Source: an uncultured Flavobacteriaceae bacterium (lineage in GTDB: Bacteria; Bacteroidota; Bacteroidia; Flavobacteriales; Flavobacteriaceae). From it: 64,000 bases of DNA. This document shows positions 1-64,000 of this stretch, piece after piece. Every line of letters begins with the position of its first letter. The first letter of the stretch is position 1. The stretch is from positions 124,001 to 188,000 of the forward strand of contig CANLWG010000010.1 of NCBI GenBank assembly GCA_947494715.1, written 5' to 3'. Made by a program: the position numbers and the translations under genes. The notes below the pieces were generated by a model. That model had not been told where the DNA came from. It did no database searches and was given only the letters and a program-made list of their open reading frames with translations.

Positions 1-584
1 AGTCCTATGCACAGAAAGTAGGTTTTGAGCTTAAAAACATTTTTGTAATCGATGGTTCCAAGCGCTCCACCAAGGCCAATGCATATTTTTCTGGATTTGG
101 AAGGGAAAAACGGGTCACCCTATACGATACTTTGATCAATGACTTGGAGGAAGATGAAATTGTGGCAGTCCTAGCCCATGAGGTAGGACATTATAAACGC
201 AGACATATTATCTTTAATCTTATCGCCTCTGTACTTTTGGCCGGTCTAACTTTGTTTATTCTTTCGCTTTTTATCAATAACCCCAATATGTCCTTGGCCA
301 TTGGTGTTTCCAAACCTAGTTTTCATGCGGCCTTGATCGGATTTGGGATTCTTTATAGCCCTATTTCGGAAATTACCGGCCTAGTTATGAACTACCTATC
401 TCGAAAGTTCGAGTTTCAGGCCGATGATTATGCCAAAAATACCTTTGCGGCCATGCCGTTGATAAGCTCCCTTAAAAAGTTGTCCAAGAAAAGCCTTAGT
501 AACCTTACCCCGCATTCTGCATATGTTTTTGTTCACTATTCCCATCCGCCGTTAATAGCCCGTATCCGCAACTTAAAGGCATAA
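1..584 (+). CDS. M48 family CAAX prenyl protease (Ste24-type), 3' part
   Basis: This is the C-terminal part of a zinc metalloprotease; the open frame runs in from the left window edge, so the N-terminus is missing. The zinc-binding HExxH motif is visible as HEVGH (about nt 177-191), and the third ligand region appears further on as EFQAD. At least two hydrophobic membrane segments lie between them, as expected for Ste24/CAAX protease 1. Family members are integral membrane proteases; in bacteria, which lack protein prenylation, the substrates are unclear and membrane-protein quality control is a common suggestion. The (p)ppGpp synthetase gene follows after 44 bp on the same strand. The family call is secure; the physiological role is not. 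Confidence 0.9.
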   Translation, partial: SYAQKVGFELKNIFVIDGSKRSTKANAYFSGFGREKRVTLYDTLINDLEEDEIVAVLAHEVGHYKRRHIIFNLIASVLLAGLTLFILSLFINNPNMSLAIGVSKPSFHAALIGFGILYSPISEITGLVMNYLSRKFEFQADDYAKNTFAAMPLISSLKKLSKKSLSNLTPHSAYVFVHYSHPPLIARIRNLKA

Positions 585-628
585 TTTTTGTTGTGTATTG
601 GTTAGGATTGTGGTAATTTTAATATAGT

Positions 629-2833
629 ATGACTCAGGCTACCATAGAAAAGGAGAACAAACAGATTGCTAAGCAATACAAGGAATTGCTACGCATAAGC
701 TATCAGACTTTGTCCGATGATGACAAAAAACTGATACGATCTGCTTTTGAGGTAGCCGTAGATGCCCATAAAAATCAACGTAGGAAATCCGGCGAGGCCT
801 ATATCTTCCATCCCATTGCGGTAGCTAAGATCGTGGCTTCCGAAATAGGTCTGGATGCAGTTTCCATTGCCTCTGCCCTGTTACATGATGTTGTTGAGGA
901 TACCGAATATACTTTGGACGACATAGAACGTATGTTCGGGGAGACCGTAGCCCGGATTGTGGACGGCCTCACAAAAATAGCACATCTTAAAAAAGACATG
1001 AATATCTCCCAACAGGCGGAGAACTTCAGGAAAATGTTGCTTACCCTTCATGATGATGTGAGGGTAATCATCATAAAAATTGCAGATCGGTATCACAACA
1101 TGCTCACCCTGGATGCCATGCCAGAACATAAGCAGGTTAAAATGGCCTCCGAAACACTCTATATTTATGCACCTCTGGCCCATCGTATCGGACTTTATAA
1201 TATCAAGACCGAACTGGAAGACCTTAGTCTAAAGTATACAGAGCCCGAAGTCTATCAGGATATTGCGGGAAAGATAGAGGACTCCAAAGTAGAACAACAG
1301 GATTACATCGACGCCTTTTCGAGCATTATTGATAAGTCGCTTAAAAAAGAAGGCCTTAACTATAACATCAAAGGCAGAATGAAATCCATCTTTTCCATTC
1401 GGAAAAAGATGAAAACCCAGAATGTCTCCTTCGATGAAATCTACGACAAGTTTGCCATTCGAATCATCTATAAATCCGACAAGCAAAATGAAAAGTTTAT
1501 CGCTTGGAAAATATACTCTATCGTAACAGATCATTTTACGCCCAATCCGGTGCGTCTACGTGACTGGATTTCGTCACCCAAATCCACAGGTTATGAGGCT
1601 CTTCACATAACCGTAATGGGACCAAATGGAAATTGGGTAGAGGTACAGATACGAAGTGAACGTATGCATGAAATTGCGGAAAAAGGATATGCAGCCCACT
1701 TTAAGTACAAGCATGGGGAACAAAAGGAACAAGGTATAGAAGTGTGGCTAAATCGTCTTCAGGAAGCTTTGGAAAGTTCCAATAGCAGCGCGGTAGATTT
1801 TGTTGAGGAATTTAAATTGAATCTCTACTCCAAGGAAATTTTCGTCTTTACTCCAAAAGGTGAACTTAAGTCGCTCCCCAAAGGAGCCACACCCCTCGAT
1901 TTTGCCTTTAATATCCATACAGAGGTGGGAATGCGCACACGGGGTGCCAGGGTAAATGGTAAATTGGTTCCGTTAAACACCACCTTGAACAGTGGAGATC
2001 AAGTGGAAATTATTACTTCGGACCAGGCCAAACCCAATCAGAACTGGCTGGACTACGCCACTACGGCAAGGGCAAGGGCCAAAATAAAATCATCTCTAAG
2101 GGAGGAAAAGAAGACTATTGCCCAGGAAGGTAAGGAAGTATTGCGAAGAAAACTGAAATCGCAAAAGGTTACCCTTAGCGAGGATGTGGTAAACAAAATG
2201 GTCATTTATTTTAAGCTCAAGACCAGTCTGGATCTGTTTTATCGGGTTGGGATCGGGGCCATAAACAACCAAAAGATCAAGGAGTTTGCATCTTCCTATA
2301 GTAATGCCTTTATCAGTTTTTTTAAGAATAAAATTCGTAGGCATTCTGTCCCTGAAGATATTGATAAGGATGAGATAACCTCCAAATACGACATGCTTGT
2401 ATTTGGAAAGGACGAGGAGAAATTGGACTATACACTATCCAAATGCTGTAATCCTATACCTGGGGACGATGTCTTTGGTTTTATCAGCGTAAACGAAGGT
2501 ATAAAGGTCCATAAGAAAAACTGTCCCAATGCCATATCACTTCAATCTAATTATGCCTATCGCATCATAAGCGCCAAATGGATAGATTCCACACAAGAAG
2601 AGTTCAAATCGGAAATTCAGCTTACCGGAATTGACAACCTAGGTCTTGTCAGTGAAATTACGGAGGTAATCTCCGACGATATGCATGTTAATATGCGTAA
2701 TCTTAACTTTAGTACGGAAGGCGGTACATTTACAGGAAGGATTACCGTAGTGGTCAAAAACAATGGTATCCTTAAAAAATTAATCACCAATTTAAAGCGT
2801 ATAGAAGGCATAGACAAAGTAACCCGAATTTAA
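629..2833 (+). CDS. RelA/SpoT bifunctional (p)ppGpp synthetase/hydrolase
   Basis: A 734-residue long-form Rel/SpoT protein that makes and degrades the alarmone (p)ppGpp in the cytoplasm. The N-terminal HD hydrolase domain keeps its catalytic residues (HDVVEDT at about 86-92 and a DRYHNM motif near 150), so hydrolysis should be active. The synthetase domain follows (YDKFAIRI near 271, EVQIRSE near 340), then a TGS domain starting near 403 and a C-terminal ACT domain from about 666. Length and order match the usual full-length family, and both activities look intact, consistent with the Rel/SpoT type usual in Bacteroidota. The ATG lies 44 bp after the protease gene with no Shine-Dalgarno sequence. 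Confidence 0.96.
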   Translation: MTQATIEKENKQIAKQYKELLRISYQTLSDDDKKLIRSAFEVAVDAHKNQRRKSGEAYIFHPIAVAKIVASEIGLDAVSIASALLHDVVEDTEYTLDDIERMFGETVARIVDGLTKIAHLKKDMNISQQAENFRKMLLTLHDDVRVIIIKIADRYHNMLTLDAMPEHKQVKMASETLYIYAPLAHRIGLYNIKTELEDLSLKYTEPEVYQDIAGKIEDSKVEQQDYIDAFSSIIDKSLKKEGLNYNIKGRMKSIFSIRKKMKTQNVSFDEIYDKFAIRIIYKSDKQNEKFIAWKIYSIVTDHFTPNPVRLRDWISSPKSTGYEALHITVMGPNGNWVEVQIRSERMHEIAEKGYAAHFKYKHGEQKEQGIEVWLNRLQEALESSNSSAVDFVEEFKLNLYSKEIFVFTPKGELKSLPKGATPLDFAFNIHTEVGMRTRGARVNGKLVPLNTTLNSGDQVEIITSDQAKPNQNWLDYATTARARAKIKSSLREEKKTIAQEGKEVLRRKLKSQKVTLSEDVVNKMVIYFKLKTSLDLFYRVGIGAINNQKIKEFASSYSNAFISFFKNKIRRHSVPEDIDKDEITSKYDMLVFGKDEEKLDYTLSKCCNPIPGDDVFGFISVNEGIKVHKKNCPNAISLQSNYAYRIISAKWIDSTQEEFKSEIQLTGIDNLGLVSEITEVISDDMHVNMRNLNFSTEGGTFTGRITVVVKNNGILKKLITNLKRIEGIDKVTRI

Positions 2834-2843
2834 ATTTTAAGCG

Positions 2844-2851
2844 TACCTTTG
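2844..2851 (+). promoter_or_regulatory. Predicted -7 promoter box for the fur-family gene
   Basis: TACCTTTG matches the Bacteroidota -7 consensus TAnnTTTG exactly and lies 26 bp upstream of the Fur-family ATG, in the gap after the Rel gene. No convincing -33 TTTG box was seen at the usual spacing. Confidence 0.45.
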
Positions 2852-2877
2852 TGGTTTAGCATTGTCGGAAAATTATA

Positions 2878-3333
2878 ATGGCTCCCAATAAGAATCAAGA
2901 AATAGTAAAAAGCGTTTTTACCACTTTTTTAGAGGAAAACGGACATCGGAAAACACCGGAAAGGTACGCCATACTTCAAGAAATTTATGATAGTGACGAT
3001 CATTTTGATATAGAATCTCTCTACATCAATATGAAAAACAAAAAGTATAGGGTGAGCCGGGCCACTTTGTACAATACCATTGAACTCTTATTGGAATGCA
3101 AATTGGTACGGAAACATCAATTTGGGAAAAATCAGGCCCAATACGAGAAATCTTATTTTGATCGACAGCATGACCATGTTATCCTAACCGATACGGGGGA
3201 GGTTATGGAATTTTGCGACCCAAGGATCCAATCTATCAAAAAAACCATTGAAGAAGTTTTCAACATCAAAATTAATACACATTCGCTTTACTTTTACGGT
3301 ACAAAAAACCAGGAAGAAAAATCAGATAACTAA
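2878..3333 (+). CDS. Fur family transcriptional regulator
   Basis: A 151-residue Fur-superfamily repressor with the N-terminal winged helix (TPERYAIL near 21 and a recognition helix around [14 protein letters not shown]) and a short C-terminal dimerisation domain containing the metal-site HDHV motif. The canonical structural-zinc CxxC that follows HDH in most Fur proteins is absent ([10 protein letters not shown] here); only one Cys near position 114 remains in that region. Whether it senses iron, zinc or peroxide cannot be told from sequence. It is followed after 11 bp by purA, so the two may be co-transcribed from the TACCTTTG promoter. Confidence 0.93.
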
Positions 3334-3344
3334 CCAAAGCATAC

Positions 3345-4616
3345 ATGGCGGTAGATTTATTGTTAGGCCTACAATGGGGTGACGAAGGAAAGGGAAAAAT
3401 TGTAGACGTACTGACCAAGAATTATGATATCATAGCCCGTTTTCAAGGAGGGCCCAATGCAGGACATACACTAGAATTTGATGGGATAAAACACGTACTT
3501 CATACCATTCCATCGGGAATTTTTCACAAAAATGCTGTCAATATTGTTGGCAATGGCGTTGTAATAGATCCCGTGATCTTCAAAAAGGAATTGGATGCGC
3601 TCGAGAAATTCAACATAGATTTCCATTCAAAATTGTTGATTTCTAGAAAAGCACATCTCATTTTACCTACCCATAGACTTTTGGACGCCGCTTCAGAAGC
3701 TGCCAAGGGAAAGGCCAAAATTGGTTCGACTTTAAAGGGAATCGGCCCCACCTATATGGACAAGACCGGCCGTAACGGCATGCGTATAGGAGATCTTGAG
3801 CTAGATGGTTGGAAGGAAAAATACAGGGCCTTGGCCGATAAGCACGAAGCCATGATCGCTTTCTACAATGTAGACATCCAGTACGATCTAAAGGAGCTTG
3901 AAGCTGAATTCCTAAATGCCGTTGAAACATTAAAACAATTACGATTCATCGATAGCGAGGAATATCTATTCCAGGCACAATCCAAAGGAAAAAAAATATT
4001 GGCAGAGGGTGCCCAGGGATCTTTATTGGACATCGATTTTGGAACCTACCCCTACGTAACCTCTTCCAATACTACTGCAGCCGGAGCCTGCACCGGATTA
4101 GGTATTGCGCCAAATAAAATAGGTGATGTAAAGGGTATTTTCAAGGCCTATACCACCCGTGTTGGAAGTGGTCCGTTCCCCACAGAGCTATTTGACCAGG
4201 ACGGGGAGACCATGGGGCGAGTCGGCAATGAGTTCGGTGCCACCACAGGAAGACCAAGACGATGTGGTTGGCTGGATCTTGTAGCACTTAAATATGCGGT
4301 ACGAATAAATGGTGTAACCGAATTGATGATGATGAAGGCCGATGTGTTGAGTGGTTTTAAGAAGATAAAAGTCTGCACGGCCTACAATTATAAGGGAAAA
4401 GAAATTACACATCTACCGTACAATATCGAAAGTGAAAACGTAAAACCGATTTATACGGAGATGAAAGGCTGGGAAAAAGATCTTACCCAAATGGAAAAGG
4501 CCGAACAACTTCCGGACACTCTGCATGAGTATATCAAATTTTTAGAGGGAGAATTACGCGTTCCCATCAAAATTGTTTCTGTTGGGCCGGACAGGACTCA
4601 GACCATACATCGTTAG
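3345..4616 (+). CDS. purA: Adenylosuccinate synthase
   Basis: A 423-residue enzyme converting IMP, aspartate and GTP to adenylosuccinate, the first committed step from IMP to AMP. The N-terminal GTP-binding signature GDEGKGK is at residues 12-18, followed by GPNAGHT. The TTTGRPRRCGWLD segment that helps bind IMP and aspartate is near residue 300. The length is normal for bacterial PurA. Its position 11 bp behind the fur-family gene suggests a shared transcript. No anomalies seen. Confidence 0.98.
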   Translation: MAVDLLLGLQWGDEGKGKIVDVLTKNYDIIARFQGGPNAGHTLEFDGIKHVLHTIPSGIFHKNAVNIVGNGVVIDPVIFKKELDALEKFNIDFHSKLLISRKAHLILPTHRLLDAASEAAKGKAKIGSTLKGIGPTYMDKTGRNGMRIGDLELDGWKEKYRALADKHEAMIAFYNVDIQYDLKELEAEFLNAVETLKQLRFIDSEEYLFQAQSKGKKILAEGAQGSLLDIDFGTYPYVTSSNTTAAGACTGLGIAPNKIGDVKGIFKAYTTRVGSGPFPTELFDQDGETMGRVGNEFGATTGRPRRCGWLDLVALKYAVRINGVTELMMMKADVLSGFKKIKVCTAYNYKGKEITHLPYNIESENVKPIYTEMKGWEKDLTQMEKAEQLPDTLHEYIKFLEGELRVPIKIVSVGPDRTQTIHR

Positions 4617-4646
4617 ATAAATACAAATTAGCTTGAACTATTTCAT

Positions 4647-5318
4647 ATGAAAAAAACCAATATTTCCGGAATTACCCTGGTTGTTTGCATCTTTGCTTTG
4701 ATTTCCTGTGCCGGTCAAAAAGCGATGGATACGGGGTTTACCAATCTCTTTAATGGCGAAAATCTTGACGGTTGGGTCGGGAACAAAGAATCCTACAGGG
4801 CCCAGGACGGCATGATTATAGTAGATCCGAATGGCGGCGGTAGCGGCGGAAATTTATTTACCGAAAACGAGTATAGTGATTTTATCTTTCGGTTTGAATT
4901 TCAACTGACCCCCGGAGCCAATAACGGATTGGGTATCCATGCGCCACTTGAAGGAGATGCCGCCTATGTAGGCAAAGAATTGCAAATATTGGATAATACG
5001 GCAGAAAAATATGCCGAACTCCAGCCTTATCAATTTCACGGATCGGTCTATGGTATTATACCGGCAAAAAAGGGATTTTTAAAACCCGTAGGTGAGTGGA
5101 ACCAGCAGGAGGTGATTGTCCAAGGTTCAACCATAAAAATCAATTTAAACGGAACCACCATAGTCGATTCCGATTTTGTGGAAGCCAGTAAAAATGGTAC
5201 AATGGACAAAAAAGACCATCCCGGACTAGAACGGAATAGCGGGCACATTGGGTTTTTAGGACATGGTGATGTAGTACGTTTCCGAAACATTCGCATAAAA
5301 GATCTAACCAAAAAATAA
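4647..5318 (+). CDS. DUF1080 lipoprotein (3-keto-disaccharide hydrolase family)
   Basis: A 223-residue protein with a lipoprotein signal peptide whose lipobox ends at Cys21 (ALISC). The mature part is a single DUF1080 domain, a concanavalin-like beta sandwich that opens with the typical FNGENLDGW segment near residue 36. DUF1080 is now named for hydrolysis of 3-keto glycosides. It sits 27 bp upstream of a Tat-exported Gfo/Idh/MocA oxidoreductase, which supports the known scheme in which an oxidoreductase forms the 3-keto sugar and a DUF1080 enzyme cleaves it. The substrate is not predictable. Family assignment is firm; the catalytic role is from family knowledge. Confidence 0.9.
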   Translation: MKKTNISGITLVVCIFALISCAGQKAMDTGFTNLFNGENLDGWVGNKESYRAQDGMIIVDPNGGGSGGNLFTENEYSDFIFRFEFQLTPGANNGLGIHAPLEGDAAYVGKELQILDNTAEKYAELQPYQFHGSVYGIIPAKKGFLKPVGEWNQQEVIVQGSTIKINLNGTTIVDSDFVEASKNGTMDKKDHPGLERNSGHIGFLGHGDVVRFRNIRIKDLTKK

Positions 5319-5345
5319 AAACAAAGAACCAAACTTTAAGGCATC

Positions 5346-6686
5346 ATGAGCAATAAGACGAATCGTAGGGAATTTGTAAAGAAGAGCGGCCTGGGAATTT
5401 TGGGCGTTGCGTTGGCCCCGTCCCTTCTCGGGAAAATAGGTAGCAAAGGACGTTTGCGTACCGCACATATCGGAGTCGGTGGTATGGGCGGAGAAGATTT
5501 AAAGGCCATATCTTCACATAACTTGGTCGATGTTACCGCTTTATGTGATGTGGACTCTACACGATTGGCCGCAGCCCTTAAGCTTCATCCAAATGCAAAG
5601 ACGTACTCTGACTATAGGCTTATGCTTCGGGAAATGGCAAATGACATTGATGCCGTAATCGTTTCTACCCCCGATCATACGCATGCACCGGCCTCTATGT
5701 TGGCCATGGGTATGGACAAGCCTGTTTATTGCCAAAAACCTTTGACGCACCATGTGTCCGAGGCCAGGGCCATGAAAAAGTTGGCCGCAGAAAAGAATCT
5801 GGTGACCCAAATGGGTATTCAGGTACATTCTTTTTATGATTACAAATTAGCCACCTTGTTAATTCAATCCGGAATTATTGGAAAAGTGCATACCGTAAGG
5901 GCATGGTCTCCTAAAAACTGGGGATATGATGGCCCTGCGCCCCAAGGTGAAGATCCGGTTCCCGAAACTTTGGATTGGAATCTATGGTTGGGAACTTCTG
6001 CGGAAAGACCCTATAAGAAAGATATTTATCATCCGGGTAATTGGAGAAAGTTAATGGATTATGGCTGCGGTACCTTGGGCGATATGGGCGTGCATATTTT
6101 TGACACCCCCTACAATGCCTTGGAGTTGGATGTACCGAGAACCATAAAAAATAAATGTAGAAAACCCAATGGGTTCGCCTACCCTCAGAACAACATTGTT
6201 ACCTATGAATTTCCTGAAACCAAGTATACGGGCAAGACACTAAAATGGGTTTGGTATGATGGTCCCGGAGCACCTGAAAAACATAAAGATCTAAAATTAC
6301 CCAATGGCGAGGAACTTCATGATCAAGGTGCTATGTTCATGGGGGAAAAGGGAAGATTGTATCTTCCCCATTTTCAAAAGCTTCCACAATTAATAGTCGA
6401 TGGTCAGTACAAGGAAATGGACATTGAATCCTTTAATCTAGGTGCCCCGGTAAGGGATTACGAATCCGAAGGCAAAAAACACTACCACCAATTCGTGGAT
6501 GCCTGTCTTGGAACAGGAGAGTGCAGTGCACCATTTTCGTACGCTTCCCGATTGACCGAAACTATACTTCTAGGGGTAATCGCCGGACGTTTCCCGAACA
6601 AGACCTTACATTGGGATGCCGAAACGGCCAAATTCTCAGAAGAGGAAGCCAACCAGTATTTGGAATCGGTCTATAGGGATTTTTAA
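5346..6686 (+). CDS. Gfo/Idh/MocA oxidoreductase with Tat signal
   Basis: A 446-residue NAD(P)-dependent sugar oxidoreductase. The N-terminus carries a twin-arginine signal (NRREFVKKSG, residues 6-15, then a hydrophobic stretch), so it is probably folded with its cofactor before export. A Rossmann GVGGMGG motif is at 43-49, and the family's EKP-type motif is present as CQKPLTHH near residue 132, with Gln replacing Glu as in many exported Bacteroidota and Planctomycetes homologues. A GDMGVH segment near 245 fits the catalytic domain. It is probably co-transcribed with the DUF1080 lipoprotein upstream, which suggests periplasmic 3-keto sugar chemistry. Confidence 0.93.
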   Translation: MSNKTNRREFVKKSGLGILGVALAPSLLGKIGSKGRLRTAHIGVGGMGGEDLKAISSHNLVDVTALCDVDSTRLAAALKLHPNAKTYSDYRLMLREMANDIDAVIVSTPDHTHAPASMLAMGMDKPVYCQKPLTHHVSEARAMKKLAAEKNLVTQMGIQVHSFYDYKLATLLIQSGIIGKVHTVRAWSPKNWGYDGPAPQGEDPVPETLDWNLWLGTSAERPYKKDIYHPGNWRKLMDYGCGTLGDMGVHIFDTPYNALELDVPRTIKNKCRKPNGFAYPQNNIVTYEFPETKYTGKTLKWVWYDGPGAPEKHKDLKLPNGEELHDQGAMFMGEKGRLYLPHFQKLPQLIVDGQYKEMDIESFNLGAPVRDYESEGKKHYHQFVDACLGTGECSAPFSYASRLTETILLGVIAGRFPNKTLHWDAETAKFSEEEANQYLESVYRDF

Positions 6687-6813
6687 TTATTACCCTATCA
6701 ATAAGGTATATATAGTTCTATTGATTAAAGGTGTCCCTAAGTCAATTGCTTGAAATTGGGTCATATTAAATCTATCCTAATCCCTAGGTGTCCTCGTTGA
6801 AAAAATCCTATTT

Positions 6814-8565
6814 TTGGGCAAATTTTTGAGTTTGCATAAACTGGTTCCATATTTAGCGGCAGTATTTTTTTTCGGAAATATTTGGGCGCAGGATAGTTCC
6901 AAGGTAGAGGACAGCGTTCAAAGTAAGCAAATCAATATTGTTTATGGAGCCAACTTCACCAAGGATGAGGAACAGTTTCCGGGTGCCTTTATTTTTAGCA
7001 AAGACGAAAGGCAAGTCCAGTTTGAACATGAAGGTGCTGACCTATGGTGTGATATCGCCATCCACTACCAAAAAGAAAACAGATTAAAGGCCATAGGTAA
7101 CATCCGTTTGCAACAAGGGGATTCGGTATTATTGACCAGTGGAAAAATAGACTATGACGGCGAAAACAAATTGGCCAAGGCTTGGGAAAACGTCGTTCTA
7201 GAGAATAAACAGGAAAATCAGCAGACCACACTACGGACGGACACCCTGTATTTTGACCGGGAAAAACAGGAATCTTACTACGATAGCTTTGGCACCGTGG
7301 TAGATTCGGCCAACACCTTGACCAGTGAAATAGGGCGCTATTTTATGGAACTGAAAAAATACCAGTTCCTGGATAGCGTACATATTAAGAACCCTCAATA
7401 CATAATGGATTCGGAACGGCTGGATTATTATGAAACCTCAAAAAATGCCTATATGTACGGGCCATCCACCATCACGGGTGAAGAATACAAAATCTATTGC
7501 GAAAGGGGGTTCTATGATACGAAAATCGAGAGCGGCTATGGAATCAAAAACACCAGGATAGATTACAACAACCGTATCATTGAAGGAGATAGCGTGTTCT
7601 TTGACAAAGCTACGGAATTTGCTTCTGCCACCAATAACATCAAAGTAACGGATACGGTAAACAATGGCATCATTAGGGCTCATTATGCGGAAGTATTTAA
7701 AGCCAAGGACTCTGTTTTTGCAACAAAACGGGCTGTATACATTTCTTTGGTAGAACAGGATTCGCTGTATGTTCACGGAGATACATTAATGGTAACGGGG
7801 AAACCGGAAAATCGGATTTCAAGGGCATTTCGAAATGCCAGATTTTATAAGACTAATATGAGCGGAAAATGCGATTCCATTCATACCGAAGAAAAAACAG
7901 GATTGACCCAACTTATCCGTGACCCCATAATCTGGAATGGTGAAAACCAGATGACCGGGGATAGCATTCATCTAATTTCGGATTTGAAGACTGAAAAATT
8001 GGATTCCCTAAAAGTACTCAACAATGCATTTATCATTTCCTTGGATAGTATTAGTATGGAAGGGTACAATCAGGCCAAGGGAAAGGATCTGTTCGGACAG
8101 TTCGAGGACAATGAACTCAAGATCATTGACTTGATTAAAAATACCGAGGTAATTTACTATATGTATAATGATGACGATGAACTCCTGGGAATCGACAAGA
8201 CCATATGTAGCGCCATACGGATTACTATGGTAAATAACGATGTGGAAGATCTTACCTTTTTTGTGAACCCTGATGGAGATATTTTTCCAGAAAAAGACCT
8301 ACCCAAGGAAAGTAGAAAGCTAAAAGGATTTATTTGGCGTGGCGATGAACGCATCATGACCAAGGACGATATTTTTGATGAGGACGACAACAACATTCAA
8401 TTGGTAACCATTCAGGGCATTGATAACCCTATCGATATTGATGCGGAGGAGGAAAACCGTACCAAAAATGCCGGAGATCCGGTAAATAAGATTCTGCCCA
8501 ACCAAACTGATCAAACCCCCGAACCCAACGCTCGTCCAAAAGTCCAAAAAGTAAAAGCAAATTAA
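6814..8565 (+). CDS. OstA-like (LptA-related) outer-membrane biogenesis protein
   Basis: A 583-residue secreted protein with an N-terminal signal peptide cleaved after a WAQ motif. It consists of repeated beta-rich OstA/LptA-like segments (for example AIGNIRLQQGD and TSGKIDYDGENK), the beta-jellyroll repeats that carry lipopolysaccharide across the periplasm in LptA/LptD. In Flavobacteriia this long OstA-like protein is usually assigned to LPS transport. The acidic, disordered tail is Pro/Asn-rich. No ATG fits: the frame opens with TTG at 6814, with further TTGs at 6826 and 6832, so the exact start is uncertain. A TATTTTTG box overlaps the first TTG. Confidence 0.85.
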   Translation: MGKFLSLHKLVPYLAAVFFFGNIWAQDSSKVEDSVQSKQINIVYGANFTKDEEQFPGAFIFSKDERQVQFEHEGADLWCDIAIHYQKENRLKAIGNIRLQQGDSVLLTSGKIDYDGENKLAKAWENVVLENKQENQQTTLRTDTLYFDREKQESYYDSFGTVVDSANTLTSEIGRYFMELKKYQFLDSVHIKNPQYIMDSERLDYYETSKNAYMYGPSTITGEEYKIYCERGFYDTKIESGYGIKNTRIDYNNRIIEGDSVFFDKATEFASATNNIKVTDTVNNGIIRAHYAEVFKAKDSVFATKRAVYISLVEQDSLYVHGDTLMVTGKPENRISRAFRNARFYKTNMSGKCDSIHTEEKTGLTQLIRDPIIWNGENQMTGDSIHLISDLKTEKLDSLKVLNNAFIISLDSISMEGYNQAKGKDLFGQFEDNELKIIDLIKNTEVIYYMYNDDDELLGIDKTICSAIRITMVNNDVEDLTFFVNPDGDIFPEKDLPKESRKLKGFIWRGDERIMTKDDIFDEDDNNIQLVTIQGIDNPIDIDAEEENRTKNAGDPVNKILPNQTDQTPEPNARPKVQKVKAN

Positions 8566-8572
8566 CGCATCA

Positions 8573-8611
8573 CATGGACCTGTCAGGTTTTGAAAACCTG
8601 ACAGGTCCATG
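8573..8611 (+). repeat. Perfect 39-bp inverted repeat (19-bp arms, 1-nt centre)
   Basis: Positions 8573-8591 are the exact reverse complement of 8593-8611, with G8592 at the centre. The core is ACCTGTCAGGTTTT and its complement. It fills most of the 53-bp gap between the OstA-like gene and the aminotransferase. It could act as a terminator-like hairpin, but there is no T-tract after it, and its form also fits a dispersed palindromic repeat of the type common in Flavobacteriia. Confidence 0.85.
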
Positions 8612-8618
8612 ACGAAGC

Positions 8619-9800
8619 ATGAAAGAAGATTTTCTAAAATATCAGGCACAGACCACGCCGAACCCTCTAGGTTTGGAGGTATCACATGCCAAAGGGAGCT
8701 ATATTTATGATTCCCAAGGCAATGCCCATTTGGATTTTGTGGCAGGTGTATCGGCCTGTGGATTGGGGCATTGTCATCCCAAAGTAGTTCATGCCGTACA
8801 GGAGCAGGTAGAAAAGTATATGCATGTTATGGTCTATGGGGAGTACATTCAGGAACCGGCGGTGGCCTATACCAAATTACTCGCTTCGTTACTGCCAGCT
8901 CCCTTGGAAACTACCTATATGGTCAATTCCGGAACTGAAGCCATGGAAGGAGCCCTAAAGTTGGCAAGACGTTTTACCGGACGAACACAAATTGTTGCCG
9001 CTCATGGTGCCTACCACGGAAATACCATGGGGAGTTTAAGCATTATGGGCTATGAGGAAAGAAAAAGTGCCTTTAGACCCTTGTTGAGCGATATTCGTTT
9101 TATACATTTCAATTCCTTGGTCGACATCCAGAAAATTACCAAAAAGACGGCTGCGGTTGTTTTGGAGACCATACAGGGTGGAGCGGGATTCATTGTTCCC
9201 GAAGATGATTATATGGAAAAGCTAAGGGAACGCTGTAACCAAACAGGTAGCGTATTGATATTGGACGAGGTACAGCCGGGATTTGGAAGAACGGGCAAAT
9301 TGTTCGCTTTTGAGCATTACAATTGTAGCCCCGATATTTTAGTAATGGGCAAGGCCATGGCTTCCGGATTACCAGTTGGGGGCTTTACGGCATCAAGGCA
9401 AATGATGGCCACATTGCAGGACAGTCCCAAATTGGGACATATCACCACCTTTGGAGGAAATGCCGTAATCGCATCGGCCTGTTTGGCGACACTACGGGAA
9501 ATTACCGAAAGTACCTTGATGCAAGATACTTTGGTAAAGGAAAAATTGTTCAGAAAACTATTACAACATCATCTTATACGAGAGATTAGAGGAAAGGGGT
9601 TATTATTGGCCCTTATCATGGAAAATGGGGAAATGGCCAATTATATTGTGCTAGAATGTGCTAAAAGAGGGTTGATTCTTTTTTGGCTTTTGTTCGAGCC
9701 TAAAGCGGTTAGAATCTCACCGCCGTTGACCATATCCGAGCAAGAAATACAAAAAGGATGTGCTGTTATTCTTGAAGTTTTAACGGCATACGAGCAATAA
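8619..9800 (+). CDS. Class III PLP-dependent aminotransferase
   Basis: A 393-residue fold-type I aminotransferase of the acetylornithine/ornithine/4-aminobutyrate group. It shows the PLP phosphate-binding NSGTEAMEGALKLAR segment near 105, the DEVQPGFGRTG motif that contacts the cofactor, and the Schiff-base lysine at about 245 in MGKAMASGLPVGG. The specific substrate cannot be assigned. It is distinct from the ornithine aminotransferase at 44.9-46.2 kb. The ATG lies 8 bp after a perfect palindrome that may separate it from the OstA-like gene transcriptionally. Confidence 0.92.
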   Translation: MKEDFLKYQAQTTPNPLGLEVSHAKGSYIYDSQGNAHLDFVAGVSACGLGHCHPKVVHAVQEQVEKYMHVMVYGEYIQEPAVAYTKLLASLLPAPLETTYMVNSGTEAMEGALKLARRFTGRTQIVAAHGAYHGNTMGSLSIMGYEERKSAFRPLLSDIRFIHFNSLVDIQKITKKTAAVVLETIQGGAGFIVPEDDYMEKLRERCNQTGSVLILDEVQPGFGRTGKLFAFEHYNCSPDILVMGKAMASGLPVGGFTASRQMMATLQDSPKLGHITTFGGNAVIASACLATLREITESTLMQDTLVKEKLFRKLLQHHLIREIRGKGLLLALIMENGEMANYIVLECAKRGLILFWLLFEPKAVRISPPLTISEQEIQKGCAVILEVLTAYEQ

Positions 9801-9897
9801 TTTGTTAACTAATTTGTTAATAATATAGCCCAAATCAAGAATGAAAAGTATCTTCAAAAGATTACTTTTAATTCCATAGTTTAACCAAAACGTTCCT

Positions 9898-11298
9898 ATG
9901 GCGTTAGATTCTAACGAAAGACCGGGCCAATCCGTGGCCAAGTTCGAGTCCATGCTCAAAACGGATGATATCTACTTCTTTGACGCGGAGGATTTTGAGG
10001 AAATCGTACATCACTATCTCAACCACGGCAAAATAGCCTTGGCCAAAAAGGCCATAAAAATAGGGCTGCGGCAACATCCGGGAAGCATTGAACTGAAATT
10101 ATTGGAAGTAGAGGTTCTTGTGTTCGAAAACCATTTGGAAGTAGCGGAACAACTTTTGGACGAACTTCAACTCTTGGATGCGCATAACGAAGAAATCTAT
10201 ATCCAAAGGGCCAATATCCATTCTAAAAAAGACAACCATGAAGCAGCGGTATTATTGCTGCAAAAGGCTTTAGAGTTGGCCGAAAACAGTTTTGATATCC
10301 ATTCGCTCCTAGGCATGGAATACCTTTTTATGGACGATTTTAAATTGGCGCAGAAAAGCTTTATGAAGTGCGTCAATTTTGATGAACAGGATTATTCCTC
10401 CCTGTACAACGTTATCTATTGTTTTGAGTTTTTAGAAGATTACGATGGCGCCATACATTACCTTAACGATTATCTAGAGCGCAATCCGTATTGCGAGGTG
10501 GCGTGGCATCAGTTGGGAAAACAATATTTCACCAAGGAAATGTACCCAGAGGCGCTAACAGCCTTCGATTTTGCCATAATTTCTGACGATTCGTTCATAG
10601 GGGCCTATTTTGAAAAGGGTAAGGTACTGGAGAAATTGGGTAAGTATAAAGAGGCCATTGAAAATTATGAGATTACCGTAAAGATTGAAGATCCCACCTC
10701 CCATGCCTACCTACGTATAGGTAAATGTCATGAAAAACTGGGCAATGACGAAATGGCAAAATACTATTTTTATCAGACCGTCCACGAAGACCCGTTATTG
10801 GATAAAGGTTGGTTGGCCATTACTGATTTCTATAGAAAACAACATAATTACAAAAAGGCCTTATACTACATTAACAAAGCCTTGAATATTGATGGGGAAA
10901 ACCCACACTATTGGAAAAAATGTGCGCTGATCAATGCTTGTCTCAAAAATTATGAGCAGGCGGATTTTGCCTTCAAACAAACGGTGGAGCTGGGAAATTA
11001 TGAGTTGGAAACTTGGTTGCAATGGGCCGATGTATTGCTGAAAAACGATGACATCCCAGCCGGAATACAAATTTTGGCACAGGGAAAGGAGTTTTATCCG
11101 GAAAGTGCGGAAATCCAATACAAAATGGCGGGGCTGTACTTATCTGCCAAGGACACTATCAATGCCCGAATAAGTCTAAAGGACGCATTAAATACGGATT
11201 TTGAAAAATTGCACCTGTTCGAAAAGGAATTTACACAATTCCAACATTTGGAATGGATACATGACATAATCTCCAACTGTAAAAGGGCTTCGAGATAA
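9898..11298 (+). CDS. Tetratricopeptide repeat protein
   Basis: A 466-residue protein made almost entirely of TPR helical hairpins (at least ten), with clear units such as YFEKGKVLEKLGKYKEAIENY (motif near residues 238-258) and AYLRIGKCHEKLGNDEMAKY. There is no signal peptide or membrane segment, so a cytoplasmic scaffold role is likely. The N-terminus contains an acidic segment (DDIYFFDAEDFEE). The family is widespread in Bacteroidota and its partner is unknown. The gene follows the aminotransferase after 97 bp and precedes the DUF368 pair. Confidence 0.9.
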   Translation: MALDSNERPGQSVAKFESMLKTDDIYFFDAEDFEEIVHHYLNHGKIALAKKAIKIGLRQHPGSIELKLLEVEVLVFENHLEVAEQLLDELQLLDAHNEEIYIQRANIHSKKDNHEAAVLLLQKALELAENSFDIHSLLGMEYLFMDDFKLAQKSFMKCVNFDEQDYSSLYNVIYCFEFLEDYDGAIHYLNDYLERNPYCEVAWHQLGKQYFTKEMYPEALTAFDFAIISDDSFIGAYFEKGKVLEKLGKYKEAIENYEITVKIEDPTSHAYLRIGKCHEKLGNDEMAKYYFYQTVHEDPLLDKGWLAITDFYRKQHNYKKALYYINKALNIDGENPHYWKKCALINACLKNYEQADFAFKQTVELGNYELETWLQWADVLLKNDDIPAGIQILAQGKEFYPESAEIQYKMAGLYLSAKDTINARISLKDALNTDFEKLHLFEKEFTQFQHLEWIHDIISNCKRASR

Positions 11299-11304
11299 AA
11301 AAGC

Positions 11305-11312
11305 TATTTTTG
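11305..11312 (+). promoter_or_regulatory. Predicted -7 promoter box before the DUF368 pair
   Basis: TATTTTTG matches TAnnTTTG and lies 14 bp upstream of the first DUF368 ATG, just after the TPR stop codon. The -33 element is not clear. Confidence 0.35.
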
Positions 11313-11326
11313 CCTTTTTTGTCCCT

Positions 11327-12241
11327 ATGGAAAATAGAAACCTCTTCCAACATCTTATCATCGGACTAAAAGGAATGGCCATGGGCGTGGCCGAACTTGT
11401 ACCCGGTGTTTCAGGGGGAACCATAGCTTTTGTTGCCGGTATTTACGAAGAACTTATCGCTTCCATTAATAATGTACATCCCAGCCTGATCGGTGTATGG
11501 CGAAAAGAAGGTTTCAAGGCTTTTTGGCAAAAATTGAATGGCAGCTTTTTAATTGTACTGCTTGTAGGAATGTTGATCAGTATTTTTTCATTCTCCAAAT
11601 TAATCAGCTGGCTATTGGAAAATGAACCTATCCCCTTGTGGTCCTTCTTTTTTGGGCTGGTATTGGCCAGTGTTTTGTTTGTTGCAAAAGCTATAAAAAA
11701 ATGGAGCCCGATGACCGTTTTCTTATTGTTATTCGGTGCCATTGTAGCTTATTATGTAACTATCCTTCCGCCTTCGCAAAATACGGATAGCCTTCCCTTT
11801 TTGTTTTTTTCCGGAGCATTGGCAGTCTGTGCCATGATCTTACCGGGTATTTCTGGTTCTTTTATTTTGGTCCTTTTGGGTTCCTATAAAACCGTTTTGG
11901 ATGCGGTGGACGATAAGAATTTCAAAATCCTTATAACGGTCACCCTGGGAGTAATCTTCGGACTTTTGAGCTTTGCCAGGCTTTTAAAATGGATGTTCGA
12001 CCATTACAAGAACATAACCTTGGCTATTTTAACAGGTTTTATTTTAGGCTCTTTAAACAAAATATGGCCATGGAAAAAGGTTTTGGAAACAAAACAGATT
12101 GGTAGTAAGACCATTACCTTGGATGAGAATATTTCTCCATTTTTGTTTGAGGGGGACAATCAAATTATACCTGCCATAATTGCTGCGATCGTTGGTTTTT
12201 CCCTTATTTTTATCTTGGAAAAAACGGCCTCGAAAAAATAA
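11327..12241 (+). CDS. DUF368 membrane protein, copy 1
   Basis: A 304-residue polytopic inner-membrane protein of the DUF368 family. It has the hallmark GMAMGVAELVPGVSGGT segment near residue 12 and a second half-motif LPGISGSFILVLLG near residue 174, an internal two-fold repeat typical of transporters. DUF368 proteins have been proposed as undecaprenyl-phosphate translocases (PopT family), which recycle the lipid carrier for cell-wall and surface-glycan synthesis. That role is from family knowledge and not provable here. A second DUF368 gene follows directly. Confidence 0.9.
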   Translation: MENRNLFQHLIIGLKGMAMGVAELVPGVSGGTIAFVAGIYEELIASINNVHPSLIGVWRKEGFKAFWQKLNGSFLIVLLVGMLISIFSFSKLISWLLENEPIPLWSFFFGLVLASVLFVAKAIKKWSPMTVFLLLFGAIVAYYVTILPPSQNTDSLPFLFFSGALAVCAMILPGISGSFILVLLGSYKTVLDAVDDKNFKILITVTLGVIFGLLSFARLLKWMFDHYKNITLAILTGFILGSLNKIWPWKKVLETKQIGSKTITLDENISPFLFEGDNQIIPAIIAAIVGFSLIFILEKTASKK

Positions 12242-12254
12242 AGCCATACTCCTT

Positions 12255-13274
12255 ATGTACAACCCTAGAACGTTTATGGATAAGGTATTTCTGGTGCTGA
12301 AAGGGCTTTTTATGGGTGCGGCAAATAAGGTACCCGGAGTTTCTGGAGGAATTGTGGCCTTTGTAGGGGGGTTCTATGAAGAGTTCATCTATTCACTTCA
12401 GAAAATAAACGGAAAGGCGTTTAAACTTTTGTTCAACGGTAGATTTAAAAGTTTTTATCAGTATGTAAACGGCCAGTTTCTATCCCTTCTCATATTTGGA
12501 ATGTTGGTCAGTTATTTTAGCGTTTCCAAATTGCTGGACTATTTTTTGGAACGTAAGGAACTGTTTGTCTGGGCCGCTTTTTTTGGAATGATTTTAGGAT
12601 CCATCTACTATATCTCCAAGGATTTCGGACACTGGAACAAACGAACGATTCCTGCCGGTGTATTGGGACTTCTGGTAGGTATTTCCATTAGTTTTTTGAG
12701 TCCGGCCAGGGAAAACGACAATTTAATCTTCATTTTTCTCTGCGGAATGATCAGTGTTTCCGGTATGACCTTGCCTGGACTTTCGGGTTCGTTTATACTG
12801 ATATTACTAGGAAATTATGTGCTGTTGCTTGTAGATTCCGTAAATGCCCTTTATGATACATTTTCCGAAGTGTTTAAAGGTGATTTTAGTTTCATGAAAA
12901 ACGAAGAACGGCTAAATACACTTACCATTTTGGCTGTTTTCACCACAGGATCGGCTGCCGGATTGGTGACCCTCTCCCATATCCTTAGTTACGTACTTAA
13001 ACATTACAAACATATAACCACTGCGGTCATTATCGGTTTTATTACAGGTTCCCTGGGAGTGGTATGGCCTTGGAAAAAAACCATCTTTAAGACGGATTCT
13101 ATGGGGGAGATGTTTTTGGATTCCAACGGGAAGCCGATTATTGTTAACTATGAGCGGTATTTTCCGGATTTTCAAAATCCAGAAACTTGGTGGGCCCTTT
13201 TTTTTGTGGTCATAGGAATTTTTGTTTTATTAGGACTGGAATGGTATGGTGAATACAGAAAACAAAACAAATAG
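12255..13274 (+). CDS. DUF368 membrane protein, copy 2
   Basis: A 339-residue paralogue of the preceding gene, with the same two half-motifs (GLFMGAANKVPGVSGG and LPGLSGSFILILLG) and a similar membrane topology. The frame is open further upstream to 12180, but that would overlap copy 1 by 62 bp and add a charged tail, so the ATG at 12255, 13 bp after the copy 1 stop, is preferred. The tandem arrangement suggests an old duplication with divergent roles or a heteromeric pair. The 3' end overlaps aroE by 29 bp, so the three genes are probably one transcript. Confidence 0.9.
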   Translation: MYNPRTFMDKVFLVLKGLFMGAANKVPGVSGGIVAFVGGFYEEFIYSLQKINGKAFKLLFNGRFKSFYQYVNGQFLSLLIFGMLVSYFSVSKLLDYFLERKELFVWAAFFGMILGSIYYISKDFGHWNKRTIPAGVLGLLVGISISFLSPARENDNLIFIFLCGMISVSGMTLPGLSGSFILILLGNYVLLLVDSVNALYDTFSEVFKGDFSFMKNEERLNTLTILAVFTTGSAAGLVTLSHILSYVLKHYKHITTAVIIGFITGSLGVVWPWKKTIFKTDSMGEMFLDSNGKPIIVNYERYFPDFQNPETWWALFFVVIGIFVLLGLEWYGEYRKQNK

Positions 13275-13998
13275 ATATGGCTTGGTGGGAAAAAATATTT
13301 CCTACTCCTTCTCCAAGGGATATTTTACCCAAAAGTTTGCCGATATGGGATTGAACGATTATTCCTATGAAAATTTTGATCTTCAACATATTAATGAGTT
13401 CCGTGAACTTGTACGCAATACTACAGGACTAAAAGGATTGAATGTAACCATTCCCTACAAGGAAGAGGTACTGCCTTTTTTGACCGGATTGGATGAAACC
13501 GCAGGGCAAATTGGTGCAGTTAATACCATTAAATTAAGAGGCGAAGAATTGATCGGGTACAACACGGATGCACACGGATTTCAAAAATCCTTGGAACCTT
13601 TTTTGGCAAAACACCATACCAGTGCGTTGATATTGGGCACCGGTGGGGCTTCCAAGGCAGTGGCTTTTGTCCTGAGGCAATTGGGAATGGCCTTTCGCTT
13701 TGTATCCCGAAATCCAACCCATAATCAGATGGGATATACGGAAATAGATGAAGAAACCTTGGAGCGACACCAAGTAATCATAAACTGCACCCCGTTGGGC
13801 ACCTATCCCAATGTAGCGCAAAAACCTCCACTACCCTACCCTTATCTCAACAAAGAGCATTTATTGTACGACCTTATTTACAATCCGTCCAAAACTGCAT
13901 TTTTGTTAGAAGGGGAGTCAAGAGGAGCTACAATATGCAATGGTCTGCGTATGTTGGAACTACAAGCAGAAAAGGCTTGGGAAATTTGGAATAGTTAA
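13246..13998 (+). CDS. aroE: Shikimate dehydrogenase
   Basis: A 250-residue NADP-dependent shikimate dehydrogenase (3-dehydroshikimate to shikimate, aromatic amino-acid pathway). It shows the N-terminal shikimate-binding YSFSKGYFTQKF, the catalytic-lysine motif NVTIPYKE near 66-73, the VNTIK...GYNTD substrate/cofactor segment near 92-107 and the glycine-rich NADP loop GTGGASKAV near 128. The start overlaps the DUF368 gene by 29 bp and is followed immediately by a GTG codon that could also initiate. The protein is slightly short for AroE (typically about 270), but all motifs are present. Confidence 0.95.
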   Translation: MVNTENKTNRYGLVGKNISYSFSKGYFTQKFADMGLNDYSYENFDLQHINEFRELVRNTTGLKGLNVTIPYKEEVLPFLTGLDETAGQIGAVNTIKLRGEELIGYNTDAHGFQKSLEPFLAKHHTSALILGTGGASKAVAFVLRQLGMAFRFVSRNPTHNQMGYTEIDEETLERHQVIINCTPLGTYPNVAQKPPLPYPYLNKEHLLYDLIYNPSKTAFLLEGESRGATICNGLRMLELQAEKAWEIWNS

Positions 13999-14299
13999 TC
14001 TTGGTGTGAAGTTGACGGCTAGAAGCCGATATCCGATTCCTTTGTTCTGATTTATGCTCGTTTTCAGCAATTTGTTCCGTTTTAGATACCTGCCGGGGTT
14101 ATGTGTTCATATATACATGGGAAAGATTGAAGGTAAAAACAGGGGTATAACGGAAAAACCATGCGATGGGCGTGGCGGGCAGGGCTGAGCCGAGTTCCGG
14201 GTTCGCCTCACCAAAGAAACCCTCTATAATTTTTGCGGTTATACAGGTTGTTAGTATCTTAACCTTAGCAATTGTTTGCAAAACCCAAAACTATTGACC
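13999..14299. other. 301-bp non-coding gap with a GC-rich patch
   Basis: No gene is supported between aroE and the DUF349 gene. Around 14160-14225 the composition becomes G/C-rich (GGCGTGGCGGGCAGGGC and then GAGCCGAGTTCCGGG), unlike the AT-rich surroundings. A 60-codon minus-strand frame (14099-14281) covers it but has no start context or recognisable family. It may be a dispersed intergenic repeat or an untranslated leader of the DUF349 gene. Confidence 0.5.
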
Positions 14300-16678
14300 A
14301 TGTTGGAAGGGAAAGACCAGGAACTACAGGAAAATGTAGGGGAAGATTTCTCAGAAACTACCGGAATACCATCCGATCCGGAGAAAAGCACTGAGACCAA
14401 ATCCAAAGAAGATACGAATGCGGAAACCGTAGAGTCGGAGCCGCCCGAATTGGAGAAGTCCGGAAACGAAGATATTCTGGAAGAAATGGACGAATCCAGG
14501 ACAGAGAAAAAAACCGAGGCCAAATCCAAGGAAGATACGAATGCGGAAACCGTAGAGCCGGAACCGCCCGAATCGGAGAAGTCCGGGAACGAAGATGTTC
14601 TGGAAGAAATAGACGAATCCAGTACAGAGAAAAAAACCGAGGCCAAATCCAAAGAAGATACGAATGCGGAAACCGTAGAGCCAGAACCGTCCGAACCGGA
14701 AAAGTCCAAGGATGAAGATGTTTTGGAGGAGATTGAAGAGTCCAATGCGGATAAAAACATTGAGGCCGAATCCAAGGAAGATACGAATGCGGAAACCGTA
14801 GAGTTGGAACCGTTCGAATCGGAAAAGCCTAAGGATGAAGATGTTTTGGAAGAGATTGAAGAGTCCAATGCGGAAGATGCCGAGGACAAGGACAATCATC
14901 ATCGCCATCATATACCCTTATTGGACTATCATTCCATGTCCATGGAAAACCTGGTAGGTGAACTACAAAGATTGGTCCGTAATGAAAAGGTACAGGCCAT
15001 AAAAAAACATGTTGACGGCATTAAATATGAATTTGATCTGAAATTTCAAGAATTTCTAGAGCATAAAAAAGAGGAGTTTATCGCCAATGGCGGAAACGAA
15101 ATAGATTTTAGGTACAATTCCGTAACCAAAAGGCAGTTCAATGAGGTCTATGGGGATTATCGTGAGAAAAGAAACCTTTATTATAAGAACCTTGAAAAGA
15201 ATCTAAAGGATAATCTGGCAACGCGCTTGGGGATAATAGAAGAGCTTAAAGGCCTTATGAACGTAGAAGAGGATATGAATACCACCTATAGAACCTTTAA
15301 GGTTGTCCAGGAACAATGGCGCAATGCGGGAGCTATCCCCCGCACTCATTATAACGATGTCTGGCGTACCTATCACCACCACTTGGAAATTTTCTATGAT
15401 TTTCTGCACTTGAATCGGGAATTGCGCGACCTTGACTTCAAGCATAATCTGGAGGAGAAGCAAAAAATTGCAGAACGTGCGGAGGCCTTGGCACAAGAAG
15501 AGGATCTGGGCAAGGCCTTTCAGGAACTACAGACACTCCATAAAATCTGGAAGGAAGATATCGGTCCGGTAGGAAAGGAACACCGGGAAGAAATCTGGGA
15601 ACGATTTAGCAATGCTACAAAGGTACTACATCAAAGGAGACAGGAGCACTACAAGGAACTGGACAAGCAGTATGAAAAAAACCTAGAGAAAAAAAATGAG
15701 ATAATCGCTTCCATATTGGCCATAAGTTCGCAGGTGGCCAATAACCATAAGGCCCTACAGCAGCAGATACGGCTGATAGAGGATTTACGGGAAGATTTTT
15801 TTAAAGCGGGCAAAGTTCCACAACAGGTCAATGAAGAGACCTGGGCTTCCTTTAAGGATGCGGTACGGCAATTTAACAGAAATAAGAATGCATACTATAA
15901 GAATCTAAAAAAAGACCAGCACGAAAATCTGGAAAAAAAACGAAAACTGCTGGAATTGGCCCTGTCGCTAAAGGACAGTGAGGATTGGGATACCACTACC
16001 CAGGAAATGAAGCGTATACAGAGCGAGTGGAAAAGAATTGGGCACGTACCTCGAAAATATTCCGATAAAATCTGGAAAGATTTCAAAAATGCCTGTAACC
16101 ATTATTTTGATCGTCTTCACGCCCTAAAAAACAAGGCGCATAAAGAAGAAGTTGAAAATTTGTCCAAAAAAGAAGACTGTATAGAACGATTAAAAGCCTT
16201 TGAACTAACAGGAAATCGGGAAGAAAATCTCAGTACATTAAAGTCCTTTATCAACGAATGGAAATCATATGGACGGGTACCCTTCAACAAAAAAAACATA
16301 AACCAACGATTCAACAAGATATTGGACGCCATTCTAAAGAAAATGGATGTAAGCCATCAAGAGGCAGAGCTTTTAAAATATGGTAACAAAATACAGCAAT
16401 TGGCCCGTAGGGACGATGGGCGTGCCATTTCCAATGAACGTTCCTTTATCCGTAAAAAAATAGACGATAGCAAGAATGAGATACGCCAATTGGAAAACAA
16501 CCTTTTGTTCTTTTCCAATGCGTCAGGGGACAGTCCGGTTGTACAGGAAGTCATCAAAAAAGTGGAGAACCAAAAAGAGGCTTTGGCCACTTGGAAAGCC
16601 AAGTTAAAAAAGCTGAACATCATGGAAAATAACCTTAACAGGGGTATTGAAGAAAGTAATTCTACGGAAGAGGAATAG
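14300..16678 (+). CDS. DUF349 repeat protein with acidic repeated N-terminus
   Basis: A predicted 792-residue cytoplasmic protein. Residues about 35-200 are an acidic, low-complexity region built of four tandem 41-residue units (each containing SKEDTNAETVE and a variant of EDVLEEIEES). From about residue 215 onward there are five DUF349 units, each recognisable by a W-x-G-x-(I/V)-P...W core (for example EWKRIGHVP and DFFKAGKVP) within long charged helices. DUF349 proteins are poorly understood helical-repeat proteins. A TTG at 14276 is in frame, but the ATG at 14300 is preferred. A weak coiled-coil tail ends the protein. Confidence 0.88.
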   Translation: MLEGKDQELQENVGEDFSETTGIPSDPEKSTETKSKEDTNAETVESEPPELEKSGNEDILEEMDESRTEKKTEAKSKEDTNAETVEPEPPESEKSGNEDVLEEIDESSTEKKTEAKSKEDTNAETVEPEPSEPEKSKDEDVLEEIEESNADKNIEAESKEDTNAETVELEPFESEKPKDEDVLEEIEESNAEDAEDKDNHHRHHIPLLDYHSMSMENLVGELQRLVRNEKVQAIKKHVDGIKYEFDLKFQEFLEHKKEEFIANGGNEIDFRYNSVTKRQFNEVYGDYREKRNLYYKNLEKNLKDNLATRLGIIEELKGLMNVEEDMNTTYRTFKVVQEQWRNAGAIPRTHYNDVWRTYHHHLEIFYDFLHLNRELRDLDFKHNLEEKQKIAERAEALAQEEDLGKAFQELQTLHKIWKEDIGPVGKEHREEIWERFSNATKVLHQRRQEHYKELDKQYEKNLEKKNEIIASILAISSQVANNHKALQQQIRLIEDLREDFFKAGKVPQQVNEETWASFKDAVRQFNRNKNAYYKNLKKDQHENLEKKRKLLELALSLKDSEDWDTTTQEMKRIQSEWKRIGHVPRKYSDKIWKDFKNACNHYFDRLHALKNKAHKEEVENLSKKEDCIERLKAFELTGNREENLSTLKSFINEWKSYGRVPFNKKNINQRFNKILDAILKKMDVSHQEAELLKYGNKIQQLARRDDGRAISNERSFIRKKIDDSKNEIRQLENNLLFFSNASGDSPVVQEVIKKVENQKEALATWKAKLKKLNIMENNLNRGIEESNSTEEE
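14402..14892 (+). repeat. Four tandem 123-bp in-gene repeats
   Basis: The block GATACGAATGCGGAAACCG recurs with an exact 123-bp period at 14411, 14534, 14657 and 14780. The core is identical in all four copies, while the flanks of each unit diverge moderately. The period is a multiple of three (41 codons), so copy-number change would stay in frame. Confidence 0.92.
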
Positions 16679-16845
16679 CGCTACGGTTGTTGGGTTCTAC
16701 TAAATTTTATAAAATCAGGTTTGTTAACCTCCTCCACTATCCGGTCAGTATCCTTTTTAATCCTTAAGTCACCACCCATTTAAACCGAATGTAACAATTC
16801 AGGTAAGTTACCGTCCTATGCTTAAATTCAACCATATTTTGCTAA

Positions 16846-17889
16846 ATGAAAAATGCGACCTATATCCTTCTACTTTTTTTTCTATCAATAACACCTTCAA
16901 TTGCACAAAACACACCCATAAACGAAGCAAAATTTATATCGATCGGTGGAATAGAACAATGGATTACCATACAGGGTGAAGACAGGTCCAAACCTGTAGT
17001 TCTATTTATACATGGTGGTCTGGGCAGTACCGTGAGTCAGTATGATAACATCATGTATGGGAAATGGGATGAAGATTTTATTTTGGTCAATTGGGATCAA
17101 AGGGGTGCAGGAAGAACTTATGGACGTAATGTTCCGGCAGTAATAAATGAAGAATATTGGATAGAAAATCCCTTGACCGTAAAACAAATGGCCCAAGATG
17201 GTATTGAACTAGTCCAATACCTTACCCACCATTTAAACAAGAAGAAAATTATACTTGTTGGCACATCATGGGGTTCTATTCTTGGTACCAAAATGGCTTT
17301 GAGCAATCCAGAACTTTTTCATGCGTATGTGGGAAATGCACAGTTTGTGAATTTCTCGGAGAATATCAACTATGCCTACCAAACGGTGTACAAAATGGTA
17401 AAAAAATCGAATGATGTAAATGCAGTAAAAAGACTTGAGTCTCTCGGAAAACCTCCGTATGCCAATGCAAAAAGCTATGGACAACTGTTGCGGATCGTTA
17501 AAAAATATGAACGAAAGAATTCAACCCCTGCTCCAGCCACATGGTTTAAGCTAGCTCTTGAATATGACAATGAAAAAGATAGTAAACATAGATATGATGG
17601 AGATGATTATTCATTTGTTCATTTTGTTGGTCATAACAAACTGGGAATAAAATCTATGGTATCGGATATTGATTTTAATGTGACTGGAACGGAGTTTAAA
17701 ATTCCGGTGTACCTTATTCAAGGGGAAAATGATATACTAACGGCAAAGGAGGTCAATAGACCTTATTTTGATAAAATAGTTGCTCCGGACAAAGCCTACT
17801 TTTTAGTACCCAACGCAGGTCATGGTCATAATCAATCCGTTGTGGAAAAGCAATATGAAGTTGTTAAAATGAGTGCATCTTTCGAGTAA
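16846..17889 (+). CDS. Secreted alpha/beta hydrolase (proline iminopeptidase-like)
   Basis: A 347-residue hydrolase with a cleavable signal peptide (ending SIAQ near residue 21). The oxyanion HGGLGS motif is near 60, the nucleophile is Ser141 in GTSWGS, and a GHGHN motif near the C-terminus supplies the catalytic His. The pattern matches the S33/proline-iminopeptidase-like branch, but many such Bacteroidota proteins act on other esters or amides. An AraC-family gene starts 51 bp downstream. Confidence 0.88.
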   Translation: MKNATYILLLFFLSITPSIAQNTPINEAKFISIGGIEQWITIQGEDRSKPVVLFIHGGLGSTVSQYDNIMYGKWDEDFILVNWDQRGAGRTYGRNVPAVINEEYWIENPLTVKQMAQDGIELVQYLTHHLNKKKIILVGTSWGSILGTKMALSNPELFHAYVGNAQFVNFSENINYAYQTVYKMVKKSNDVNAVKRLESLGKPPYANAKSYGQLLRIVKKYERKNSTPAPATWFKLALEYDNEKDSKHRYDGDDYSFVHFVGHNKLGIKSMVSDIDFNVTGTEFKIPVYLIQGENDILTAKEVNRPYFDKIVAPDKAYFLVPNAGHGHNQSVVEKQYEVVKMSASFE

Positions 17890-17940
17890 AATGGGTAAAA
17901 CTAAGTATATTTCCATACCTGTATCTCCAATAGAAATTAT

Positions 17941-18798
17941 ATGACAAGGGATATAATCGATATCAATGACTTTACAATTCTGGTAGAAGAGGGCAATTCC
18001 GAAAACCCAGTTATCGATTCCTGTTTTTTTGATGAACCTGTAATCGCCGTGGCGTTCTATGGTTCTGGAAATGTTGATCTTACGGTAAAATATGGGGATA
18101 ACCAAAAAACGTTTAAACATACCAAAGGTCTGGTGCTTTCCTTTTATGCAGATGAAAAAGTAGAATTTATTCATACCGTCTCTGCTTTAAAACCTTTAGA
18201 GTGTATTGTCATTGCAACCACGGCCACTAACCTGGATAAACTGCCAAATAGGGAAGGAGAGCTATTTAGCGAGATGCTATATCAGTTGGTACATCCCAAG
18301 GACCATTACGTTGAGGGGCCTCGCTTTTTCATGACTCCTGAAATGCAATCCATAGTAAATCAGGTATTCCGTACACGTTACGAGGGGAAAGCCAAGATGA
18401 TGTTCTTCAGAAGCCAAATGACCGCTTTGCTGGCCCATTTCTTTGGTCAACTTTCAATGCTATCGGAGCAAACTATCTCGAGGGAGGAATTAAAAAAATT
18501 GCAAGATGCAAAAGAAATCCTTACCAATAACCTAGACGCACCACCTTCCTTATCCGACCTTGCCAAACAAATTGGTTTGAACACTTTCAAACTGAAAAAA
18601 AATTTCAAGGAAATATTTGGTGTCCCTGTATTCAAATACCTTCAAAATGAACGCCTTACCAAAGCCCATGAACTCATTCGGAATCAAGAGGCGACTATAC
18701 AGGAAGCCGCGTGGCATGTAGGTTACGATAGTTTGAGCTCTTTTTCAAATGCATTTACCAAGAAATTTGGTTTCCGTCCAAGCGCAATAAAAGGATAA
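17941..18798 (+). CDS. AraC family transcriptional regulator
   Basis: A 285-residue regulator with an effector domain of about 180 residues and a C-terminal AraC double helix-turn-helix. The first HTH contains LSDLAKQIGLNTFKLKKNFKE, and the second contains the family signature region GYDSLSSFSNAFTKKFGFRPS. The three following genes (DUF5367, DUF1772, NmrA) lie within about 100 bp of each other on the same strand, so this regulator may control them. The inducer is unknown. Confidence 0.93.
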   Translation: MTRDIIDINDFTILVEEGNSENPVIDSCFFDEPVIAVAFYGSGNVDLTVKYGDNQKTFKHTKGLVLSFYADEKVEFIHTVSALKPLECIVIATTATNLDKLPNREGELFSEMLYQLVHPKDHYVEGPRFFMTPEMQSIVNQVFRTRYEGKAKMMFFRSQMTALLAHFFGQLSMLSEQTISREELKKLQDAKEILTNNLDAPPSLSDLAKQIGLNTFKLKKNFKEIFGVPVFKYLQNERLTKAHELIRNQEATIQEAAWHVGYDSLSSFSNAFTKKFGFRPSAIKG

Positions 18799-18891
18799 TC
18801 CTTTTCGAACAAATCTTCATCCTTATCGGACAAATAATCTGGTGACATAAGTGACAACTTTGTCCTATCAAATTATATAACCGAAAAGGAA

Positions 18892-19287
18892 ATGAAAACA
18901 ACAAGAGCAATTTTATGTGGGATTTTAGTCTGGATTCTAGGCGTAAGTGCATTTACGGCGTCTTATTTTTTACCATTAATGGAAGACCTGGATTTGCAAT
19001 CGAACATTGTACTTTCCATTTCTCTCGTTCCTTTTGCCTGGTTGGGAGCAAGTATCTACTATCGAAAAGACCGTAAGACCCAAGGTATAAAGTTGGGCTC
19101 TGTTATGGTATCAAGTGCCATAATTCTAGATGGCCTCATCACGGTTCCTTTCCTGATCATCCCAAACGGTGGGAGCTACTCAAGCTTCTTTTCGGCTCCG
19201 AGTTTTTGGATAATCGCCTTGGAGTATCTAATGGTCATCATCCTTTATTGGCAGTTTAAAATTAAACCTTCCCAAAATCAATATTAG
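18892..19287 (+). CDS. DUF5367-type small membrane protein
   Basis: A 131-residue protein with four predicted membrane helices and a short charged loop (YYRKDRKTQG) in the middle. It resembles the DUF5367 family, whose function is unknown. It follows the AraC gene after 93 bp and precedes a DUF1772 gene after 27 bp. The family call is by sequence recollection and is moderate. Confidence 0.7.
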   Translation: MKTTRAILCGILVWILGVSAFTASYFLPLMEDLDLQSNIVLSISLVPFAWLGASIYYRKDRKTQGIKLGSVMVSSAIILDGLITVPFLIIPNGGSYSSFFSAPSFWIIALEYLMVIILYWQFKIKPSQNQY

Positions 19288-19314
19288 AAATCAAAACAAT
19301 AAAACATTAAAATC

Positions 19315-19824
19315 ATGGAATTATCAATTAAAATCGGCATCCTACTTTTTGCGACCCTGTTAACGGGACTCTCTGCAGGCCTTTGTTTTACCTGGACCAA
19401 CGCCATTACTTCTGGAATTGGTCGACTTGATGACCTCAATTATTTACGGGCCTTTCAGCATATGAACAGGACCATCTTAAATCCGTTGTTCTTTGTTGTT
19501 TTCTTCGGCCCCGTTTTTTTATCGCTTACTTTAACGTATTCATATAAGTCTTATCCAGCCCAAATTTTATGGCCATTACTTGCGGCAACCATACTCTATT
19601 TTTTTGGCGTAGCCATCGTCACGATATTCGGAAATGTTCCCTTAAACGAGCTATTGGATAAAACCGACCTACAAGGTATAGACCTGGAAAGTGCTAAATC
19701 ACTAAGGAACACCTTTGAAACCAAATGGAGTAACCTACACTTGATCCGTACCATTTGTTCAGCACTATCATTCTTGCTGTTGCTCCTTGTGTGCTTGTTA
19801 AAAAATAAAGGTATCCCTATATGA
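19315..19824 (+). CDS. DUF1772 (anthrone oxygenase-like) membrane protein
   Basis: A 169-residue four-helix membrane protein with the N-terminal GLSAGLCFTWTNAI segment and the FQHMNRTILNP segment that mark DUF1772. Fungal relatives include anthrone oxygenases. In bacteria DUF1772 genes commonly travel with regulators and NmrA-like reductases, as here, but no reaction is established. Likely same operon as the DUF5367 and NmrA genes. Confidence 0.85.
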   Translation: MELSIKIGILLFATLLTGLSAGLCFTWTNAITSGIGRLDDLNYLRAFQHMNRTILNPLFFVVFFGPVFLSLTLTYSYKSYPAQILWPLLAATILYFFGVAIVTIFGNVPLNELLDKTDLQGIDLESAKSLRNTFETKWSNLHLIRTICSALSFLLLLLVCLLKNKGIPI

Positions 19825-19895
19825 CCATAAATAAAATAAGGGCAATCTTAACGATTACCCATAGTATCCAATGTATAATTTAAAACCCAAAAACA

Positions 19896-20738
19896 ATGAA
19901 AAACAATGTATTAGTAATCGGAGGAAAAGGAAAAACCGGTCGTAAAGTGGCCGAACGTTTAACCCAACTTGATCAAAGCGTGAGAATTGGATCTCGAAGT
20001 GAAAATCCATCTTTTGATTGGCAGAATTCGTCCACTTGGGAAGCTGCATTGGAAGGTATGGACAAGGTCTATATTACCTTTCAACCGGACTTGGCGGTAC
20101 CCGGTGCTCTCGAAGCTATAGAAGGATTGACGAAGCAGGCCATCAAAAGCGGAGTCAAAAAAATGGTGTTATTATCGGGCAAGGGAGAAAGAGAAGCCGA
20201 ACTTTGCGAGCAGGTCATAATTCATTCAGGCATTGACTATACTATTGTCCGTGCAAGCTGGTTCAACCAGAACTTTAGTGAGAGCTTTTTCCTAGATCCC
20301 ATTTTGGCAGGTTATGTGGCACTTCCCAAGCCAGATGCTCGGGTGCCCTATGTAGACACCGATGATATTGCGGACGTAGTGGTCGAAGCTTTGTTAAACG
20401 AAAAACACAATGGCCAAGTTTACCAACTGACCGGCCCAAGATCATTGACCTTTAAGGAAGTAATTTCCGAAATAGCTGCAATTACCGATCGGGACATTCA
20501 ATACACCCCAATTTCATTGGCCGCCTACACCAAAATGTTGGATGAGCATAACGTTCCGGCAGATTACATCTGGCTAATCAATTATCTATTTAACGAAGTA
20601 CTTGATGCCAAAGGGAACGATGTTGTTTCCAATGATATTGAAAAAGTGCTTGGTAGAAAACCCAAAGATTTTTCGGAATATGCACAGGAGACGGCCAAAA
20701 CCGGTATATGGAACCCTGCAGTCGCCGAAATGCCATAA
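19896..20738 (+). CDS. NmrA-like NAD(P)-binding atypical SDR
   Basis: A 280-residue atypical short-chain dehydrogenase with the N-terminal dinucleotide-binding motif GGKGKTGRKVAERL (residues 8-21). The downstream sequence (TGPRSLTFKEVISEIAAIT) is typical of the NmrA/HSCARG and NAD(P)H:quinone oxidoreductase-like branch. No classical YxxxK catalytic pair stands out, so it may be a redox sensor or an atypical reductase. It ends the AraC-DUF5367-DUF1772 run and is followed by a strong hairpin. Confidence 0.88.
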   Translation: MKNNVLVIGGKGKTGRKVAERLTQLDQSVRIGSRSENPSFDWQNSSTWEAALEGMDKVYITFQPDLAVPGALEAIEGLTKQAIKSGVKKMVLLSGKGEREAELCEQVIIHSGIDYTIVRASWFNQNFSESFFLDPILAGYVALPKPDARVPYVDTDDIADVVVEALLNEKHNGQVYQLTGPRSLTFKEVISEIAAITDRDIQYTPISLAAYTKMLDEHNVPADYIWLINYLFNEVLDAKGNDVVSNDIEKVLGRKPKDFSEYAQETAKTGIWNPAVAEMP

Positions 20739-20745
20739 AAACAGT

Positions 20746-20799
20746 TAGGGCCAAACCATCTAGATGATTCAACTAACTCATCTAGATGGTTTGGCCCTA
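20746..20799 (+). terminator. Long perfect stem-loop after the NmrA gene
   Basis: Arms 20746-20767 and 20778-20799 are exact complements (22 bp) around a 10-nt loop; the stem contains GGCCAAACCATC. It lies 8 bp after the NmrA stop and would end the cassette's transcript. There is no T-tract after it, so a repeat element is an alternative. Confidence 0.6.
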
Positions 20800-20904
20800 C
20801 TAGGTTATATCATTGGAAACAAGGGCTTTGGATTAGTCGGAATTTGACTTACTTTAACACTAAAAGCGTTTAAACGACGTTCTACCTACATAAAAAACCT
20901 ACCT

Positions 20905-22854
20905 ATGACCCCTTTTAAATCATTTTTGATATTCGCTCTACTATGTCCGCTAATGCACTTCGCACAAGTGGAGGTTAAATGGAACAAACAATTACCAACG
21001 AACATTCTATGGCAAGAGGTTACCGCCTTGGGCAACTTAATTGTAAGCTCACGAGATGGCCTCATCGGTGTGGATACCGAAACTGGTGATATCTCTTGGA
21101 GCAGTCGTGCCCATGGCAATCTCAACAGGAATTCCTACGAAGAGTTGCCCAACAGTCCTTTTTTTACGGTTACCGTTGACAACACTTTCTATCTGATAGA
21201 CCAGTTCACCGGAAATGAGGTTTTTAATTCCGCAAGTGTAGGGTTGCAGGAAATTGCAAACTATTTTTTATTATATAATTCAGATGCTATTCTTGTCGCC
21301 GGAAACGACCGAAATGGAGAACCATTGATGGTTTCCGTTAAAATGTCGGATGGCAGCCTATCTTGGTCCATGAATGAAAAATTTGGGCGTATTATCGCGG
21401 CGAACGAACTTGGAAACAAAGAACTTCTTATCGTAACATTATTCCATAATTATAAGCTCAATGCTGGCACGGGAGACATTATATGGAAAGAAGTAAATTC
21501 CAAGGAGGCCACCCAGATAGATAAAATGGGAGCATTTGGAGCTTTGTTAAAAACTGCCGCCGAAAACATGGCTAAAGATACTGATATAGAACTTCGTTTC
21601 TATAAGCCCGAGGACAGAGATGTTTTCTATTTAGCATCACAGCAGGAGCGGCAATCCGCAATGACCACCTCTTCAGGGAACAATTCCGTGAGTTATACAA
21701 ACCACTACAATGCTTACAATATCAAGGACGGAAGCCTGGTTTGGGAAGAAGGTTTAAAGACAAACGGAGCCCTGGGACAAGTTGCTTTCTTGGATCAAGG
21801 CCTACTTGTACTACCCGATAATGGCAACCGTACTAAAATTAACCTATTCGACTACCAAACTCAAGAAGGGCTTTGGGGAAAGAAAGGACGTGGTATTGGC
21901 ATTAAAGGAGGAGTTTATGATTACTTGGATTCCGGAGACGGCATATTGTTAGTGTCTCGGACCAGCAATAACGATTTTCTAAATTTTCTTGATCCGATTG
22001 CAGGTACCATAACATTTGAGAAGCCTGTAAAGGTAGATGGAACCGTGGTCGGAATCGTACCACTTACGAACTCCATCCTATATATTACCACCAACTCCAT
22101 GAATGTATTAGATCAACACACGGGTACGCTCAAATGGAAAAAGAGTATACAGACCAGCCCTAGCCTAACTGCAGAGCACAATGGTGCCATTTATGCCTTT
22201 GACTACAAATCAGGCTTGATAAAGGTCGTAGATAAGTCTACCGAACAAATCCGAGATCTGTCACACACTGAACTCAAATTTGAGGGCAAGGAATCCCCAA
22301 GGCAACTTGAAATAATGGAAGATGGTATTTTTATTCATTCCGATCAGAATGTTGCCAAATTCAATTTTGATGGAACCCTCAGCTTTCAGGAATATTATGC
22401 CGCACCTAGAGAACCTGGATGGAAACGTGCCCTGTTATACGCGGAATCCGTTAGAGCAGCATATATCGGTGCTGTTTCTTACTATGTTTCAGGTGCTATG
22501 GCTGCAGCGGAAGATGAGGTACGTAAGGAAGACGCATTGGCCGGGGAAATCGTCAGCCAAATGGGCAATGCCTACGGACAATTGGGCGATGCGGCGTCCA
22601 GTTATGCTGGAGCGGCTTTTAATAGGGCCAGCGCTAGGCTTAAGGCCACCAAAACAGGACGGGATTTTATGTTTATCATGTCTAAAAAAGAAAAAAATAT
22701 TGTCCTTTTGAAAGTAAGCAAAATAACAGGCAAAATTGATGGCGAAATAAATCTGGGCAAGGATCGAGAGCCTATTTATGCCGTAGATGACATAACAGGT
22801 CAGGTGTATTACCGCTCGGGAGATACCGTATTGACCTCCTACCAAGTTCGCTAA
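20905..22854 (+). CDS. Secreted PQQ-like beta-propeller protein
   Basis: A 649-residue protein with an N-terminal signal peptide (ending MHFAQ). Repeated WD/PQQ-type blades are visible (IGVDTETGDISW, MNVLDQHTGTLKWKKS, YNIKDGSLVWEEG), forming a beta-propeller that is probably periplasmic or surface-associated. An Ala-rich helical insertion near 530-575 (AAYIGAVSYYVSGAMAAAE) interrupts the C-terminal blades. No PQQ-enzyme catalytic residues are evident, so a binding or assembly role is more likely. It stands alone between two hairpins. Confidence 0.85.
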   Translation: MTPFKSFLIFALLCPLMHFAQVEVKWNKQLPTNILWQEVTALGNLIVSSRDGLIGVDTETGDISWSSRAHGNLNRNSYEELPNSPFFTVTVDNTFYLIDQFTGNEVFNSASVGLQEIANYFLLYNSDAILVAGNDRNGEPLMVSVKMSDGSLSWSMNEKFGRIIAANELGNKELLIVTLFHNYKLNAGTGDIIWKEVNSKEATQIDKMGAFGALLKTAAENMAKDTDIELRFYKPEDRDVFYLASQQERQSAMTTSSGNNSVSYTNHYNAYNIKDGSLVWEEGLKTNGALGQVAFLDQGLLVLPDNGNRTKINLFDYQTQEGLWGKKGRGIGIKGGVYDYLDSGDGILLVSRTSNNDFLNFLDPIAGTITFEKPVKVDGTVVGIVPLTNSILYITTNSMNVLDQHTGTLKWKKSIQTSPSLTAEHNGAIYAFDYKSGLIKVVDKSTEQIRDLSHTELKFEGKESPRQLEIMEDGIFIHSDQNVAKFNFDGTLSFQEYYAAPREPGWKRALLYAESVRAAYIGAVSYYVSGAMAAAEDEVRKEDALAGEIVSQMGNAYGQLGDAASSYAGAAFNRASARLKATKTGRDFMFIMSKKEKNIVLLKVSKITGKIDGEINLGKDREPIYAVDDITGQVYYRSGDTVLTSYQVR

Positions 22855-22920
22855 AGGATCGACTCACTGCCAACAAACAACCCAAGTATTTTAAACACTC
22901 TCACCTTTGAAAAAATTGCG

Positions 22921-22950
22921 ATAAGCCATAATTGAAAAATTATGGCTTAT
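22921..22950 (+). terminator. Stem-loop after the beta-propeller gene
   Basis: Perfect 13-bp arms (22921-22933 and 22938-22950, ATAAGCCATAATT and complement) enclose a GAAA tetraloop. It lies 66 bp after the stop codon. The downstream sequence is only moderately T-rich. Confidence 0.55.
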
Positions 22951-23116
22951 TGGTTCTATTGGTATAATTTTGCTATATTTCCATATTATTGGCCGTGCCC
23001 CCACTTCCCCTCTTATATCGCCCATACGATAATTGAGATAGCATAGCTGACATTTTTGCGAACAAGGTCATACCTAAATTAGGATAGATCTTTAACCATT
23101 ACCAAACCATTTCATT

Positions 23117-24055
23117 ATGAAAATAGCAGGTATTATTGGAGGTTCCGGTTTTATAGGAAGCTACAACGTAAAGAAATTCTTGGAAGAAGGCTATAAAGTA
23201 AAAGTATCTACCACGGATCTTTCCAAAAAAGACAAGTATAATCACTTAAACCAATTGCCTAACTCTGAAAATTTAGTGATTTTTGAGTTGGATGTGGAAA
23301 ACAAACCACAGCTTGAAAACTTTTTAGAAGGTTGCTCTATCGTAGTACATGGTGGAACTCCATTTCAACTCGACGTAAAAGACCCAAAAACAGAATTATT
23401 TGATCCGACCATCAAGGGTACTGAAAACTTTTTAGAGCTGGTTCAAAAAACATCTGGAATTGAAAAAGTTGTTTTTATAGCCTCGGTTGCCGCATACAAT
23501 ACCAGTTTTCCTCTCCTCCCTCACCACAAAAGTGAAGGTGACCAAATTTCTGAGGAAGATCCACCCTTTATGAGTGAAGAAGGTCACCCTTATGCTCAGG
23601 CAAAATTTATCGCCAACCAAACTGTGGAGAAATTCATAGCGGACCATCCGAATTTAGATTTTGAAATCACAACCGTTTCACCAGTAGGAGTTATGGGTAA
23701 GGCTCTTTCCAAAAGAGAAGATTCAACGTCTATGGGGTTGCAATTTTTGTTTAAGAACAAAATAGCTCCAAACCCTTTTATTCAAATGTTTTTTGATAAT
23801 GACATTTACTTTGCGATTGTGGATGTGGAAGATGTTGCCGTTTGCGTATATAAGGCGGCAACAACAAATGGTATTCACGGCAAAAACTATCTAATTTCAA
23901 GTGAAAGCTACAAAGTATCCGATATTAACCTAATGCTAAACAATAAGGAACCAGATGGCAAACCGATTATAGTTTATAGAAACGACCTTGCCAGAAAGGA
24001 ATTGGGAATCAATTTCAATCCGGCCAAAGCACCTTTAAATCGATTTTCAGAATAA
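23117..24055 (+). CDS. NAD-dependent epimerase/dehydratase family protein (SDR)
   Basis: A 312-residue extended SDR. The Rossmann motif GGSGFIGSY is at residues 8-16, and the catalytic YAQAK (YxxxK) is near residue 155, after an SVAAY segment that supplies the Ser. The overall pattern is closest to the dihydroflavonol-reductase/aldehyde-reductase-like branch. The substrate cannot be predicted. It is monocistronic by spacing, with 262 bp upstream and 42 bp before a DUF1801 gene. Confidence 0.9.
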   Translation: MKIAGIIGGSGFIGSYNVKKFLEEGYKVKVSTTDLSKKDKYNHLNQLPNSENLVIFELDVENKPQLENFLEGCSIVVHGGTPFQLDVKDPKTELFDPTIKGTENFLELVQKTSGIEKVVFIASVAAYNTSFPLLPHHKSEGDQISEEDPPFMSEEGHPYAQAKFIANQTVEKFIADHPNLDFEITTVSPVGVMGKALSKREDSTSMGLQFLFKNKIAPNPFIQMFFDNDIYFAIVDVEDVAVCVYKAATTNGIHGKNYLISSESYKVSDINLMLNNKEPDGKPIIVYRNDLARKELGINFNPAKAPLNRFSE

Positions 24056-24097
24056 AAAGGACCAAAGAAACCATCCAAGGATTTCACTTAATTCAGA

Positions 24098-24508
24098 GTG
24101 TCGATTTATTCACTATGTTCTCCCTATACATGGATAAAAGTGACTGACGAAAAGGATAATTTCTACCTAACACAACCCGAACCCAACAAGAGCTGTTTGT
24201 TGGCCATGCGAGATATTATTCTTCACATGGATGGCCAAATTACCGAAACCCGAAAATATGGAATGCCCTGTTTTTGTTATAAAGGAAAGGCTTTCTGCTA
24301 TCTATGGGTGGATAAAAAGAGTGAAGAACCCTATTTTCTTTTAGTAGAAGGAAAGCACTTGCACCATCCTGAATTGGAAACGGGTAATCGATCACGGATG
24401 AAAATTTTTAGGGTAAATCCTAAAGTAGATTTACCGCTCCATGCTATAAATTTAATTATGAATCAGGTATTGAATCTATATAGAAATGGCACTATTAAAC
24501 TAAAATGA
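24098..24508 (+). CDS. DUF1801 domain protein
   Basis: A small DUF1801 protein (the YdhG-like fold). The typical segment MRDIILHMDGQITETRKYGMPCFCYKGKAFCYL is recognisable through its TRKYGMPCF core. The start is uncertain: the frame opens at a GTG (24098) and a second GTG at 24143 would give a 121-residue protein of normal length. It overlaps the next gene by 4 bp (ATGA), so the two are translationally coupled. Confidence 0.8.
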   Translation: MSIYSLCSPYTWIKVTDEKDNFYLTQPEPNKSCLLAMRDIILHMDGQITETRKYGMPCFCYKGKAFCYLWVDKKSEEPYFLLVEGKHLHHPELETGNRSRMKIFRVNPKVDLPLHAINLIMNQVLNLYRNGTIKLK

Positions 24509-24906
24509 TACAAGAGATACATGAAAATAGAACACCTGCCCTATGGGTACAAAATTTGGAAGTTATGAAGGATTTTTATGTCACTTATTTCAATATGAAA
24601 TCCAATGCAAAATATGTAAATGACAAAAAGCTGTTTTCATCATATTTTCTTTCTTTCGAGAGTGGAACAAGGATTGAATTAATGAACCGACCTGATATTT
24701 CACAAGAGATAGGCAATAAAGGACAAATGAACGGAATTGCACATTTCGCGGTTTCTGTTGGAAGTAAAGATAAAGTCAATCAGCTCACCGAATTATTAAG
24801 AAATGATGGATTTGAGATAGTCGGGGAACCGAGAACTACTGGTGATGGCTATTACGAAAGTGTTATTTCTGACCCGGAAGGAAATCATATTGAGCTGACC
24901 GAATAA
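24505..24906 (+). CDS. VOC (glyoxalase/bleomycin-resistance) family protein
   Basis: A 133-residue vicinal-oxygen-chelate fold protein with two beta-alpha-beta-beta-beta units. His of GIAHFAV and Glu of NHIELTE near the C-terminus fit metal ligands. Such short VOC proteins have many possible substrates (dicarbonyls, antibiotics), and no specific one is indicated. The ATG overlaps the DUF1801 stop, so the two are probably co-expressed. Confidence 0.88.
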   Translation: MIQEIHENRTPALWVQNLEVMKDFYVTYFNMKSNAKYVNDKKLFSSYFLSFESGTRIELMNRPDISQEIGNKGQMNGIAHFAVSVGSKDKVNQLTELLRNDGFEIVGEPRTTGDGYYESVISDPEGNHIELTE

Positions 24907-24966
24907 AATAGCACACAACATCAATTTCCATCATAAGTTTTGGCGCGGTTCCTTCCTCAAAACCCT

Positions 24967-24974
24967 TAACTTTG
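24967..24974 (+). promoter_or_regulatory. Predicted -7 promoter box for rsgA
   Basis: TAACTTTG matches TAnnTTTG, 86 bp upstream of the rsgA ATG, in the gap after the VOC gene. Confidence 0.35.
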
Positions 24975-25060
24975 AATCCGCTTTAGTTCGTTACCTTAAA
25001 CTCTATTGAATTTCTCGTAGAAAAGCATGAGTAAGCTGTTTTGCTTAATATAAAAATACA

Positions 25061-26128
25061 ATGACACTTCAGGATTTAGGATATAGTAACCTTTTGGAAC
25101 AATTTAGAATCGAACAAAATTTAGAATTGCTTGAAGTAGGGAGGGTTATTTCTGAACATAAAGAGCGCTATGTTGTAAAAACTCCAACAAAGGAATTCGA
25201 TGCCGAACTTCTTGGTAATTTAAGATTTACTGCAGAAAGTAGATATGATCTACCTGCTGTCGGGGATTGGGTCGCTTTTTCCGAATATGACGATAACAAG
25301 GCCATAATCCATGCGGTCTACCCAAGAATTTCTATTATGGAAAGGCAAGCGGTAGGAAAAAAAGGACAAATCCAGATAATTGCCACAAATATTGATTTTG
25401 GATTGATCGTACAAGCTGTTGACCGAGATTTCAATTTAAATAGATTAGAACGATATTTAACAATCTGCCATGCTTCAAAAGTTGAGCCGATTATTGTTTT
25501 AAGCAAAATCGATTTGCTCGGTGAATCCGATTTGGAGAACATTATACATCAAATAAAACAACGAATCAAAGACGTCACAATACTTACCGTAAGTAACCAA
25601 ATAGCTGAAGGATACGACAATCTGAATCAGATTATCAAAAAAGGGAAAACATATTGCCTTCTCGGCTCTTCGGGAGTCGGCAAATCAACATTGCTAAATA
25701 GTATTTCGGGAAAATCTTTGATGAAAACCGGCCATATAAGTACCAGTGTAAATAAAGGGAGGCATGTAACCAGTCACCGGGAACTGGTGGTTATGGAAAA
25801 TGGCGGTATATTGATCGACAATCCGGGAATGAGGGAAGTCGGAATTTCCGATCTGTCGGACGGATTGGAAATTACCTTTGAAACCATCCTTGAATACACC
25901 AAGAATTGTAAGTTTAAGGACTGTACACATACTCATGAAAAAGGTTGTGCAGTATTGGAAGCTGTTGAAAATGGAAACATCGACAGTAGTGCCTATGCCA
26001 ATTTCAAAAAAATAGAACGGGAAAAGCTACATTTTGAATCAAGTGTTCTGGAAAAGAAAAAGAAAGATAAAAGCTTTGGAAAGCTAGTTAAACAGGTGAA
26101 GAAGCAGAGAAAACAAAATAAATACTAA
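25061..26128 (+). CDS. rsgA: Ribosome small-subunit-dependent GTPase A
   Basis: A 355-residue circularly permuted GTPase that helps late maturation of the 30S subunit. The N-terminal OB-fold is followed by G4 (LSKIDLL near 148), then G1 (GSSGVGKST near 202) and G3 (DNPGM near 251); this order is diagnostic of the RsgA/YjeQ family. The C-terminal zinc-binding region has Cys and His in CKFKDCTHTHEKGC. The basic tail (KKQRKQNK) is typical. No anomalies. Confidence 0.95.
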   Translation: MTLQDLGYSNLLEQFRIEQNLELLEVGRVISEHKERYVVKTPTKEFDAELLGNLRFTAESRYDLPAVGDWVAFSEYDDNKAIIHAVYPRISIMERQAVGKKGQIQIIATNIDFGLIVQAVDRDFNLNRLERYLTICHASKVEPIIVLSKIDLLGESDLENIIHQIKQRIKDVTILTVSNQIAEGYDNLNQIIKKGKTYCLLGSSGVGKSTLLNSISGKSLMKTGHISTSVNKGRHVTSHRELVVMENGGILIDNPGMREVGISDLSDGLEITFETILEYTKNCKFKDCTHTHEKGCAVLEAVENGNIDSSAYANFKKIEREKLHFESSVLEKKKKDKSFGKLVKQVKKQRKQNKY

Positions 26129-26213
26129 GGGAACTTTTGGGATAGTATGCATTATCCAAGAAGTGTTTTTTACTTTTAAATTTTAATGGAAATCATTTTA
26201 AATATATTAATTA

Positions 26214-27230
26214 ATGGGTTTTGACAATCAATCAATCGGAAATTATGAAGCTAAGGAGAATCGCTATGACACCATGCCCTATAGACGCTGCGGAAGAAGT
26301 GGGCTACTATTGCCCGCTATTTCCGTAGGTTTATGGCATAATTTTGGGCATTCGGACGACTTTACCAACGCCAGGGAAATTTTGAGGACTGCTTTTGATG
26401 CCGGGGTAACGCATTTCGATTTGGCCAATAACTACGGCCCTCCATATGGTGCAGCAGAAGAAAATTTTGGACGGATCTTTGAAAAGGATTTTAGGCCTTA
26501 TCGCGATGAATTGATTATTTCCAGCAAAGCGGGCTGGGATATGTGGCCAGGGCCTTATGGAAACTTCGGTTCCAAAAAATATCTTATCGCAAGCCTGGAT
26601 CAAAGTTTACAGCGAATGGGACTGGATTATGTTGACATTTTTTATCATCATCGGCCGGACCCTGATACCCCTTTAGAGGAAACCATGGGGGCATTACACC
26701 AGATTGTTCAACAAGGCAAGGCGCTCTATGTGGGCATTTCCCAATATCCTGCTGAACTAACCCGTCAGGCCGCCGAAATCCTCCAACGTATGGGAACGAA
26801 ACTTTGTATTCACCAGCCCCGCTATAGTATGATGGATAGGTGGGTTGAAGATGGGTTACTGGATGAACTCGGTAGGCAGGGAACCGGAGCAATAGCTTTT
26901 TCCCCATTGGAACAGGGTATTCTGACGAATAAATATCTAAAAGGAATTCCAGAAGAATCCCGGGCCGTCAAGGACGGAAGATATCTTCAAAAAGAAAAAA
27001 TAACTGCGCAATTAGTGGATAAAGTACAGCGATTGAATGCAATTGCAAAGGAAAGAGGACAGAGCATGGCACAAATGGCAATTGCCTGGTTGTTAAAGGA
27101 TGAACGTATAACTTCGGTCTTGGTAGGCGTAAGTAGCCCCCAGCAAATGCTGGACAACGTACAGACTACAGAGAATTTGGTGTTTTCGGAAGGAGAATTG
27201 AACGAAATTGAAAAAATAATAAGTTCCTGA
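26214..27230 (+). CDS. Aldo/keto reductase (YghZ / L-glyceraldehyde-3-phosphate reductase type)
   Basis: A 338-residue TIM-barrel oxidoreductase. The catalytic region FDLANNYGPPYGAAEENFGR (Asp/Tyr) is near residue 65, and the SSKAGWDMWPGPYG segment and the C-terminal NADPH-binding VGVSSPQQMLDN motif are characteristic of the YghZ/KCNAB-like AKR14 branch. E. coli YghZ reduces L-glyceraldehyde-3-phosphate and methylglyoxal. It stands alone; the next gene is a TolB-like secreted protein. Confidence 0.92.
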   Translation: MGFDNQSIGNYEAKENRYDTMPYRRCGRSGLLLPAISVGLWHNFGHSDDFTNAREILRTAFDAGVTHFDLANNYGPPYGAAEENFGRIFEKDFRPYRDELIISSKAGWDMWPGPYGNFGSKKYLIASLDQSLQRMGLDYVDIFYHHRPDPDTPLEETMGALHQIVQQGKALYVGISQYPAELTRQAAEILQRMGTKLCIHQPRYSMMDRWVEDGLLDELGRQGTGAIAFSPLEQGILTNKYLKGIPEESRAVKDGRYLQKEKITAQLVDKVQRLNAIAKERGQSMAQMAIAWLLKDERITSVLVGVSSPQQMLDNVQTTENLVFSEGELNEIEKIISS

Positions 27231-27300
27231 TAGGCCATTCGTTTTAATCTTTATCAACAGGAATCGCAATCCGTCTTCCAAAACCTAAGGAAAATAAAAC

Positions 27301-28803
27301 ATGAAAAACAACCCCTTTTTTTCCATACTCTTTTTTTGCGCTACCATCCTCCCAATGACCGCTCAAAATACAAAAGGTATTTTTGAAAACACTACGGATG
27401 TTGGGGCAGTTAAACATAAGGGTAACACGGATTACGATATGAACACCCAGACGTATACGCTGTCCGGTTCGGGTACCAATATCTGGTTTGAAAAAGATGA
27501 ATTTCATTTTGCCCACAAAAAGTTGAATGGAGATTTTATTTTACGGACCCGGGGCAAATTATTGGGAGAAGGAGTTGACCCCCATCGTAAATTGGGATGG
27601 ATGGTACGCACGGGATTGAAAACCGGCTCTGCCATGGTCTGTGGGACGGTTCATGGAGACGGTTTAACGGCCATTCAATATCGCAAAAAAGACGGGATGA
27701 ATGTGGAAGAGGTGAAATCGCCCATTAAAATGCCGGATATTATTCAATTGGAACGACGTGGGCGAAGTTTTTTCTTTAGTGTAGCCAAATACGGTGAACC
27801 ATTTTGGACGGTAGAAGTTCCCGATTTTGATTTTCCCGAGGAAATGTTAGCAGGCTTGTTCATTTGCTCGCATAATACCGATGTTGTGGAGAAAGCCGAA
27901 TTTGAAAATGTTCGCATCGTGCTTCCCGCCCCGGTGGATTTTGTTCCCTATACAGATTATATTGGCAGTCACTTGGAGTTGATGGAAGTAGAGACGGGCA
28001 AAAGGGAAATACTATATTCTGTAAAAAACTCCATTCAGGCACCTAATTGGACCTCCGATAATAAGGCCTTGATCTACAATAGTGAAGGTTTACTATATCG
28101 GTACGATTTGGCAACCGACAAACCTTCTGTACTCCCAACCGATTTTGTGGAGAAAAACAATAATGACCATGTTTTATCCTTTGACGGTAAAGTGCTAGGA
28201 TTGAGCAGTTCCAGTGGCGAACCTGCGGATGGTTCGTTAATCTATACTGTTCCAGTTTCAGGCGGGGTTCCAAAAAGAATAACGGCCAAAGGTCCAAGTT
28301 ATCTACATGGTTGGTCGCCGGATGGAAAATGGCTTACGTATACCGCAGGAAGGAACGACATCTACAATATTTATAAAATTCCTTCTGACGGAAGCGGTCC
28401 AGAAATCAAATTGACGGACAAACCGACTCTGGATGATGGGTCCGAATATAGTCCGGATGGGAAATATATCTATTTTAATTCTGCTAGAACGGGTACCATG
28501 GAATTATGGCGCATGCATCCTGATGGGAGTCATCAAGAACAACTAACCAATGATGATCTTCAAAATTGGTTTCCCCATATTTCACCAGATAGCAAATGGA
28601 TTGTTTTTTTGTCCTATCTGCCAGAAGTAGATGCCGCTGACCATCCCTTTTACAAACAGGTATATCTAAGAAAAATCCCGGTTAATGGTGAAGAGGCCAA
28701 AGTAATAGCCTATCTCTATGGCGGACAGGGAACTATAAATGTCCCTAGTTGGTCTCCAGATGGGAAATACATAGCCTTTATCAGTAATTCTGTAGTTGAG
28801 TAA
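27301..28803 (+). CDS. Secreted TolB-like (PD40/WD40) beta-propeller protein
   Basis: A 500-residue protein with a signal peptide (ending PMTAQ). The first half contains a beta-sandwich segment resembling a DUF1349-like concanavalin domain (WMVRTGLKTGSAMVCG). The second half has repeated PD40 blades (WSPDGKWLTYT, YSPDGKYIYFNS, ISPDSKWIVF, WSPDGKYIAF), forming a TolB-type propeller. Homologues are described as TolB family or biopolymer-transporter components, but this protein is not the Tol-Pal TolB of Proteobacteria. Its function is probably extracytoplasmic binding. Confidence 0.85.
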   Translation: MKNNPFFSILFFCATILPMTAQNTKGIFENTTDVGAVKHKGNTDYDMNTQTYTLSGSGTNIWFEKDEFHFAHKKLNGDFILRTRGKLLGEGVDPHRKLGWMVRTGLKTGSAMVCGTVHGDGLTAIQYRKKDGMNVEEVKSPIKMPDIIQLERRGRSFFFSVAKYGEPFWTVEVPDFDFPEEMLAGLFICSHNTDVVEKAEFENVRIVLPAPVDFVPYTDYIGSHLELMEVETGKREILYSVKNSIQAPNWTSDNKALIYNSEGLLYRYDLATDKPSVLPTDFVEKNNNDHVLSFDGKVLGLSSSSGEPADGSLIYTVPVSGGVPKRITAKGPSYLHGWSPDGKWLTYTAGRNDIYNIYKIPSDGSGPEIKLTDKPTLDDGSEYSPDGKYIYFNSARTGTMELWRMHPDGSHQEQLTNDDLQNWFPHISPDSKWIVFLSYLPEVDAADHPFYKQVYLRKIPVNGEEAKVIAYLYGGQGTINVPSWSPDGKYIAFISNSVVE

Positions 28804-28918
28804 GTAAAGGAAAAAACGTCCTATTACAACGTTGAAGCTGTGGAGGAGTTATATTCTATTGCTTTTAAGGTTTTACTACAGCCTGCTACCTATACCACAT
28901 ATTCTCCCTTTTAAGAGT

Positions 28919-29548
28919 CTATCGTTCCAAATACGCCCAAGTGAAATTCGGATGATGCCCATTGGCCCGGACCATCTTTACCCACAAAAGGGTCATATGT
29001 TCCAAATGCAAAGCTTGTGGCAAATCCCCAACATCCAGAGTTTCGAAGCCCATATCGGTATTTAGGAGCGAAACCTCCTTTTTGGCCTCAACATCATCCC
29101 CTGCAATGAGCATTACAGGTTTTACATCGTATTTCGGGAAAGTAGTATTCATCAGGTTCTCGTAGCCGTATATGGTATAGGATTTTACAACTTTGGCATC
29201 CGGGGCCCATTCCTGTACTTTCTCGGCACCCGATATTTTACTTTCCAATCCATGGGAAATTCCTATTCCTACTGGATTGGTGCAGTCTATCAAAATTTTT
29301 CCATGAAACCGTAAAGGCTCCAAAATAGACCGGTTGATCCCAAAAGGTGTAGCTAAAAAAGCGATATCGGAGTCATTAACCGCTTCCTGAACAGGTAAAG
29401 CCTTAAAATTCAGATTTTTATCTTTTGCTGCCTGTACACTTGAGCTTTTTACATCGTCGTGGGCAATGATAATTTCATGTCCCTTTTTTTGTAAGCTATC
29501 GGCCAATGCAAATCCTACATTACCGATTCCAATAAATGCCAACTTCAT
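28919..29548 (-). CDS. NADPH-dependent F420-reductase-like / NAD(P)-binding oxidoreductase
   Basis: A 209-residue COG2085 protein. The N-terminal Rossmann motif GIGNVGFALADSL starts at residue 7, followed by a short protein typical of the NADP oxidoreductase/F420-dependent family. In non-F420 organisms such genes are annotated as NADPH-dependent reductases of unknown substrate. It reads on the minus strand and is convergent with the TolB-like gene. The downstream PfpI-type gene on the same strand starts 102 bp before it. Confidence 0.85.
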   Translation of the reverse strand: MKLAFIGIGNVGFALADSLQKKGHEIIIAHDDVKSSSVQAAKDKNLNFKALPVQEAVNDSDIAFLATPFGINRSILEPLRFHGKILIDCTNPVGIGISHGLESKISGAEKVQEWAPDAKVVKSYTIYGYENLMNTTFPKYDVKPVMLIAGDDVEAKKEVSLLNTDMGFETLDVGDLPQALHLEHMTLLWVKMVRANGHHPNFTWAYLER

Positions 29549-29650
29549 ATGTATTTGTTTTTATAGTGACTCGGGTAATACACAATATAAATGTATAAAA
29601 TTGCTTCACTCGGATCAATGATTCAGCTATCCCCGAACCATGGACTAGCG

Positions 29651-30415
29651 TCAGTTCAATTGTTCTACAAGTAGTTTTGCCGCTGCTGCACCAGAGTTTT
29701 GCTGTTGCCCCGTTATTAAGTTCCCATCTGCTATAGCATAGGAAGAAAAGGGTGCCGCTACCTTAAAATGGGTATTCGAATTTTTTCGGGCCTCCTCCTC
29801 AATCCTATAGGGTTGTATTTTTTGACCGACCGCCTCATCAGCATAGTCTTCCTCAGCATCAGAAAATCCGGTCCAGGTTTTATCATCTATGACAAGGTTT
29901 CCGGTACTGGTTTTGGCTTCCAACAATAAAGTGGTGGCATGACAAACTACCGCACTCGGCTTTCCAGTTTCATAAAATACGACAAAAAGGTTTTCCAATG
30001 CCTTGTTTCCTTTATAAGTATACATTGGTCCCTGGCCACCTACAAGGAAAATGGCCTTGTAATCGTCCTTGTTAACTTCGGACAATTTTTTGGTATTACC
30101 CAGCATTTTGTTGAACCAATCCAATTGCATGTATCCTAATGAAATGATGTCGTGAGCGGAATAACCACTTGGATCAGTGGGGTCCGAGTAAGCGTCCATT
30201 TCTATTTTTCCTCCTTCCGTGGAAGCTAACTCTACCTCATAACCGGCTTCCTGAAAAACATGAAATGGATGTGTCAACTCGGCCGCCCAAAAACCAATGG
30301 GCCACCCCGTCTGTTTTGAAATGGTAGGGCTACTGGCCACCATCAAAATTTTGCCTTTGGTCGGCATGCCATGTGAATGTACATAGGCTTGCGTCTCTTT
30401 GATTGAATTTACCAT
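29651..30415 (-). CDS. DJ-1/PfpI family protein (type 1 glutamine amidotransferase-like, Hsp31-type)
   Basis: A 254-residue protein with the nucleophile-elbow Cys in AVVCHATTLLLEA (near residue 158), and the preceding Glu-type active-site segment FQEAGYEVELASTEGG. The length and C-terminal NSGAAAAKLL tail fit the long Hsp31/YedU-like branch (glyoxalase III, chaperone or deglycase activities are reported in the family). It diverges from an HxlR regulator across a 109-bp gap, which probably regulates it. Confidence 0.9.
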   Translation of the reverse strand: MVNSIKETQAYVHSHGMPTKGKILMVASSPTISKQTGWPIGFWAAELTHPFHVFQEAGYEVELASTEGGKIEMDAYSDPTDPSGYSAHDIISLGYMQLDWFNKMLGNTKKLSEVNKDDYKAIFLVGGQGPMYTYKGNKALENLFVVFYETGKPSAVVCHATTLLLEAKTSTGNLVIDDKTWTGFSDAEEDYADEAVGQKIQPYRIEEEARKNSNTHFKVAAPFSSYAIADGNLITGQQQNSGAAAAKLLVEQLN

Positions 30416-30448
30416 TTTTTTATTTTTTGATTAACCAAATTTAGAAGT

Positions 30449-30475
30449 TATACTTACCTTTGGCAATATACTTAC
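30449..30475 (+). promoter_or_regulatory. Direct repeat TATACTTAC, candidate HxlR operator
   Basis: TATACTTAC occurs at 30449-30457 and again at 30467-30475, an 18-bp spacing, in the divergent gap between the DJ-1/PfpI gene and the HxlR regulator. The first copy overlaps the predicted -7 box. It is a plausible binding site for the adjacent regulator. Confidence 0.45.
30455..30462 (+). promoter_or_regulatory. Predicted -7 promoter box for the HxlR regulator
   Basis: TACCTTTG matches TAnnTTTG, 62 bp upstream of the preferred ATG at 30525 and inside the repeat region. Confidence 0.4.
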
Positions 30476-30524
30476 TAAAGAGAGAGGTACTAACTTTTTG
30501 GAAAGTATTAATAAAACAAGGGCT

Positions 30525-30872
30525 ATGCCAGAATTTCTGTATAATAACAAACTGTATTACAACCCTGTGGAGTTTGCAATGGATAGAATTGGCGGTACAT
30601 GGAAGATGCCAATTTTATGGCGGTTAAAGAATAGGATTATGCGATTTGGTGAATTGCGCAAGGATATTCCTCATATAACGGACAAAATGTTGACCTCCCA
30701 ATTACGACAATTGGAGGCGGAGGGTTTTATACATCGAGAAGTTTATCCCGTAGTCCCTCCCAAGGTGGAGTACTCGATAACACCAAAGGGCAAGACGGCC
30801 ATTCCCATTATAGAAACCATACGGAATTATGGGCTTGAACTCATGAAAAAAGAGGGGATACGGACGAAATAG
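30525..30872 (+). CDS. HxlR family winged-helix regulator
   Basis: A 115-residue HxlR-type regulator with the family hallmark segment GGTWKMPILWRLKN followed by RFGELRKDIPHITDKMLTSQLRQLE, the DNA-binding winged helix. It starts at the ATG at 30525; an in-frame TTG nine codons upstream is less likely. The protein has no N-terminal Cys, so a thiol-switch (HypR-type) is not expected. It is divergent from a DJ-1/PfpI gene and 20 bp upstream of a cyclase-family lipoprotein, and may regulate either. Confidence 0.92.
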   Translation: MPEFLYNNKLYYNPVEFAMDRIGGTWKMPILWRLKNRIMRFGELRKDIPHITDKMLTSQLRQLEAEGFIHREVYPVVPPKVEYSITPKGKTAIPIIETIRNYGLELMKKEGIRTK

Positions 30873-30892
30873 AACAAAATACATAGTATGTC

Positions 30893-31723
30893 ATGAAAAC
30901 TACCTTTGTGTATATCTTGGTTGGTATAGGTATACTTTTAAGCTGCAAGGATCAACCCCATCCTGAAAAAGTACTTTCCGTTACGGATGACCAACAAGTT
31001 TCGTCTGATCAAATCGTAGATTTGACCCATGTCTTTTCTGAAGAGACCGTGTATTGGGTGACTGCCAAGGAATTTGAATTTGATATCGTAGCCCAGGGAG
31101 AAACGGATAAGGGATACTACTATTCCGCTAACAATTTTGCAACCGCAGAGCATGGCGGTACCCATATAGACGCCCCCATTCATTTTTCGGAAAAAGGACA
31201 GACTGTCGATGAGATTCCACTCCATAACTTAATAGGCGAAGCTATAAAAATTACGGTTTCCTCAAAGGCTATGGGGAATCCGGATTATCAAATACGTATT
31301 GAAGACTTTACGGATTGGGAGAAAGACAAAGGGAGCCAAATTCCGGATGGAAGCATCATATTGCTCGAAACGGGTTTCTCAAAATTTTATCCTGATAAAA
31401 TGAAGTACCTTGGAACGGATCAGCGCGGTGAAAAGGCCGTTCAATTACTTCACTTCCCCGGGCTGTCTCCGGAAGCAGCACAGTGGTTGGTAGATAATCG
31501 CAAAATAAAATCGATTGGAATAGATACGCCGAGTATTGATTATGGTCAATCCCAATATTTCAAAAGCCACGTAATCCTTCTTGGCCAAAACATTCCTGCT
31601 TTTGAAAACTTGACCAATTTGGATAAACTTCCTGAAACAGGATTTAAGGTAATTGCATTACCGATGAAAATAAAGCAAGGAAGTGGTGCCCCATTGCGAA
31701 TTGTTGCTTTACTAGGCAATTGA
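30893..31723 (+). CDS. Cyclase-family lipoprotein (kynurenine-formamidase-like)
   Basis: A 276-residue protein with a lipobox Cys (LLSCKDQ near residue 19). It contains the family metal-binding motif HGGTHIDAPIHF (HxGTHxDxPxH) near 83, and a C-terminal segment IDTPSIDYG typical of the cyclase/arylformamidase family. Metal-dependent hydrolysis of a cyclic or amide substrate is expected; the true substrate is unknown. The lipidated export signal is unusual for kynurenine formamidase and points to an extracytoplasmic substrate. It follows the HxlR regulator by 20 bp. Confidence 0.88.
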   Translation: MKTTFVYILVGIGILLSCKDQPHPEKVLSVTDDQQVSSDQIVDLTHVFSEETVYWVTAKEFEFDIVAQGETDKGYYYSANNFATAEHGGTHIDAPIHFSEKGQTVDEIPLHNLIGEAIKITVSSKAMGNPDYQIRIEDFTDWEKDKGSQIPDGSIILLETGFSKFYPDKMKYLGTDQRGEKAVQLLHFPGLSPEAAQWLVDNRKIKSIGIDTPSIDYGQSQYFKSHVILLGQNIPAFENLTNLDKLPETGFKVIALPMKIKQGSGAPLRIVALLGN

Positions 31724-31849
31724 TCATAAAAAAAAGCACGGCTAAAAATGGTATCAAAAAATTCACATATTTTTATCCAATCGTATTGCAAAATTTAATC
31801 TGAAGACGGTTTTCGATGGGCAACCGGATACCAACAATGCCAAACTGCA

Positions 31850-32353
31850 ATGAACCAAATTGAAGAAATCATCCAAAGCTTAGATTTGAAACCCCATCCA
31901 GAGGGCGGATATTTTAGGGAGACCTATAGAAGTGCGGGTACCATAGACCAAAAGAGCTTAGGTGATGCCTATTCTGGTTTACGTAATCAAGCTACTTGTA
32001 TTTATTTTCTTCTCACTTCCAAGGCGTTTTCGGCCTTTCACAAAATACGGCAGGATGAAATTTGGCATTTTTACAAAGGTTCCCCAATACAACTACACAT
32101 GATTTCGCCAAAAGGTGATTACTCCAGCGTGCAAATTGGCAACAACTTTGATAAGGGAGAGCTACCACAGTTCGTAGTGCCCGGAGAATATTGGTTTGCG
32201 GCGGAGACTATGGGCAAAGAGGCATACTCCTTAGTGGGGTGTACCGTTTCCCCAGGATTCGATTTTAAGGATTTTATCCTTGGGAATCGACAAACGCTAC
32301 TATCGCAATTTCCACAACACAGTGAAATCATATCCAGGTTTACCAGGGTATAG
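31850..32353 (+). CDS. DUF985 cupin protein
   Basis: A 167-residue cupin of the DUF985 family, recognisable by LKPHPEGGYFRETYRS at the N-terminus and FHKIRQDEIWHFYKGSP in the barrel. Members bind metal in a cupin fold and are found widely in bacteria and plants without an assigned reaction. It is followed 23 bp later by another cupin gene. Confidence 0.88.
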   Translation: MNQIEEIIQSLDLKPHPEGGYFRETYRSAGTIDQKSLGDAYSGLRNQATCIYFLLTSKAFSAFHKIRQDEIWHFYKGSPIQLHMISPKGDYSSVQIGNNFDKGELPQFVVPGEYWFAAETMGKEAYSLVGCTVSPGFDFKDFILGNRQTLLSQFPQHSEIISRFTRV

Positions 32354-32376
32354 TAATTCACAAATTTTGATATGAT

Positions 32377-32805
32377 ATGGCAAAAGCTTTGACCTTTTTA
32401 CTTTGTATAGGTGTCGTAATGACTTCCTGTCGTGAAAAAAACCCAGGGAAAATTGAAGTGCTTACTTTGGTGGACACAAATATGAGTTGGGACGGAAATG
32501 TACTTCCCAAATATCCAGAAGGTAATCCCAACATAAAAATCCTAAAATTCACTATTCCTCCTAAAACCAAACTACCACCCCACGAACATCTTGTTATTAA
32601 TGCGGGTGTATTACTAAGCGGGGAACTAACGGTGGTAGATGAAAATAACAACACCCTGTATCTAAAAGCTGGTGACCCTATTGTGGAATTGGTAAATACC
32701 ATTCACTATGGGGAAAACGAAGGCGCGGAACCTGCCGAGATTATAGTCTTTTACGCCGGAACAAAGGACATCCCCATTACAGTAAAAAAAGAAATGAAAA
32801 ACTGA
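32377..32805 (+). CDS. Cupin-domain lipoprotein
   Basis: A 142-residue protein with a likely lipoprotein signal (TSCREKN, Cys near residue 15) and a single cupin-2 barrel. The metal-binding His pattern is visible (LPPHEHLVINAGVLLSGELTVVDE, with the core PPHEH). Exported or lipidated cupins often modify small extracytoplasmic substrates; no substrate is suggested. It follows the DUF985 gene and ends before a strong hairpin. Confidence 0.83.
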   Translation: MAKALTFLLCIGVVMTSCREKNPGKIEVLTLVDTNMSWDGNVLPKYPEGNPNIKILKFTIPPKTKLPPHEHLVINAGVLLSGELTVVDENNNTLYLKAGDPIVELVNTIHYGENEGAEPAEIIVFYAGTKDIPITVKKEMKN

Positions 32806-32856
32806 CGCAATGAAAGCGTCGACTTCATAAATTGTTGCATGAAATGCCGGTACAAA

Positions 32857-32886
32857 ATTACATTCTGAAAATTCATAGAATGTAAT
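32857..32886. terminator. Stem-loop between convergent cupin and CBS genes
   Basis: ATTACATTCT (32857-32866) pairs perfectly with AGAATGTAAT (32877-32886); flanking GCCG and CGGC add a bulged outer stem. It lies between convergent genes and could terminate both. Confidence 0.6.
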
Positions 32887-32960
32887 CGGCGTAAGAATTT
32901 AGTTCCACCAAGGATATCATATCAACGCTTTGTTTTCTCCAAAAATTGAGGAACGATCGC

Positions 32961-33419
32961 CTAAAATTGCTCAAGCAAATAATTAATCAAATCGGTAGTT
33001 GTAACTATTCCCACCAATTTTCCATCATCCACTACCGGAATTGCATGAAATTCCCTATCGGACAGAATTTCCGCAACCTCCTTCACAGTGGCCGTGGAGG
33101 AAACACTGATTAAGGTTTTGGCCATAACCTGTCCAATCGTAAACATATTGTAGATCATTGTTTCCACAGACTCGTCGTCATCATCTACGGCATCGGCGAA
33201 GCTAATCCGCAAAAGGTCGGTATAGCTTAACATTCCTATAATCTTTTCTCCAGAAACTACTGGGATATGCCGAATACGGTGCTTTTTGAAAAGACGCTCC
33301 GCAGTTTCCAAATTATCTGCATTGTTCAGGGTAATAACGTTCTTGGTCATTATTACCGATACGGGTGTTTGCTTTTTCATCTCTTCGGGTTTAAAAATCA
33401 TTTTAAAGATAGAATTCAA
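32961..33419 (-). CDS. CBS-domain pair protein
   Basis: A 152-residue protein with two CBS domains forming a Bateman module (segments MTKNVITL and VMAKTLISV mark their starts). Such stand-alone modules bind adenine nucleotides and often sense energy state. The start is fixed only by length and composition, and a shorter ATG start (MKKQTPVSV) is possible. The gap upstream (372 bp) separates it from rny on the same strand. Confidence 0.9.
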   Translation of the reverse strand: MNSIFKMIFKPEEMKKQTPVSVIMTKNVITLNNADNLETAERLFKKHRIRHIPVVSGEKIIGMLSYTDLLRISFADAVDDDDESVETMIYNMFTIGQVMAKTLISVSSTATVKEVAEILSDREFHAIPVVDDGKLVGIVTTTDLINYLLEQF

Positions 33420-33791
33420 AACCCCTAAAAAGTATGATAAAAGTCATTAACCATTAAGGTGTGAAACAATATTTTTGCACAGCTTGAAAAGTATCCCGAC
33501 ATCATTAAAAAGGAGCAATCTGTTTCATATACATTCCAAAAAAAATTAATCTCGATAATTCCCCCGATGGCTCTACCTCTTTTAGAATAGTCGGTTTAAA
33601 AAAAATTATTGGATGGAGACATGTCAGGCAGGGTTTCAGAAAAAAGGAAATGAAAAGTAATATGCCCTTGGAAAAGTTACAAAAAGTCTCTGTTGGCAGA
33701 TCCAACCAGTACTTACTTTTTTGAATTAGCGTCCGGTAAGGAAAGAAAAGACACTTTTCCAGGGGCTTTCCTTACTTATAAGCTGTAAACC
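33420..33791. other. 372-bp intergenic stretch between CBS gene and rny
   Basis: No gene is supported. The part near 33420-33480 should hold the promoter of the CBS gene, though no clean TAnnTTTG box was seen. A 40-bp hairpin at 33736-33775 lies just beyond the rny stop. The rest is AT-rich and shows nothing recognisable. Confidence 0.6.
33736..33775 (-). terminator. Candidate terminator hairpin after rny
   Basis: GTAAGGAAAG (33736-33745) pairs with CTTTCCTTAC (33766-33775), and an inner AAAAG/CTTTT pair extends the stem with a bulge. It lies 16 bp beyond the rny stop on the minus strand. The T-tract after it is weak. Confidence 0.45.
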
Positions 33792-35360
33792 TTATTTGGC
33801 AACGTTCACGGATCGGGTTTCCCGAATTACGGTTATCTTCACTTGTCCTGGATAGGTCATGTCTGTCTGAATTTTTTGGGAAATCTCAAACGACAGTTGC
33901 GCTGCCTTGTCATCACTTACCTTTTCGCTCTCCACTATTACACGAAGCTCCCTACCTGCTTGTATGGCATATGCCTTTTGAACACCTCCAAAACCGAAGG
34001 CAATGTCCTCCAAATCCTTAAGCCGTTGTATATAAGAATCCAGTACCTGTCTGCGTGCCCCGGGCCTTGCCCCACTAATGGCATCGCATACCTGAACTAT
34101 GGGAGAAACAAGGGTTTTCATTTCAACCTCGTCATGGTGAGCTCCTATAGCATTGCAGACATCTGACTTTTCGCCAAATTTCTCGGCCCACTGCATTCCT
34201 AAAATGGCGTGTGGCGTCTCCACTTCCGCTTCGGTATTGGGTACTTTACCAATATCATGCAATAATCCAGCTCGCTTGGCCAATTTTGGATTGAGGCCCA
34301 ATTCAGCGGCCATTACGCCGCAAAGCTTGGCCACCTCCCTGGAATGTTGCAATAAATTCTGACCATAGGAAGATCTGTATTTCATTCTTCCCACTGCCTT
34401 GATCAATTCAGGGTGCAACCCATGGATTCCCAAATCTATAACTGTACGTTTACCTACTTCTACAATTTCCTGTTCTATTTGTTTTTCCGTCTTCTTTACA
34501 ATCTCCTCAATACGGGCCGGATGTATACGGCCATCTGTTACCAGTTTATGAAGGGATAACCTTGCCACCTCACGCCGCACAGAGTCAAAACAGGAAAGTA
34601 TGATCGCTTCTGGCGTGTCGTCCACAATAATTTCCACACCCGTTGCCGATTCCAAAGCCCTGATGTTCCTACCTTCCCTACCGATAATCCGACCTTTTAC
34701 ATCATCGGATTCCAAGTTGAATACGGAAACACAATTCTCAACTGCTTCTTCTGTACCTATGCGTTGGATTGTATTTATAACAATTTTCTTTGCTTCCTGT
34801 TGTGCCGTTAACTTTGCCTCTTCCAAAGTGGTTTGCATATAGGCCATGGCATCGGTCTTCGCCGTCTCCTTTAGGGATTCCAATAATTGGCTCTTTGCTT
34901 CTTCAGCGGAGAGACCGGAAATTACCTCTAATTGCTGTACTTGGTTTTTGTGCAATTTTTCAAGTTCGGACTGTTTTTTTTCATAGAACTCGGTCTTATG
35001 ATCAACATCCTTTATTTTCCTTTCCAGTTGCTCGTTCAGCTTTTTGCCCCTTGCCAGTTCATTGCTTATCTGGGACTCTTTGTCACGGGTCCGCTTTTCT
35101 GCCTCGGCAATTTTTTTGTCCTTGTTGATGATGACTTTTTCATGTTCCGCCTTGAGCTCTAAGAACCTTTCCTTGGCCTGGAAAATCTTATCCTTTTTAG
35201 TATTTTCCCCTTCCAATTTGGCACCCTTAATGATTGATGCCGCCTCTCTTTTGGCATTGGCAATGGTCTTGGAAGCCTTGCCTTTCTCCATAAACTTGGC
35301 AATTACAAAGCCCACAATAAGTCCAATGATTCCTGTTATTATTGCTATAGTGCTATCCAT
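33792..35360 (-). CDS. rny: Ribonuclease Y
   Basis: A 522-residue endoribonuclease that initiates mRNA turnover at the inner membrane. The N-terminus is a single membrane helix (residues about 5-22), followed by a long charged coiled coil with repeated Glu/Lys heptads, a KH RNA-binding domain (RIIGREGRN near 215), and an HD catalytic domain (LLHDIGKV near 367). All expected domains are present. An upstream in-frame ATG at 35396 exists, but the membrane helix suggests the start at 35360. It lies downstream of the 6S-like RNA on the same strand. Confidence 0.96.
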
Positions 35361-35480
35361 GTTATCGAAAATTAAAATTGTTATCCGCCTGTACAAAACA
35401 GACTCCGCCCTGTAACGAAGTTAGTGCAACCTACAATTTTGATGGTTACAAACGCTATCATCGAAATAGGGGGTTCTCAA

Positions 35481-35650
35481 TAAAAAAAGCCCACATCGGA
35501 GAAGTTTTGTACAAACTCCTATAAACAAGTTTAGGGCTAACAGACTGCTCAAGGATCCTTATACTAGTAAGGCCTGCTTTTACAACCTAAACTCACCCTT
35601 TTCAAACAAATTAGTGTTGAGTTCGTCAAAAGATAATACCAATGTGGGCA
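35481..35650 (-). ncRNA. ssrS: 6S-like RNA (rod-shaped RNA with closing stem)
   Basis: On the minus strand, GCCCACATTGG (5' side, 35649-35639) pairs with CCGATGTGGGC (3' side, 35499-35489), followed directly by a run of seven T, as in a transcript end. Between them, GTTTAGG/CCTAAAC and TTTTG/CAAAA-type stems stack toward an apical hairpin (CCTTA...TAAGG near 35557-35572), giving a 170-nt rod with internal loops. This is the shape of 6S RNA, which mimics an open promoter to bind RNA polymerase. In E. coli, ssrS also lies next to zapA, and here the RNA directly follows zapA. A covariance-model search would be decisive. Confidence 0.72.
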
Positions 35651-35678
35651 GTAACTATATATTTAAAAGAACGTATTT

Positions 35679-35975
35679 CTATTTTAAGCTTAGCTTCGAA
35701 TTTACAAGATCATCCAACGCCCTTAGGCGTTCTTTGGCCTTCTTGGCCCCCTCGGATTGATCAATGCCACTTTGCTCTATCTTTGAGGCAAATTGTAGGG
35801 CGCACATGGCGAGCACGTCTTGTTTATCCCTTACGGCATAGTTTTGCTCAAACTTTTTGGCCAATTGTTCAATGTTTTTGGCCGCTTTCCGAAGTCCTTC
35901 TTCTTGGGAAGGATCTATCGTTAAGGGGTATACCCTATCTGCAATTGAAAGTTTAATCTTTAGCCTTTCTTGCAT
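35679..35975 (-). CDS. zapA: Cell division protein ZapA
   Basis: A 98-residue ZapA protein, which binds and cross-links FtsZ filaments at the division site. The N-terminal beta-rich segment and the C-terminal coiled-coil region (KERLRALDDLVNSKL) match the short ZapA family. It lies 15 bp after a coiled-coil gene on the same strand and 29 bp before the 6S-like RNA. The family call rests on length, helical pattern and context. Confidence 0.88.
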   Translation of the reverse strand: MQERLKIKLSIADRVYPLTIDPSQEEGLRKAAKNIEQLAKKFEQNYAVRDKQDVLAMCALQFASKIEQSGIDQSEGAKKAKERLRALDDLVNSKLSLK

Positions 35976-35990
35976 TTTAATTTTTGAGCA

Positions 35991-36293
35991 TTATTCCGCG
36001 AGTTGGGCTATGCAATGATCCAACTCCCTGATCAATGTGTTTATCTTAAGCTTAGCTTCTGTTTTATTTGTATTACCGCCCAGCATCGAATTAGCAAGTT
36101 TTAGCGAATTGTATTTCTCCTGCCATTCCGCGACGGAATCCAAAACACCATCCCTATCGTTTCTTACGGCCATCAATTCATTTTCAAGCTTTGAATTGGC
36201 TTGCTGGAGTAATTCCATTTTGTGCAACAACTTGCTAATTTTGTTCTCCAAGGAATCAACAATTTGTACCAATTCGCTCATGTAGCTATTCAA
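35991..36293 (-). CDS. Small coiled-coil protein next to zapA (ZapB-like)
   Basis: A 100-residue, almost entirely coiled-coil protein (Leu/Ile heptads, e.g. VDSLENKISKLLHKMELLQQ). Its position directly upstream of zapA suggests a division-associated partner, as ZapB is in E. coli. It could equally be an unrelated coiled-coil protein; no catalytic domain is present. The start at 36293 is preceded by a TAnnTTTG promoter. Confidence 0.75.
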   Translation of the reverse strand: MNSYMSELVQIVDSLENKISKLLHKMELLQQANSKLENELMAVRNDRDGVLDSVAEWQEKYNSLKLANSMLGGNTNKTEAKLKINTLIRELDHCIAQLAE

Positions 36294-36304
36294 TGCATGT
36301 TACA

Positions 36305-36312
36305 CAAAGTTA
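36305..36312 (-). promoter_or_regulatory. Predicted -7 promoter box for the zap genes
   Basis: On the minus strand TAACTTTG matches TAnnTTTG, 11 bp upstream of the ATG at 36293. It would drive the coiled-coil gene, zapA and possibly the 6S-like RNA. Confidence 0.45.
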
Positions 36313-36446
36313 ACATACATCTAACGACTTAGCAATACTTTTTTTAATTATTCTTGAAGCAATACTTTAATTGGTCATAAATCGTTGGGTACTATGGTAG
36401 GTCCATATTTGAATCAATGTACTTTTAGAGATTCAAAGCGATTAAT

Positions 36447-36454
36447 TACTTTCG
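36447..36454 (+). promoter_or_regulatory. Predicted -7 promoter box for the M23 peptidase
   Basis: TACTTTCG matches TAnnTTTG at 7 of 8 positions and lies 18 bp upstream of the M23 peptidase ATG. Confidence 0.3.
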
Positions 36455-36472
36455 TACCCACATATTCAAATT

Positions 36473-38164
36473 ATGCGAAAAGTTTTTTTAGGAGTGCTCT
36501 TGCTAAATTATATTACCACATGGGGACAGGAAAATTATCCTAAAGATACTTTTAGATCTCCTTTGGACATTCCCCTTATCTTGGCAGGAACTTTTGGGGA
36601 ATTGCGTTCAAATCATTTTCATGCGGGTATTGATATAAAAACCCAGCAACGACAGGGACTACCCATTTATGCCATTGGGGATGGAAGCGTTACACGTATT
36701 AAAGTATCACATTGGGGGTATGGTAAGGTAATTTATGTGGCACATCCTAACGGATATACTTCAGTTTATGGGCATCTCCGAAAATTTTCTCCCAGTTTGG
36801 AGGAATACATCAAAAAAATACAATACCAAAAAAGATCCTACGAAGTGGAAGTGTTCCCGGATTATGGAGAATTAAAGGTAGAGAAAGGGGAAGTAATCGC
36901 CTATAGCGGTAATACCGGAGGGTCTTCCGGGCCCCACTTACATTTCGAGATACGGAGCAGCATCTCGGAAAAACCCACTAATCCCTTATTATATGGTTAC
37001 GAGGTAAGGGATGCTACCAACCCTACATTGTTAAAACTTTATGGGTATCCACTCTCTAAAGATGCAATAGTCAACCAAAGCAAAAACAAAGTACAAATCA
37101 ATTTTTCAAAGCAAAAGGACGGTACTTTTCTTGCGGATAAGGTTCTGGCGGCCGGTACTATTGGTTTTGGTTTTATTGGATATGACAGGCAAGATATGGC
37201 CGCCAATAAAAATGGGGTGTACTCTGTTCAACAATTGGTAAATGGAAAGATTTATTCAGACTATAATTTTGAGAAATTCTCATTTTCCGAAACGCGATAC
37301 ATAAATACATTGATCGACTACGACCATTTCGGAAAATACAAACAACGTATTCAAAAATGTTTTAGGTCCCCAGGTAATAGACTTAGCATATATAATACAA
37401 TATATAACGATGGAAAGATTGTAGTTAGGGAAGGCCTAAGTTATAAAATTGAGTTGCTAATCAAGGATTTAGAAGGTAACCTAGCTAAATTACTAATTCC
37501 GGTAGAAGGCAAAAGGGAAACGGTCAAAAAGGAAAAGGAGGTAAAAAAGACCGATTATTATGTCATCGCCAAAAAACCTAATAATTATGATTTGGGAGCG
37601 GCAAAGGTTTATTTTCCGTCGAACACCTTTTATGAAGATTTTTATTTGGACTTGGAAAAAGGTGAGGATACAGTTAAAATTCACAGCAATGCCGTCCCTG
37701 CCCACCGTAATTTTACAATAACCTTTGATACTTCAAAATATTCCGAAGATGAACGCAAAAAACTGTTTATAGCACGTCTGGATAAGAAACTTAGGCCCAA
37801 TTACACCTCTACCTACAAAAGAGGGAACGTATTTACTGCCAGAACACGAAATTTGGGTACCTACGTCCTGGCCAAGGACACCTTGGCCCCAGTAATCCGC
37901 ACTAAAAATTTTAAAGAGAAGCAGTGGCTCAACAACTACCGTTATCTAAGTCTGTACATTGCTGACGACCTCAGTGGTGTCGATTCATATTCGGCCACCT
38001 TGAACGGTGAATGGATCTTAATGGAATATGAGCCCAAAACCAAAACCCTTACTTATAACTTTGATGATGTTATTTTGGACAAAAAGCAATGTGAGCTAAA
38101 GGTTGTGGTTACCGATAATGTCGGAAATAGCAATACCCTATCCACAATTTTTTATAGAAAATAA
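36473..38164 (+). CDS. M23 family metallopeptidase (LytM domain)
   Basis: A 563-residue secreted protein with a short signal peptide (ending TWGQ). The LytM/M23 catalytic domain occupies residues about 35-180: metal-ligand pattern HFHAGIDI (H and D) near 50 and the HLHFE motif near 160, with GNTGGSSGPH between. Such peptidases cut peptidoglycan cross-bridges or regulate amidases. The long C-terminal half has beta-rich regions of unknown function. It lies 5 bp upstream of a TonB-dependent receptor, suggesting co-transcription. Confidence 0.9.
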   Translation: MRKVFLGVLLLNYITTWGQENYPKDTFRSPLDIPLILAGTFGELRSNHFHAGIDIKTQQRQGLPIYAIGDGSVTRIKVSHWGYGKVIYVAHPNGYTSVYGHLRKFSPSLEEYIKKIQYQKRSYEVEVFPDYGELKVEKGEVIAYSGNTGGSSGPHLHFEIRSSISEKPTNPLLYGYEVRDATNPTLLKLYGYPLSKDAIVNQSKNKVQINFSKQKDGTFLADKVLAAGTIGFGFIGYDRQDMAANKNGVYSVQQLVNGKIYSDYNFEKFSFSETRYINTLIDYDHFGKYKQRIQKCFRSPGNRLSIYNTIYNDGKIVVREGLSYKIELLIKDLEGNLAKLLIPVEGKRETVKKEKEVKKTDYYVIAKKPNNYDLGAAKVYFPSNTFYEDFYLDLEKGEDTVKIHSNAVPAHRNFTITFDTSKYSEDERKKLFIARLDKKLRPNYTSTYKRGNVFTARTRNLGTYVLAKDTLAPVIRTKNFKEKQWLNNYRYLSLYIADDLSGVDSYSATLNGEWILMEYEPKTKTLTYNFDDVILDKKQCELKVVVTDNVGNSNTLSTIFYRK

Positions 38165-38169
38165 GGGAT

Positions 38170-40638
38170 TTGAAGTGCCTACAGTACATTTTTACCTTGT
38201 TGATACTCTGTCTGGCTATTTTTGCAAATGCGCAAACCGCCACCATTACAGGTGTAATTTTGGACGAAAAGAATGTACCGTTATCCAATGTAAATATTTC
38301 TTCTGGAAGAACCGGTGCATTTTCCGATGCAAACGGGTTTTACTTGCTACAAATCGTTGCGGATGAAAAAACCACGATTACCTTTTCGCATTTAGGACAT
38401 AAAAATGTCATTCTCAAAGATTTGATACTCATCACAAACGAGACATATGAGTTTAATCCTATTATGAAGATGGACGCCATCCAAATAGATGGGATTACCG
38501 TTACCCCTTCCGGTAGGAAAAGTGTGGAAGGCATTGCCATTATATCTCCCCAGGAATTACGAAAAATACCAGGAGCCAATGCCGGAGTAGAAAATATCTT
38601 AAAGCTACTTCCTGGAGTTTCCTCCAATAACGAATTGAGTACGCAATATTCTGTTCGTGGTGGAAATTATGATGAAAATCTGGTCTACATCAATGAGATA
38701 GAAGTATACCGCCCTTTCCTTATTCGATCGGCGCAACAAGAAGGGTTAAGTTTCGTAAATAGTGATATGACAAAGGACGTTAGGTTTTCGCCGGGTGGAT
38801 TTCAAGCAAAATACGGGGACAAATTATCCTCTGTATTGGACATAACCTATAAAAATCCGGTTGCTTTCGGCGCACAATTGGATCTAAGCTTCCTGGGAGC
38901 AAGCGCCGTTGTAGAAACCGTTTCCAAAAACAAAAACTTTACGAGTATCTCCGGTGTTCGTTATCGCAACAATGGCCTTCTCGTAAATAGCCAACAGACC
39001 AATGCCAACTTCAATCCAGTCTTTGCCGATGTGCAGAGCTACATGACCTATAGGTTTTCGAAAAAATTCCAGTTAGGTTTCCTAGGGAACATTTCCCTAA
39101 ACGATTATCAAAATGAACCTTTGAACAGACAGACCAATTTCGGGACCTTGAACGAACCTAGGGCATTGGTAGTCTTCTATCAAGGTAGGGAAAACAATAC
39201 CTATAATACGCAATTGGCCGCCTTAAAAGGTGATTATTTTTTGAATGATAAGGTTAGCCTAAAACTTATTTCATCCATTTATCACACTACCGAAGAAGAA
39301 TACTCCGATGTGGTCGCCCAATATGAACTGGGCGAAGTGGACACTAACCTTGGTAGCGAGACCTTGGGAGAAGTAACCTCATCTAGAGGTTTGGGCTCAC
39401 AAATCAACAGGGCCAGAAATGATTTGGACGCCCTTATTCTAAATATTTCGCATAAGGGTAAATATGCGCATAATGAAAAAGCATTGGAATGGGGCGTTAA
39501 ATACACGCATGAAGATATTAGAGATCAATTGAGGGAATCCGAATTTATAGATTCAGCTGGGTTTTCTATCCGCCCTCCTTTTCCAGAATTCAGCAATAAT
39601 GAGCCCCAGGAACCCTTTACAGCTCCCTTGGTACCCTTTCAGGGTATTAATGCCCGGAACTTCGTAAAGACCAATCGCTTTTCCGGTTTCGTTCAATTTA
39701 GCGACCGGAAAGCATGGAAAGGCAATGACATTTACTATAGTATCGGAATACGCTCGCAGCATTGGACGGTTAGTGGAACCAATGTAGCCAAGGTATCGCA
39801 TACCATTTTTAGCCCAAGGGCGCAATTGGCGATAAAACCCAATTGGGAAAAGGATATGCTTTTTAGACTATCCGGTGGAATATATCAACAACCTCCTTTT
39901 TATAGGGAATTAAGGGATAGTTCGGGTATTGTACGCCCAGAAGTAAAAGCCCAGAAATCGCTACATCTTGTTTTGGGCAACGAATATAGTTTTACCCTTT
40001 GGAACCGACCTTTTACCCTTGTCGGGGAGGCTTACTATAAAAAACTGAACAACGTAAATCCATATACCCTAGAGGATGTTCGTATCCGGTATAGGGCAAA
40101 CAACAGTGCAAAGGCGTACGTCTATGGTGGAGAACTAAGAATGAGTGGCGCTTTTGTGCCAGGAACGGAATCTTGGGTAAGTATAGGCTATCTTAAAACG
40201 GAGGAGAACATAAATGATAGAGGCTATATTTCCAGACCAACGGACCAACGGCTAAAATTGGGGGTTTTGTTCCAAGATTACATCCCTGACATGCCTAACT
40301 TAAGAATGTATTTGAACTTGGTGTACAACACTGGGGTCCCAGGAGGTTCTCCGAGTTACGCCGATCCCTATATTTTTCAGAATAGATTAAGAGATTATAG
40401 AAGGGCGGATCTGGGAATTTCCCATATTTTTGTAAACAGGGATAAAAGATACCCAAAAGACCATTGGTTACATAGTTTTAAGGAGTTAAGTGTAGGGTTT
40501 GAAGTATTTAACCTTTTTAACAACCAAAATTCAATTACCAATACCTGGGTCAGGGATGTGGACAGTAAACAGCAGTTTGCCGTGCCAAATTTTATGACCG
40601 CACGGGTTTTGAACCTGCGTCTTAGTATGGGCTTTTAA
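38170..40638 (+). CDS. TonB-dependent receptor with carboxypeptidase-like N-domain
   Basis: An 822-residue outer-membrane receptor. It begins with a signal peptide (ending FANAQ), a CarboxypepD_reg-like domain (TGVILDEKNVPLSNVNI) and then a plug (PGVSSNNELSTQYSVRGGN) before the beta-barrel with repeated amphipathic strands and terminal aromatic residue (MGF). It is a TTG start at 38170, 5 bp after the M23 stop. No SusD partner accompanies it, so it is not an obvious polysaccharide-utilisation locus; the substrate is unknown. Confidence 0.92.
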   Translation: MKCLQYIFTLLILCLAIFANAQTATITGVILDEKNVPLSNVNISSGRTGAFSDANGFYLLQIVADEKTTITFSHLGHKNVILKDLILITNETYEFNPIMKMDAIQIDGITVTPSGRKSVEGIAIISPQELRKIPGANAGVENILKLLPGVSSNNELSTQYSVRGGNYDENLVYINEIEVYRPFLIRSAQQEGLSFVNSDMTKDVRFSPGGFQAKYGDKLSSVLDITYKNPVAFGAQLDLSFLGASAVVETVSKNKNFTSISGVRYRNNGLLVNSQQTNANFNPVFADVQSYMTYRFSKKFQLGFLGNISLNDYQNEPLNRQTNFGTLNEPRALVVFYQGRENNTYNTQLAALKGDYFLNDKVSLKLISSIYHTTEEEYSDVVAQYELGEVDTNLGSETLGEVTSSRGLGSQINRARNDLDALILNISHKGKYAHNEKALEWGVKYTHEDIRDQLRESEFIDSAGFSIRPPFPEFSNNEPQEPFTAPLVPFQGINARNFVKTNRFSGFVQFSDRKAWKGNDIYYSIGIRSQHWTVSGTNVAKVSHTIFSPRAQLAIKPNWEKDMLFRLSGGIYQQPPFYRELRDSSGIVRPEVKAQKSLHLVLGNEYSFTLWNRPFTLVGEAYYKKLNNVNPYTLEDVRIRYRANNSAKAYVYGGELRMSGAFVPGTESWVSIGYLKTEENINDRGYISRPTDQRLKLGVLFQDYIPDMPNLRMYLNLVYNTGVPGGSPSYADPYIFQNRLRDYRRADLGISHIFVNRDKRYPKDHWLHSFKELSVGFEVFNLFNNQNSITNTWVRDVDSKQQFAVPNFMTARVLNLRLSMGF

Positions 40639-40684
40639 CCACTGTTGCAGATTGCCGAATGATTGTGAAACATATTTCTGATTT

Positions 40685-41344
40685 ATGAGGAACGTCCTTT
40701 TTTCTATACTATTTCTGGCTTCCACCTTTTTATGTGCTCAAAAAAACATTTATGAGAGCGATAAGTTCGATGCTTTAAGCGATGGGCATCAAGTTCTTGC
40801 CATTGTGCCTTTTCTTACCAAATTGGACTTGAAAGAGGAAATCTCCAGAGACGAGTTGAAGAAACTGGAAGAAAAAGAGGGCTACGCCGTGCAAAATGCC
40901 CTGGAAACCTATTTTTCTCAAAGAAAGAAAAAGAAAAAGTTTTCCGTAGAGTTTCAAAACATAAAAAATACCAATGCCCTATTGGCCCAAAACAGCATTT
41001 CCTATAATAATATAGACGTATATACCACTAAACAATTAAGCGAATTACTTGGCGTGGATGGTATTATTAGCGGGAGTCTGGATCTGAATATATTGCTTTC
41101 CAAGGGCATACCCGAAGAATTCAGCTTGATAGATTACTTTTTAGGCGATGCCAATTATGGAAGGATAGGTGTAAAGATAAGCGATGGCGGAACGGGTAAG
41201 TTGTTGTGGAAATATGAAAAAAAGATCAATAAAAAATCAGGGAAAAATACCAATGACCTTATTGACAGGATGATGAAGTTGGCAGCTCGAAAGTTCCCAT
41301 ATGATCGTGAAAAAAGAAGGGATAGAAAAAAGGACAAAAACTAA
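40685..41344 (+). CDS. Secreted protein of unknown function
   Basis: A 219-residue protein with an N-terminal signal peptide (ending LCAQ). It contains the segment QLSELLGVDGIISGSLDLNILL and ends in a strongly basic tail (REKRRDRKKDKN). The pattern (VLAIVPF near the start, then a VDGIISG segment) resembles periplasmic or outer-membrane assembly proteins of the CsgG/GNA1162-like group, but I do not recognise a family with confidence. It overlaps the convergent cysteine desulfurase gene by 4 bp at its 3' end. Confidence 0.7.
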   Translation: MRNVLFSILFLASTFLCAQKNIYESDKFDALSDGHQVLAIVPFLTKLDLKEEISRDELKKLEEKEGYAVQNALETYFSQRKKKKKFSVEFQNIKNTNALLAQNSISYNNIDVYTTKQLSELLGVDGIISGSLDLNILLSKGIPEEFSLIDYFLGDANYGRIGVKISDGGTGKLLWKYEKKINKKSGKNTNDLIDRMMKLAARKFPYDREKRRDRKKDKN

Positions 41345-42489
41345 CTCGCAATAAAGTCCTTCAAAACTTGAATCGCATAATCCAACTCTTCCCTGGTATT
41401 GTATTTTGAAAACGAAAAGCGAAGCGAAGGCTTCTTCAACTCCTCTTCTGGCAATATTTCCGAAAGCACATGGGATCCCATATCGCTACCGGATTGGCAC
41501 GCACTACCTTTGGAACAGGCGATACCTTTAATATCCAGATGAAACAGCAACAGCATGGCTTTCTGGGAATCAATAGGTAAACGCACACTGACCAATGTAT
41601 AGGTACTTTTTTCCAAATCCCCGGAATGACCATTGAACTGAATCCCTGGGATTTCCCGTTTTATGTTTTCCAGGAAGTATTTTTTTAATCCGGTTACATA
41701 AGCTTGTTCCTTTTCCAAATTATCGTAGGCAGAAACAAATGATTCCTCCAGTCCAACGATATTATGAAAAGATTCCGTCCCGGCCCTAAAGCCCCGTTCT
41801 TGGGAACCACCTGAAATCAGAGGCTTTAAACCGGAGTTTTTACGTATAAATGCAAAGCCGGTACCCTTTGGACCATGAAACTTATGTGCTGCAGCGGTAA
41901 GGAAATCAACTTGGATTTCCTGAACGTCCCAAGGATAGTGACCAATGGATTGCACCGTATCCGAATGAAAAAAGGCATTGTGATCCTTGCATAGACTACA
42001 AATCTCCGCAATGGCTATCTTATTGCCAATTTCATTGTTTACATGCATAAGGCTTACCAATTTTTTAGCATCGTCCTCCTTCAAAAGTTCCTTCAAATGC
42101 AAAAGCTTAGGATTGCCCTTTTCATCCAAATCAACAAATCGAAGTTTTATTCCCTCCTGACTCTCCAAATCCTGGGCAGTATGGAGTACCGCGTGGTGCT
42201 CTATCTTGGAGGTAATAATGGTGGTAACCCCCAAATCGCGAACTGCACTGCGCAAGATCATATTGTCCGCCTCAGTTCCCCCAGATGTAAAAATGATTTC
42301 CGATGGATGCGCGTTCATGTATTTGGCAATGGTTTTTCGGGCACTTTCCACTACCGTTTTGGCAGACCTTCCAAAGCTATGTGTAGAAGATGGGTTTCCA
42401 TAAAATTGGGTCAACGCCTCTTGCATTTTATGAATTACATTGCTTCTTACCTGGGTAGTGGCCGCATTGTCCAGATACACTTTTTCCAT
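41341..42489 (-). CDS. Cysteine desulfurase (NifS/IscS-like)
   Basis: A 382-residue PLP enzyme that takes sulfur from cysteine for Fe-S cluster and thio-cofactor synthesis. The Schiff-base lysine lies in AAHKFHGPKG (near 203), and the catalytic Cys in GSACQSGSD (near 328); the long Cys loop and N-terminal YLDNAATTQV are typical of class I NifS/IscS. No scaffold genes lie next to it, so the physiological partner is unclear. Its stop overlaps the convergent secreted-protein gene by 4 bp. Confidence 0.94.
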   Translation of the reverse strand: MEKVYLDNAATTQVRSNVIHKMQEALTQFYGNPSSTHSFGRSAKTVVESARKTIAKYMNAHPSEIIFTSGGTEADNMILRSAVRDLGVTTIITSKIEHHAVLHTAQDLESQEGIKLRFVDLDEKGNPKLLHLKELLKEDDAKKLVSLMHVNNEIGNKIAIAEICSLCKDHNAFFHSDTVQSIGHYPWDVQEIQVDFLTAAAHKFHGPKGTGFAFIRKNSGLKPLISGGSQERGFRAGTESFHNIVGLEESFVSAYDNLEKEQAYVTGLKKYFLENIKREIPGIQFNGHSGDLEKSTYTLVSVRLPIDSQKAMLLLFHLDIKGIACSKGSACQSGSDMGSHVLSEILPEEELKKPSLRFSFSKYNTREELDYAIQVLKDFIAS

Positions 42490-42515
42490 TAAAAATCTAT
42501 TTGGATTAAACTTGC

Positions 42516-42523
42516 CAAAATTA
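42516..42523 (-). promoter_or_regulatory. Predicted -7 promoter box for cysteine desulfurase
   Basis: On the minus strand TAATTTTG matches TAnnTTTG, 26 bp upstream of the ATG at 42489. A TTTG further upstream could be the -33 box, at a spacing longer than usual. Confidence 0.4.
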
Positions 42524-42579
42524 ACCGATTTAAAGTTAATTTCTAGTCAAAGTGGAACAAACTTATGACATATTTCATT

Positions 42580-42587
42580 TACATTTG
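42580..42587 (+). promoter_or_regulatory. Predicted -7 box abutting a start codon
   Basis: TACATTTG matches TAnnTTTG and ends only 4 nt before the ATG at 42592, so transcription would start at or near the A of the start codon, implying a leaderless mRNA. Confidence 0.45.
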
Positions 42588-42591
42588 AACC

Positions 42592-43089
42592 ATGAAACAA
42601 GTATTATACCTTGGCTTTCTTGCCTTGTTGGTATCCTGTAATGATGGTGATCTTTCAATTGAGACCATAGATTTTGATAGTGTGGACCTAGAGACATGTG
42701 AAAGCACAGTGACCACGGGAAGTACAATTTTTTTTAAGATAAATGATGACGAGGCCTTAATACTTACTCTACAAAGCGGAGTTCTAAAGAATGAGGTTTC
42801 GGAGGGCGAAATCGAGAGCACCGTACCTGGACAATCACAATTGGTATACCGCATTTTTTCCGATCAGGTCCCCAAGAATTATTTTTGCGATGCAATACCT
42901 CCCATAGAACCTATGGTAACCGAAGAAATCGAAGCAGAGAGCGGAAGTGTTTTTATTTCAACTGTAGCTTTAGATACTGAAACTTTTGAACATACCATAC
43001 GCTTGGACAATGTATCTTTTATAACCGGCACCGATGAGAGAATTACGGATCTAAGGGTCAACGAATTTGGTACGGTCACCACAAAATAG
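42592..43089 (+). CDS. Putative lipoprotein of unknown function
   Basis: A 165-residue protein with a lipobox Cys near residue 16 (LLVSCNDG). The mature part is acidic and beta-rich (SGSVFISTVALDTETFEHTI) with two further Cys that could form a disulfide. I do not recognise a family. It is convergent with the Smr-domain gene, and its predicted promoter sits directly against the start codon. Confidence 0.75.
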   Translation: MKQVLYLGFLALLVSCNDGDLSIETIDFDSVDLETCESTVTTGSTIFFKINDDEALILTLQSGVLKNEVSEGEIESTVPGQSQLVYRIFSDQVPKNYFCDAIPPIEPMVTEEIEAESGSVFISTVALDTETFEHTIRLDNVSFITGTDERITDLRVNEFGTVTTK

Positions 43090-43101
43090 TGAGTAGTTTC
43101 A

Positions 43102-43647
43102 TTACTGGGGATTTTGTAAAATGTAAACCTCTGTTGCACCCAAACCGTATTTCTGATAGTCCGCATCGTAATACTTTACGTTTTCATAGCGCCCAAATAG
43201 ATAATTAAGCTCTTCCCGTAATACCCCCTCTCCTACCCCATGAATAAAGACTACCTTTTGGATTCGGTTGCGTATCGCGAATTCCAGTTGACGTTTGGCG
43301 GCATCCATTTGTAGATTCAATATTTCATGATTGGTCATGCCCTTGAATGATCTAACCAACTGATTTATATGCAGATCCACTTCCATTTTTGGCGCATTCC
43401 GTTCTTTGGGCTTTGAGGTTTTTCGCGCCGGTTTTTTAGGAAGCTCTTTTTCTGCCTTCACTCGGGTCACCTCATCATTGGATACTGTAATTCTACCTGA
43501 AACCTTTACCAGTTCTTTGGGGGTAAAACGAAAGGAAAAACCATCCTTGTCCTCAATAGTAATTTCATTGGTAGCCATACTTACAATGACTCCGCGGATA
43601 GTATCATCAAGAGCTTCTACAACATCGCCAACAGCAAAATCCTCCAT
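43102..43647 (-). CDS. Smr-domain protein (DUF2027 type)
   Basis: A 181-residue protein with an N-terminal small beta domain (DUF2027-like, FAVGDVVEALDD), a Lys/Pro-rich linker and a C-terminal Smr domain. The Smr hallmarks are VDLHINQL near 90 and HGVGEGVLREEL near 139. Smr domains nick branched DNA or process RNA; in Bacteroidota stand-alone forms have no defined role. It is convergent with the 42.6-kb lipoprotein. Confidence 0.9.
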   Translation of the reverse strand: MEDFAVGDVVEALDDTIRGVIVSMATNEITIEDKDGFSFRFTPKELVKVSGRITVSNDEVTRVKAEKELPKKPARKTSKPKERNAPKMEVDLHINQLVRSFKGMTNHEILNLQMDAAKRQLEFAIRNRIQKVVFIHGVGEGVLREELNYLFGRYENVKYYDADYQKYGLGATEVYILQNPQ

Positions 43648-43709
43648 GTTTTTATTTTATTATACCCAAAAATAATGGTATTTTTCAAGTGAAAAATCAA
43701 TTTTAAGAG

Positions 43710-44015
43710 ATGAATCTTTTTTTAGCCATGTTACCCTTAGGTATCAAGGATTATATGCTCCCCTGTTTTAGCAAGCAGATTCTGGGCGTAGATTGTCCGG
43801 GTTGTGGATTGCAACGTTCAGTAGTTTTTTTGTTTCAAGGCGATTTTATCGCTGCGTTCCATATGTATCCTGCCATTTATACGATTGTTCCCTTACTGGG
43901 CTTTTTATTGGCCGATGTCTTTTTTAAAATCCGCTATGTCAATAAGATTGTCATTGTACTTATGATGTTAAGCGTGGGTCTTATCCTTGGCAATTATATC
44001 CTAAAATTTATCTAA
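43710..44015 (+). CDS. DUF2752 membrane protein
   Basis: A 101-residue inner-membrane protein with the family motif CPGCGLQRSVVFLFQGDF (CPxCGxxR) near residue 30 and two following hydrophobic helices. The function of DUF2752 is unknown; the conserved Cys pair hints at metal binding or disulfide chemistry at the membrane. It directly precedes two CCC-motif membrane proteins, a grouping seen in other Bacteroidota. Confidence 0.87.
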   Translation: MNLFLAMLPLGIKDYMLPCFSKQILGVDCPGCGLQRSVVFLFQGDFIAAFHMYPAIYTIVPLLGFLLADVFFKIRYVNKIVIVLMMLSVGLILGNYILKFI

Positions 44016-44031
44016 CTAAACCTTTATTATT

Positions 44032-44367
44032 ATGGAACAACAAAAATTACCTAATGTAACCATAGCTTTGGTATTGGGCATCATATCCTTTCTCTGTTGC
44101 TTTTGCAGCTCCGGTATCGGTGGACTCATTATGTCCGGAATCGCATTTTTCCTTACTAAAAAGGATGAGGGCATTTATAAGGAAAATCCCGAGAACTATT
44201 CTAATTTTAGTCAACTCAAAACGGCCAAGACCGTTGCCATTATTGGTTTGGTGTTAGGTGCCGTTACTTTGATATATACTATTTATTCCATTTCGCAAAT
44301 GGGTGGCATAGAGGGCTATATGGAGAAGGTAAGGGAAATGATGGAACAATACGGAATAGAGGAATAG
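44032..44367 (+). CDS. CCC-motif membrane protein, copy 1
   Basis: A 111-residue protein with two membrane helices. A Cys-rich stretch (FLCCFCSSGIGG) near residue 20 and a second hydrophobic helix near 65-90 match the CCC-motif family. It follows the DUF2752 gene by 16 bp and is followed by a paralogue after 13 bp, so the three form a probable operon. No function is known. Confidence 0.82.
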   Translation: MEQQKLPNVTIALVLGIISFLCCFCSSGIGGLIMSGIAFFLTKKDEGIYKENPENYSNFSQLKTAKTVAIIGLVLGAVTLIYTIYSISQMGGIEGYMEKVREMMEQYGIEE

Positions 44368-44380
44368 CAAAAAGTATATT

Positions 44381-44692
44381 ATGAGTCAAAATCCATTACC
44401 TGGGGCAAGTAATGCCCTTACCATGGGTATCATATCCCTGGTAGGAGCATTCATTTGCTGTGGTCCCTTTGCCATCATTTTCAGTATCATCGGTCTTAGC
44501 AGTGCCAAAAAAGCGGAAAAGTTGTATATGGCCAATCCGGATATGTATTCCGGTTATGAGAATGTAAAGACCGGTAGAATTCTATCATACATCGGGATGG
44601 CCGTTGCGCTAATCTATCTAATTTTTATCATCCTTTATTTTGGGGCGATAATTGCCTTTATAGGAACGGACGGATTTGGCTCCGGACTTTAG
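44381..44692 (+). CDS. CCC-motif membrane protein, copy 2
   Basis: A 103-residue paralogue of the previous gene, with a shorter Cys stretch (ICCGPFAI) near residue 26 and the same KKAEKLYMANPDMYSGYENVK-type loop shared by both copies (the core KxxxxYxxNPxxYS). It is likely the third gene of the DUF2752 unit. The large inverted-repeat element begins 16 bp downstream. Confidence 0.82.
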   Translation: MSQNPLPGASNALTMGIISLVGAFICCGPFAIIFSIIGLSSAKKAEKLYMANPDMYSGYENVKTGRILSYIGMAVALIYLIFIILYFGAIIAFIGTDGFGSGL

Positions 44693-44707
44693 GGTAAGAA
44701 AATACTA

Positions 44708-44885
44708 AAAAACGTGTTTAAAAAGTGGCCAGACATGTCATCCTGAGCGCAGCCTGAATGACTTGGCCGGGGTCAAAGGATTTCGATTTAGATGTTCCTA
44801 AGATTTTCGACTGCGCCTGTCAGCCGACAAAGGCAGGCTCAATGTGACAAATAGCTTAAGCTTTTCACTTTTTAGACACATTTTT
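44708..44885. repeat. 178-bp inverted-repeat element between convergent genes
   Basis: The 20-bp ends 44708-44727 and 44866-44885 are inverted repeats matching at 18 of 20 positions (core TAAAAAGTG). Inside, the ends also carry GTCATCCTGAGC and, in reverse, GTCACATTGAGC, a motif often seen in Bacteroidota intergenic repeats. The right end overlaps the rocD stop codon. It looks like a MITE-like or REP-like element that could also work as a two-way terminator. Confidence 0.7.
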
Positions 44886-46161
44886 ATTTTTCAAACTCTA
44901 ATATGGTCTTGGTAATGATGGCTATGCACTCCAATAATTGTTCTTCGGTCATAACCAATGGAGGTGCAAATCTAATGATGTTCCCATGAGTAGGTTTGGC
45001 CAAAAGTCCATTCTCTTTTAAGGCCAGGCAAATATTCCACGCCGTGGAACTATCTTCAGTGTCATTTATAACTATAGCATTCAGAAGTCCCTTTCCCCGA
45101 ACCAACCTTACAAGATCGGTCCGCTGTATCAGTTTTTCCATCTCCTTTCTAAAAATAGTGCCCAAATAATGGGCATTTTCTGCCAAGCCTTCTTCTTTTA
45201 CCACCTCCAAAGCGGCAATCGCTACAGCACAGGCCAATGGATTGCCTCCAAATGTGGAACCGTGGTTACCTGGACGTATCACGTCCATAATCTCGGTATT
45301 GGCCAAAACAGCGGAAACAGGAAATACCCCCCCAGAAAGTGCTTTACCTAAAATCAAAATGTCCGGTTTTACATCAGGAGTGCCGCTACATAATTTATCC
45401 GGGCAGGAGCAATTACCACAAGTGGCAAGTAACCTTCCCGTACGTGCGATGCCCGTTTGGACCTCATCGGCTATAAAAAGTACATTATTTTCCTTGCAAA
45501 GGGCATAGGCCTCTTTAATGTAAGCTTCGTCCGGCACATAGACACCTGCTTCTCCTTGTATGGGTTCTACCAAAAATCCGGCTACATTCCCGTCCTTCAA
45601 AACTTCTTGTAACGCATTCAGGTCATTGTAACGTATAGAGATGATTCCCGGGGTATACGGTCCAAAATTTTCCGTGGCCATCGGGTCATTGGAAGCGGAT
45701 ATAATGGTTATGGTCCTTCCATGAAAATTATTTTGGCAAACTATGATTTTCGCCTTATTTGCATGAATTCCTTTCTTCTCATAACCCCATTTACGGGCCA
45801 ATTTAATGGCCGTTTCAACAGCTTCGGCCCCTGTATTCATAGGAAGCACCTTATCAAACCCAAAATACCCTGTAACATACTTCTCATACCTGCCGAGCAT
45901 ATCATTGTAGAATGCGCGAGAGGTAAGTGTTAAATTTTCTGCCTGCTCCTTTAGAGCGGATATGATTTTGGGATGACAATGCCCTTGGTTTACCGCAGAA
46001 TAGGCGGAAAGGAAATCAAAATATTTGCGTCCTTCAACGTCCCAAACATATACACCTTCTCCCCTACTTAGAACTACGGGCAAGGGATGATAATTCTGCG
46101 CTCCATATTTTTGCTCCAATGCAATAGCATCCTTGGAAGTAATACTGCTTATAACCGACAT
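44884..46161 (-). CDS. rocD: Ornithine--oxo-acid aminotransferase
   Basis: A 425-residue class III PLP enzyme that converts ornithine to glutamate semialdehyde. The [15 protein letters not shown] segment near 112, the [15 protein letters not shown] motif near 230 and the Schiff-base lysine in [14 protein letters not shown] (near 272) are all present. An unusual Cys-rich loop, [11 protein letters not shown] (near 247-257), is inserted before the lysine. The length otherwise fits OAT. It is distinct from the class III aminotransferase at 8.6-9.8 kb. Confidence 0.94.
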
Positions 46162-46265
46162 GATGATAAATACCTTTAAATGAGACTATAGCAATTCCTT
46201 CTTTGGGAGAGAAATCATCCTTTGTAGAAGTGTAAAATTAATAAATATTGCGGACTATTTTCCAA

Positions 46266-46652
46266 TTATTTGTCCAGCTTATGCGATAATGCCGCTATCT
46301 GGAGCTCCAACCGCTTTAATTCCCGTAGCATATCGTTCTTATTCATTTGCATCCAAACAAAAAGTTTCAACATGCCCATAACGATCATACAAAGGAATCC
46401 CGCAGAAGACCATTTGATAAGCGAGTTGGTATCCGTTGTATTGAAAAATTGGACAATACAGTATACGAACAAAGCAAAAACAATAAGGTGTATAATGTTC
46501 ATGATGATGGCCAACCATCCTAGTTTACTCTTATAGACCCCGCCCATTTTTCCAAAAAGATCTTGTTCTTCCAATTGGTCATAAAATTTGGCTTCTTCCC
46601 TATCCAAAGTTTCCTTGATCAGCTCATCGATTTTTTCCTTTTCTGTTTTCAT
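46266..46652 (-). CDS. DUF6768 membrane protein
   Basis: A 128-residue protein with an acidic N-terminal helix (EEAKFYDQLEEQDLFGK), two membrane segments near 45-70 and 80-105, and a coiled C-terminus. DUF6768 proteins are commonly encoded beside ECF sigma factors, as here (46.8-47.4 kb). By analogy it may take part in that signalling, but its role is unknown. Confidence 0.8.
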   Translation of the reverse strand: MKTEKEKIDELIKETLDREEAKFYDQLEEQDLFGKMGGVYKSKLGWLAIIMNIIHLIVFALFVYCIVQFFNTTDTNSLIKWSSAGFLCMIVMGMLKLFVWMQMNKNDMLRELKRLELQIAALSHKLDK

Positions 46653-46714
46653 ACATTTAAATTTTTGTAATTAATTGAAAATAAACTAATTAAAAAATTG
46701 AGAACGTATGTAAC

Positions 46715-46773
46715 CCTGCCTGCGGCAGGCAGGCACTACGCTCTCGCATTAAACCTGCCTGCCGGCAGGCAGG
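46715..46773. repeat. Two palindromes of the CCTGCCTG(C)CGGCAGGCAGG type
   Basis: 46754-46773 is a perfect 20-bp palindrome, and 46715-46733 is the same sequence lacking one central C. They lie 20 bp apart in the gap between the sigma factor and DUF6768 genes. This GC-rich palindrome is a familiar intergenic repeat in Flavobacteriia. Confidence 0.85.
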
Positions 46774-46835
46774 AATTCTAAACATTGCCTTTTGTGAAGT
46801 AATCATTAAAATTTCTTAATGCTCGTTTCATCTAT

Positions 46836-47369
46836 TTATTTTTTAAGAATCGTTTTTAATTTCTCCCGTGCATGGAACAACCGCGATTTCACGGTTCCTG
46901 TGGAAATTTCGAGAATGGTGCTTATTTCCTTCAGGGAATAATCCTCCGTATAAAATAATCGAAGTACCACCTGTTGGCCATTTGGCAATAGTTTTATGGC
47001 TTTTTCAAGCTGTATCAAATCTGATTCCCTATCCTCTTCTACGTCCAAATTATACTGTGTGTCACGGTAGCCCATTAACTTTTCCCTGTCATTTTTGTTA
47101 CGGCTAAGAAAATCCAATGATTTTCTGGTGACTATTCGCATGGCCCAACTTCCAAAAGCATTGGGGTCTCTAATACTCGTTAACTTTGTAATGATAATGC
47201 TCCAGCTATCCTGTACAATGTCCTTGGATGCATCCAGATCATGGGTATACCAATATGAATGTCTACATAATTTGCTATGGTGCCGCTTTACCAATAATCC
47301 AAGGGCCCTTTTATTGCCGGATTGGTATTGCAGTACCAGCAGCGCATCGAATATTTTGTTCGGGTTCAT
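46836..47369 (-). CDS. ECF RNA polymerase sigma factor
   Basis: A 177-residue sigma-70 family factor with region 2 (ALGLLVKRHHSKLCRHSYW, DIVQDSWSIIITKL) and region 4 (LPNGQQVVLRLFYTEDYSLKEIS, with a GTVKSRLFHAREKL HTH). The domain order and length fit ECF factors. A DUF6768 membrane protein follows on the same strand, 183 bp downstream; the gap contains two palindromes. Confidence 0.95.
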   Translation of the reverse strand: MNPNKIFDALLVLQYQSGNKRALGLLVKRHHSKLCRHSYWYTHDLDASKDIVQDSWSIIITKLTSIRDPNAFGSWAMRIVTRKSLDFLSRNKNDREKLMGYRDTQYNLDVEEDRESDLIQLEKAIKLLPNGQQVVLRLFYTEDYSLKEISTILEISTGTVKSRLFHAREKLKTILKK

Positions 47370-47482
47370 AGTATCCCCTTCTATCCCTAAGACACAAAAA
47401 AGTCAAAAAGGTTCATTACTTTTTTAACTTTTTTTAATAGTATTCCTTTTAAAGATACCCCTTATAAATACAATCCTATTAG

Positions 47483-47490
47483 TACTTTTG
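47483..47490 (+). promoter_or_regulatory. Predicted -7 box abutting the rlmD start
   Basis: TACTTTTG matches TAnnTTTG and ends 4 nt before the ATG at 47495, the same arrangement as at 42580-42592, which would give a leaderless transcript. Confidence 0.45.
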
Positions 47491-47494
47491 TCCA

Positions 47495-48910
47495 ATGCGC
47501 AAAAAAACTGGTCGTCCCTTTTTTGAGAACGTAGAAGTAATCGATGCCGGTGCCAAAGGCAAAACCATAGGCAAGGCACCCGATGGAAGGGTCATTTTTT
47601 TGACCAATGCCGTTCCCGGGGATATCGTGGACGTACAGACCCTAAAAAAGCGAAAATCCTACTTTGAGGGAGTAGCGACTAATTTCCATTCCCGTTCAGA
47701 TAAACGAACGGAACCGGTTTGCCAGCATTTTGGGGTATGTGGGGGCTGTAAATGGCAGCATATGGACTATGTGCATCAATTGTATTATAAGCAACGGGAA
47801 GTAGAGAATAATTTAAAACGTATAGGACATCTTGAACTTCCCAAAACACAACCAATTCTAGGCTCAAAGAAGTCATATTTCTATCGTAATAAAATGGAAT
47901 TTTCCTTTTCCGATAGCCGTTGGTTGACTTTGGACGAAATTCAATCCAACGCTACAATTTCTGATAAGAATGCACTTGGATTTCATATCCCAGGTATGTG
48001 GGACAAAATTTTGGACATTAAAAAGTGTCACTTGCAACCCGATCCCTCCAATGCCATTCGCTTGGCGACCAAGGAATTTGCCGTTAAAAACCAGCTCTCT
48101 TTCTTCAATCCCAGAAAACAACATGGGTTATTGCGTACTTTAATGATCCGGACATCCTCAACAGGCGAGGTTATGGTGCTCGTCCAGTTTTTTGAAGACG
48201 ATACGGCAAGGAGAAATCTACTTTTGGATCATTTGAGCACGAGCTTTCCGGAAATCACATCGCTCCTTTATGTTCTCAACCAAAAGCAAAATGATACTAT
48301 TTACGATCAGGAAGTGATATGCCATACGGGCCAAGATCATATTGTGGAGGAGATGGAAGGCCTCAGTTTTAAAATCGATGCAAAATCATTTTATCAGACG
48401 AATTCTGAACAAGCATACGAACTATATAAGGTGGTCAGGGAGTTTGCGGCACTCAAAGGGACGGAATTGGTATACGACCTCTATACCGGTACAGGAACCA
48501 TTGCCCAGTTTGTTGCGAAAAAAGCCAAAAAGGTAATTGGTATTGAAGCAGTTCCTGAAGCTATTGCCAATGCCAAGGAAAATGCAAAACGCAATGGAAT
48601 AGGAAATGTTGATTTTTTTGTGGGCGATATGAAAGCAATATTTGATGAAAAATTCATTATCGAAAATGGAAATCCGGATGTACTCATAACAGATCCCCCA
48701 CGTGATGGAATGCACAAGGATGTGGTACGACAAATTATGAATATCGCTCCAAAGAAAGTGGTGTATGTAAGTTGCAACAGTGCTACCCAAGCAAGGGATT
48801 TGGAGCTAATGAAAGAAAAATATACGATAACCCGAGTACAACCTGTGGACATGTTCCCCCAGACCCATCATGTGGAAAATGTTGTACTTTTGGAGAAGCT
48901 TGGCCTATGA
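47495..48910 (+). CDS. rlmD: 23S rRNA (uracil-C5)-methyltransferase RlmD
   Basis: A 471-residue RNA m5U methyltransferase. The N-terminal TRAM domain is followed by a Fe-S cluster motif (CQHFGVCGGC near 76, with a fourth Cys in KKCHLQ), a SAM-binding YDLYTGTGTIAQF near 328, and the catalytic segment DPPRDGMHKD with the nucleophile Cys in VYVSCNSATQARDL. It is the family of RlmD/RumA. The stop overlaps the next start by 4 bp (ATGA). Confidence 0.93.
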   Translation: MRKKTGRPFFENVEVIDAGAKGKTIGKAPDGRVIFLTNAVPGDIVDVQTLKKRKSYFEGVATNFHSRSDKRTEPVCQHFGVCGGCKWQHMDYVHQLYYKQREVENNLKRIGHLELPKTQPILGSKKSYFYRNKMEFSFSDSRWLTLDEIQSNATISDKNALGFHIPGMWDKILDIKKCHLQPDPSNAIRLATKEFAVKNQLSFFNPRKQHGLLRTLMIRTSSTGEVMVLVQFFEDDTARRNLLLDHLSTSFPEITSLLYVLNQKQNDTIYDQEVICHTGQDHIVEEMEGLSFKIDAKSFYQTNSEQAYELYKVVREFAALKGTELVYDLYTGTGTIAQFVAKKAKKVIGIEAVPEAIANAKENAKRNGIGNVDFFVGDMKAIFDEKFIIENGNPDVLITDPPRDGMHKDVVRQIMNIAPKKVVYVSCNSATQARDLELMKEKYTITRVQPVDMFPQTHHVENVVLLEKLGL

Positions 48911-49404
48911 AGAAAACCACGGTAGTTTTAATTTTCCTTTTGGGGATTGTCTCCTTTTCTTCCTGTGAAAAGGACGATATCTGCGTTGATGGTGATACCC
49001 CATTATTAATTGTTCGCTTCTATGACTCCCAGGATATAACGCAAACCAAGGAAGTACCGGGTCTACAGGTAAACGGCTTGATCATTGGAACGGATACCTT
49101 GGAAATCTTGCCCAACGCCTCCTTGGATTCAATTGTCTTACCGTTACGACCTACCGAAACCAACACATCATTTTTGATTTCTCAAAAATTGGGTGAAGAC
49201 GATCCTACCAATTTCGATGTACTTACTTTTTCGTATGAGGTAAAGGAAGAATTTGTTTCCAGAGCATGTGGATTTGTGGCAAATTATGATGCACTGGAAG
49301 GCTCCGCAACCTCAGAAGGAGATGCCTCTTGGATAAATGAAATACAAATAATCACCCCTTTGGTGGAAAATTCAACCGCAGCACATGTCAAGATATTTCA
49401 TTAG
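48907..49404 (+). CDS. DUF6452 lipoprotein
   Basis: A 165-residue protein with a lipobox Cys near residue 20 (FSSCEKDD) and a beta-rich acidic mature part; it matches the DUF6452 family. The ATG overlaps the rlmD stop, and its 3' end overlaps the next gene by 20 bp, so the three genes form a tightly packed operon. DUF6452 and DUF6048 usually occur together, so this may be an outer-membrane pair. Function unknown. Confidence 0.82.
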   Translation: MKKTTVVLIFLLGIVSFSSCEKDDICVDGDTPLLIVRFYDSQDITQTKEVPGLQVNGLIIGTDTLEILPNASLDSIVLPLRPTETNTSFLISQKLGEDDPTNFDVLTFSYEVKEEFVSRACGFVANYDALEGSATSEGDASWINEIQIITPLVENSTAAHVKIFH

Positions 49405-50173
49405 CCTGTTTCTTTTCCTTGGCTTTGTGACAATGCAGGCGCAAGAGGAACCGATCGATCTTCAACCCAAGGATACCACCGTCTACGAACAGCCTTATGG
49501 TATAAGGGTAGGTATAGACCTTAGCCGTCCCATAGTGTCCTCCTTTCAGGATAATTATACCGGTTTTGAGATTGTCGGAGATTATCGGTTGACCCAAAAA
49601 TTGTATTTGGCAGCGGAATTGGGCAATGAAAAGAAAACCAGAATAGAAGAATTGGGCGGTATAGATGTACCGAACAATGCGGAACTCTATGATTTCACCA
49701 CCTCGGGAAGCTACTTAAAACTGGGAGTGGATTACAATACCTATGAAAACTGGTATGGCATGAATAATACCATATTTGTGGGCGGACGTTATGCAATCAG
49801 TAGTTTTAGCCAAACTGTGAACAGCTTTCGTTTCTATGAAAGCAACCGCTATTGGAGTAGAGATCAATTTGCATTAGGTTCTACTGAAGCACAAGAATTC
49901 AGTGGCCGTACACAGTCCTGGATCGAATTTGTTTTTGGCACCAAAGTAGAGCTCTTTGCCAATATCTATCTAGGTGGTAGTATTCGCTTGGGCTTTTTGT
50001 TTAGTGACCCGAATGTTGAGCCTTTTCCCAATTTATTTATCCCCGGATTTAACAAGGTTACGGAAGGGAGTAAGTTTGGTGTAGGTTATAACTATTCCAT
50101 TTCCTATTTGATACCATTGTACAAGAAAGCCAAAAAACCGGAGGAAACGGAAGAACCGGAAACCGAGGAATAA
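49385..50173 (+). CDS. DUF6048 outer-membrane beta-barrel protein
   Basis: A 262-residue protein with a signal peptide (ending TMQAQ) and alternating amphipathic strands (YGIRVGIDLSRPI, YLAAELGNEKKTR) typical of a small outer-membrane beta-barrel. The acidic Glu/Pro-rich tail (KPEETEEPETEE) is periplasmic. It matches DUF6048, the usual partner of DUF6452. The start overlaps the DUF6452 gene by 20 bp. Confidence 0.84.
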   Translation: MSRYFISLFLFLGFVTMQAQEEPIDLQPKDTTVYEQPYGIRVGIDLSRPIVSSFQDNYTGFEIVGDYRLTQKLYLAAELGNEKKTRIEELGGIDVPNNAELYDFTTSGSYLKLGVDYNTYENWYGMNNTIFVGGRYAISSFSQTVNSFRFYESNRYWSRDQFALGSTEAQEFSGRTQSWIEFVFGTKVELFANIYLGGSIRLGFLFSDPNVEPFPNLFIPGFNKVTEGSKFGVGYNYSISYLIPLYKKAKKPEETEEPETEE

Positions 50174-50174
50174 T

Positions 50175-50405
50175 TCATAACTCACGCATTCCTTTTATAA
50201 AAATCCACTTCATTAATACCTTTTCCCCTTCATCGGTCTGGATGGCCCCAAATTTAGGTGCCAGCACATTGGCAATAATCGCAGAGGTTACCGCCAAAAA
50301 AATTCGATTGATCGGTAAAAAATACCCCAGAATCAATCGGGCAATAAGGAACAACATTACAAAGGCAATGAAATTGAATAGAAGGGCCTTATACTTGGGT
50401 CGCAT
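50175..50405 (-). CDS. Small conserved membrane protein
   Basis: A 76-residue protein with two hydrophobic segments (FIAFVMLFLIARLILGYFL, FLAVTSAIIANVLAPKFG) and charged ends. I do not recognise a family. It is convergent with the DUF6048 gene (1 bp apart) and on the same strand as the THUMP methyltransferase 22 bp upstream, with which it may be transcribed. Confidence 0.7.
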   Translation of the reverse strand: MRPKYKALLFNFIAFVMLFLIARLILGYFLPINRIFLAVTSAIIANVLAPKFGAIQTDEGEKVLMKWIFIKGMREL

Positions 50406-50427
50406 GGTTTAGCTAAATTTCAATAAA

Positions 50428-51588
50428 TTATGGGGATTGGTATTTTGCCTTCTTGCTCCCTTCATACATTACATATTTGACCAAACGTGATTCTAAATGA
50501 CTATTGAATACCTTTATCTTTCGTGAGGGCCGAAGCCCCACATGCTTTAAGGCCTCCAAATTGGAAGTGATGAACCAGGCATCCGTACCGGGATACCTTT
50601 GCTTTAAGGTGTCCCCAATAGAAGCATAGAATTTTTCCATATCCAAATTCAAACGTTCTCCGTAGGGCGGGTTGAATACCATATGTAACTTCCCGTCGGT
50701 TAACTTTTCCGTATCAAAAAAATTCTTTTGCTCCACAGTTATATATTCGGAAAGATTTGCATTTTCTACATTATCATGGGCCTTTCGGACCGCCGAGGGC
50801 GCTTTATCATACCCTACGATCTTATGATGAAACTCCCTGGCTTTGTCGAGGCTGGCATCTACAATTTTTTCAAAAAGAACTTCATCAAAATCGTACCATT
50901 TTTCAAAGGCAAAACCCTTACGGTTGATGTTTGCCGGAATGTTACAGGCAATCATTGCCGCTTCGGTTAAAAAAGTGCCGCTACCACACATGGGGTCCAG
51001 GAAATCCGATCGACCATCCCATCCACTTAATAAAAGTAGACCGGCTGCAAGTACTTCATTTATAGGAGCGATATTGGTAGCGGTTCTGTAGCCCCTATGG
51101 TGAAGGGAATTCCCGGAACTATCCAGGGAAACATTGCAATGGTCATTTTGTATGTGGATGTTTATCCGTATATCCGGATTCTTAATATCCACATTGGGCC
51201 GCTTCCCGTCCAAGGCCCGAAACTTATCCGCAATGGCGTCCTTTACCTTTTGGGAAACGTAGAGGGAATGTGTGAACGTATCGGAGTGTAAGGTAGTGTC
51301 TATGGCGAACGTTGCATCTACGGAAAGATAATCCGACCAGTCCATGGCATAAATCTTTCGATAAAGATCATGGGCATTGCGAATGGAAAAGGAATATATG
51401 GGCTTAACAATTTTTATGGCCGTACGTAGACATAGATTGGCCTTGTACATAAACCCGGTATCCCCTTCAAAGGATACGTTCCGTGTACCAATTTTTACAT
51501 TCCCGGCACCAAGATTCCTCAATTCCTTGGCCAATATCTCCTCAAAACCGAACAAGGTCTTGGCCACCATGGTGAAGTTGTTGTTCAT
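50428..51588 (-). CDS. THUMP-domain RNA N2-guanosine methyltransferase (RlmL N-half-like)
   Basis: A 386-residue class I SAM-dependent methyltransferase. The N-terminal THUMP domain begins with LFGFEEILAKELRNLG, and the methyltransferase core has the LDPMCGSGTFLTEAAMIA SAM motif near 190 and the catalytic FNPPYGERL motif near 305. It is the YpsC/RlmL-type family that modifies G residues in rRNA or tRNA. The upstream gap is 95 bp to the divergent ZIP gene. Confidence 0.92.
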   Translation of the reverse strand: MNNNFTMVAKTLFGFEEILAKELRNLGAGNVKIGTRNVSFEGDTGFMYKANLCLRTAIKIVKPIYSFSIRNAHDLYRKIYAMDWSDYLSVDATFAIDTTLHSDTFTHSLYVSQKVKDAIADKFRALDGKRPNVDIKNPDIRINIHIQNDHCNVSLDSSGNSLHHRGYRTATNIAPINEVLAAGLLLLSGWDGRSDFLDPMCGSGTFLTEAAMIACNIPANINRKGFAFEKWYDFDEVLFEKIVDASLDKAREFHHKIVGYDKAPSAVRKAHDNVENANLSEYITVEQKNFFDTEKLTDGKLHMVFNPPYGERLNLDMEKFYASIGDTLKQRYPGTDAWFITSNLEALKHVGLRPSRKIKVFNSHLESRLVKYVMYEGSKKAKYQSP

Positions 51589-51683
51589 CCCTTATCATCA
51601 AATTGTAGCAAAAATACAGTATTTTTGAGCCTTACGGATTTGTGACATCATAAATCCCAAAAACAACCTAACCTGATCATCCA

Positions 51684-52355
51684 TTGAAATATCTTTTGCT
51701 TGTTCTTGCCGTATTGTTAAGTTTTGGTTTTGTAGTTCTTTTTAAACCAAAAAACAAAGCAAATTTTAAGCTACTCCTGGCCTTCAGTGGAGCATTTTTA
51801 TTGGCCTTGACCCTTTTTGAGCTTTTCCCGAAGGCCTATATAAATTCCAATGCAAAAGTCGTTGGGGTTTTCATTATGCTGGGCATTCTTTTTCAAATAT
51901 TTTTGGAGTTTTTTTCCAAGGGCGCAGAGCACGGTCACATCCACATGAATGGGGAAAAGACATATTTTCCTTGGCTTTTATTCGTTAGCCTCTCCATCCA
52001 TGCATTTTTGGAAGGTTTCCCGGTCCAGGAAAATGGCACTATTATCTATGGCATATTGGTGCATAAAGTTCCCATAGCCATTATTCTTAGCATCTTTCTT
52101 TTAGGCTCCAAATTAAAAATGACCTATGCCCTATTGTTTATAAACCTTTTTGCTTTAATGACCCCTTTGGGCAGCTATTTTGCCACCAACGTTGATCTTA
52201 TCTCACCCTATTTAAGTTATATTAATGCGGTGGTAATCGGGGTATTTTTGCATATCTCCACGGTAATTCTTTTTGAGAGTTCGGAGGGACATACCTTTAA
52301 TATCCGAAAATTGGTAGCCATTGTTTTTGGTATCGTCATAGCGTATATACTATAA
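51684..52355 (+). CDS. ZIP family metal transporter
   Basis: A 223-residue polytopic membrane protein of the ZIP (zinc/iron permease) family. Metal-site helices show HAFLEGFPV (HxxxE) and a following HKVP, and a His-rich loop (HGHIHMNGEK) lies between membrane segments, both typical of ZIPs. The frame opens with TTG at 51684. It would import Zn or a related divalent metal. It diverges from the THUMP methyltransferase. Confidence 0.88.
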   Translation: MKYLLLVLAVLLSFGFVVLFKPKNKANFKLLLAFSGAFLLALTLFELFPKAYINSNAKVVGVFIMLGILFQIFLEFFSKGAEHGHIHMNGEKTYFPWLLFVSLSIHAFLEGFPVQENGTIIYGILVHKVPIAIILSIFLLGSKLKMTYALLFINLFALMTPLGSYFATNVDLISPYLSYINAVVIGVFLHISTVILFESSEGHTFNIRKLVAIVFGIVIAYIL

Positions 52356-52523
52356 ACGATGACTTATTACCTTATTGTTTCACAATAACTTCTGCATTTT
52401 CCAATATCCAATATATTGAGTACCGTAAAACGTATATTGATTGGGCAACTAAAAGAGAAAGGAATAGGCTTATATTCGGCTAAATTCCATGCCCTTAACT
52501 TTGAACAGAATCTTATCCAATTA

Positions 52524-53903
52524 TCAATTTTCAGACTGGTTCTCCGAGGCCTTGGAATTCGTATTATGTTGAAGGTATTTGAACGCAAAAAAAATAGGGA
52601 TGCCAGCCAGCATTGAAATCAGGGCTATGGATGACTCCTTTGGCCTTTCAAAAAAAGCCAAAATCAAAATCGAAAGACTTATTACAATATAAAAAACTTG
52701 TACCCATGGGTATCCGGGCAGTTTTAGTACCGAATGACCCGATTTCCTCAATTTGAATAGTCCAATTACCGCCAGGATCGGGAAAATTCCCAAGGCGAAG
52801 CCCATATAGGTCAATATTTGATCAAAGGTCCCTGAAAGTACCAGTATTATTGATACCAATGCCTGAGTAAGAATCGCCTTGGAAGGGACTTTAAAAACAG
52901 GATGTACCCGAGCCAGGAATTTAAAAAAATAGCCATCCTTTGCCATGGCATAATACACCCGTGGTCCTATGATTATAAAAGCACTTAAAGAGGAAAAAAG
53001 CGCAAAGGAAATCAACAATGAAATTACGGTATCGGTAGAACTGCCGAATAAGTTATTAACGGCCAGCCCACCAATAGCGATGACCCCTTTCATATCTACC
53101 GGTGAAATGGCGTAGATGAACAATATATTTAACAGCACGTACAATAGCGTAACGATCAAGGTGCCGAAAATCAGGGATTTGGCCAGATTTTTCCTTGGAT
53201 TCTTAATCTCCGAACCAACGTATACCGATGCATTCCATCCGCTATAGGCAAACATTATCCACATTAATGATAGACCGGCCGTTTTCCAACTTCCAAAATC
53301 CGATGTTATCTTTATTTGATCCGTGAAATGGGATAGGTCACCTTTGCCCCATAAAAAGCCAACGATCAGTAAACCGACTACCAATGCCACCTTGAATATC
53401 GTAAGATAGTTCTGGACTTTGGCTCCAAACTTAATTCCCCTAAGGTGTACGGCTGAGAATAAGAGAATCACAAAAATGGAAACTAATTTCTTATTGGTAT
53501 CCATGGAAAGATCCATGGTGGAACCGAGTTGTGGAAATGCCCGAAAAAAATACTCGCTAAAACCGATGGCAGAAGCGGCAATGGGTGCCGAAAACCCCGC
53601 AATGAAAGATGCCCATCCGCTTAAAAAGCCATATAAGGGATGGAACAGCTTGGACAAAAAATTGTATTCTCCTCCTGCTTGGGGCATGGCCGCCCCCAGT
53701 TCCCCATAACTCAGGGCACCACATAGGGCCAAAACGCCGCCGACCACCCAAAGGAGAAGTAGTAGCCGCGGATTACCGATATCCCCCATCAACAGGCCTG
53801 AGGTCGTAAATATACCGGCCCCGATCATGTTGGCGATTACGATGTTCGTCAATGAAAAAAAACCCAGACTTCGGTCGAGCTTATCTTTTTCCCTGCTAGC
53901 CAA
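52524..53903 (-). CDS. APC family amino-acid permease
   Basis: A 459-residue transporter with about 12 membrane helices. The conserved N-terminal segment IVIANMIGAGIFTTSGLLMG (G-A-G-I-F motif near 28) and the sequence pattern match the APC superfamily, basic or neutral amino-acid branch. No specific substrate is clear. It is immediately followed (6 bp) by an O-methyltransferase on the same strand. Confidence 0.92.
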   Translation of the reverse strand: MASREKDKLDRSLGFFSLTNIVIANMIGAGIFTTSGLLMGDIGNPRLLLLLWVVGGVLALCGALSYGELGAAMPQAGGEYNFLSKLFHPLYGFLSGWASFIAGFSAPIAASAIGFSEYFFRAFPQLGSTMDLSMDTNKKLVSIFVILLFSAVHLRGIKFGAKVQNYLTIFKVALVVGLLIVGFLWGKGDLSHFTDQIKITSDFGSWKTAGLSLMWIMFAYSGWNASVYVGSEIKNPRKNLAKSLIFGTLIVTLLYVLLNILFIYAISPVDMKGVIAIGGLAVNNLFGSSTDTVISLLISFALFSSLSAFIIIGPRVYYAMAKDGYFFKFLARVHPVFKVPSKAILTQALVSIILVLSGTFDQILTYMGFALGIFPILAVIGLFKLRKSGHSVLKLPGYPWVQVFYIVISLSILILAFFERPKESSIALISMLAGIPIFFAFKYLQHNTNSKASENQSEN

Positions 53904-53909
53904 GCGAAT

Positions 53910-54581
53910 CTAATTTTTGTAACTGATGGCCAAACCTCCGCCAGAGTTATCTACAGTGGTGGTGAAAGTATCCAGGCCCAAAACATACTCCAGGTACTCC
54001 CTAGTTCCGCGCATTCCCCTTTGTCCCGTACCTTTTGGTCTTACGTTGTGGACGGTAAAGCAACCCCCACTTTCTAGTTTTGGTGCAACATCCTTAAAAT
54101 AATTGATGTACCAACCCTTATCGGCATCGCTGAATACAAAATCGAAGGTAACGTTCAATTCCTTGACCAACTCATGAGCATCGGCAAGGCGAGCATCAAC
54201 ATAGTCCAACAATCCTGCTTCCTTAAGATTGGCAAGAGCTTGCTTGTGCCGAGTCTCATCGATGTCGATAGTGATCAGTTTTCCACCGGTCTTACTAAAC
54301 GCCCAGGCAATCCATATGGCGGAATGCCCGGTAGAAGTGCCTATTTCAAGGCCTTTGGTATAGCCATTTTTCAGGATAATATCATAAAGTAACTTTCCAT
54401 CGGAAGCAGGTACATTCATGTCGCGCCATTTCCCCTCGTAATCCTCTAAGAAAGCCTCTACTTTTTTATCGAGCTCGGTTTTGGGGGCCGTTTTCTGGGA
54501 CTGTAAGTCTAATACCTGTATAAACAGTATAAAAAACATTGAACATGTCACTGCTCCCATAGAAACTATATTTCCTTTCAT
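53910..54581 (-). CDS. Exported class I O-methyltransferase
   Basis: A 223-residue SAM-dependent methyltransferase with an N-terminal hydrophobic signal-like segment (residues about 5-25). The SAM-binding motif GLEIGTSTGHSAIWIA is near 75, and DFVFSDADKGWYINYF near 150 is the metal/substrate motif of the catechol-O-methyltransferase-like (caffeoyl-CoA) family. Such enzymes are normally cytoplasmic, so the N-terminal segment, if a real signal, is unusual. It precedes the APC permease by 6 bp. Confidence 0.88.
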   Translation of the reverse strand: MKGNIVSMGAVTCSMFFILFIQVLDLQSQKTAPKTELDKKVEAFLEDYEGKWRDMNVPASDGKLLYDIILKNGYTKGLEIGTSTGHSAIWIAWAFSKTGGKLITIDIDETRHKQALANLKEAGLLDYVDARLADAHELVKELNVTFDFVFSDADKGWYINYFKDVAPKLESGGCFTVHNVRPKGTGQRGMRGTREYLEYVLGLDTFTTTVDNSGGGLAISYKN

Positions 54582-55066
54582 TTTACCAATTTTAAAAGTA
54601 ATCCATCTAGAAGTCGATCTTAAATATATTCATTTTTCTCCTTCATTAATCTTTAAATCTGTCATCGTCAGATTCGTAACCCTGACCAACAGTAATTTGG
54701 GCAAAAAAAGAACTTATTGCCAAAACTGAATTTCTTCAGCCCCACATGTCTATCTTCAAAACATCCAACGGTCTTCGGTCATCATAGTTCGTCTTTTGTC
54801 CTATAAGATACTATTTCCATCCCGAGTTTTATAAAATCGCTTTTAAGATTCGGGTTCGTATTGCTTTCTTGTGATGGATTATCGCTATGAGTTTAAGGAA
54901 ATGAGGGTTTCAATTCAAATCCTTTGTCTATTGGCAAAGTGAGGTTCATTTTTAAGAAAAACCTAAATGACCTTCATGTTCATGTTGTTATTCACATTTT
55001 CTCTTTTCACACAAAATACAAAGCCAATAGTTTTCCTAAATTTGATCTTGCTTAAACCGGATACTT
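54582..55066. other. 485-bp intergenic stretch upstream of tetR
   Basis: No gene or RNA was recognised. The left end should contain the promoter of the divergent O-methyltransferase; the right end carries the TAAATTTG box for tetR. The rest is AT-rich with no repeats or stable hairpins that stood out. Confidence 0.55.
55037..55044 (+). promoter_or_regulatory. Predicted -7 promoter box for tetR
   Basis: TAAATTTG matches TAnnTTTG exactly and lies 22 bp upstream of the tetR ATG. Confidence 0.5.
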
Positions 55067-55672
55067 ATGCAAAACGAGACGGAACAAAAAATTCTTGAGG
55101 CGGCCAAGGCCATCTTTATCCAAAAAGGGTTCGCCGGGGCGCGCATGCAGGAAATTGCGGACAAGGCGGAAATCAATAAGGCCATGCTGCACTATTATTT
55201 TAAGAGCAAACGTAGACTATTCGAGGGAATTGTCGCTGCCAATGTTCAAGTGATGGGCCCAAAACTTTCTGCGGTGCTTACTACAAAGGGCAGCGTTTAC
55301 GACAAGCTCTGCCTGTTGGTAGATACGTATATCGATACTATTGTCCAAAATCCGGATATGCCCATGTTCCTGCTACATGAAATGGCCCAGGGCAACAAAG
55401 ACTCCATTGAGAAAATGAAGCAGATTATTGACGATGACCAATCTTTATTAAAGTTTATGGATCAAATGCAAGAGGAACAGGAACAAGGAATTCTAAAGCC
55501 TGTACCACCACCACATATTATGCTTACTACCATGTCTTTGATCGTATTTCCTTTTATTGCGCGTCCCATATTTGAAAGAATGTTGGAAATTCCTTCACAT
55601 TTCTACGTTAAAATGATGAGTGAACGAAAGCAAATTGTCAAAGAAATCATAAAGTCCAGTTTCGTTAACTAA
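55067..55672 (+). CDS. TetR/AcrR family repressor of the exporter operon
   Basis: A 201-residue TetR-family regulator with the N-terminal HTH (ILEAAKAIFIQKGFAGARMQEIADKAEINKAMLHYYF, recognition helix around AEINKAMLHYYF) and an all-helical effector domain. It directly precedes the TolC-HlyD-ABC genes, and two TTAACCA-N2-TGGTTAA palindromes lie between its stop and tolC, so it almost certainly represses that operon. The effector is unknown. Confidence 0.94.
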   Translation: MQNETEQKILEAAKAIFIQKGFAGARMQEIADKAEINKAMLHYYFKSKRRLFEGIVAANVQVMGPKLSAVLTTKGSVYDKLCLLVDTYIDTIVQNPDMPMFLLHEMAQGNKDSIEKMKQIIDDDQSLLKFMDQMQEEQEQGILKPVPPPHIMLTTMSLIVFPFIARPIFERMLEIPSHFYVKMMSERKQIVKEIIKSSFVN

Positions 55673-55678
55673 ATTTTT

Positions 55679-55686
55679 TATATTTG
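55679..55686 (+). promoter_or_regulatory. Predicted -7 promoter box for the exporter operon
   Basis: TATATTTG matches TAnnTTTG exactly, 6 bp after the tetR stop. The first operator begins 2 bp downstream, so the expected transcription start lies inside the operator. Confidence 0.55.
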
Positions 55687-55688
55687 CA

Positions 55689-55704
55689 TTAACCAAATGG
55701 TTAA
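55689..55704 (+). promoter_or_regulatory. TetR operator O1 (TTAACCAAATGGTTAA)
   Basis: A 16-bp palindrome with 7-bp arms TTAACCA and TGGTTAA. It lies just after the -7 box of the exporter promoter, a typical repressor position. A second copy in opposite orientation follows at 55738. Confidence 0.75.
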
Positions 55705-55737
55705 CATGTTGCGCGGCATATATTTTTTGAACTTATA

Positions 55738-55753
55738 TTAACCATTTGGTTAA
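55738..55753 (+). promoter_or_regulatory. TetR operator O2 (TTAACCATTTGGTTAA)
   Basis: The exact reverse complement of O1, 49 bp downstream (centre to centre), ending 16 bp before the tolC ATG. Two sites of this sort suggest cooperative binding or DNA looping by the adjacent TetR. Confidence 0.75.
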
Positions 55754-55769
55754 CAATAATTGTCTAAAA

Positions 55770-57044
55770 ATGAATCAGTTAAAATTATCTTATACTTTAC
55801 TTCTATGCTTTTTCGGTATTTCTGTTTTTGGACAAACCCCATCTAACTCCGTCCAACTTATGGAAGCTTACCAATGGGCGGAACAACATTATCCCCTTAT
55901 AAAAGACAACAATCTTATCGACAAAATAGAAGCCATTAATTTAAAAAACATAAGTAAGACCGGACTACCCAAAATTAGTCTTAACGGGCAAGGACAATTA
56001 CAGTCCGAAAACATCAACATTCCCTTGGGCGACAACGCTATTAATGCACCTCTGGAAACCTTCTCAACCTATATAGGCATCGATTATGACCTGTATGGTG
56101 GGGGCATCAAAAAAGCACAAAAGGCCTCCGAAATCGCATCGGCCAATGTGGAGCGCAAATCCCTTGAAGTGCAATTGCGCTCCCTAAGGGATAGGGTAAA
56201 TACCATTGTTTTTGTAATTGCCCTTTCGAGAAAGCAAAAGCAGATCCTACAGATTTCCAAAGAGGATTTGGTGGTAAATATTCAAAGCCTTCAAGCGGGT
56301 TTTGAAAATGGGACTACTTTGGAAAGTGAAGTCTCAAAGTTAAGGGTCCGGCAATTGGAACTTACCTCCGAAATCATAAAAACAGAAGGGGATATTAGAA
56401 CCTATATTTCCCTTTTGGAGCAATTAACTGGCAAGGCGTTTCCTGAGGATGTGCTTTTTGAACTGCCTTATGGCATACCCGATTTTCAATCCAAGGTTAT
56501 CAATAGGCCCGAAGAGGTACTTTTTGATAATCAAAAATCCCTATTTGCCGCCCAGGAAGCGTCCATTGCCGCCAGTACCCGCCCTAAAATATCGCTCTTT
56601 GCACAGGGAGGGATAGGCTATCCAAATCCATTGAACTTTTCGGACATCAATACGGCCACTTACGCACTGGGGGGTGTTAAACTGAAATGGGATTTTTTGG
56701 ATTGGGGTAAAGGCAAAAAAGAACGGGAACGCATCAAATTGCAGCAGGAACAGATAGAGGTTGACCGTGAACTCTTTCTTTTTGATATTGATTCCAATCG
56801 CTTGGAATATCAGGAAAACATAAGGGCTTTGCAGGCTCAAATCGAGAACGACGAAGCAATTGTAGCTATTCAAAAAGACATTCTGGCACAATCAAAAGTC
56901 CAATTGGACAATGGGGTAATCAATTCCAATGATTACGTTACCCAGGTAAATGCTACGCTTAATGCCGAACAGCAATTCGAATTCAATAAAATTCAATTAC
57001 AACAAACCATAATAAATTATTTAACCTTAACCGGTCAACTATAA
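55770..57044 (+). CDS. TolC-family outer-membrane channel
   Basis: A 424-residue outer-membrane factor with a signal peptide (ending SVFGQ) and long periplasmic coiled-coil helices arranged in two similar halves, as in TolC-like channel subunits. The ATG at 55770 is preferred over an upstream TTG at 55746 inside O2. It is the first gene of the exporter operon and should form the outer-membrane exit duct for the HlyD/ABC pump that follows. Confidence 0.92.
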   Translation: MNQLKLSYTLLLCFFGISVFGQTPSNSVQLMEAYQWAEQHYPLIKDNNLIDKIEAINLKNISKTGLPKISLNGQGQLQSENINIPLGDNAINAPLETFSTYIGIDYDLYGGGIKKAQKASEIASANVERKSLEVQLRSLRDRVNTIVFVIALSRKQKQILQISKEDLVVNIQSLQAGFENGTTLESEVSKLRVRQLELTSEIIKTEGDIRTYISLLEQLTGKAFPEDVLFELPYGIPDFQSKVINRPEEVLFDNQKSLFAAQEASIAASTRPKISLFAQGGIGYPNPLNFSDINTATYALGGVKLKWDFLDWGKGKKERERIKLQQEQIEVDRELFLFDIDSNRLEYQENIRALQAQIENDEAIVAIQKDILAQSKVQLDNGVINSNDYVTQVNATLNAEQQFEFNKIQLQQTIINYLTLTGQL

Positions 57045-57054
57045 ACTCAGAAGA

Positions 57055-57966
57055 ATGCGCATTATATTTCTACAGGGCCTCTTACTTTTTTGTCTGTTAT
57101 TCTCGGCTTCCTGTGGTAACGGAAAAATAGCCGATGCCTATGGAAACTTCGAAGCGACAAGTGTAACCATTAGTGCCATGGGCAATGGAGAGCTTGTTTT
57201 CCTCAATATCGAGGACGGCCAAAAGCTAGATGCCGAACAAGAGGTAGGTCTCATAGATACCATCCAAATACATCTGGAAAAAGTACGGTTGGAAGCACAG
57301 CTCCAGGCATTGGACTTGAAATTACAGGAGGCTGCTCCGGAGGTGGCCATATTGGTTCGTGACAAAAGCAACTTGATTCGGGAACGGGACAGAACCCAAC
57401 GCCTATTGGAACAGAAAGCGGCCACTCAACAACAATTGGACGACTATAACGGTAAAATTGATCTGATCGAACAACGTATTAACTCCACAAGACGTAACAT
57501 TAATATCGCCAATAGGGGCATCCTAGCGGAACGCAAACCCCTGGAAGCCCAAATTGCATTGGTCAAAAAACAAATAGAGGACCATAAAGTGAAAAATCCC
57601 ATTTCCGGTACTGTACTCACCAAATTTGCCGAACCCAAGGAATTGGTGAATACGGGCACACCGCTGTACAAAGTGGCCAATTTGGATGAAATAAAGTTGC
57701 GCGCGTATACCAGTGCTACACTTCTGCAGGATGTGCAATTAAATGACGTCGTAACCATACGTGTTGATAAAGGCGAGGATGATTTCAGGGAACTGGATGG
57801 AACTATTACATGGATTGCTAGCGAGGCCGAATTCACACCAAAAACAATACAGACCAAAGAAGAACGTGTAAATCTGGTCTATGCCTTGGAGGTGAAGGTC
57901 AAAAATAATGGAACCTTAAAAATTGGTATGCCGGGCGAAGTCATTTTTAAAAAGGAAAACGAATAA
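57055..57966 (+). CDS. HlyD-family periplasmic adaptor lipoprotein
   Basis: A 303-residue membrane-fusion protein. A lipobox Cys is at 20 (FSASCGNG), and the middle part is a long coiled-coil hairpin (LEAQLQALDLKLQEAAPEVA and IDLIEQRINSTRRNI) between lipoyl/barrel-sandwich halves. It should bridge the TolC channel and the ABC permeases. It overlaps the next gene's start by 1 bp. Confidence 0.9.
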   Translation: MRIIFLQGLLLFCLLFSASCGNGKIADAYGNFEATSVTISAMGNGELVFLNIEDGQKLDAEQEVGLIDTIQIHLEKVRLEAQLQALDLKLQEAAPEVAILVRDKSNLIRERDRTQRLLEQKAATQQQLDDYNGKIDLIEQRINSTRRNINIANRGILAERKPLEAQIALVKKQIEDHKVKNPISGTVLTKFAEPKELVNTGTPLYKVANLDEIKLRAYTSATLLQDVQLNDVVTIRVDKGEDDFRELDGTITWIASEAEFTPKTIQTKEERVNLVYALEVKVKNNGTLKIGMPGEVIFKKENE

Positions 57967-58889
57967 TGGCAGCGGTCGTCCTAGAAAATATCAGTAAAAA
58001 ATATGGCAATGTCACGGCCTTGAAATCCATCAGCTTTCAGATGGACGACGGTGAAATATTCGGACTTATAGGTCCCGACGGGGCCGGTAAATCTACCCTG
58101 TTCCGAATCTTGGCCACTTTACTACAGGCCGATGAGGGCCGTGCCTCTGTAGCTGGTCACGATGTCGTAAAGGAATACAAACAAATTCGGAAAAAAGTGG
58201 GGTATATGCCCGGGCGTTTTTCCTTATATCAAGACTTGAGCGTCGAGGAGAATCTGTCTTTTTTTGCCACAATTTTTGGGACCACCATCCAAGAAAACTA
58301 TGATTTGGTCAAGGACATCTATGTTCAGATAGAGCCCTTTAAAAGAAGGTTGGCAGGGCAACTTTCTGGGGGAATGAAACAAAAACTGGCGCTTTGTTGT
58401 GCATTGATCCACAAACCTGAGGTTCTTTTCTTGGATGAACCGACCACCGGAGTGGATGCTGTGAGCCGAAAGGAATTCTGGGAAATGCTGCAAAGTCTAA
58501 AGGAAAAAAATATTGCCATTCTGGTAAGCACTCCCTATATGGACGAGGCCGGTCTGTGCGATCGTATTGCCCTGATCCAAAATGGGGAAATACTTAAAAT
58601 CGATAGTCCCAGGCAAATGATTAGGGATTTCAAAAAGCCCTTGTATGCCATTAAAACGGAACATACCTATTCCGCTTTGAACTATTTACGGAGTGCTTCG
58701 TATACCAGAAGTGCCTTGCCATTTGGAGAATTCATTCACCTAACGACTGCCAAGTCCTATACCCCATTTCAGATAAAGGACGATTTGGAACGGGTAGGCA
58801 TTCCGATTCAAGAGGTGAAAACCGCCGCCCCCAGTATTGAGGATATCTTTCTGGATCTCTCAGAAACCAACGAATTGATAGATGGATAA
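57966..58889 (+). CDS. ABC transporter ATPase 1
   Basis: A 307-residue ATP-binding protein with Walker A GPDGAGKS at 36-43, the signature LSGGMKQKLAL near 132, Walker B VLFLDEPTTGVD near 153 and a C-terminal extension. The sequence and GPDG Walker A resemble the N-terminal half of YbhF-type ATPases. It starts within the HlyD stop and overlaps the second ATPase by 8 bp, so the two are translationally coupled. Confidence 0.94.
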   Translation: MAAVVLENISKKYGNVTALKSISFQMDDGEIFGLIGPDGAGKSTLFRILATLLQADEGRASVAGHDVVKEYKQIRKKVGYMPGRFSLYQDLSVEENLSFFATIFGTTIQENYDLVKDIYVQIEPFKRRLAGQLSGGMKQKLALCCALIHKPEVLFLDEPTTGVDAVSRKEFWEMLQSLKEKNIAILVSTPYMDEAGLCDRIALIQNGEILKIDSPRQMIRDFKKPLYAIKTEHTYSALNYLRSASYTRSALPFGEFIHLTTAKSYTPFQIKDDLERVGIPIQEVKTAAPSIEDIFLDLSETNELIDG

Positions 58890-59610
58890 GCAAAATGTTA
58901 TAGAGGTTGAGGGTTTGACCAAAAAATTTGGTGATTTTACCGCAGTGGACGCCATTTCATTTCAAGTGGCGAGAGGTGAAATTTTTGGATTTCTTGGGGC
59001 CAATGGCGCTGGGAAGACCACTGCAATGAAAATGTTGATCGGTTTAAGTAGACCCTCCGAAGGAAAGGGGAAAGTAGCAGGATTTGACATTGACAAAGAA
59101 GCTGAAGAAGTAAAGCGAAATATTGGTTATATGTCACAAAAATTCAGTCTCTATGACGATTTGACCTCAAAGGAAAACATACGGTTTTACGGTGGGGTGT
59201 ACGGGCTTTCCAAAAATCGCATTAAGGAGAAGACCCAAGAGATCTTAAAAGAGCTACATCTGGAAGAAGTTGCCAATAGGCCCGTAACGGCTCTTCCCCT
59301 GGGATGGAAACAGCGTTTGGCCTTTGCCATCTCCATGGTACATGACCCGGATATCGTCTTTTTGGATGAACCCACAGGGGGTGTGGACCCACATGTACGG
59401 CGGCAGTTTTGGGAGACTATTTATCAAGTAGCCGGACAAGGAAGAACCATTTTTGTTACCACCCACTACATGGACGAGGCCGAATATTGTGACCGGGTGT
59501 CAATCATGGTGACCGGTAAGATAGAAGCCTTGGATACCCCTGAAAAATTAAAGGAAGAATATAATGCAAACACCATGGACGAAGTCTTTTTAAAGCTCGT
59601 CCGCTATTAA
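58882..59610 (+). CDS. ABC transporter ATPase 2
   Basis: A 242-residue ATP-binding protein with Walker A GANGAGKT at 39-46, Walker B IVFLDEPTGGVD near 158, and a degenerate signature (LPLGWKQRLAFA in place of LSGGQ). The same degeneration occurs in the second half of the fused E. coli YbhF-type ATPase, so ATPase 1 and 2 here are the split equivalent of one double ATPase. Its 5' end overlaps ATPase 1. Confidence 0.94.
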   Translation: MDKQNVIEVEGLTKKFGDFTAVDAISFQVARGEIFGFLGANGAGKTTAMKMLIGLSRPSEGKGKVAGFDIDKEAEEVKRNIGYMSQKFSLYDDLTSKENIRFYGGVYGLSKNRIKEKTQEILKELHLEEVANRPVTALPLGWKQRLAFAISMVHDPDIVFLDEPTGGVDPHVRRQFWETIYQVAGQGRTIFVTTHYMDEAEYCDRVSIMVTGKIEALDTPEKLKEEYNANTMDEVFLKLVRY

Positions 59611-59621
59611 AAAAGTAAGCT

Positions 59622-60050
59622 ATGAAGAAAAGACACCTTATTGCAGTAATCGCCGTTGTGCTGATGGGATTCACAAAACCCGATTCTGGCAACATAACTA
59701 TTAACCTAAGGGATATTGAAAGTAAAGAGGGGGAAATTGTTTTTATGCTTTTCGCCAAAGAGGACGGCTTTCCCCGAGAACCTTCCAAGGCCTTTAAAAG
59801 AGGTGTGGTCACCGACTTCTCCGCCTCGGCCAGCTATACGTTCAAGAATGTTCCCTATGGCGTCTATGCCGTTTCCGTATTCCAGGATAGGGATAAGGAT
59901 GGCGAAATTAAATCGAACTTTATCGGCATGCCCAAAGAACCGGTCGGAGCCAGCAATATGACCAAAATGGGCAAGCCATCCTTTAAAAAGTGTTCGTTTC
60001 AGCTGAATAGCCAGAACAAGGAACTAAGTATGAAGTTCATCTTGAAATGA
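59622..60050 (+). CDS. DUF2141 secreted protein in the exporter operon
   Basis: A 142-residue protein with a signal-like N-terminus (IAVIAVVLMGFTKP) and a beta-rich DUF2141 domain containing YGVYAVSVFQDRDKDGEI, a typical motif. DUF2141 proteins are periplasmic/outer-membrane proteins of unknown role. Its place between the ATPases and the permeases of one exporter is unusual for this kind of operon and suggests an accessory role. Confidence 0.88.
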   Translation: MKKRHLIAVIAVVLMGFTKPDSGNITINLRDIESKEGEIVFMLFAKEDGFPREPSKAFKRGVVTDFSASASYTFKNVPYGVYAVSVFQDRDKDGEIKSNFIGMPKEPVGASNMTKMGKPSFKKCSFQLNSQNKELSMKFILK

Positions 60051-60112
60051 ACTACAGCAAAGCTCGTCGGAACGGCGGACAAATCAGACCAAGACCATAA
60101 CTATGGGACTGC

Positions 60113-60180
60113 ATGAGTCAAGAAACAAGACGTTTCTGTCTTGCCCTCTTGATTCTATAAGCGAAGCGGTCTTGGCTCAT
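60113..60180 (+). promoter_or_regulatory. Mutually exclusive stem-loops between DUF2141 and permease genes
   Basis: ATGAGTCAAGA (60113-60123) can pair with CTTGATTC (60148-60155) to enclose the inner hairpin CAAGAC/GTCTTG (60126-60131 with 60138-60143), or alternatively with TCTTGGCTCAT (60170-60180). The two pairings exclude each other. This lies in the 152-bp gap before the first permease gene. Confidence 0.45.
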
Positions 60181-60202
60181 TTAAAGAAAATGGATTAAGA
60201 AT

Positions 60203-61312
60203 ATGATCAAAGTCTTCCAGGCATTTGTAAAAAAGGAGTTTTATCACATTTTGCGTGATAAACGCACCTTACTCATCCTTTTTGGAATGCCATTGGCACA
60301 GATACTTATTTTCGGTTATGCCGTGACAAACGAATTCAACGATGCGCAAATAGATGTACTGGACTATGCAAAAGATGAGACCAGTATGCAGTTTATAGAC
60401 CATTTGCAAAGTTCAGGGAATTTTCAGTTGAACAAGATCCTGTACACTGAAACCCAAATGGAAGCCGGAATGAAAGCTGGGGATTCCAAGTTGGTCATTG
60501 CCATACCAGAAAATTTCTCAGCGGATTTTTATAGCGGACAACCTGTTAAAATTCAGGTTGTAGCCGATGGTTCTGATCCCAACAATGCCAATACCTTGGT
60601 ACAATATGTTACCCAAATGGTCAACAGTTTTCAAATGGAGCGTCGTAAGGTATTGCCCAATCCATATCGTATAAATGTGGAATCCAGGATGATGTACAAC
60701 CCCCAACTGGTAAGTGCCTACAATTTTGTACCAGGAACCATTGCATTGATTTTGCTCATTATCTGTGCAATGTTAACTTCCCTGACCATCGCCCGGGAAA
60801 AGGAATCAGGAACTATGGAAATACTTTTGGTCTCCCCTCTACCTCCACTTCTTATAATCCTGGGAAAAGTTACTCCCTACGCCATCTTATCCTTTACCAA
60901 TGCGATTTTGGTGCTTTTATTGGGTCACTTTGTTTTCGATGTGCCTATTGTAGGGAGCATAGGACTCTTATTGCTGATGTGCTTTTTGTATGTGGTTACG
61001 GCCTTGGCCTTGGGTACTCTGATCTCAACCGTTTCAAAGACGCAACAGGACGCGATGATGCGATCTTTAATGGGTTTAATGATGCCATCCATGATTTTAT
61101 CCGGCTTTATTTTTCCATTGACAAGCATGCCGATACTATTGCAATATATTGGTCAAATTGTACCTGCAACTTACTTTATTGAAATACTCAAGGCAGTTAT
61201 GCTGCGGGGTGTGGGCCTCAATTTTATTTTATACGAAGTGGCTATTCTAGTAGCAATGACCACAGTGTTCTTGTTTTTTGCCTGGCGAAAATTCAAAATT
61301 CGACTTGAGTAG
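60203..61312 (+). CDS. ABC-2 type permease 1
   Basis: A 369-residue membrane protein with one N-terminal helix, a large extracytoplasmic domain and five C-terminal helices, the standard ABC-2 permease (YhhJ/YbhS-like) layout. The coupling region includes IAREKESGTMEILLVSPLPP. It is the first of two permease subunits for ATPases 1 and 2. Confidence 0.92.
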   Translation: MIKVFQAFVKKEFYHILRDKRTLLILFGMPLAQILIFGYAVTNEFNDAQIDVLDYAKDETSMQFIDHLQSSGNFQLNKILYTETQMEAGMKAGDSKLVIAIPENFSADFYSGQPVKIQVVADGSDPNNANTLVQYVTQMVNSFQMERRKVLPNPYRINVESRMMYNPQLVSAYNFVPGTIALILLIICAMLTSLTIAREKESGTMEILLVSPLPPLLIILGKVTPYAILSFTNAILVLLLGHFVFDVPIVGSIGLLLLMCFLYVVTALALGTLISTVSKTQQDAMMRSLMGLMMPSMILSGFIFPLTSMPILLQYIGQIVPATYFIEILKAVMLRGVGLNFILYEVAILVAMTTVFLFFAWRKFKIRLE

Positions 61313-61347
61313 AAGAATACCTTAAGGGGTTAACTAAAAATAGCTTA

Positions 61348-62475
61348 ATGCAAACGTTGCGATACCTTATTCAAAAAGAGTTCATCCAAATATTTAGGAA
61401 CAGGGCTTTATTGCCTATGATGACCTTGTTGCCTATCATTCAATTGATCGTACTCTCCAATGCAGCTTCCAATGATGTAAAGGAGGTTCGTTTGGTCATG
61501 GTGGATAATGACCAATCAGAAATTTCTCGTTCGTTGACCCGAAAAATTTCTGCGAACGATCGTTTTACGTTGGTGGAAGTCTCCTTTAGCCGTGATGCCG
61601 CCTTTGAACTGATGCAACGCAATAAGGTGGATATCATTTTGGAAGTGCCCTCCAATTTTGAAAGAGAATACTATAGGGGAGAGACCCCGAAAGTGCAAAT
61701 GTTGGTAAATGCCATTAACGGGCAACAGGCCACGGTAGGGAGCGGATACCTCAACAATATCATTGCTTCCCTAAGTGCTGAAATTCAAAGAGATGAACCA
61801 CTTATGATAGGTGCTTACACTAGCCCGGCAAAGGCTTTGGTAGAGGCATCTTCCAATAACTGGTATAATCCTGAATTAAAGTATCCACACTTTATGGCCC
61901 CAGGAATTTTGGCAGAATTGGCCGCCTTGTTGACCATAGTACTAAGTGCCATGAACGTGGTACGCGAAAGGGAGATAGGTACTATAGAACAAATCAACGT
62001 AACCCCTATAAAAAAATGGGAATTCATTTTAGGAAAGCTGGTACCTTTTCTGTGCATAGGACTGGTTTTGGTCACGGTAGGCTTACTGGCCAGTAAACTG
62101 ATTTTTGATATTCCAATTCGAGGCAACCTTTTGCTCGTTTTTGGCTATGCCGTCATCAATTTGGTGTGCGTCCTAGGTCTGGGATTGCTCATTTCAAACT
62201 TTGCCGATACACAACAACAGGCTATTTTTGTCGCCTTTTTTTTCGTACTTATCTTTATTCTAATGTGCGGCCTCTTTACACCCATTGAGAGTATGCCCAA
62301 ATGGGCACAATACGCCACGATCCCAAATCCGTTGGCCCATTTCATTTCTGTAACGCGGAAGGTACTCTTAAAAGGAAGCGGGTTTTGGGATATCCGCTGG
62401 GAGTTCATATATACCATCATCTTGGCAGTCCTATTCAACGTGGCTGCGGTATGGAGTTACAAAAAACAACAATGA
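61348..62475 (+). CDS. ABC-2 type permease 2
   Basis: A 375-residue paralogue of permease 1 with the same one-plus-five helix layout and the coupling motif VVREREIGTIEQINVTPIKKWEF. It completes the TolC-HlyD-ATPase-permease set, which resembles the YbhGFSR-type tripartite exporters for small toxic compounds. The cyclase gene follows after 15 bp. Confidence 0.92.
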   Translation: MQTLRYLIQKEFIQIFRNRALLPMMTLLPIIQLIVLSNAASNDVKEVRLVMVDNDQSEISRSLTRKISANDRFTLVEVSFSRDAAFELMQRNKVDIILEVPSNFEREYYRGETPKVQMLVNAINGQQATVGSGYLNNIIASLSAEIQRDEPLMIGAYTSPAKALVEASSNNWYNPELKYPHFMAPGILAELAALLTIVLSAMNVVREREIGTIEQINVTPIKKWEFILGKLVPFLCIGLVLVTVGLLASKLIFDIPIRGNLLLVFGYAVINLVCVLGLGLLISNFADTQQQAIFVAFFFVLIFILMCGLFTPIESMPKWAQYATIPNPLAHFISVTRKVLLKGSGFWDIRWEFIYTIILAVLFNVAAVWSYKKQQ

Positions 62476-62490
62476 TTAGCTATTGACCCT

Positions 62491-63571
62491 ATGTCCAAAC
62501 GGAACGAACATCAAACGCTAATAGAAAATATCATCTTGATATTGCTTTTTGTTGCCGGAGCCAATTTTTTCATTTTCTTGAAAATGACAGGTATTGAAAA
62601 CCCAGCCATAGTAATTAATTCAAGGATAAGCGAGCCTTCTTCGATATTGCATTTACGGATAAGTATCGGAGGCGCTGTAATAGGGATGCTTATTCTATGG
62701 TATGAGTCCTACATACACCCCAAAGTGACCAAACGTTTTTCATCATTGCTTTTTAGAAGATTGGTCTGGCAAGTGGGTGTGGCCTTCATTATTCTGATTC
62801 CCATATTTGTGCTGAATATTTTTTTTGGAATCGTCGAAAACGACTATTCCTTGGAAATGGCCATCAAGGAATCCATAGGATTTATAGCTACTGGACTCTT
62901 TTTGTCCTTTTTTGTTTATTACTATTTTTTAAGTATCCTGGTGAGTTTTTTGCGCCGTTTGCACAAGAGTTTTGGGCAGCATGTTTTTTACAATTATCTT
63001 ATAGGAAGGTATACGGAGCCTCTGGAAGAAAATCGAACTTTCTTTTTTTTAGATTTAAATGATTCAACCCGCATCGCCGAGGAACCGGGACATGTAAAAT
63101 ATAGCCGGTTCCTGAATCGCTGTTTTGATGACATTATCAATGCGGTAAAGGAATACGAGTATGATATTTATCAATTCGTTGGCGATGAAGTAGTGCTTAC
63201 CTGGCCTGCTTCACAGAACGACAAGGGGCAGGCTGTGCACATGTATTTGGCTATAAAAAATCAGTTCCGACTTTTTGATAGTCTATATCGAACAAAGTTG
63301 GCGTCCGACCCTTTTTTAAGGCAGCCATTAGTACGGGCAAGGTTACGGCAACCCTGGTTGGAGGCAAGACAAAAAACATAGCCTATCACGGGGATGTACT
63401 TAATACGACCGCCAGACTTTTAGGCCTTTGTAAAAATATAGAAGAGATATTCTTTTTACCCAATTTTATTTAAAATCCTTAGCACACCCTTTTTTTGAAC
63501 ATAAGCTTATCGCTACCTTAAAATTAAGGGGCAAGTCCAATGAAAGTAAGGTATATGCTATAAAGAACTAA
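62491..63571 (+). pseudogene. Membrane class III adenylate/guanylate cyclase, frame broken twice
   Basis: The N-terminal part codes for about four membrane helices (residues to about 165) and a class III cyclase domain starting at FFLDLNDSTRIAEE, with the metal-loop VGDEVVLTW present. The first frame stops at 63381, but the homologous continuation (TGKVTATLVGGKTKNIAYHG core) appears in the -1 frame from about 63318 and ends at 63473. A further -1 shift near 63452-63467 restores the C-terminus (LKLRGKSNESKVYAIKN) to a stop at 63571. The two shifts fall in T-runs. It could be a decaying gene, two homopolymer sequencing errors, or frameshifting; full length would be about 360 residues. Confidence 0.8.
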
Positions 63572-63633
63572 AACAAAACTGAAATCCGGATGGATAAAAG
63601 AAATCATATCAAAACGAAACCTAAAGGATTCCT

Positions 63634-64000
63634 TTAATCTATCAAACCAAAAAAACGCGGTAACCAAAGGGAGATTTCACCAAAATAAGTGATGACCAAT
63701 AAAATCAAGACCATAGCGCCCAATAAAGGTAACAAGGGGCGTATAACCTTGGTAACCGGAACTTTGGCCACACCACTTCCCACAAAAAGTAAGGTTCCCA
63801 CAGGTGGGGTACATACCCCGATACAAAGGTTAAGCACAATGACCATTCCAAATTGTACGGGATGCATCCCCAAGGCCATCGCCACGGGCAGAAAAATTGG
63901 TGTAAAAATAAGAACGGCAGGAGTCATGTCCATAAAAGTACCCACGATCAGCAAAGTAATATTGATCAATAAAAGAACCAAAAAGGGGTTGTTTACGGAT
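63634..64000 (-). CDS. TRAP transporter large permease (DctM type), 3' part
   Basis: The C-terminal 120 or so residues of a TRAP dicarboxylate-type large permease on the minus strand; the frame is open to the right window edge. It shows several membrane helices and the conserved segment LNLCIGVCTPPVGTLLFVG, a DctM signature. The rest of the gene, and any small permease and SBP genes, lie beyond the window. Confidence 0.92.
   Translation of the reverse strand, partial: SVNNPFLVLLLINITLLIVGTFMDMTPAVLIFTPIFLPVAMALGMHPVQFGMVIVLNLCIGVCTPPVGTLLFVGSGVAKVPVTKVIRPLLPLLGAMVLILLVITYFGEISLWLPRFFGLID

Follow-up and report, generated by a model that had tools for sequence, protein, structure and literature searches.

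The window, a stretch of 64,000 nucleotides from an uncultured Flavobacteriaceae bacterium, carries a gene that we assign with very high confidence to the Rfam 6S-Flavo family (RF01685) of 6S RNA, on the same strand as zapA and rny, with a product that would act by docking into RNA polymerase holoenzyme. 6S RNA is a small RNA thought to restrain RNA polymerase, and members of the class are discrete RNAs of 150-200 nt that are abundant in stationary phase and bind the holoenzyme containing the primary sigma factor. 6S RNA in Flavobacteria is already known and RF01685 is not a new family, as it appears in Table 1 of Weinberg 2010 (PMC2864571, available to us in part); thus, the object in the window is ordinary. 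The finding itself is correct, and its surroundings merit follow-up. Rather than being a flavobacterial novelty, the zapA-6S-rny order probably reflects an ancient arrangement passed on by inheritance.

RF01685 was the sole gathering-level match when the whole window was scanned with cmscan against Rfam 15 (35622-35513, minus strand, 102.2 bits versus a cut-off of 85), so the original prediction of a 6S RNA holds at a curated covariance-model threshold. The match spans model positions 1-108 (35513-35622), which is the whole model, and places the window RNA in the same family as the 6S-Flavo RNA of Weinberg et al. 2010 (PMC2864571, as far as the part available to us describes it). The genome from which the window derives holds one copy. 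A full-length covariance model, R1, built from alignment A1 alone (families f1, to which the window belongs, and f2, of the same order) and thus including the window sequence in its training, gave 166.2 bits and likewise a single copy in the genome. The entire conserved block, which opens with ACUGCC and closes with the U-run, occupies 35482-35652 on the minus strand. The predicted extent of 35481-35650 was thus nearly exact, except that the conserved block starts two bases upstream, at 35652, and ends at 35482, giving 171 nt. The 108-position Rfam model does not reach the closing stem P1, the U-run or the outer portion of P2, all of which are conserved in relatives.

The closing stem P1 comprises 11 bp with one G.U pair (35649-35639 with 35499-35489) and is followed by seven U residues (35482-35488), which are likely an intrinsic terminator and the 3′ end of the RNA. 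Further in, the downstream helix P2 pairs 35619-35631 with 35505-35518, with a bulged A at 35510. The central bubble has no consensus pairs on either strand. Its 5′ strand (35600-35618), between P2 and the inner stem, is the expected template of the short product RNA (pRNA), a role assigned from other 6S RNAs, and its 3′ strand (35519-35532, AAACUUGUUUAUAG) contains a near-invariant A..C.UG block. The single-sequence fold of the window RNA places two short helices in the 5′ bubble strand, whereas the consensus has none. The inner arm (35533-35599) consists of the stem AGGGU/GCCCU, interrupted helices and an apical hairpin, numbered helices 3-6.

Pfam confirmed the predicted neighbours on both sides, as the gene upstream, 35679-35975, encodes the cell-division protein ZapA (PF05164, E 3.6e-18) and the gene downstream, 33792-35360 with the start codon picked by eye, encodes RNase Y (PF12072, 6.8e-35; HD, 6.1e-19; KH, 1.2e-6). 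The 6S element begins 26 nt past the zapA stop codon, and the RNA, zapA and rny all lie on the minus strand. A small coiled-coil ORF 5′ of zapA (35991-36293, minus strand) is weakly ZapB-like (PF06005, E 2.7e-4, under the Pfam cut-off). The spacer between the 6S RNA and rny (35361-35481) is about 120 nt, longer than in many Flavobacteria, and contains unrelated insertions in several relatives.

The window RNA (170 nt) folds at -53 kcal/mol, while 200 dinucleotide shuffles gave a mean of -36.9 (sd 3.9; z -4.1) and none folded as well. Alignment A1 comprises 28 sequences less than 93% identical, chosen from 49 loci with zapA and rny. RNAalifold on A1 gave 31 pairs, 19 of them with two-sided changes, and this output, together with the single-sequence fold and the structure line of Rfam, was used to draw a structure with six helices and 41 pairs. 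Across the 28 non-redundant relatives, these pairs were formed in 93.1% of 1117 cells, and shifting the partners by 1-3 columns lowered pairing to 29-46%. Two-sided changes occurred at 24 of the 41 pairs (shuffled mean 17.0) and in 137 cells (43.8 shuffled), and the covariation score was 0.393 versus 0.187; none of 500 shuffles reached any of these three values. Further pair types numbered 58, which 12 of 500 shuffles equalled. Every one of the six helices holds pairs with two-sided changes. P1, absent from the Rfam model, was paired in 99.3% of cells and changed on both sides at 6 of its 11 pairs, P2 was paired in 90.4% of cells with two-sided changes at 4 of 13 pairs, and the inner arm had them at 14 of 17 pairs. 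The conserved block was present in all 49 zapA-rny loci of f1 and f2, and in all 49 the sequence after the stem fitted the pattern of at least six T, or TATTTT. The minus-strand closing stem of 11 bp, inner pairing, apical hairpin and U-run proposed for this stretch were reproduced by the fold, the stem exactly; the stem covaried in relatives, and the check for compensatory changes in the zapA-rny gap of relatives found them. The closing stem, large central bubble, inner stem and covariation that mark 6S RNAs as a class were all found in the window RNA. As the closing stem is conserved and covarying, the conserved unit is the RNA in its full-length outline rather than the shorter core in Rfam.

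When 501 bases were rescanned at a more permissive threshold, RF00013, the generic 6S model, stayed under its cut-off in the window (19.1 versus 46.4 bits, E 0.096) with an alignment spanning its full length, 1-187; given this score, the window RNA is not filed under RF00013. The same scan aligned RF01693 (Bacteroidales-1, annotated "6S-Bacteroidales RNA suggested") over 1-179, also below its cut-off (22.8 versus 60 bits). The window RNA shares with E. coli ssrS, of the RF00013 family, both the architecture and zapA as 5′ neighbour, but ssrS is followed by fau and the window RNA by rny. The ZapBA-SsrS-(FAU1)-EVE array of beta- and gamma-proteobacteria, described in the part of PMC7641849 available to us, has the window's order of zapB-like gene, zapA and 6S RNA, and differs from the window locus in that rny comes after the RNA here.

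Among 395 genomes of the phylum, RF01685 gave matches at E ≤ 0.001 in 50, one each, of which 20 exceeded the cut-off. These comprised 41 genomes of f1, eight of f2 and one of family f5. As a search of the same 395 genomes for RNase Y returned the identical 41 f1 and eight f2 genomes, the RNA was present in every f1 and f2 genome in which rny was seen. The zapB-like gene, zapA, the RNA and rny stood in that order on one strand at 49 of the 50 RF01685 matches, which supports, in gene order, the predicted tie of 6S RNA to zapA and rny; the link to zapA proved broader than had been guessed. The sole exception was locus L050 (genome G037, f5), where RF01685 scored 38 bits and no zapA, zapB or rny match was present in 4.2 kb. 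There, R1 gave a full-length match of 58.5 bits (2232-2022, minus strand of the locus), and L050 was not recovered by R1 in the whole-genome search.

For wider comparison, 49 same-class and 11 other loci were gathered and placed by rny, and zapA was immediately 5′ of rny in most of the same-class loci examined. R1 scored 19.3-31.1 bits on the opposite strand of its own training RNAs and 12.8-14.2 bits at stray sites outside the gap, and on account of these background scores its weak matches were counted only together with position in the gap and alignment. In all 10 loci of f3, a family of another order, R1 matched best at a site within the zapA-rny gap and on the coding strand. Two of these were strong (L066, E 6e-6; L065, E 1.4e-4) and eight weak (13.4-20.6 bits), four of the latter (L067, L068, L071 and L074, 13.4-15.2 bits) standing barely or not above the stray matches. 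The consensus fold of an f3 alignment of its own showed a common closing stem and U-run, and P2 paired at long range in nine of the ten single folds, L067 being counted as the failure. The P2 pairing AACUC/GAGUU of the Flavobacteria's order is mostly AACUU/AAGUU in f3, with AAACUU against AAGUUU in six loci and AAGCUU against AAGCUU in L062. The zapA-6S-rny arrangement therefore probably holds in all ten f3 loci, as judged from sequence comparison and, in eight of them, through weak matches plus alignment.

Outside this arrangement, R1 matched Bacteroidales-1 RNAs end to end in five of five loci (E 5e-9 to 9e-5), all over the RF01693 cut-off and, unlike the window RNA, all away from zapA-rny; the two examined adjoin genes read by eye as dnaJ and rplT. 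R1 also matched all eight f8 genomes (E 1.8e-7 to 0.0067, about 200-217 nt) away from the zapA-rny locus, and the f8 zapA-rny gap was 56-69 nt in 7/8 loci measured. The other 32 of 40 same-class genomes gave no R1 match at E 0.1. As these include four f3, one f5 and two f11 genomes whose RNA was otherwise identified, the R1 whole-genome search overlooks weak copies. Families f4, f6, f7, f9 and f10 yielded no 6S RNA with R1 (21 genomes) or with the model R2 described below, and their 6S RNA may have been lost, be too divergent or have been filtered out.

In other classes of Bacteroidota, the same gap contains an RNA that Rfam does not recognise. Ten of the first eleven loci, taken one per family, held a shared RNA upstream of rny, and an Rfam scan of these eleven loci (31 kb) returned nothing relevant and one unrelated match (E 0.91). 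Forty further loci were added, mainly from families where the RNA had already been seen. A nucleotide profile built on 18 loci and refined once matched 48 of the 51 loci, a count that is in part built in, since the loci were a selection and also served to refine the profile; an earlier regular expression had recovered 21 of 51. All profile matches were on the rny strand, zapA was recognised upstream in 44 of the 48, and none of 99 other loci (L001-L050, L062-L110) was matched. The three loci without a profile match were L111 and L169, where the gap is too short, and L134. RNAs of this type are located at L112-L121, L130-L168 and L170-L189, and none reached an Rfam cut-off in the loci scanned.

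A core-only alignment (A4, 36 of 40 listed sequences), in which some P2 3′ strands are shifted so that the values for P2 are lowered, gave 27 pairs formed in 91.8% of cells, 16 of them with two-sided changes. Two-sided changes filled 115 cells versus 38.7 shuffled, a value reached by none of 500 shuffles. The architecture of this RNA comprises an outer stem, P2, a bubble of about 15-20 nt per strand and an inner arm, with P2 reading AAGAAC/GUUCUU and compensated in L146, L147 and L161. For the outer stem, helices formed with the RNA's own flanks scored a mean of 28.6 versus 18.6 for re-paired flanks; 27 of 46 exceeded the control's 95th percentile and only 2 of 46 its maximum, as related sequences cross-pair.

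The corresponding model, R2, matched 232 of the 395 genomes at E ≤ 0.001, one match each, of which at most 36 were training genomes; none of the 232 belongs to the window's own class. It gave no match in four f1/f2, six f3 and one f5 loci, and one faint match (E 0.59) across four Bacteroidales-1 loci. R1 and R2, whose training sets are disjoint, converged on the same RNAs elsewhere: R2 matched all five f8 loci given to it, which R1 had found earlier (E 4e-4 to 0.04), and four of seven named Bacteroidales gap RNAs found by R1. Among these four, L199 was strong for both models (R1, E 4.2e-7; R2, E 2.3e-5) and the other three were weak for R2 (E 0.05-0.8). In three of twelve loci, RF00013 aligned over its whole length to the R2 site, below its threshold (26.1-31.2 bits, E 0.011-0.18), and in the other nine it gave no match at E 3. 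In 20 further R2 loci from 12 families, zapA was just upstream in 18 and rny downstream in 11. At L175-L180 and L183, which represent f13, f22, f36 and three of the four f30 loci, zapA lies 5′ of the RNA and no rny was found downstream. The 6S architecture, the convergence of R1 and R2, the end-to-end RF00013 alignments and the address at zapA suggest that the R2 RNA is likely a 6S RNA. A fixed neighbour thus allows 6S RNAs to be located where sequence models miss them, since it was the zapA-rny gap that led to this structured RNA below the Rfam cut-off.

The association of 6S RNA with zapA extends beyond Bacteroidota. Proteobacterial 6S RNA was expected to be encoded beside zapA too, and the gene order in E. 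coli K-12 is indeed zapA-ssrS-fau; a published survey reports the ZapBA-SsrS-(FAU1)-EVE array to be widespread in beta- and gamma-proteobacteria (PMC7641849, available to us in part). Named genomes were searched for a GC-rich RNase Y pattern, which makes for a GC-biased sample, and at least 80 loci were obtained. Among the matches listed, zapA was upstream of rny in 34 of 80 (18 of 22 loci titled as Bacteroidota in their records and 16 of the remaining 58), counts that include many loci with little upstream sequence and that rest on a ZapA profile trained on Bacteroidota. The 16 loci outside Bacteroidota among the matches listed comprised eight from Acidobacteria, two from Rokubacteria, two from Desulfovibrio, two from Aminicenantes, one from a Deltaproteobacterium and one from Lujinxingiaceae. 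RF00013 scored at or over its cut-off between zapA and rny in ten of these 16 listed loci (50.1-95.6 bits), namely six from Acidobacteria, two from Rokubacteria and two from Desulfovibrio. In all ten of these listed loci, the RNA is on the same strand and precedes an in-frame rny start; it lies past the zapA stop codon, by 394 nt in L191 and by 17-106 nt in the other nine. RF00013 gave no match in the other six listed loci: the gap is 62-115 nt long in four of them, and L231 and L261 offer room for the RNA. In the 18 named Bacteroidota loci among the matches listed, R1 gave seven matches (E 4.2e-7 to 0.064), including two Alistipes and one Prevotellaceae MAG, all at the zapA-rny gap with an overlap of at most 24 nt into the end of zapA, and none of these seven listed RNAs attained an Rfam cut-off. 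R1 matched none of 11 canonical 6S loci, including E. coli, and R2 none of the 16 loci outside Bacteroidota among the matches listed, nor E. coli; R1 and R2 were thus discarded as general 6S detectors. The gaps of L231 (Lujinxingiaceae) and L261 (Deltaproteobacterium MAG), which measure 341-469 nt and gave no Rfam match at E up to 1, possibly hold further unrecognised 6S RNAs.

The simplest reading of these gene orders, that with the fewest steps, would be an ancient zapA-6S linkage with either rny or fau behind it; repeated insertion of 6S RNA after zapA is the alternative. We lean, with moderate confidence, towards an ancient linkage in which zapA-6S-rny was an ancestral block of several phyla, of which zapA-ssrS-fau of E. 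coli and zapA-6S-rny of Flavobacteria are two remnants, and in which much of Bacteroidota has an Rfam-unrecognised 6S RNA at this position. If true, ZapA-dependent division, transcription inhibition by 6S RNA and decay by RNase Y have been inherited together, and division, 6S RNA and RNA decay are perhaps co-regulated through the 6S terminator. The fixed neighbour also turns the location of E. coli ssrS beside zapA, an old observation, into a question of deep and possibly functional linkage. No report of zapA-6S-rny in Bacteroidota was found in the literature searched on 6S RNA, zapA, rny and Bacteroidetes, which covers the field in part, and the portion of PMC7641849 available to us makes no mention of 6S RNA at zapA in Bacteroidetes.

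By analogy with other 6S RNAs, the rod-shaped window RNA would mimic an open promoter and dock in the housekeeping RNA polymerase holoenzyme, and the accumulated RNA would block the polymerase. On nutrient upshift, polymerase would copy the 5′ bubble strand into a short pRNA, the synthesis of which would unwind P2 so that the RNA is ejected. Such pRNA-driven unwinding of P2 releases 6S RNA in E. coli and B. subtilis, according to the part of PMC8876501 available to us. Within the phylum, the accessible portions of two reports describe 6S RNA and two pRNA classes detected by dRNA-seq in Bacteroides thetaiotaomicron (PMC7366714) and 6S RNA among the known RNAs detected in F. psychrophilum transcriptomics (PMC9723704). 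The B. thetaiotaomicron 6S RNA is presumably RF01693, judging from the Rfam description line and a control genome.

Two further elements of this mechanism were considered and set aside. For E. coli 6S RNA, a release hairpin in the 3′ bubble strand has been reported (PMC8876501, available to us in part). When columns 26-46 were held unpaired, i.e. with the P2 5′ strand occupied, an extended E. coli-type hairpin (AAACU..AGUUU), joining the 3′ bubble strand to the 3′ strand of P2, was predicted at a probability above 0.5 in only 8 of 28 relatives and was not predicted in the window RNA (pair probability about 0.01), and we reject it as the general mechanism of release. In most rows of A1, the sequence of the 3′ bubble strand is (U/A)AAAC(Y)UG, which resembles the sigma-A box TAnnTTTG, and columns 165, 170 and 171 are invariant in all 28. 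Promoter mimicry by this strand was not adopted, as the motif is not conserved in f3 or among the R2 RNAs when compared by eye.

The 3′ end of the window RNA is probably formed at the closing stem and U-run, and the 5′ end would arise by processing of a zapBA-6S precursor or from a non-canonical promoter. A housekeeping promoter of its own just 5′ of the RNA gained no support from a scan for TAnnTTTG, which found the box just twice in the 120 nt preceding the RNA across 49 loci. In 48 of 49 loci, this consensus scan, which misses many promoters, gave no such box between the RNA and rny.

The U-run directly after the closing stem and the distance of only 26 nt from the zapA stop are also what would be seen if the zapBA message simply ended in a long terminator or 3′ UTR stem that does nothing in trans. 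We regard this as very improbable, as a terminator needs neither the conserved bubble nor P2 nor the inner arm, the core fits a curated RNA family, and relatives occur away from zapA in all eight f8 genomes and all five Bacteroidales-1 loci. These same f8 and Bacteroidales-1 RNAs also lie away from rny, and R2 RNAs follow zapA even where no rny was found (18 of 20 with zapA, 11 of 20 with rny). Both facts weigh against a cis-acting leader that controls rny, through RNase Y autoregulation by attenuation or processing, and we give such a leader hardly any credence even though rny is downstream in 49 of 50 loci and a terminator-like end lies in the path of any read-through into it.

A 6S RNA acting in trans could in addition serve in cis, its terminator setting the level of rny expressed from the zapBA promoter and thereby tying division, polymerase inhibition and RNA decay together. 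The conserved order and strand in the loci examined agree with such a dual role. So does the near-absence of TAnnTTTG between the RNA and rny, which leaves a separate housekeeping promoter for rny not obvious. Many promoters escape a consensus scan, however, and some RNA-rny spacers are long and variable, so that the dual role is a tentative proposal that we think unlikely, though with an appreciable chance of being right.

Just past the zapA stop codon of the window lies a GTTCTT box (35667-35672, minus strand). Of 41 f1 loci, 35 have it 0-7 nt past the stop, as do all 10 f3 loci, against a shuffle rate of 0.01-0.03, and it is absent from the 60 nt after the stop in all eight f2 loci. Five of the six f1 exceptions read GTTCAT. 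The box may be a processing site or part of a promoter. In f3, GTTCTT is kept at the zapA stop even with about 100 nt inserted before the RNA.
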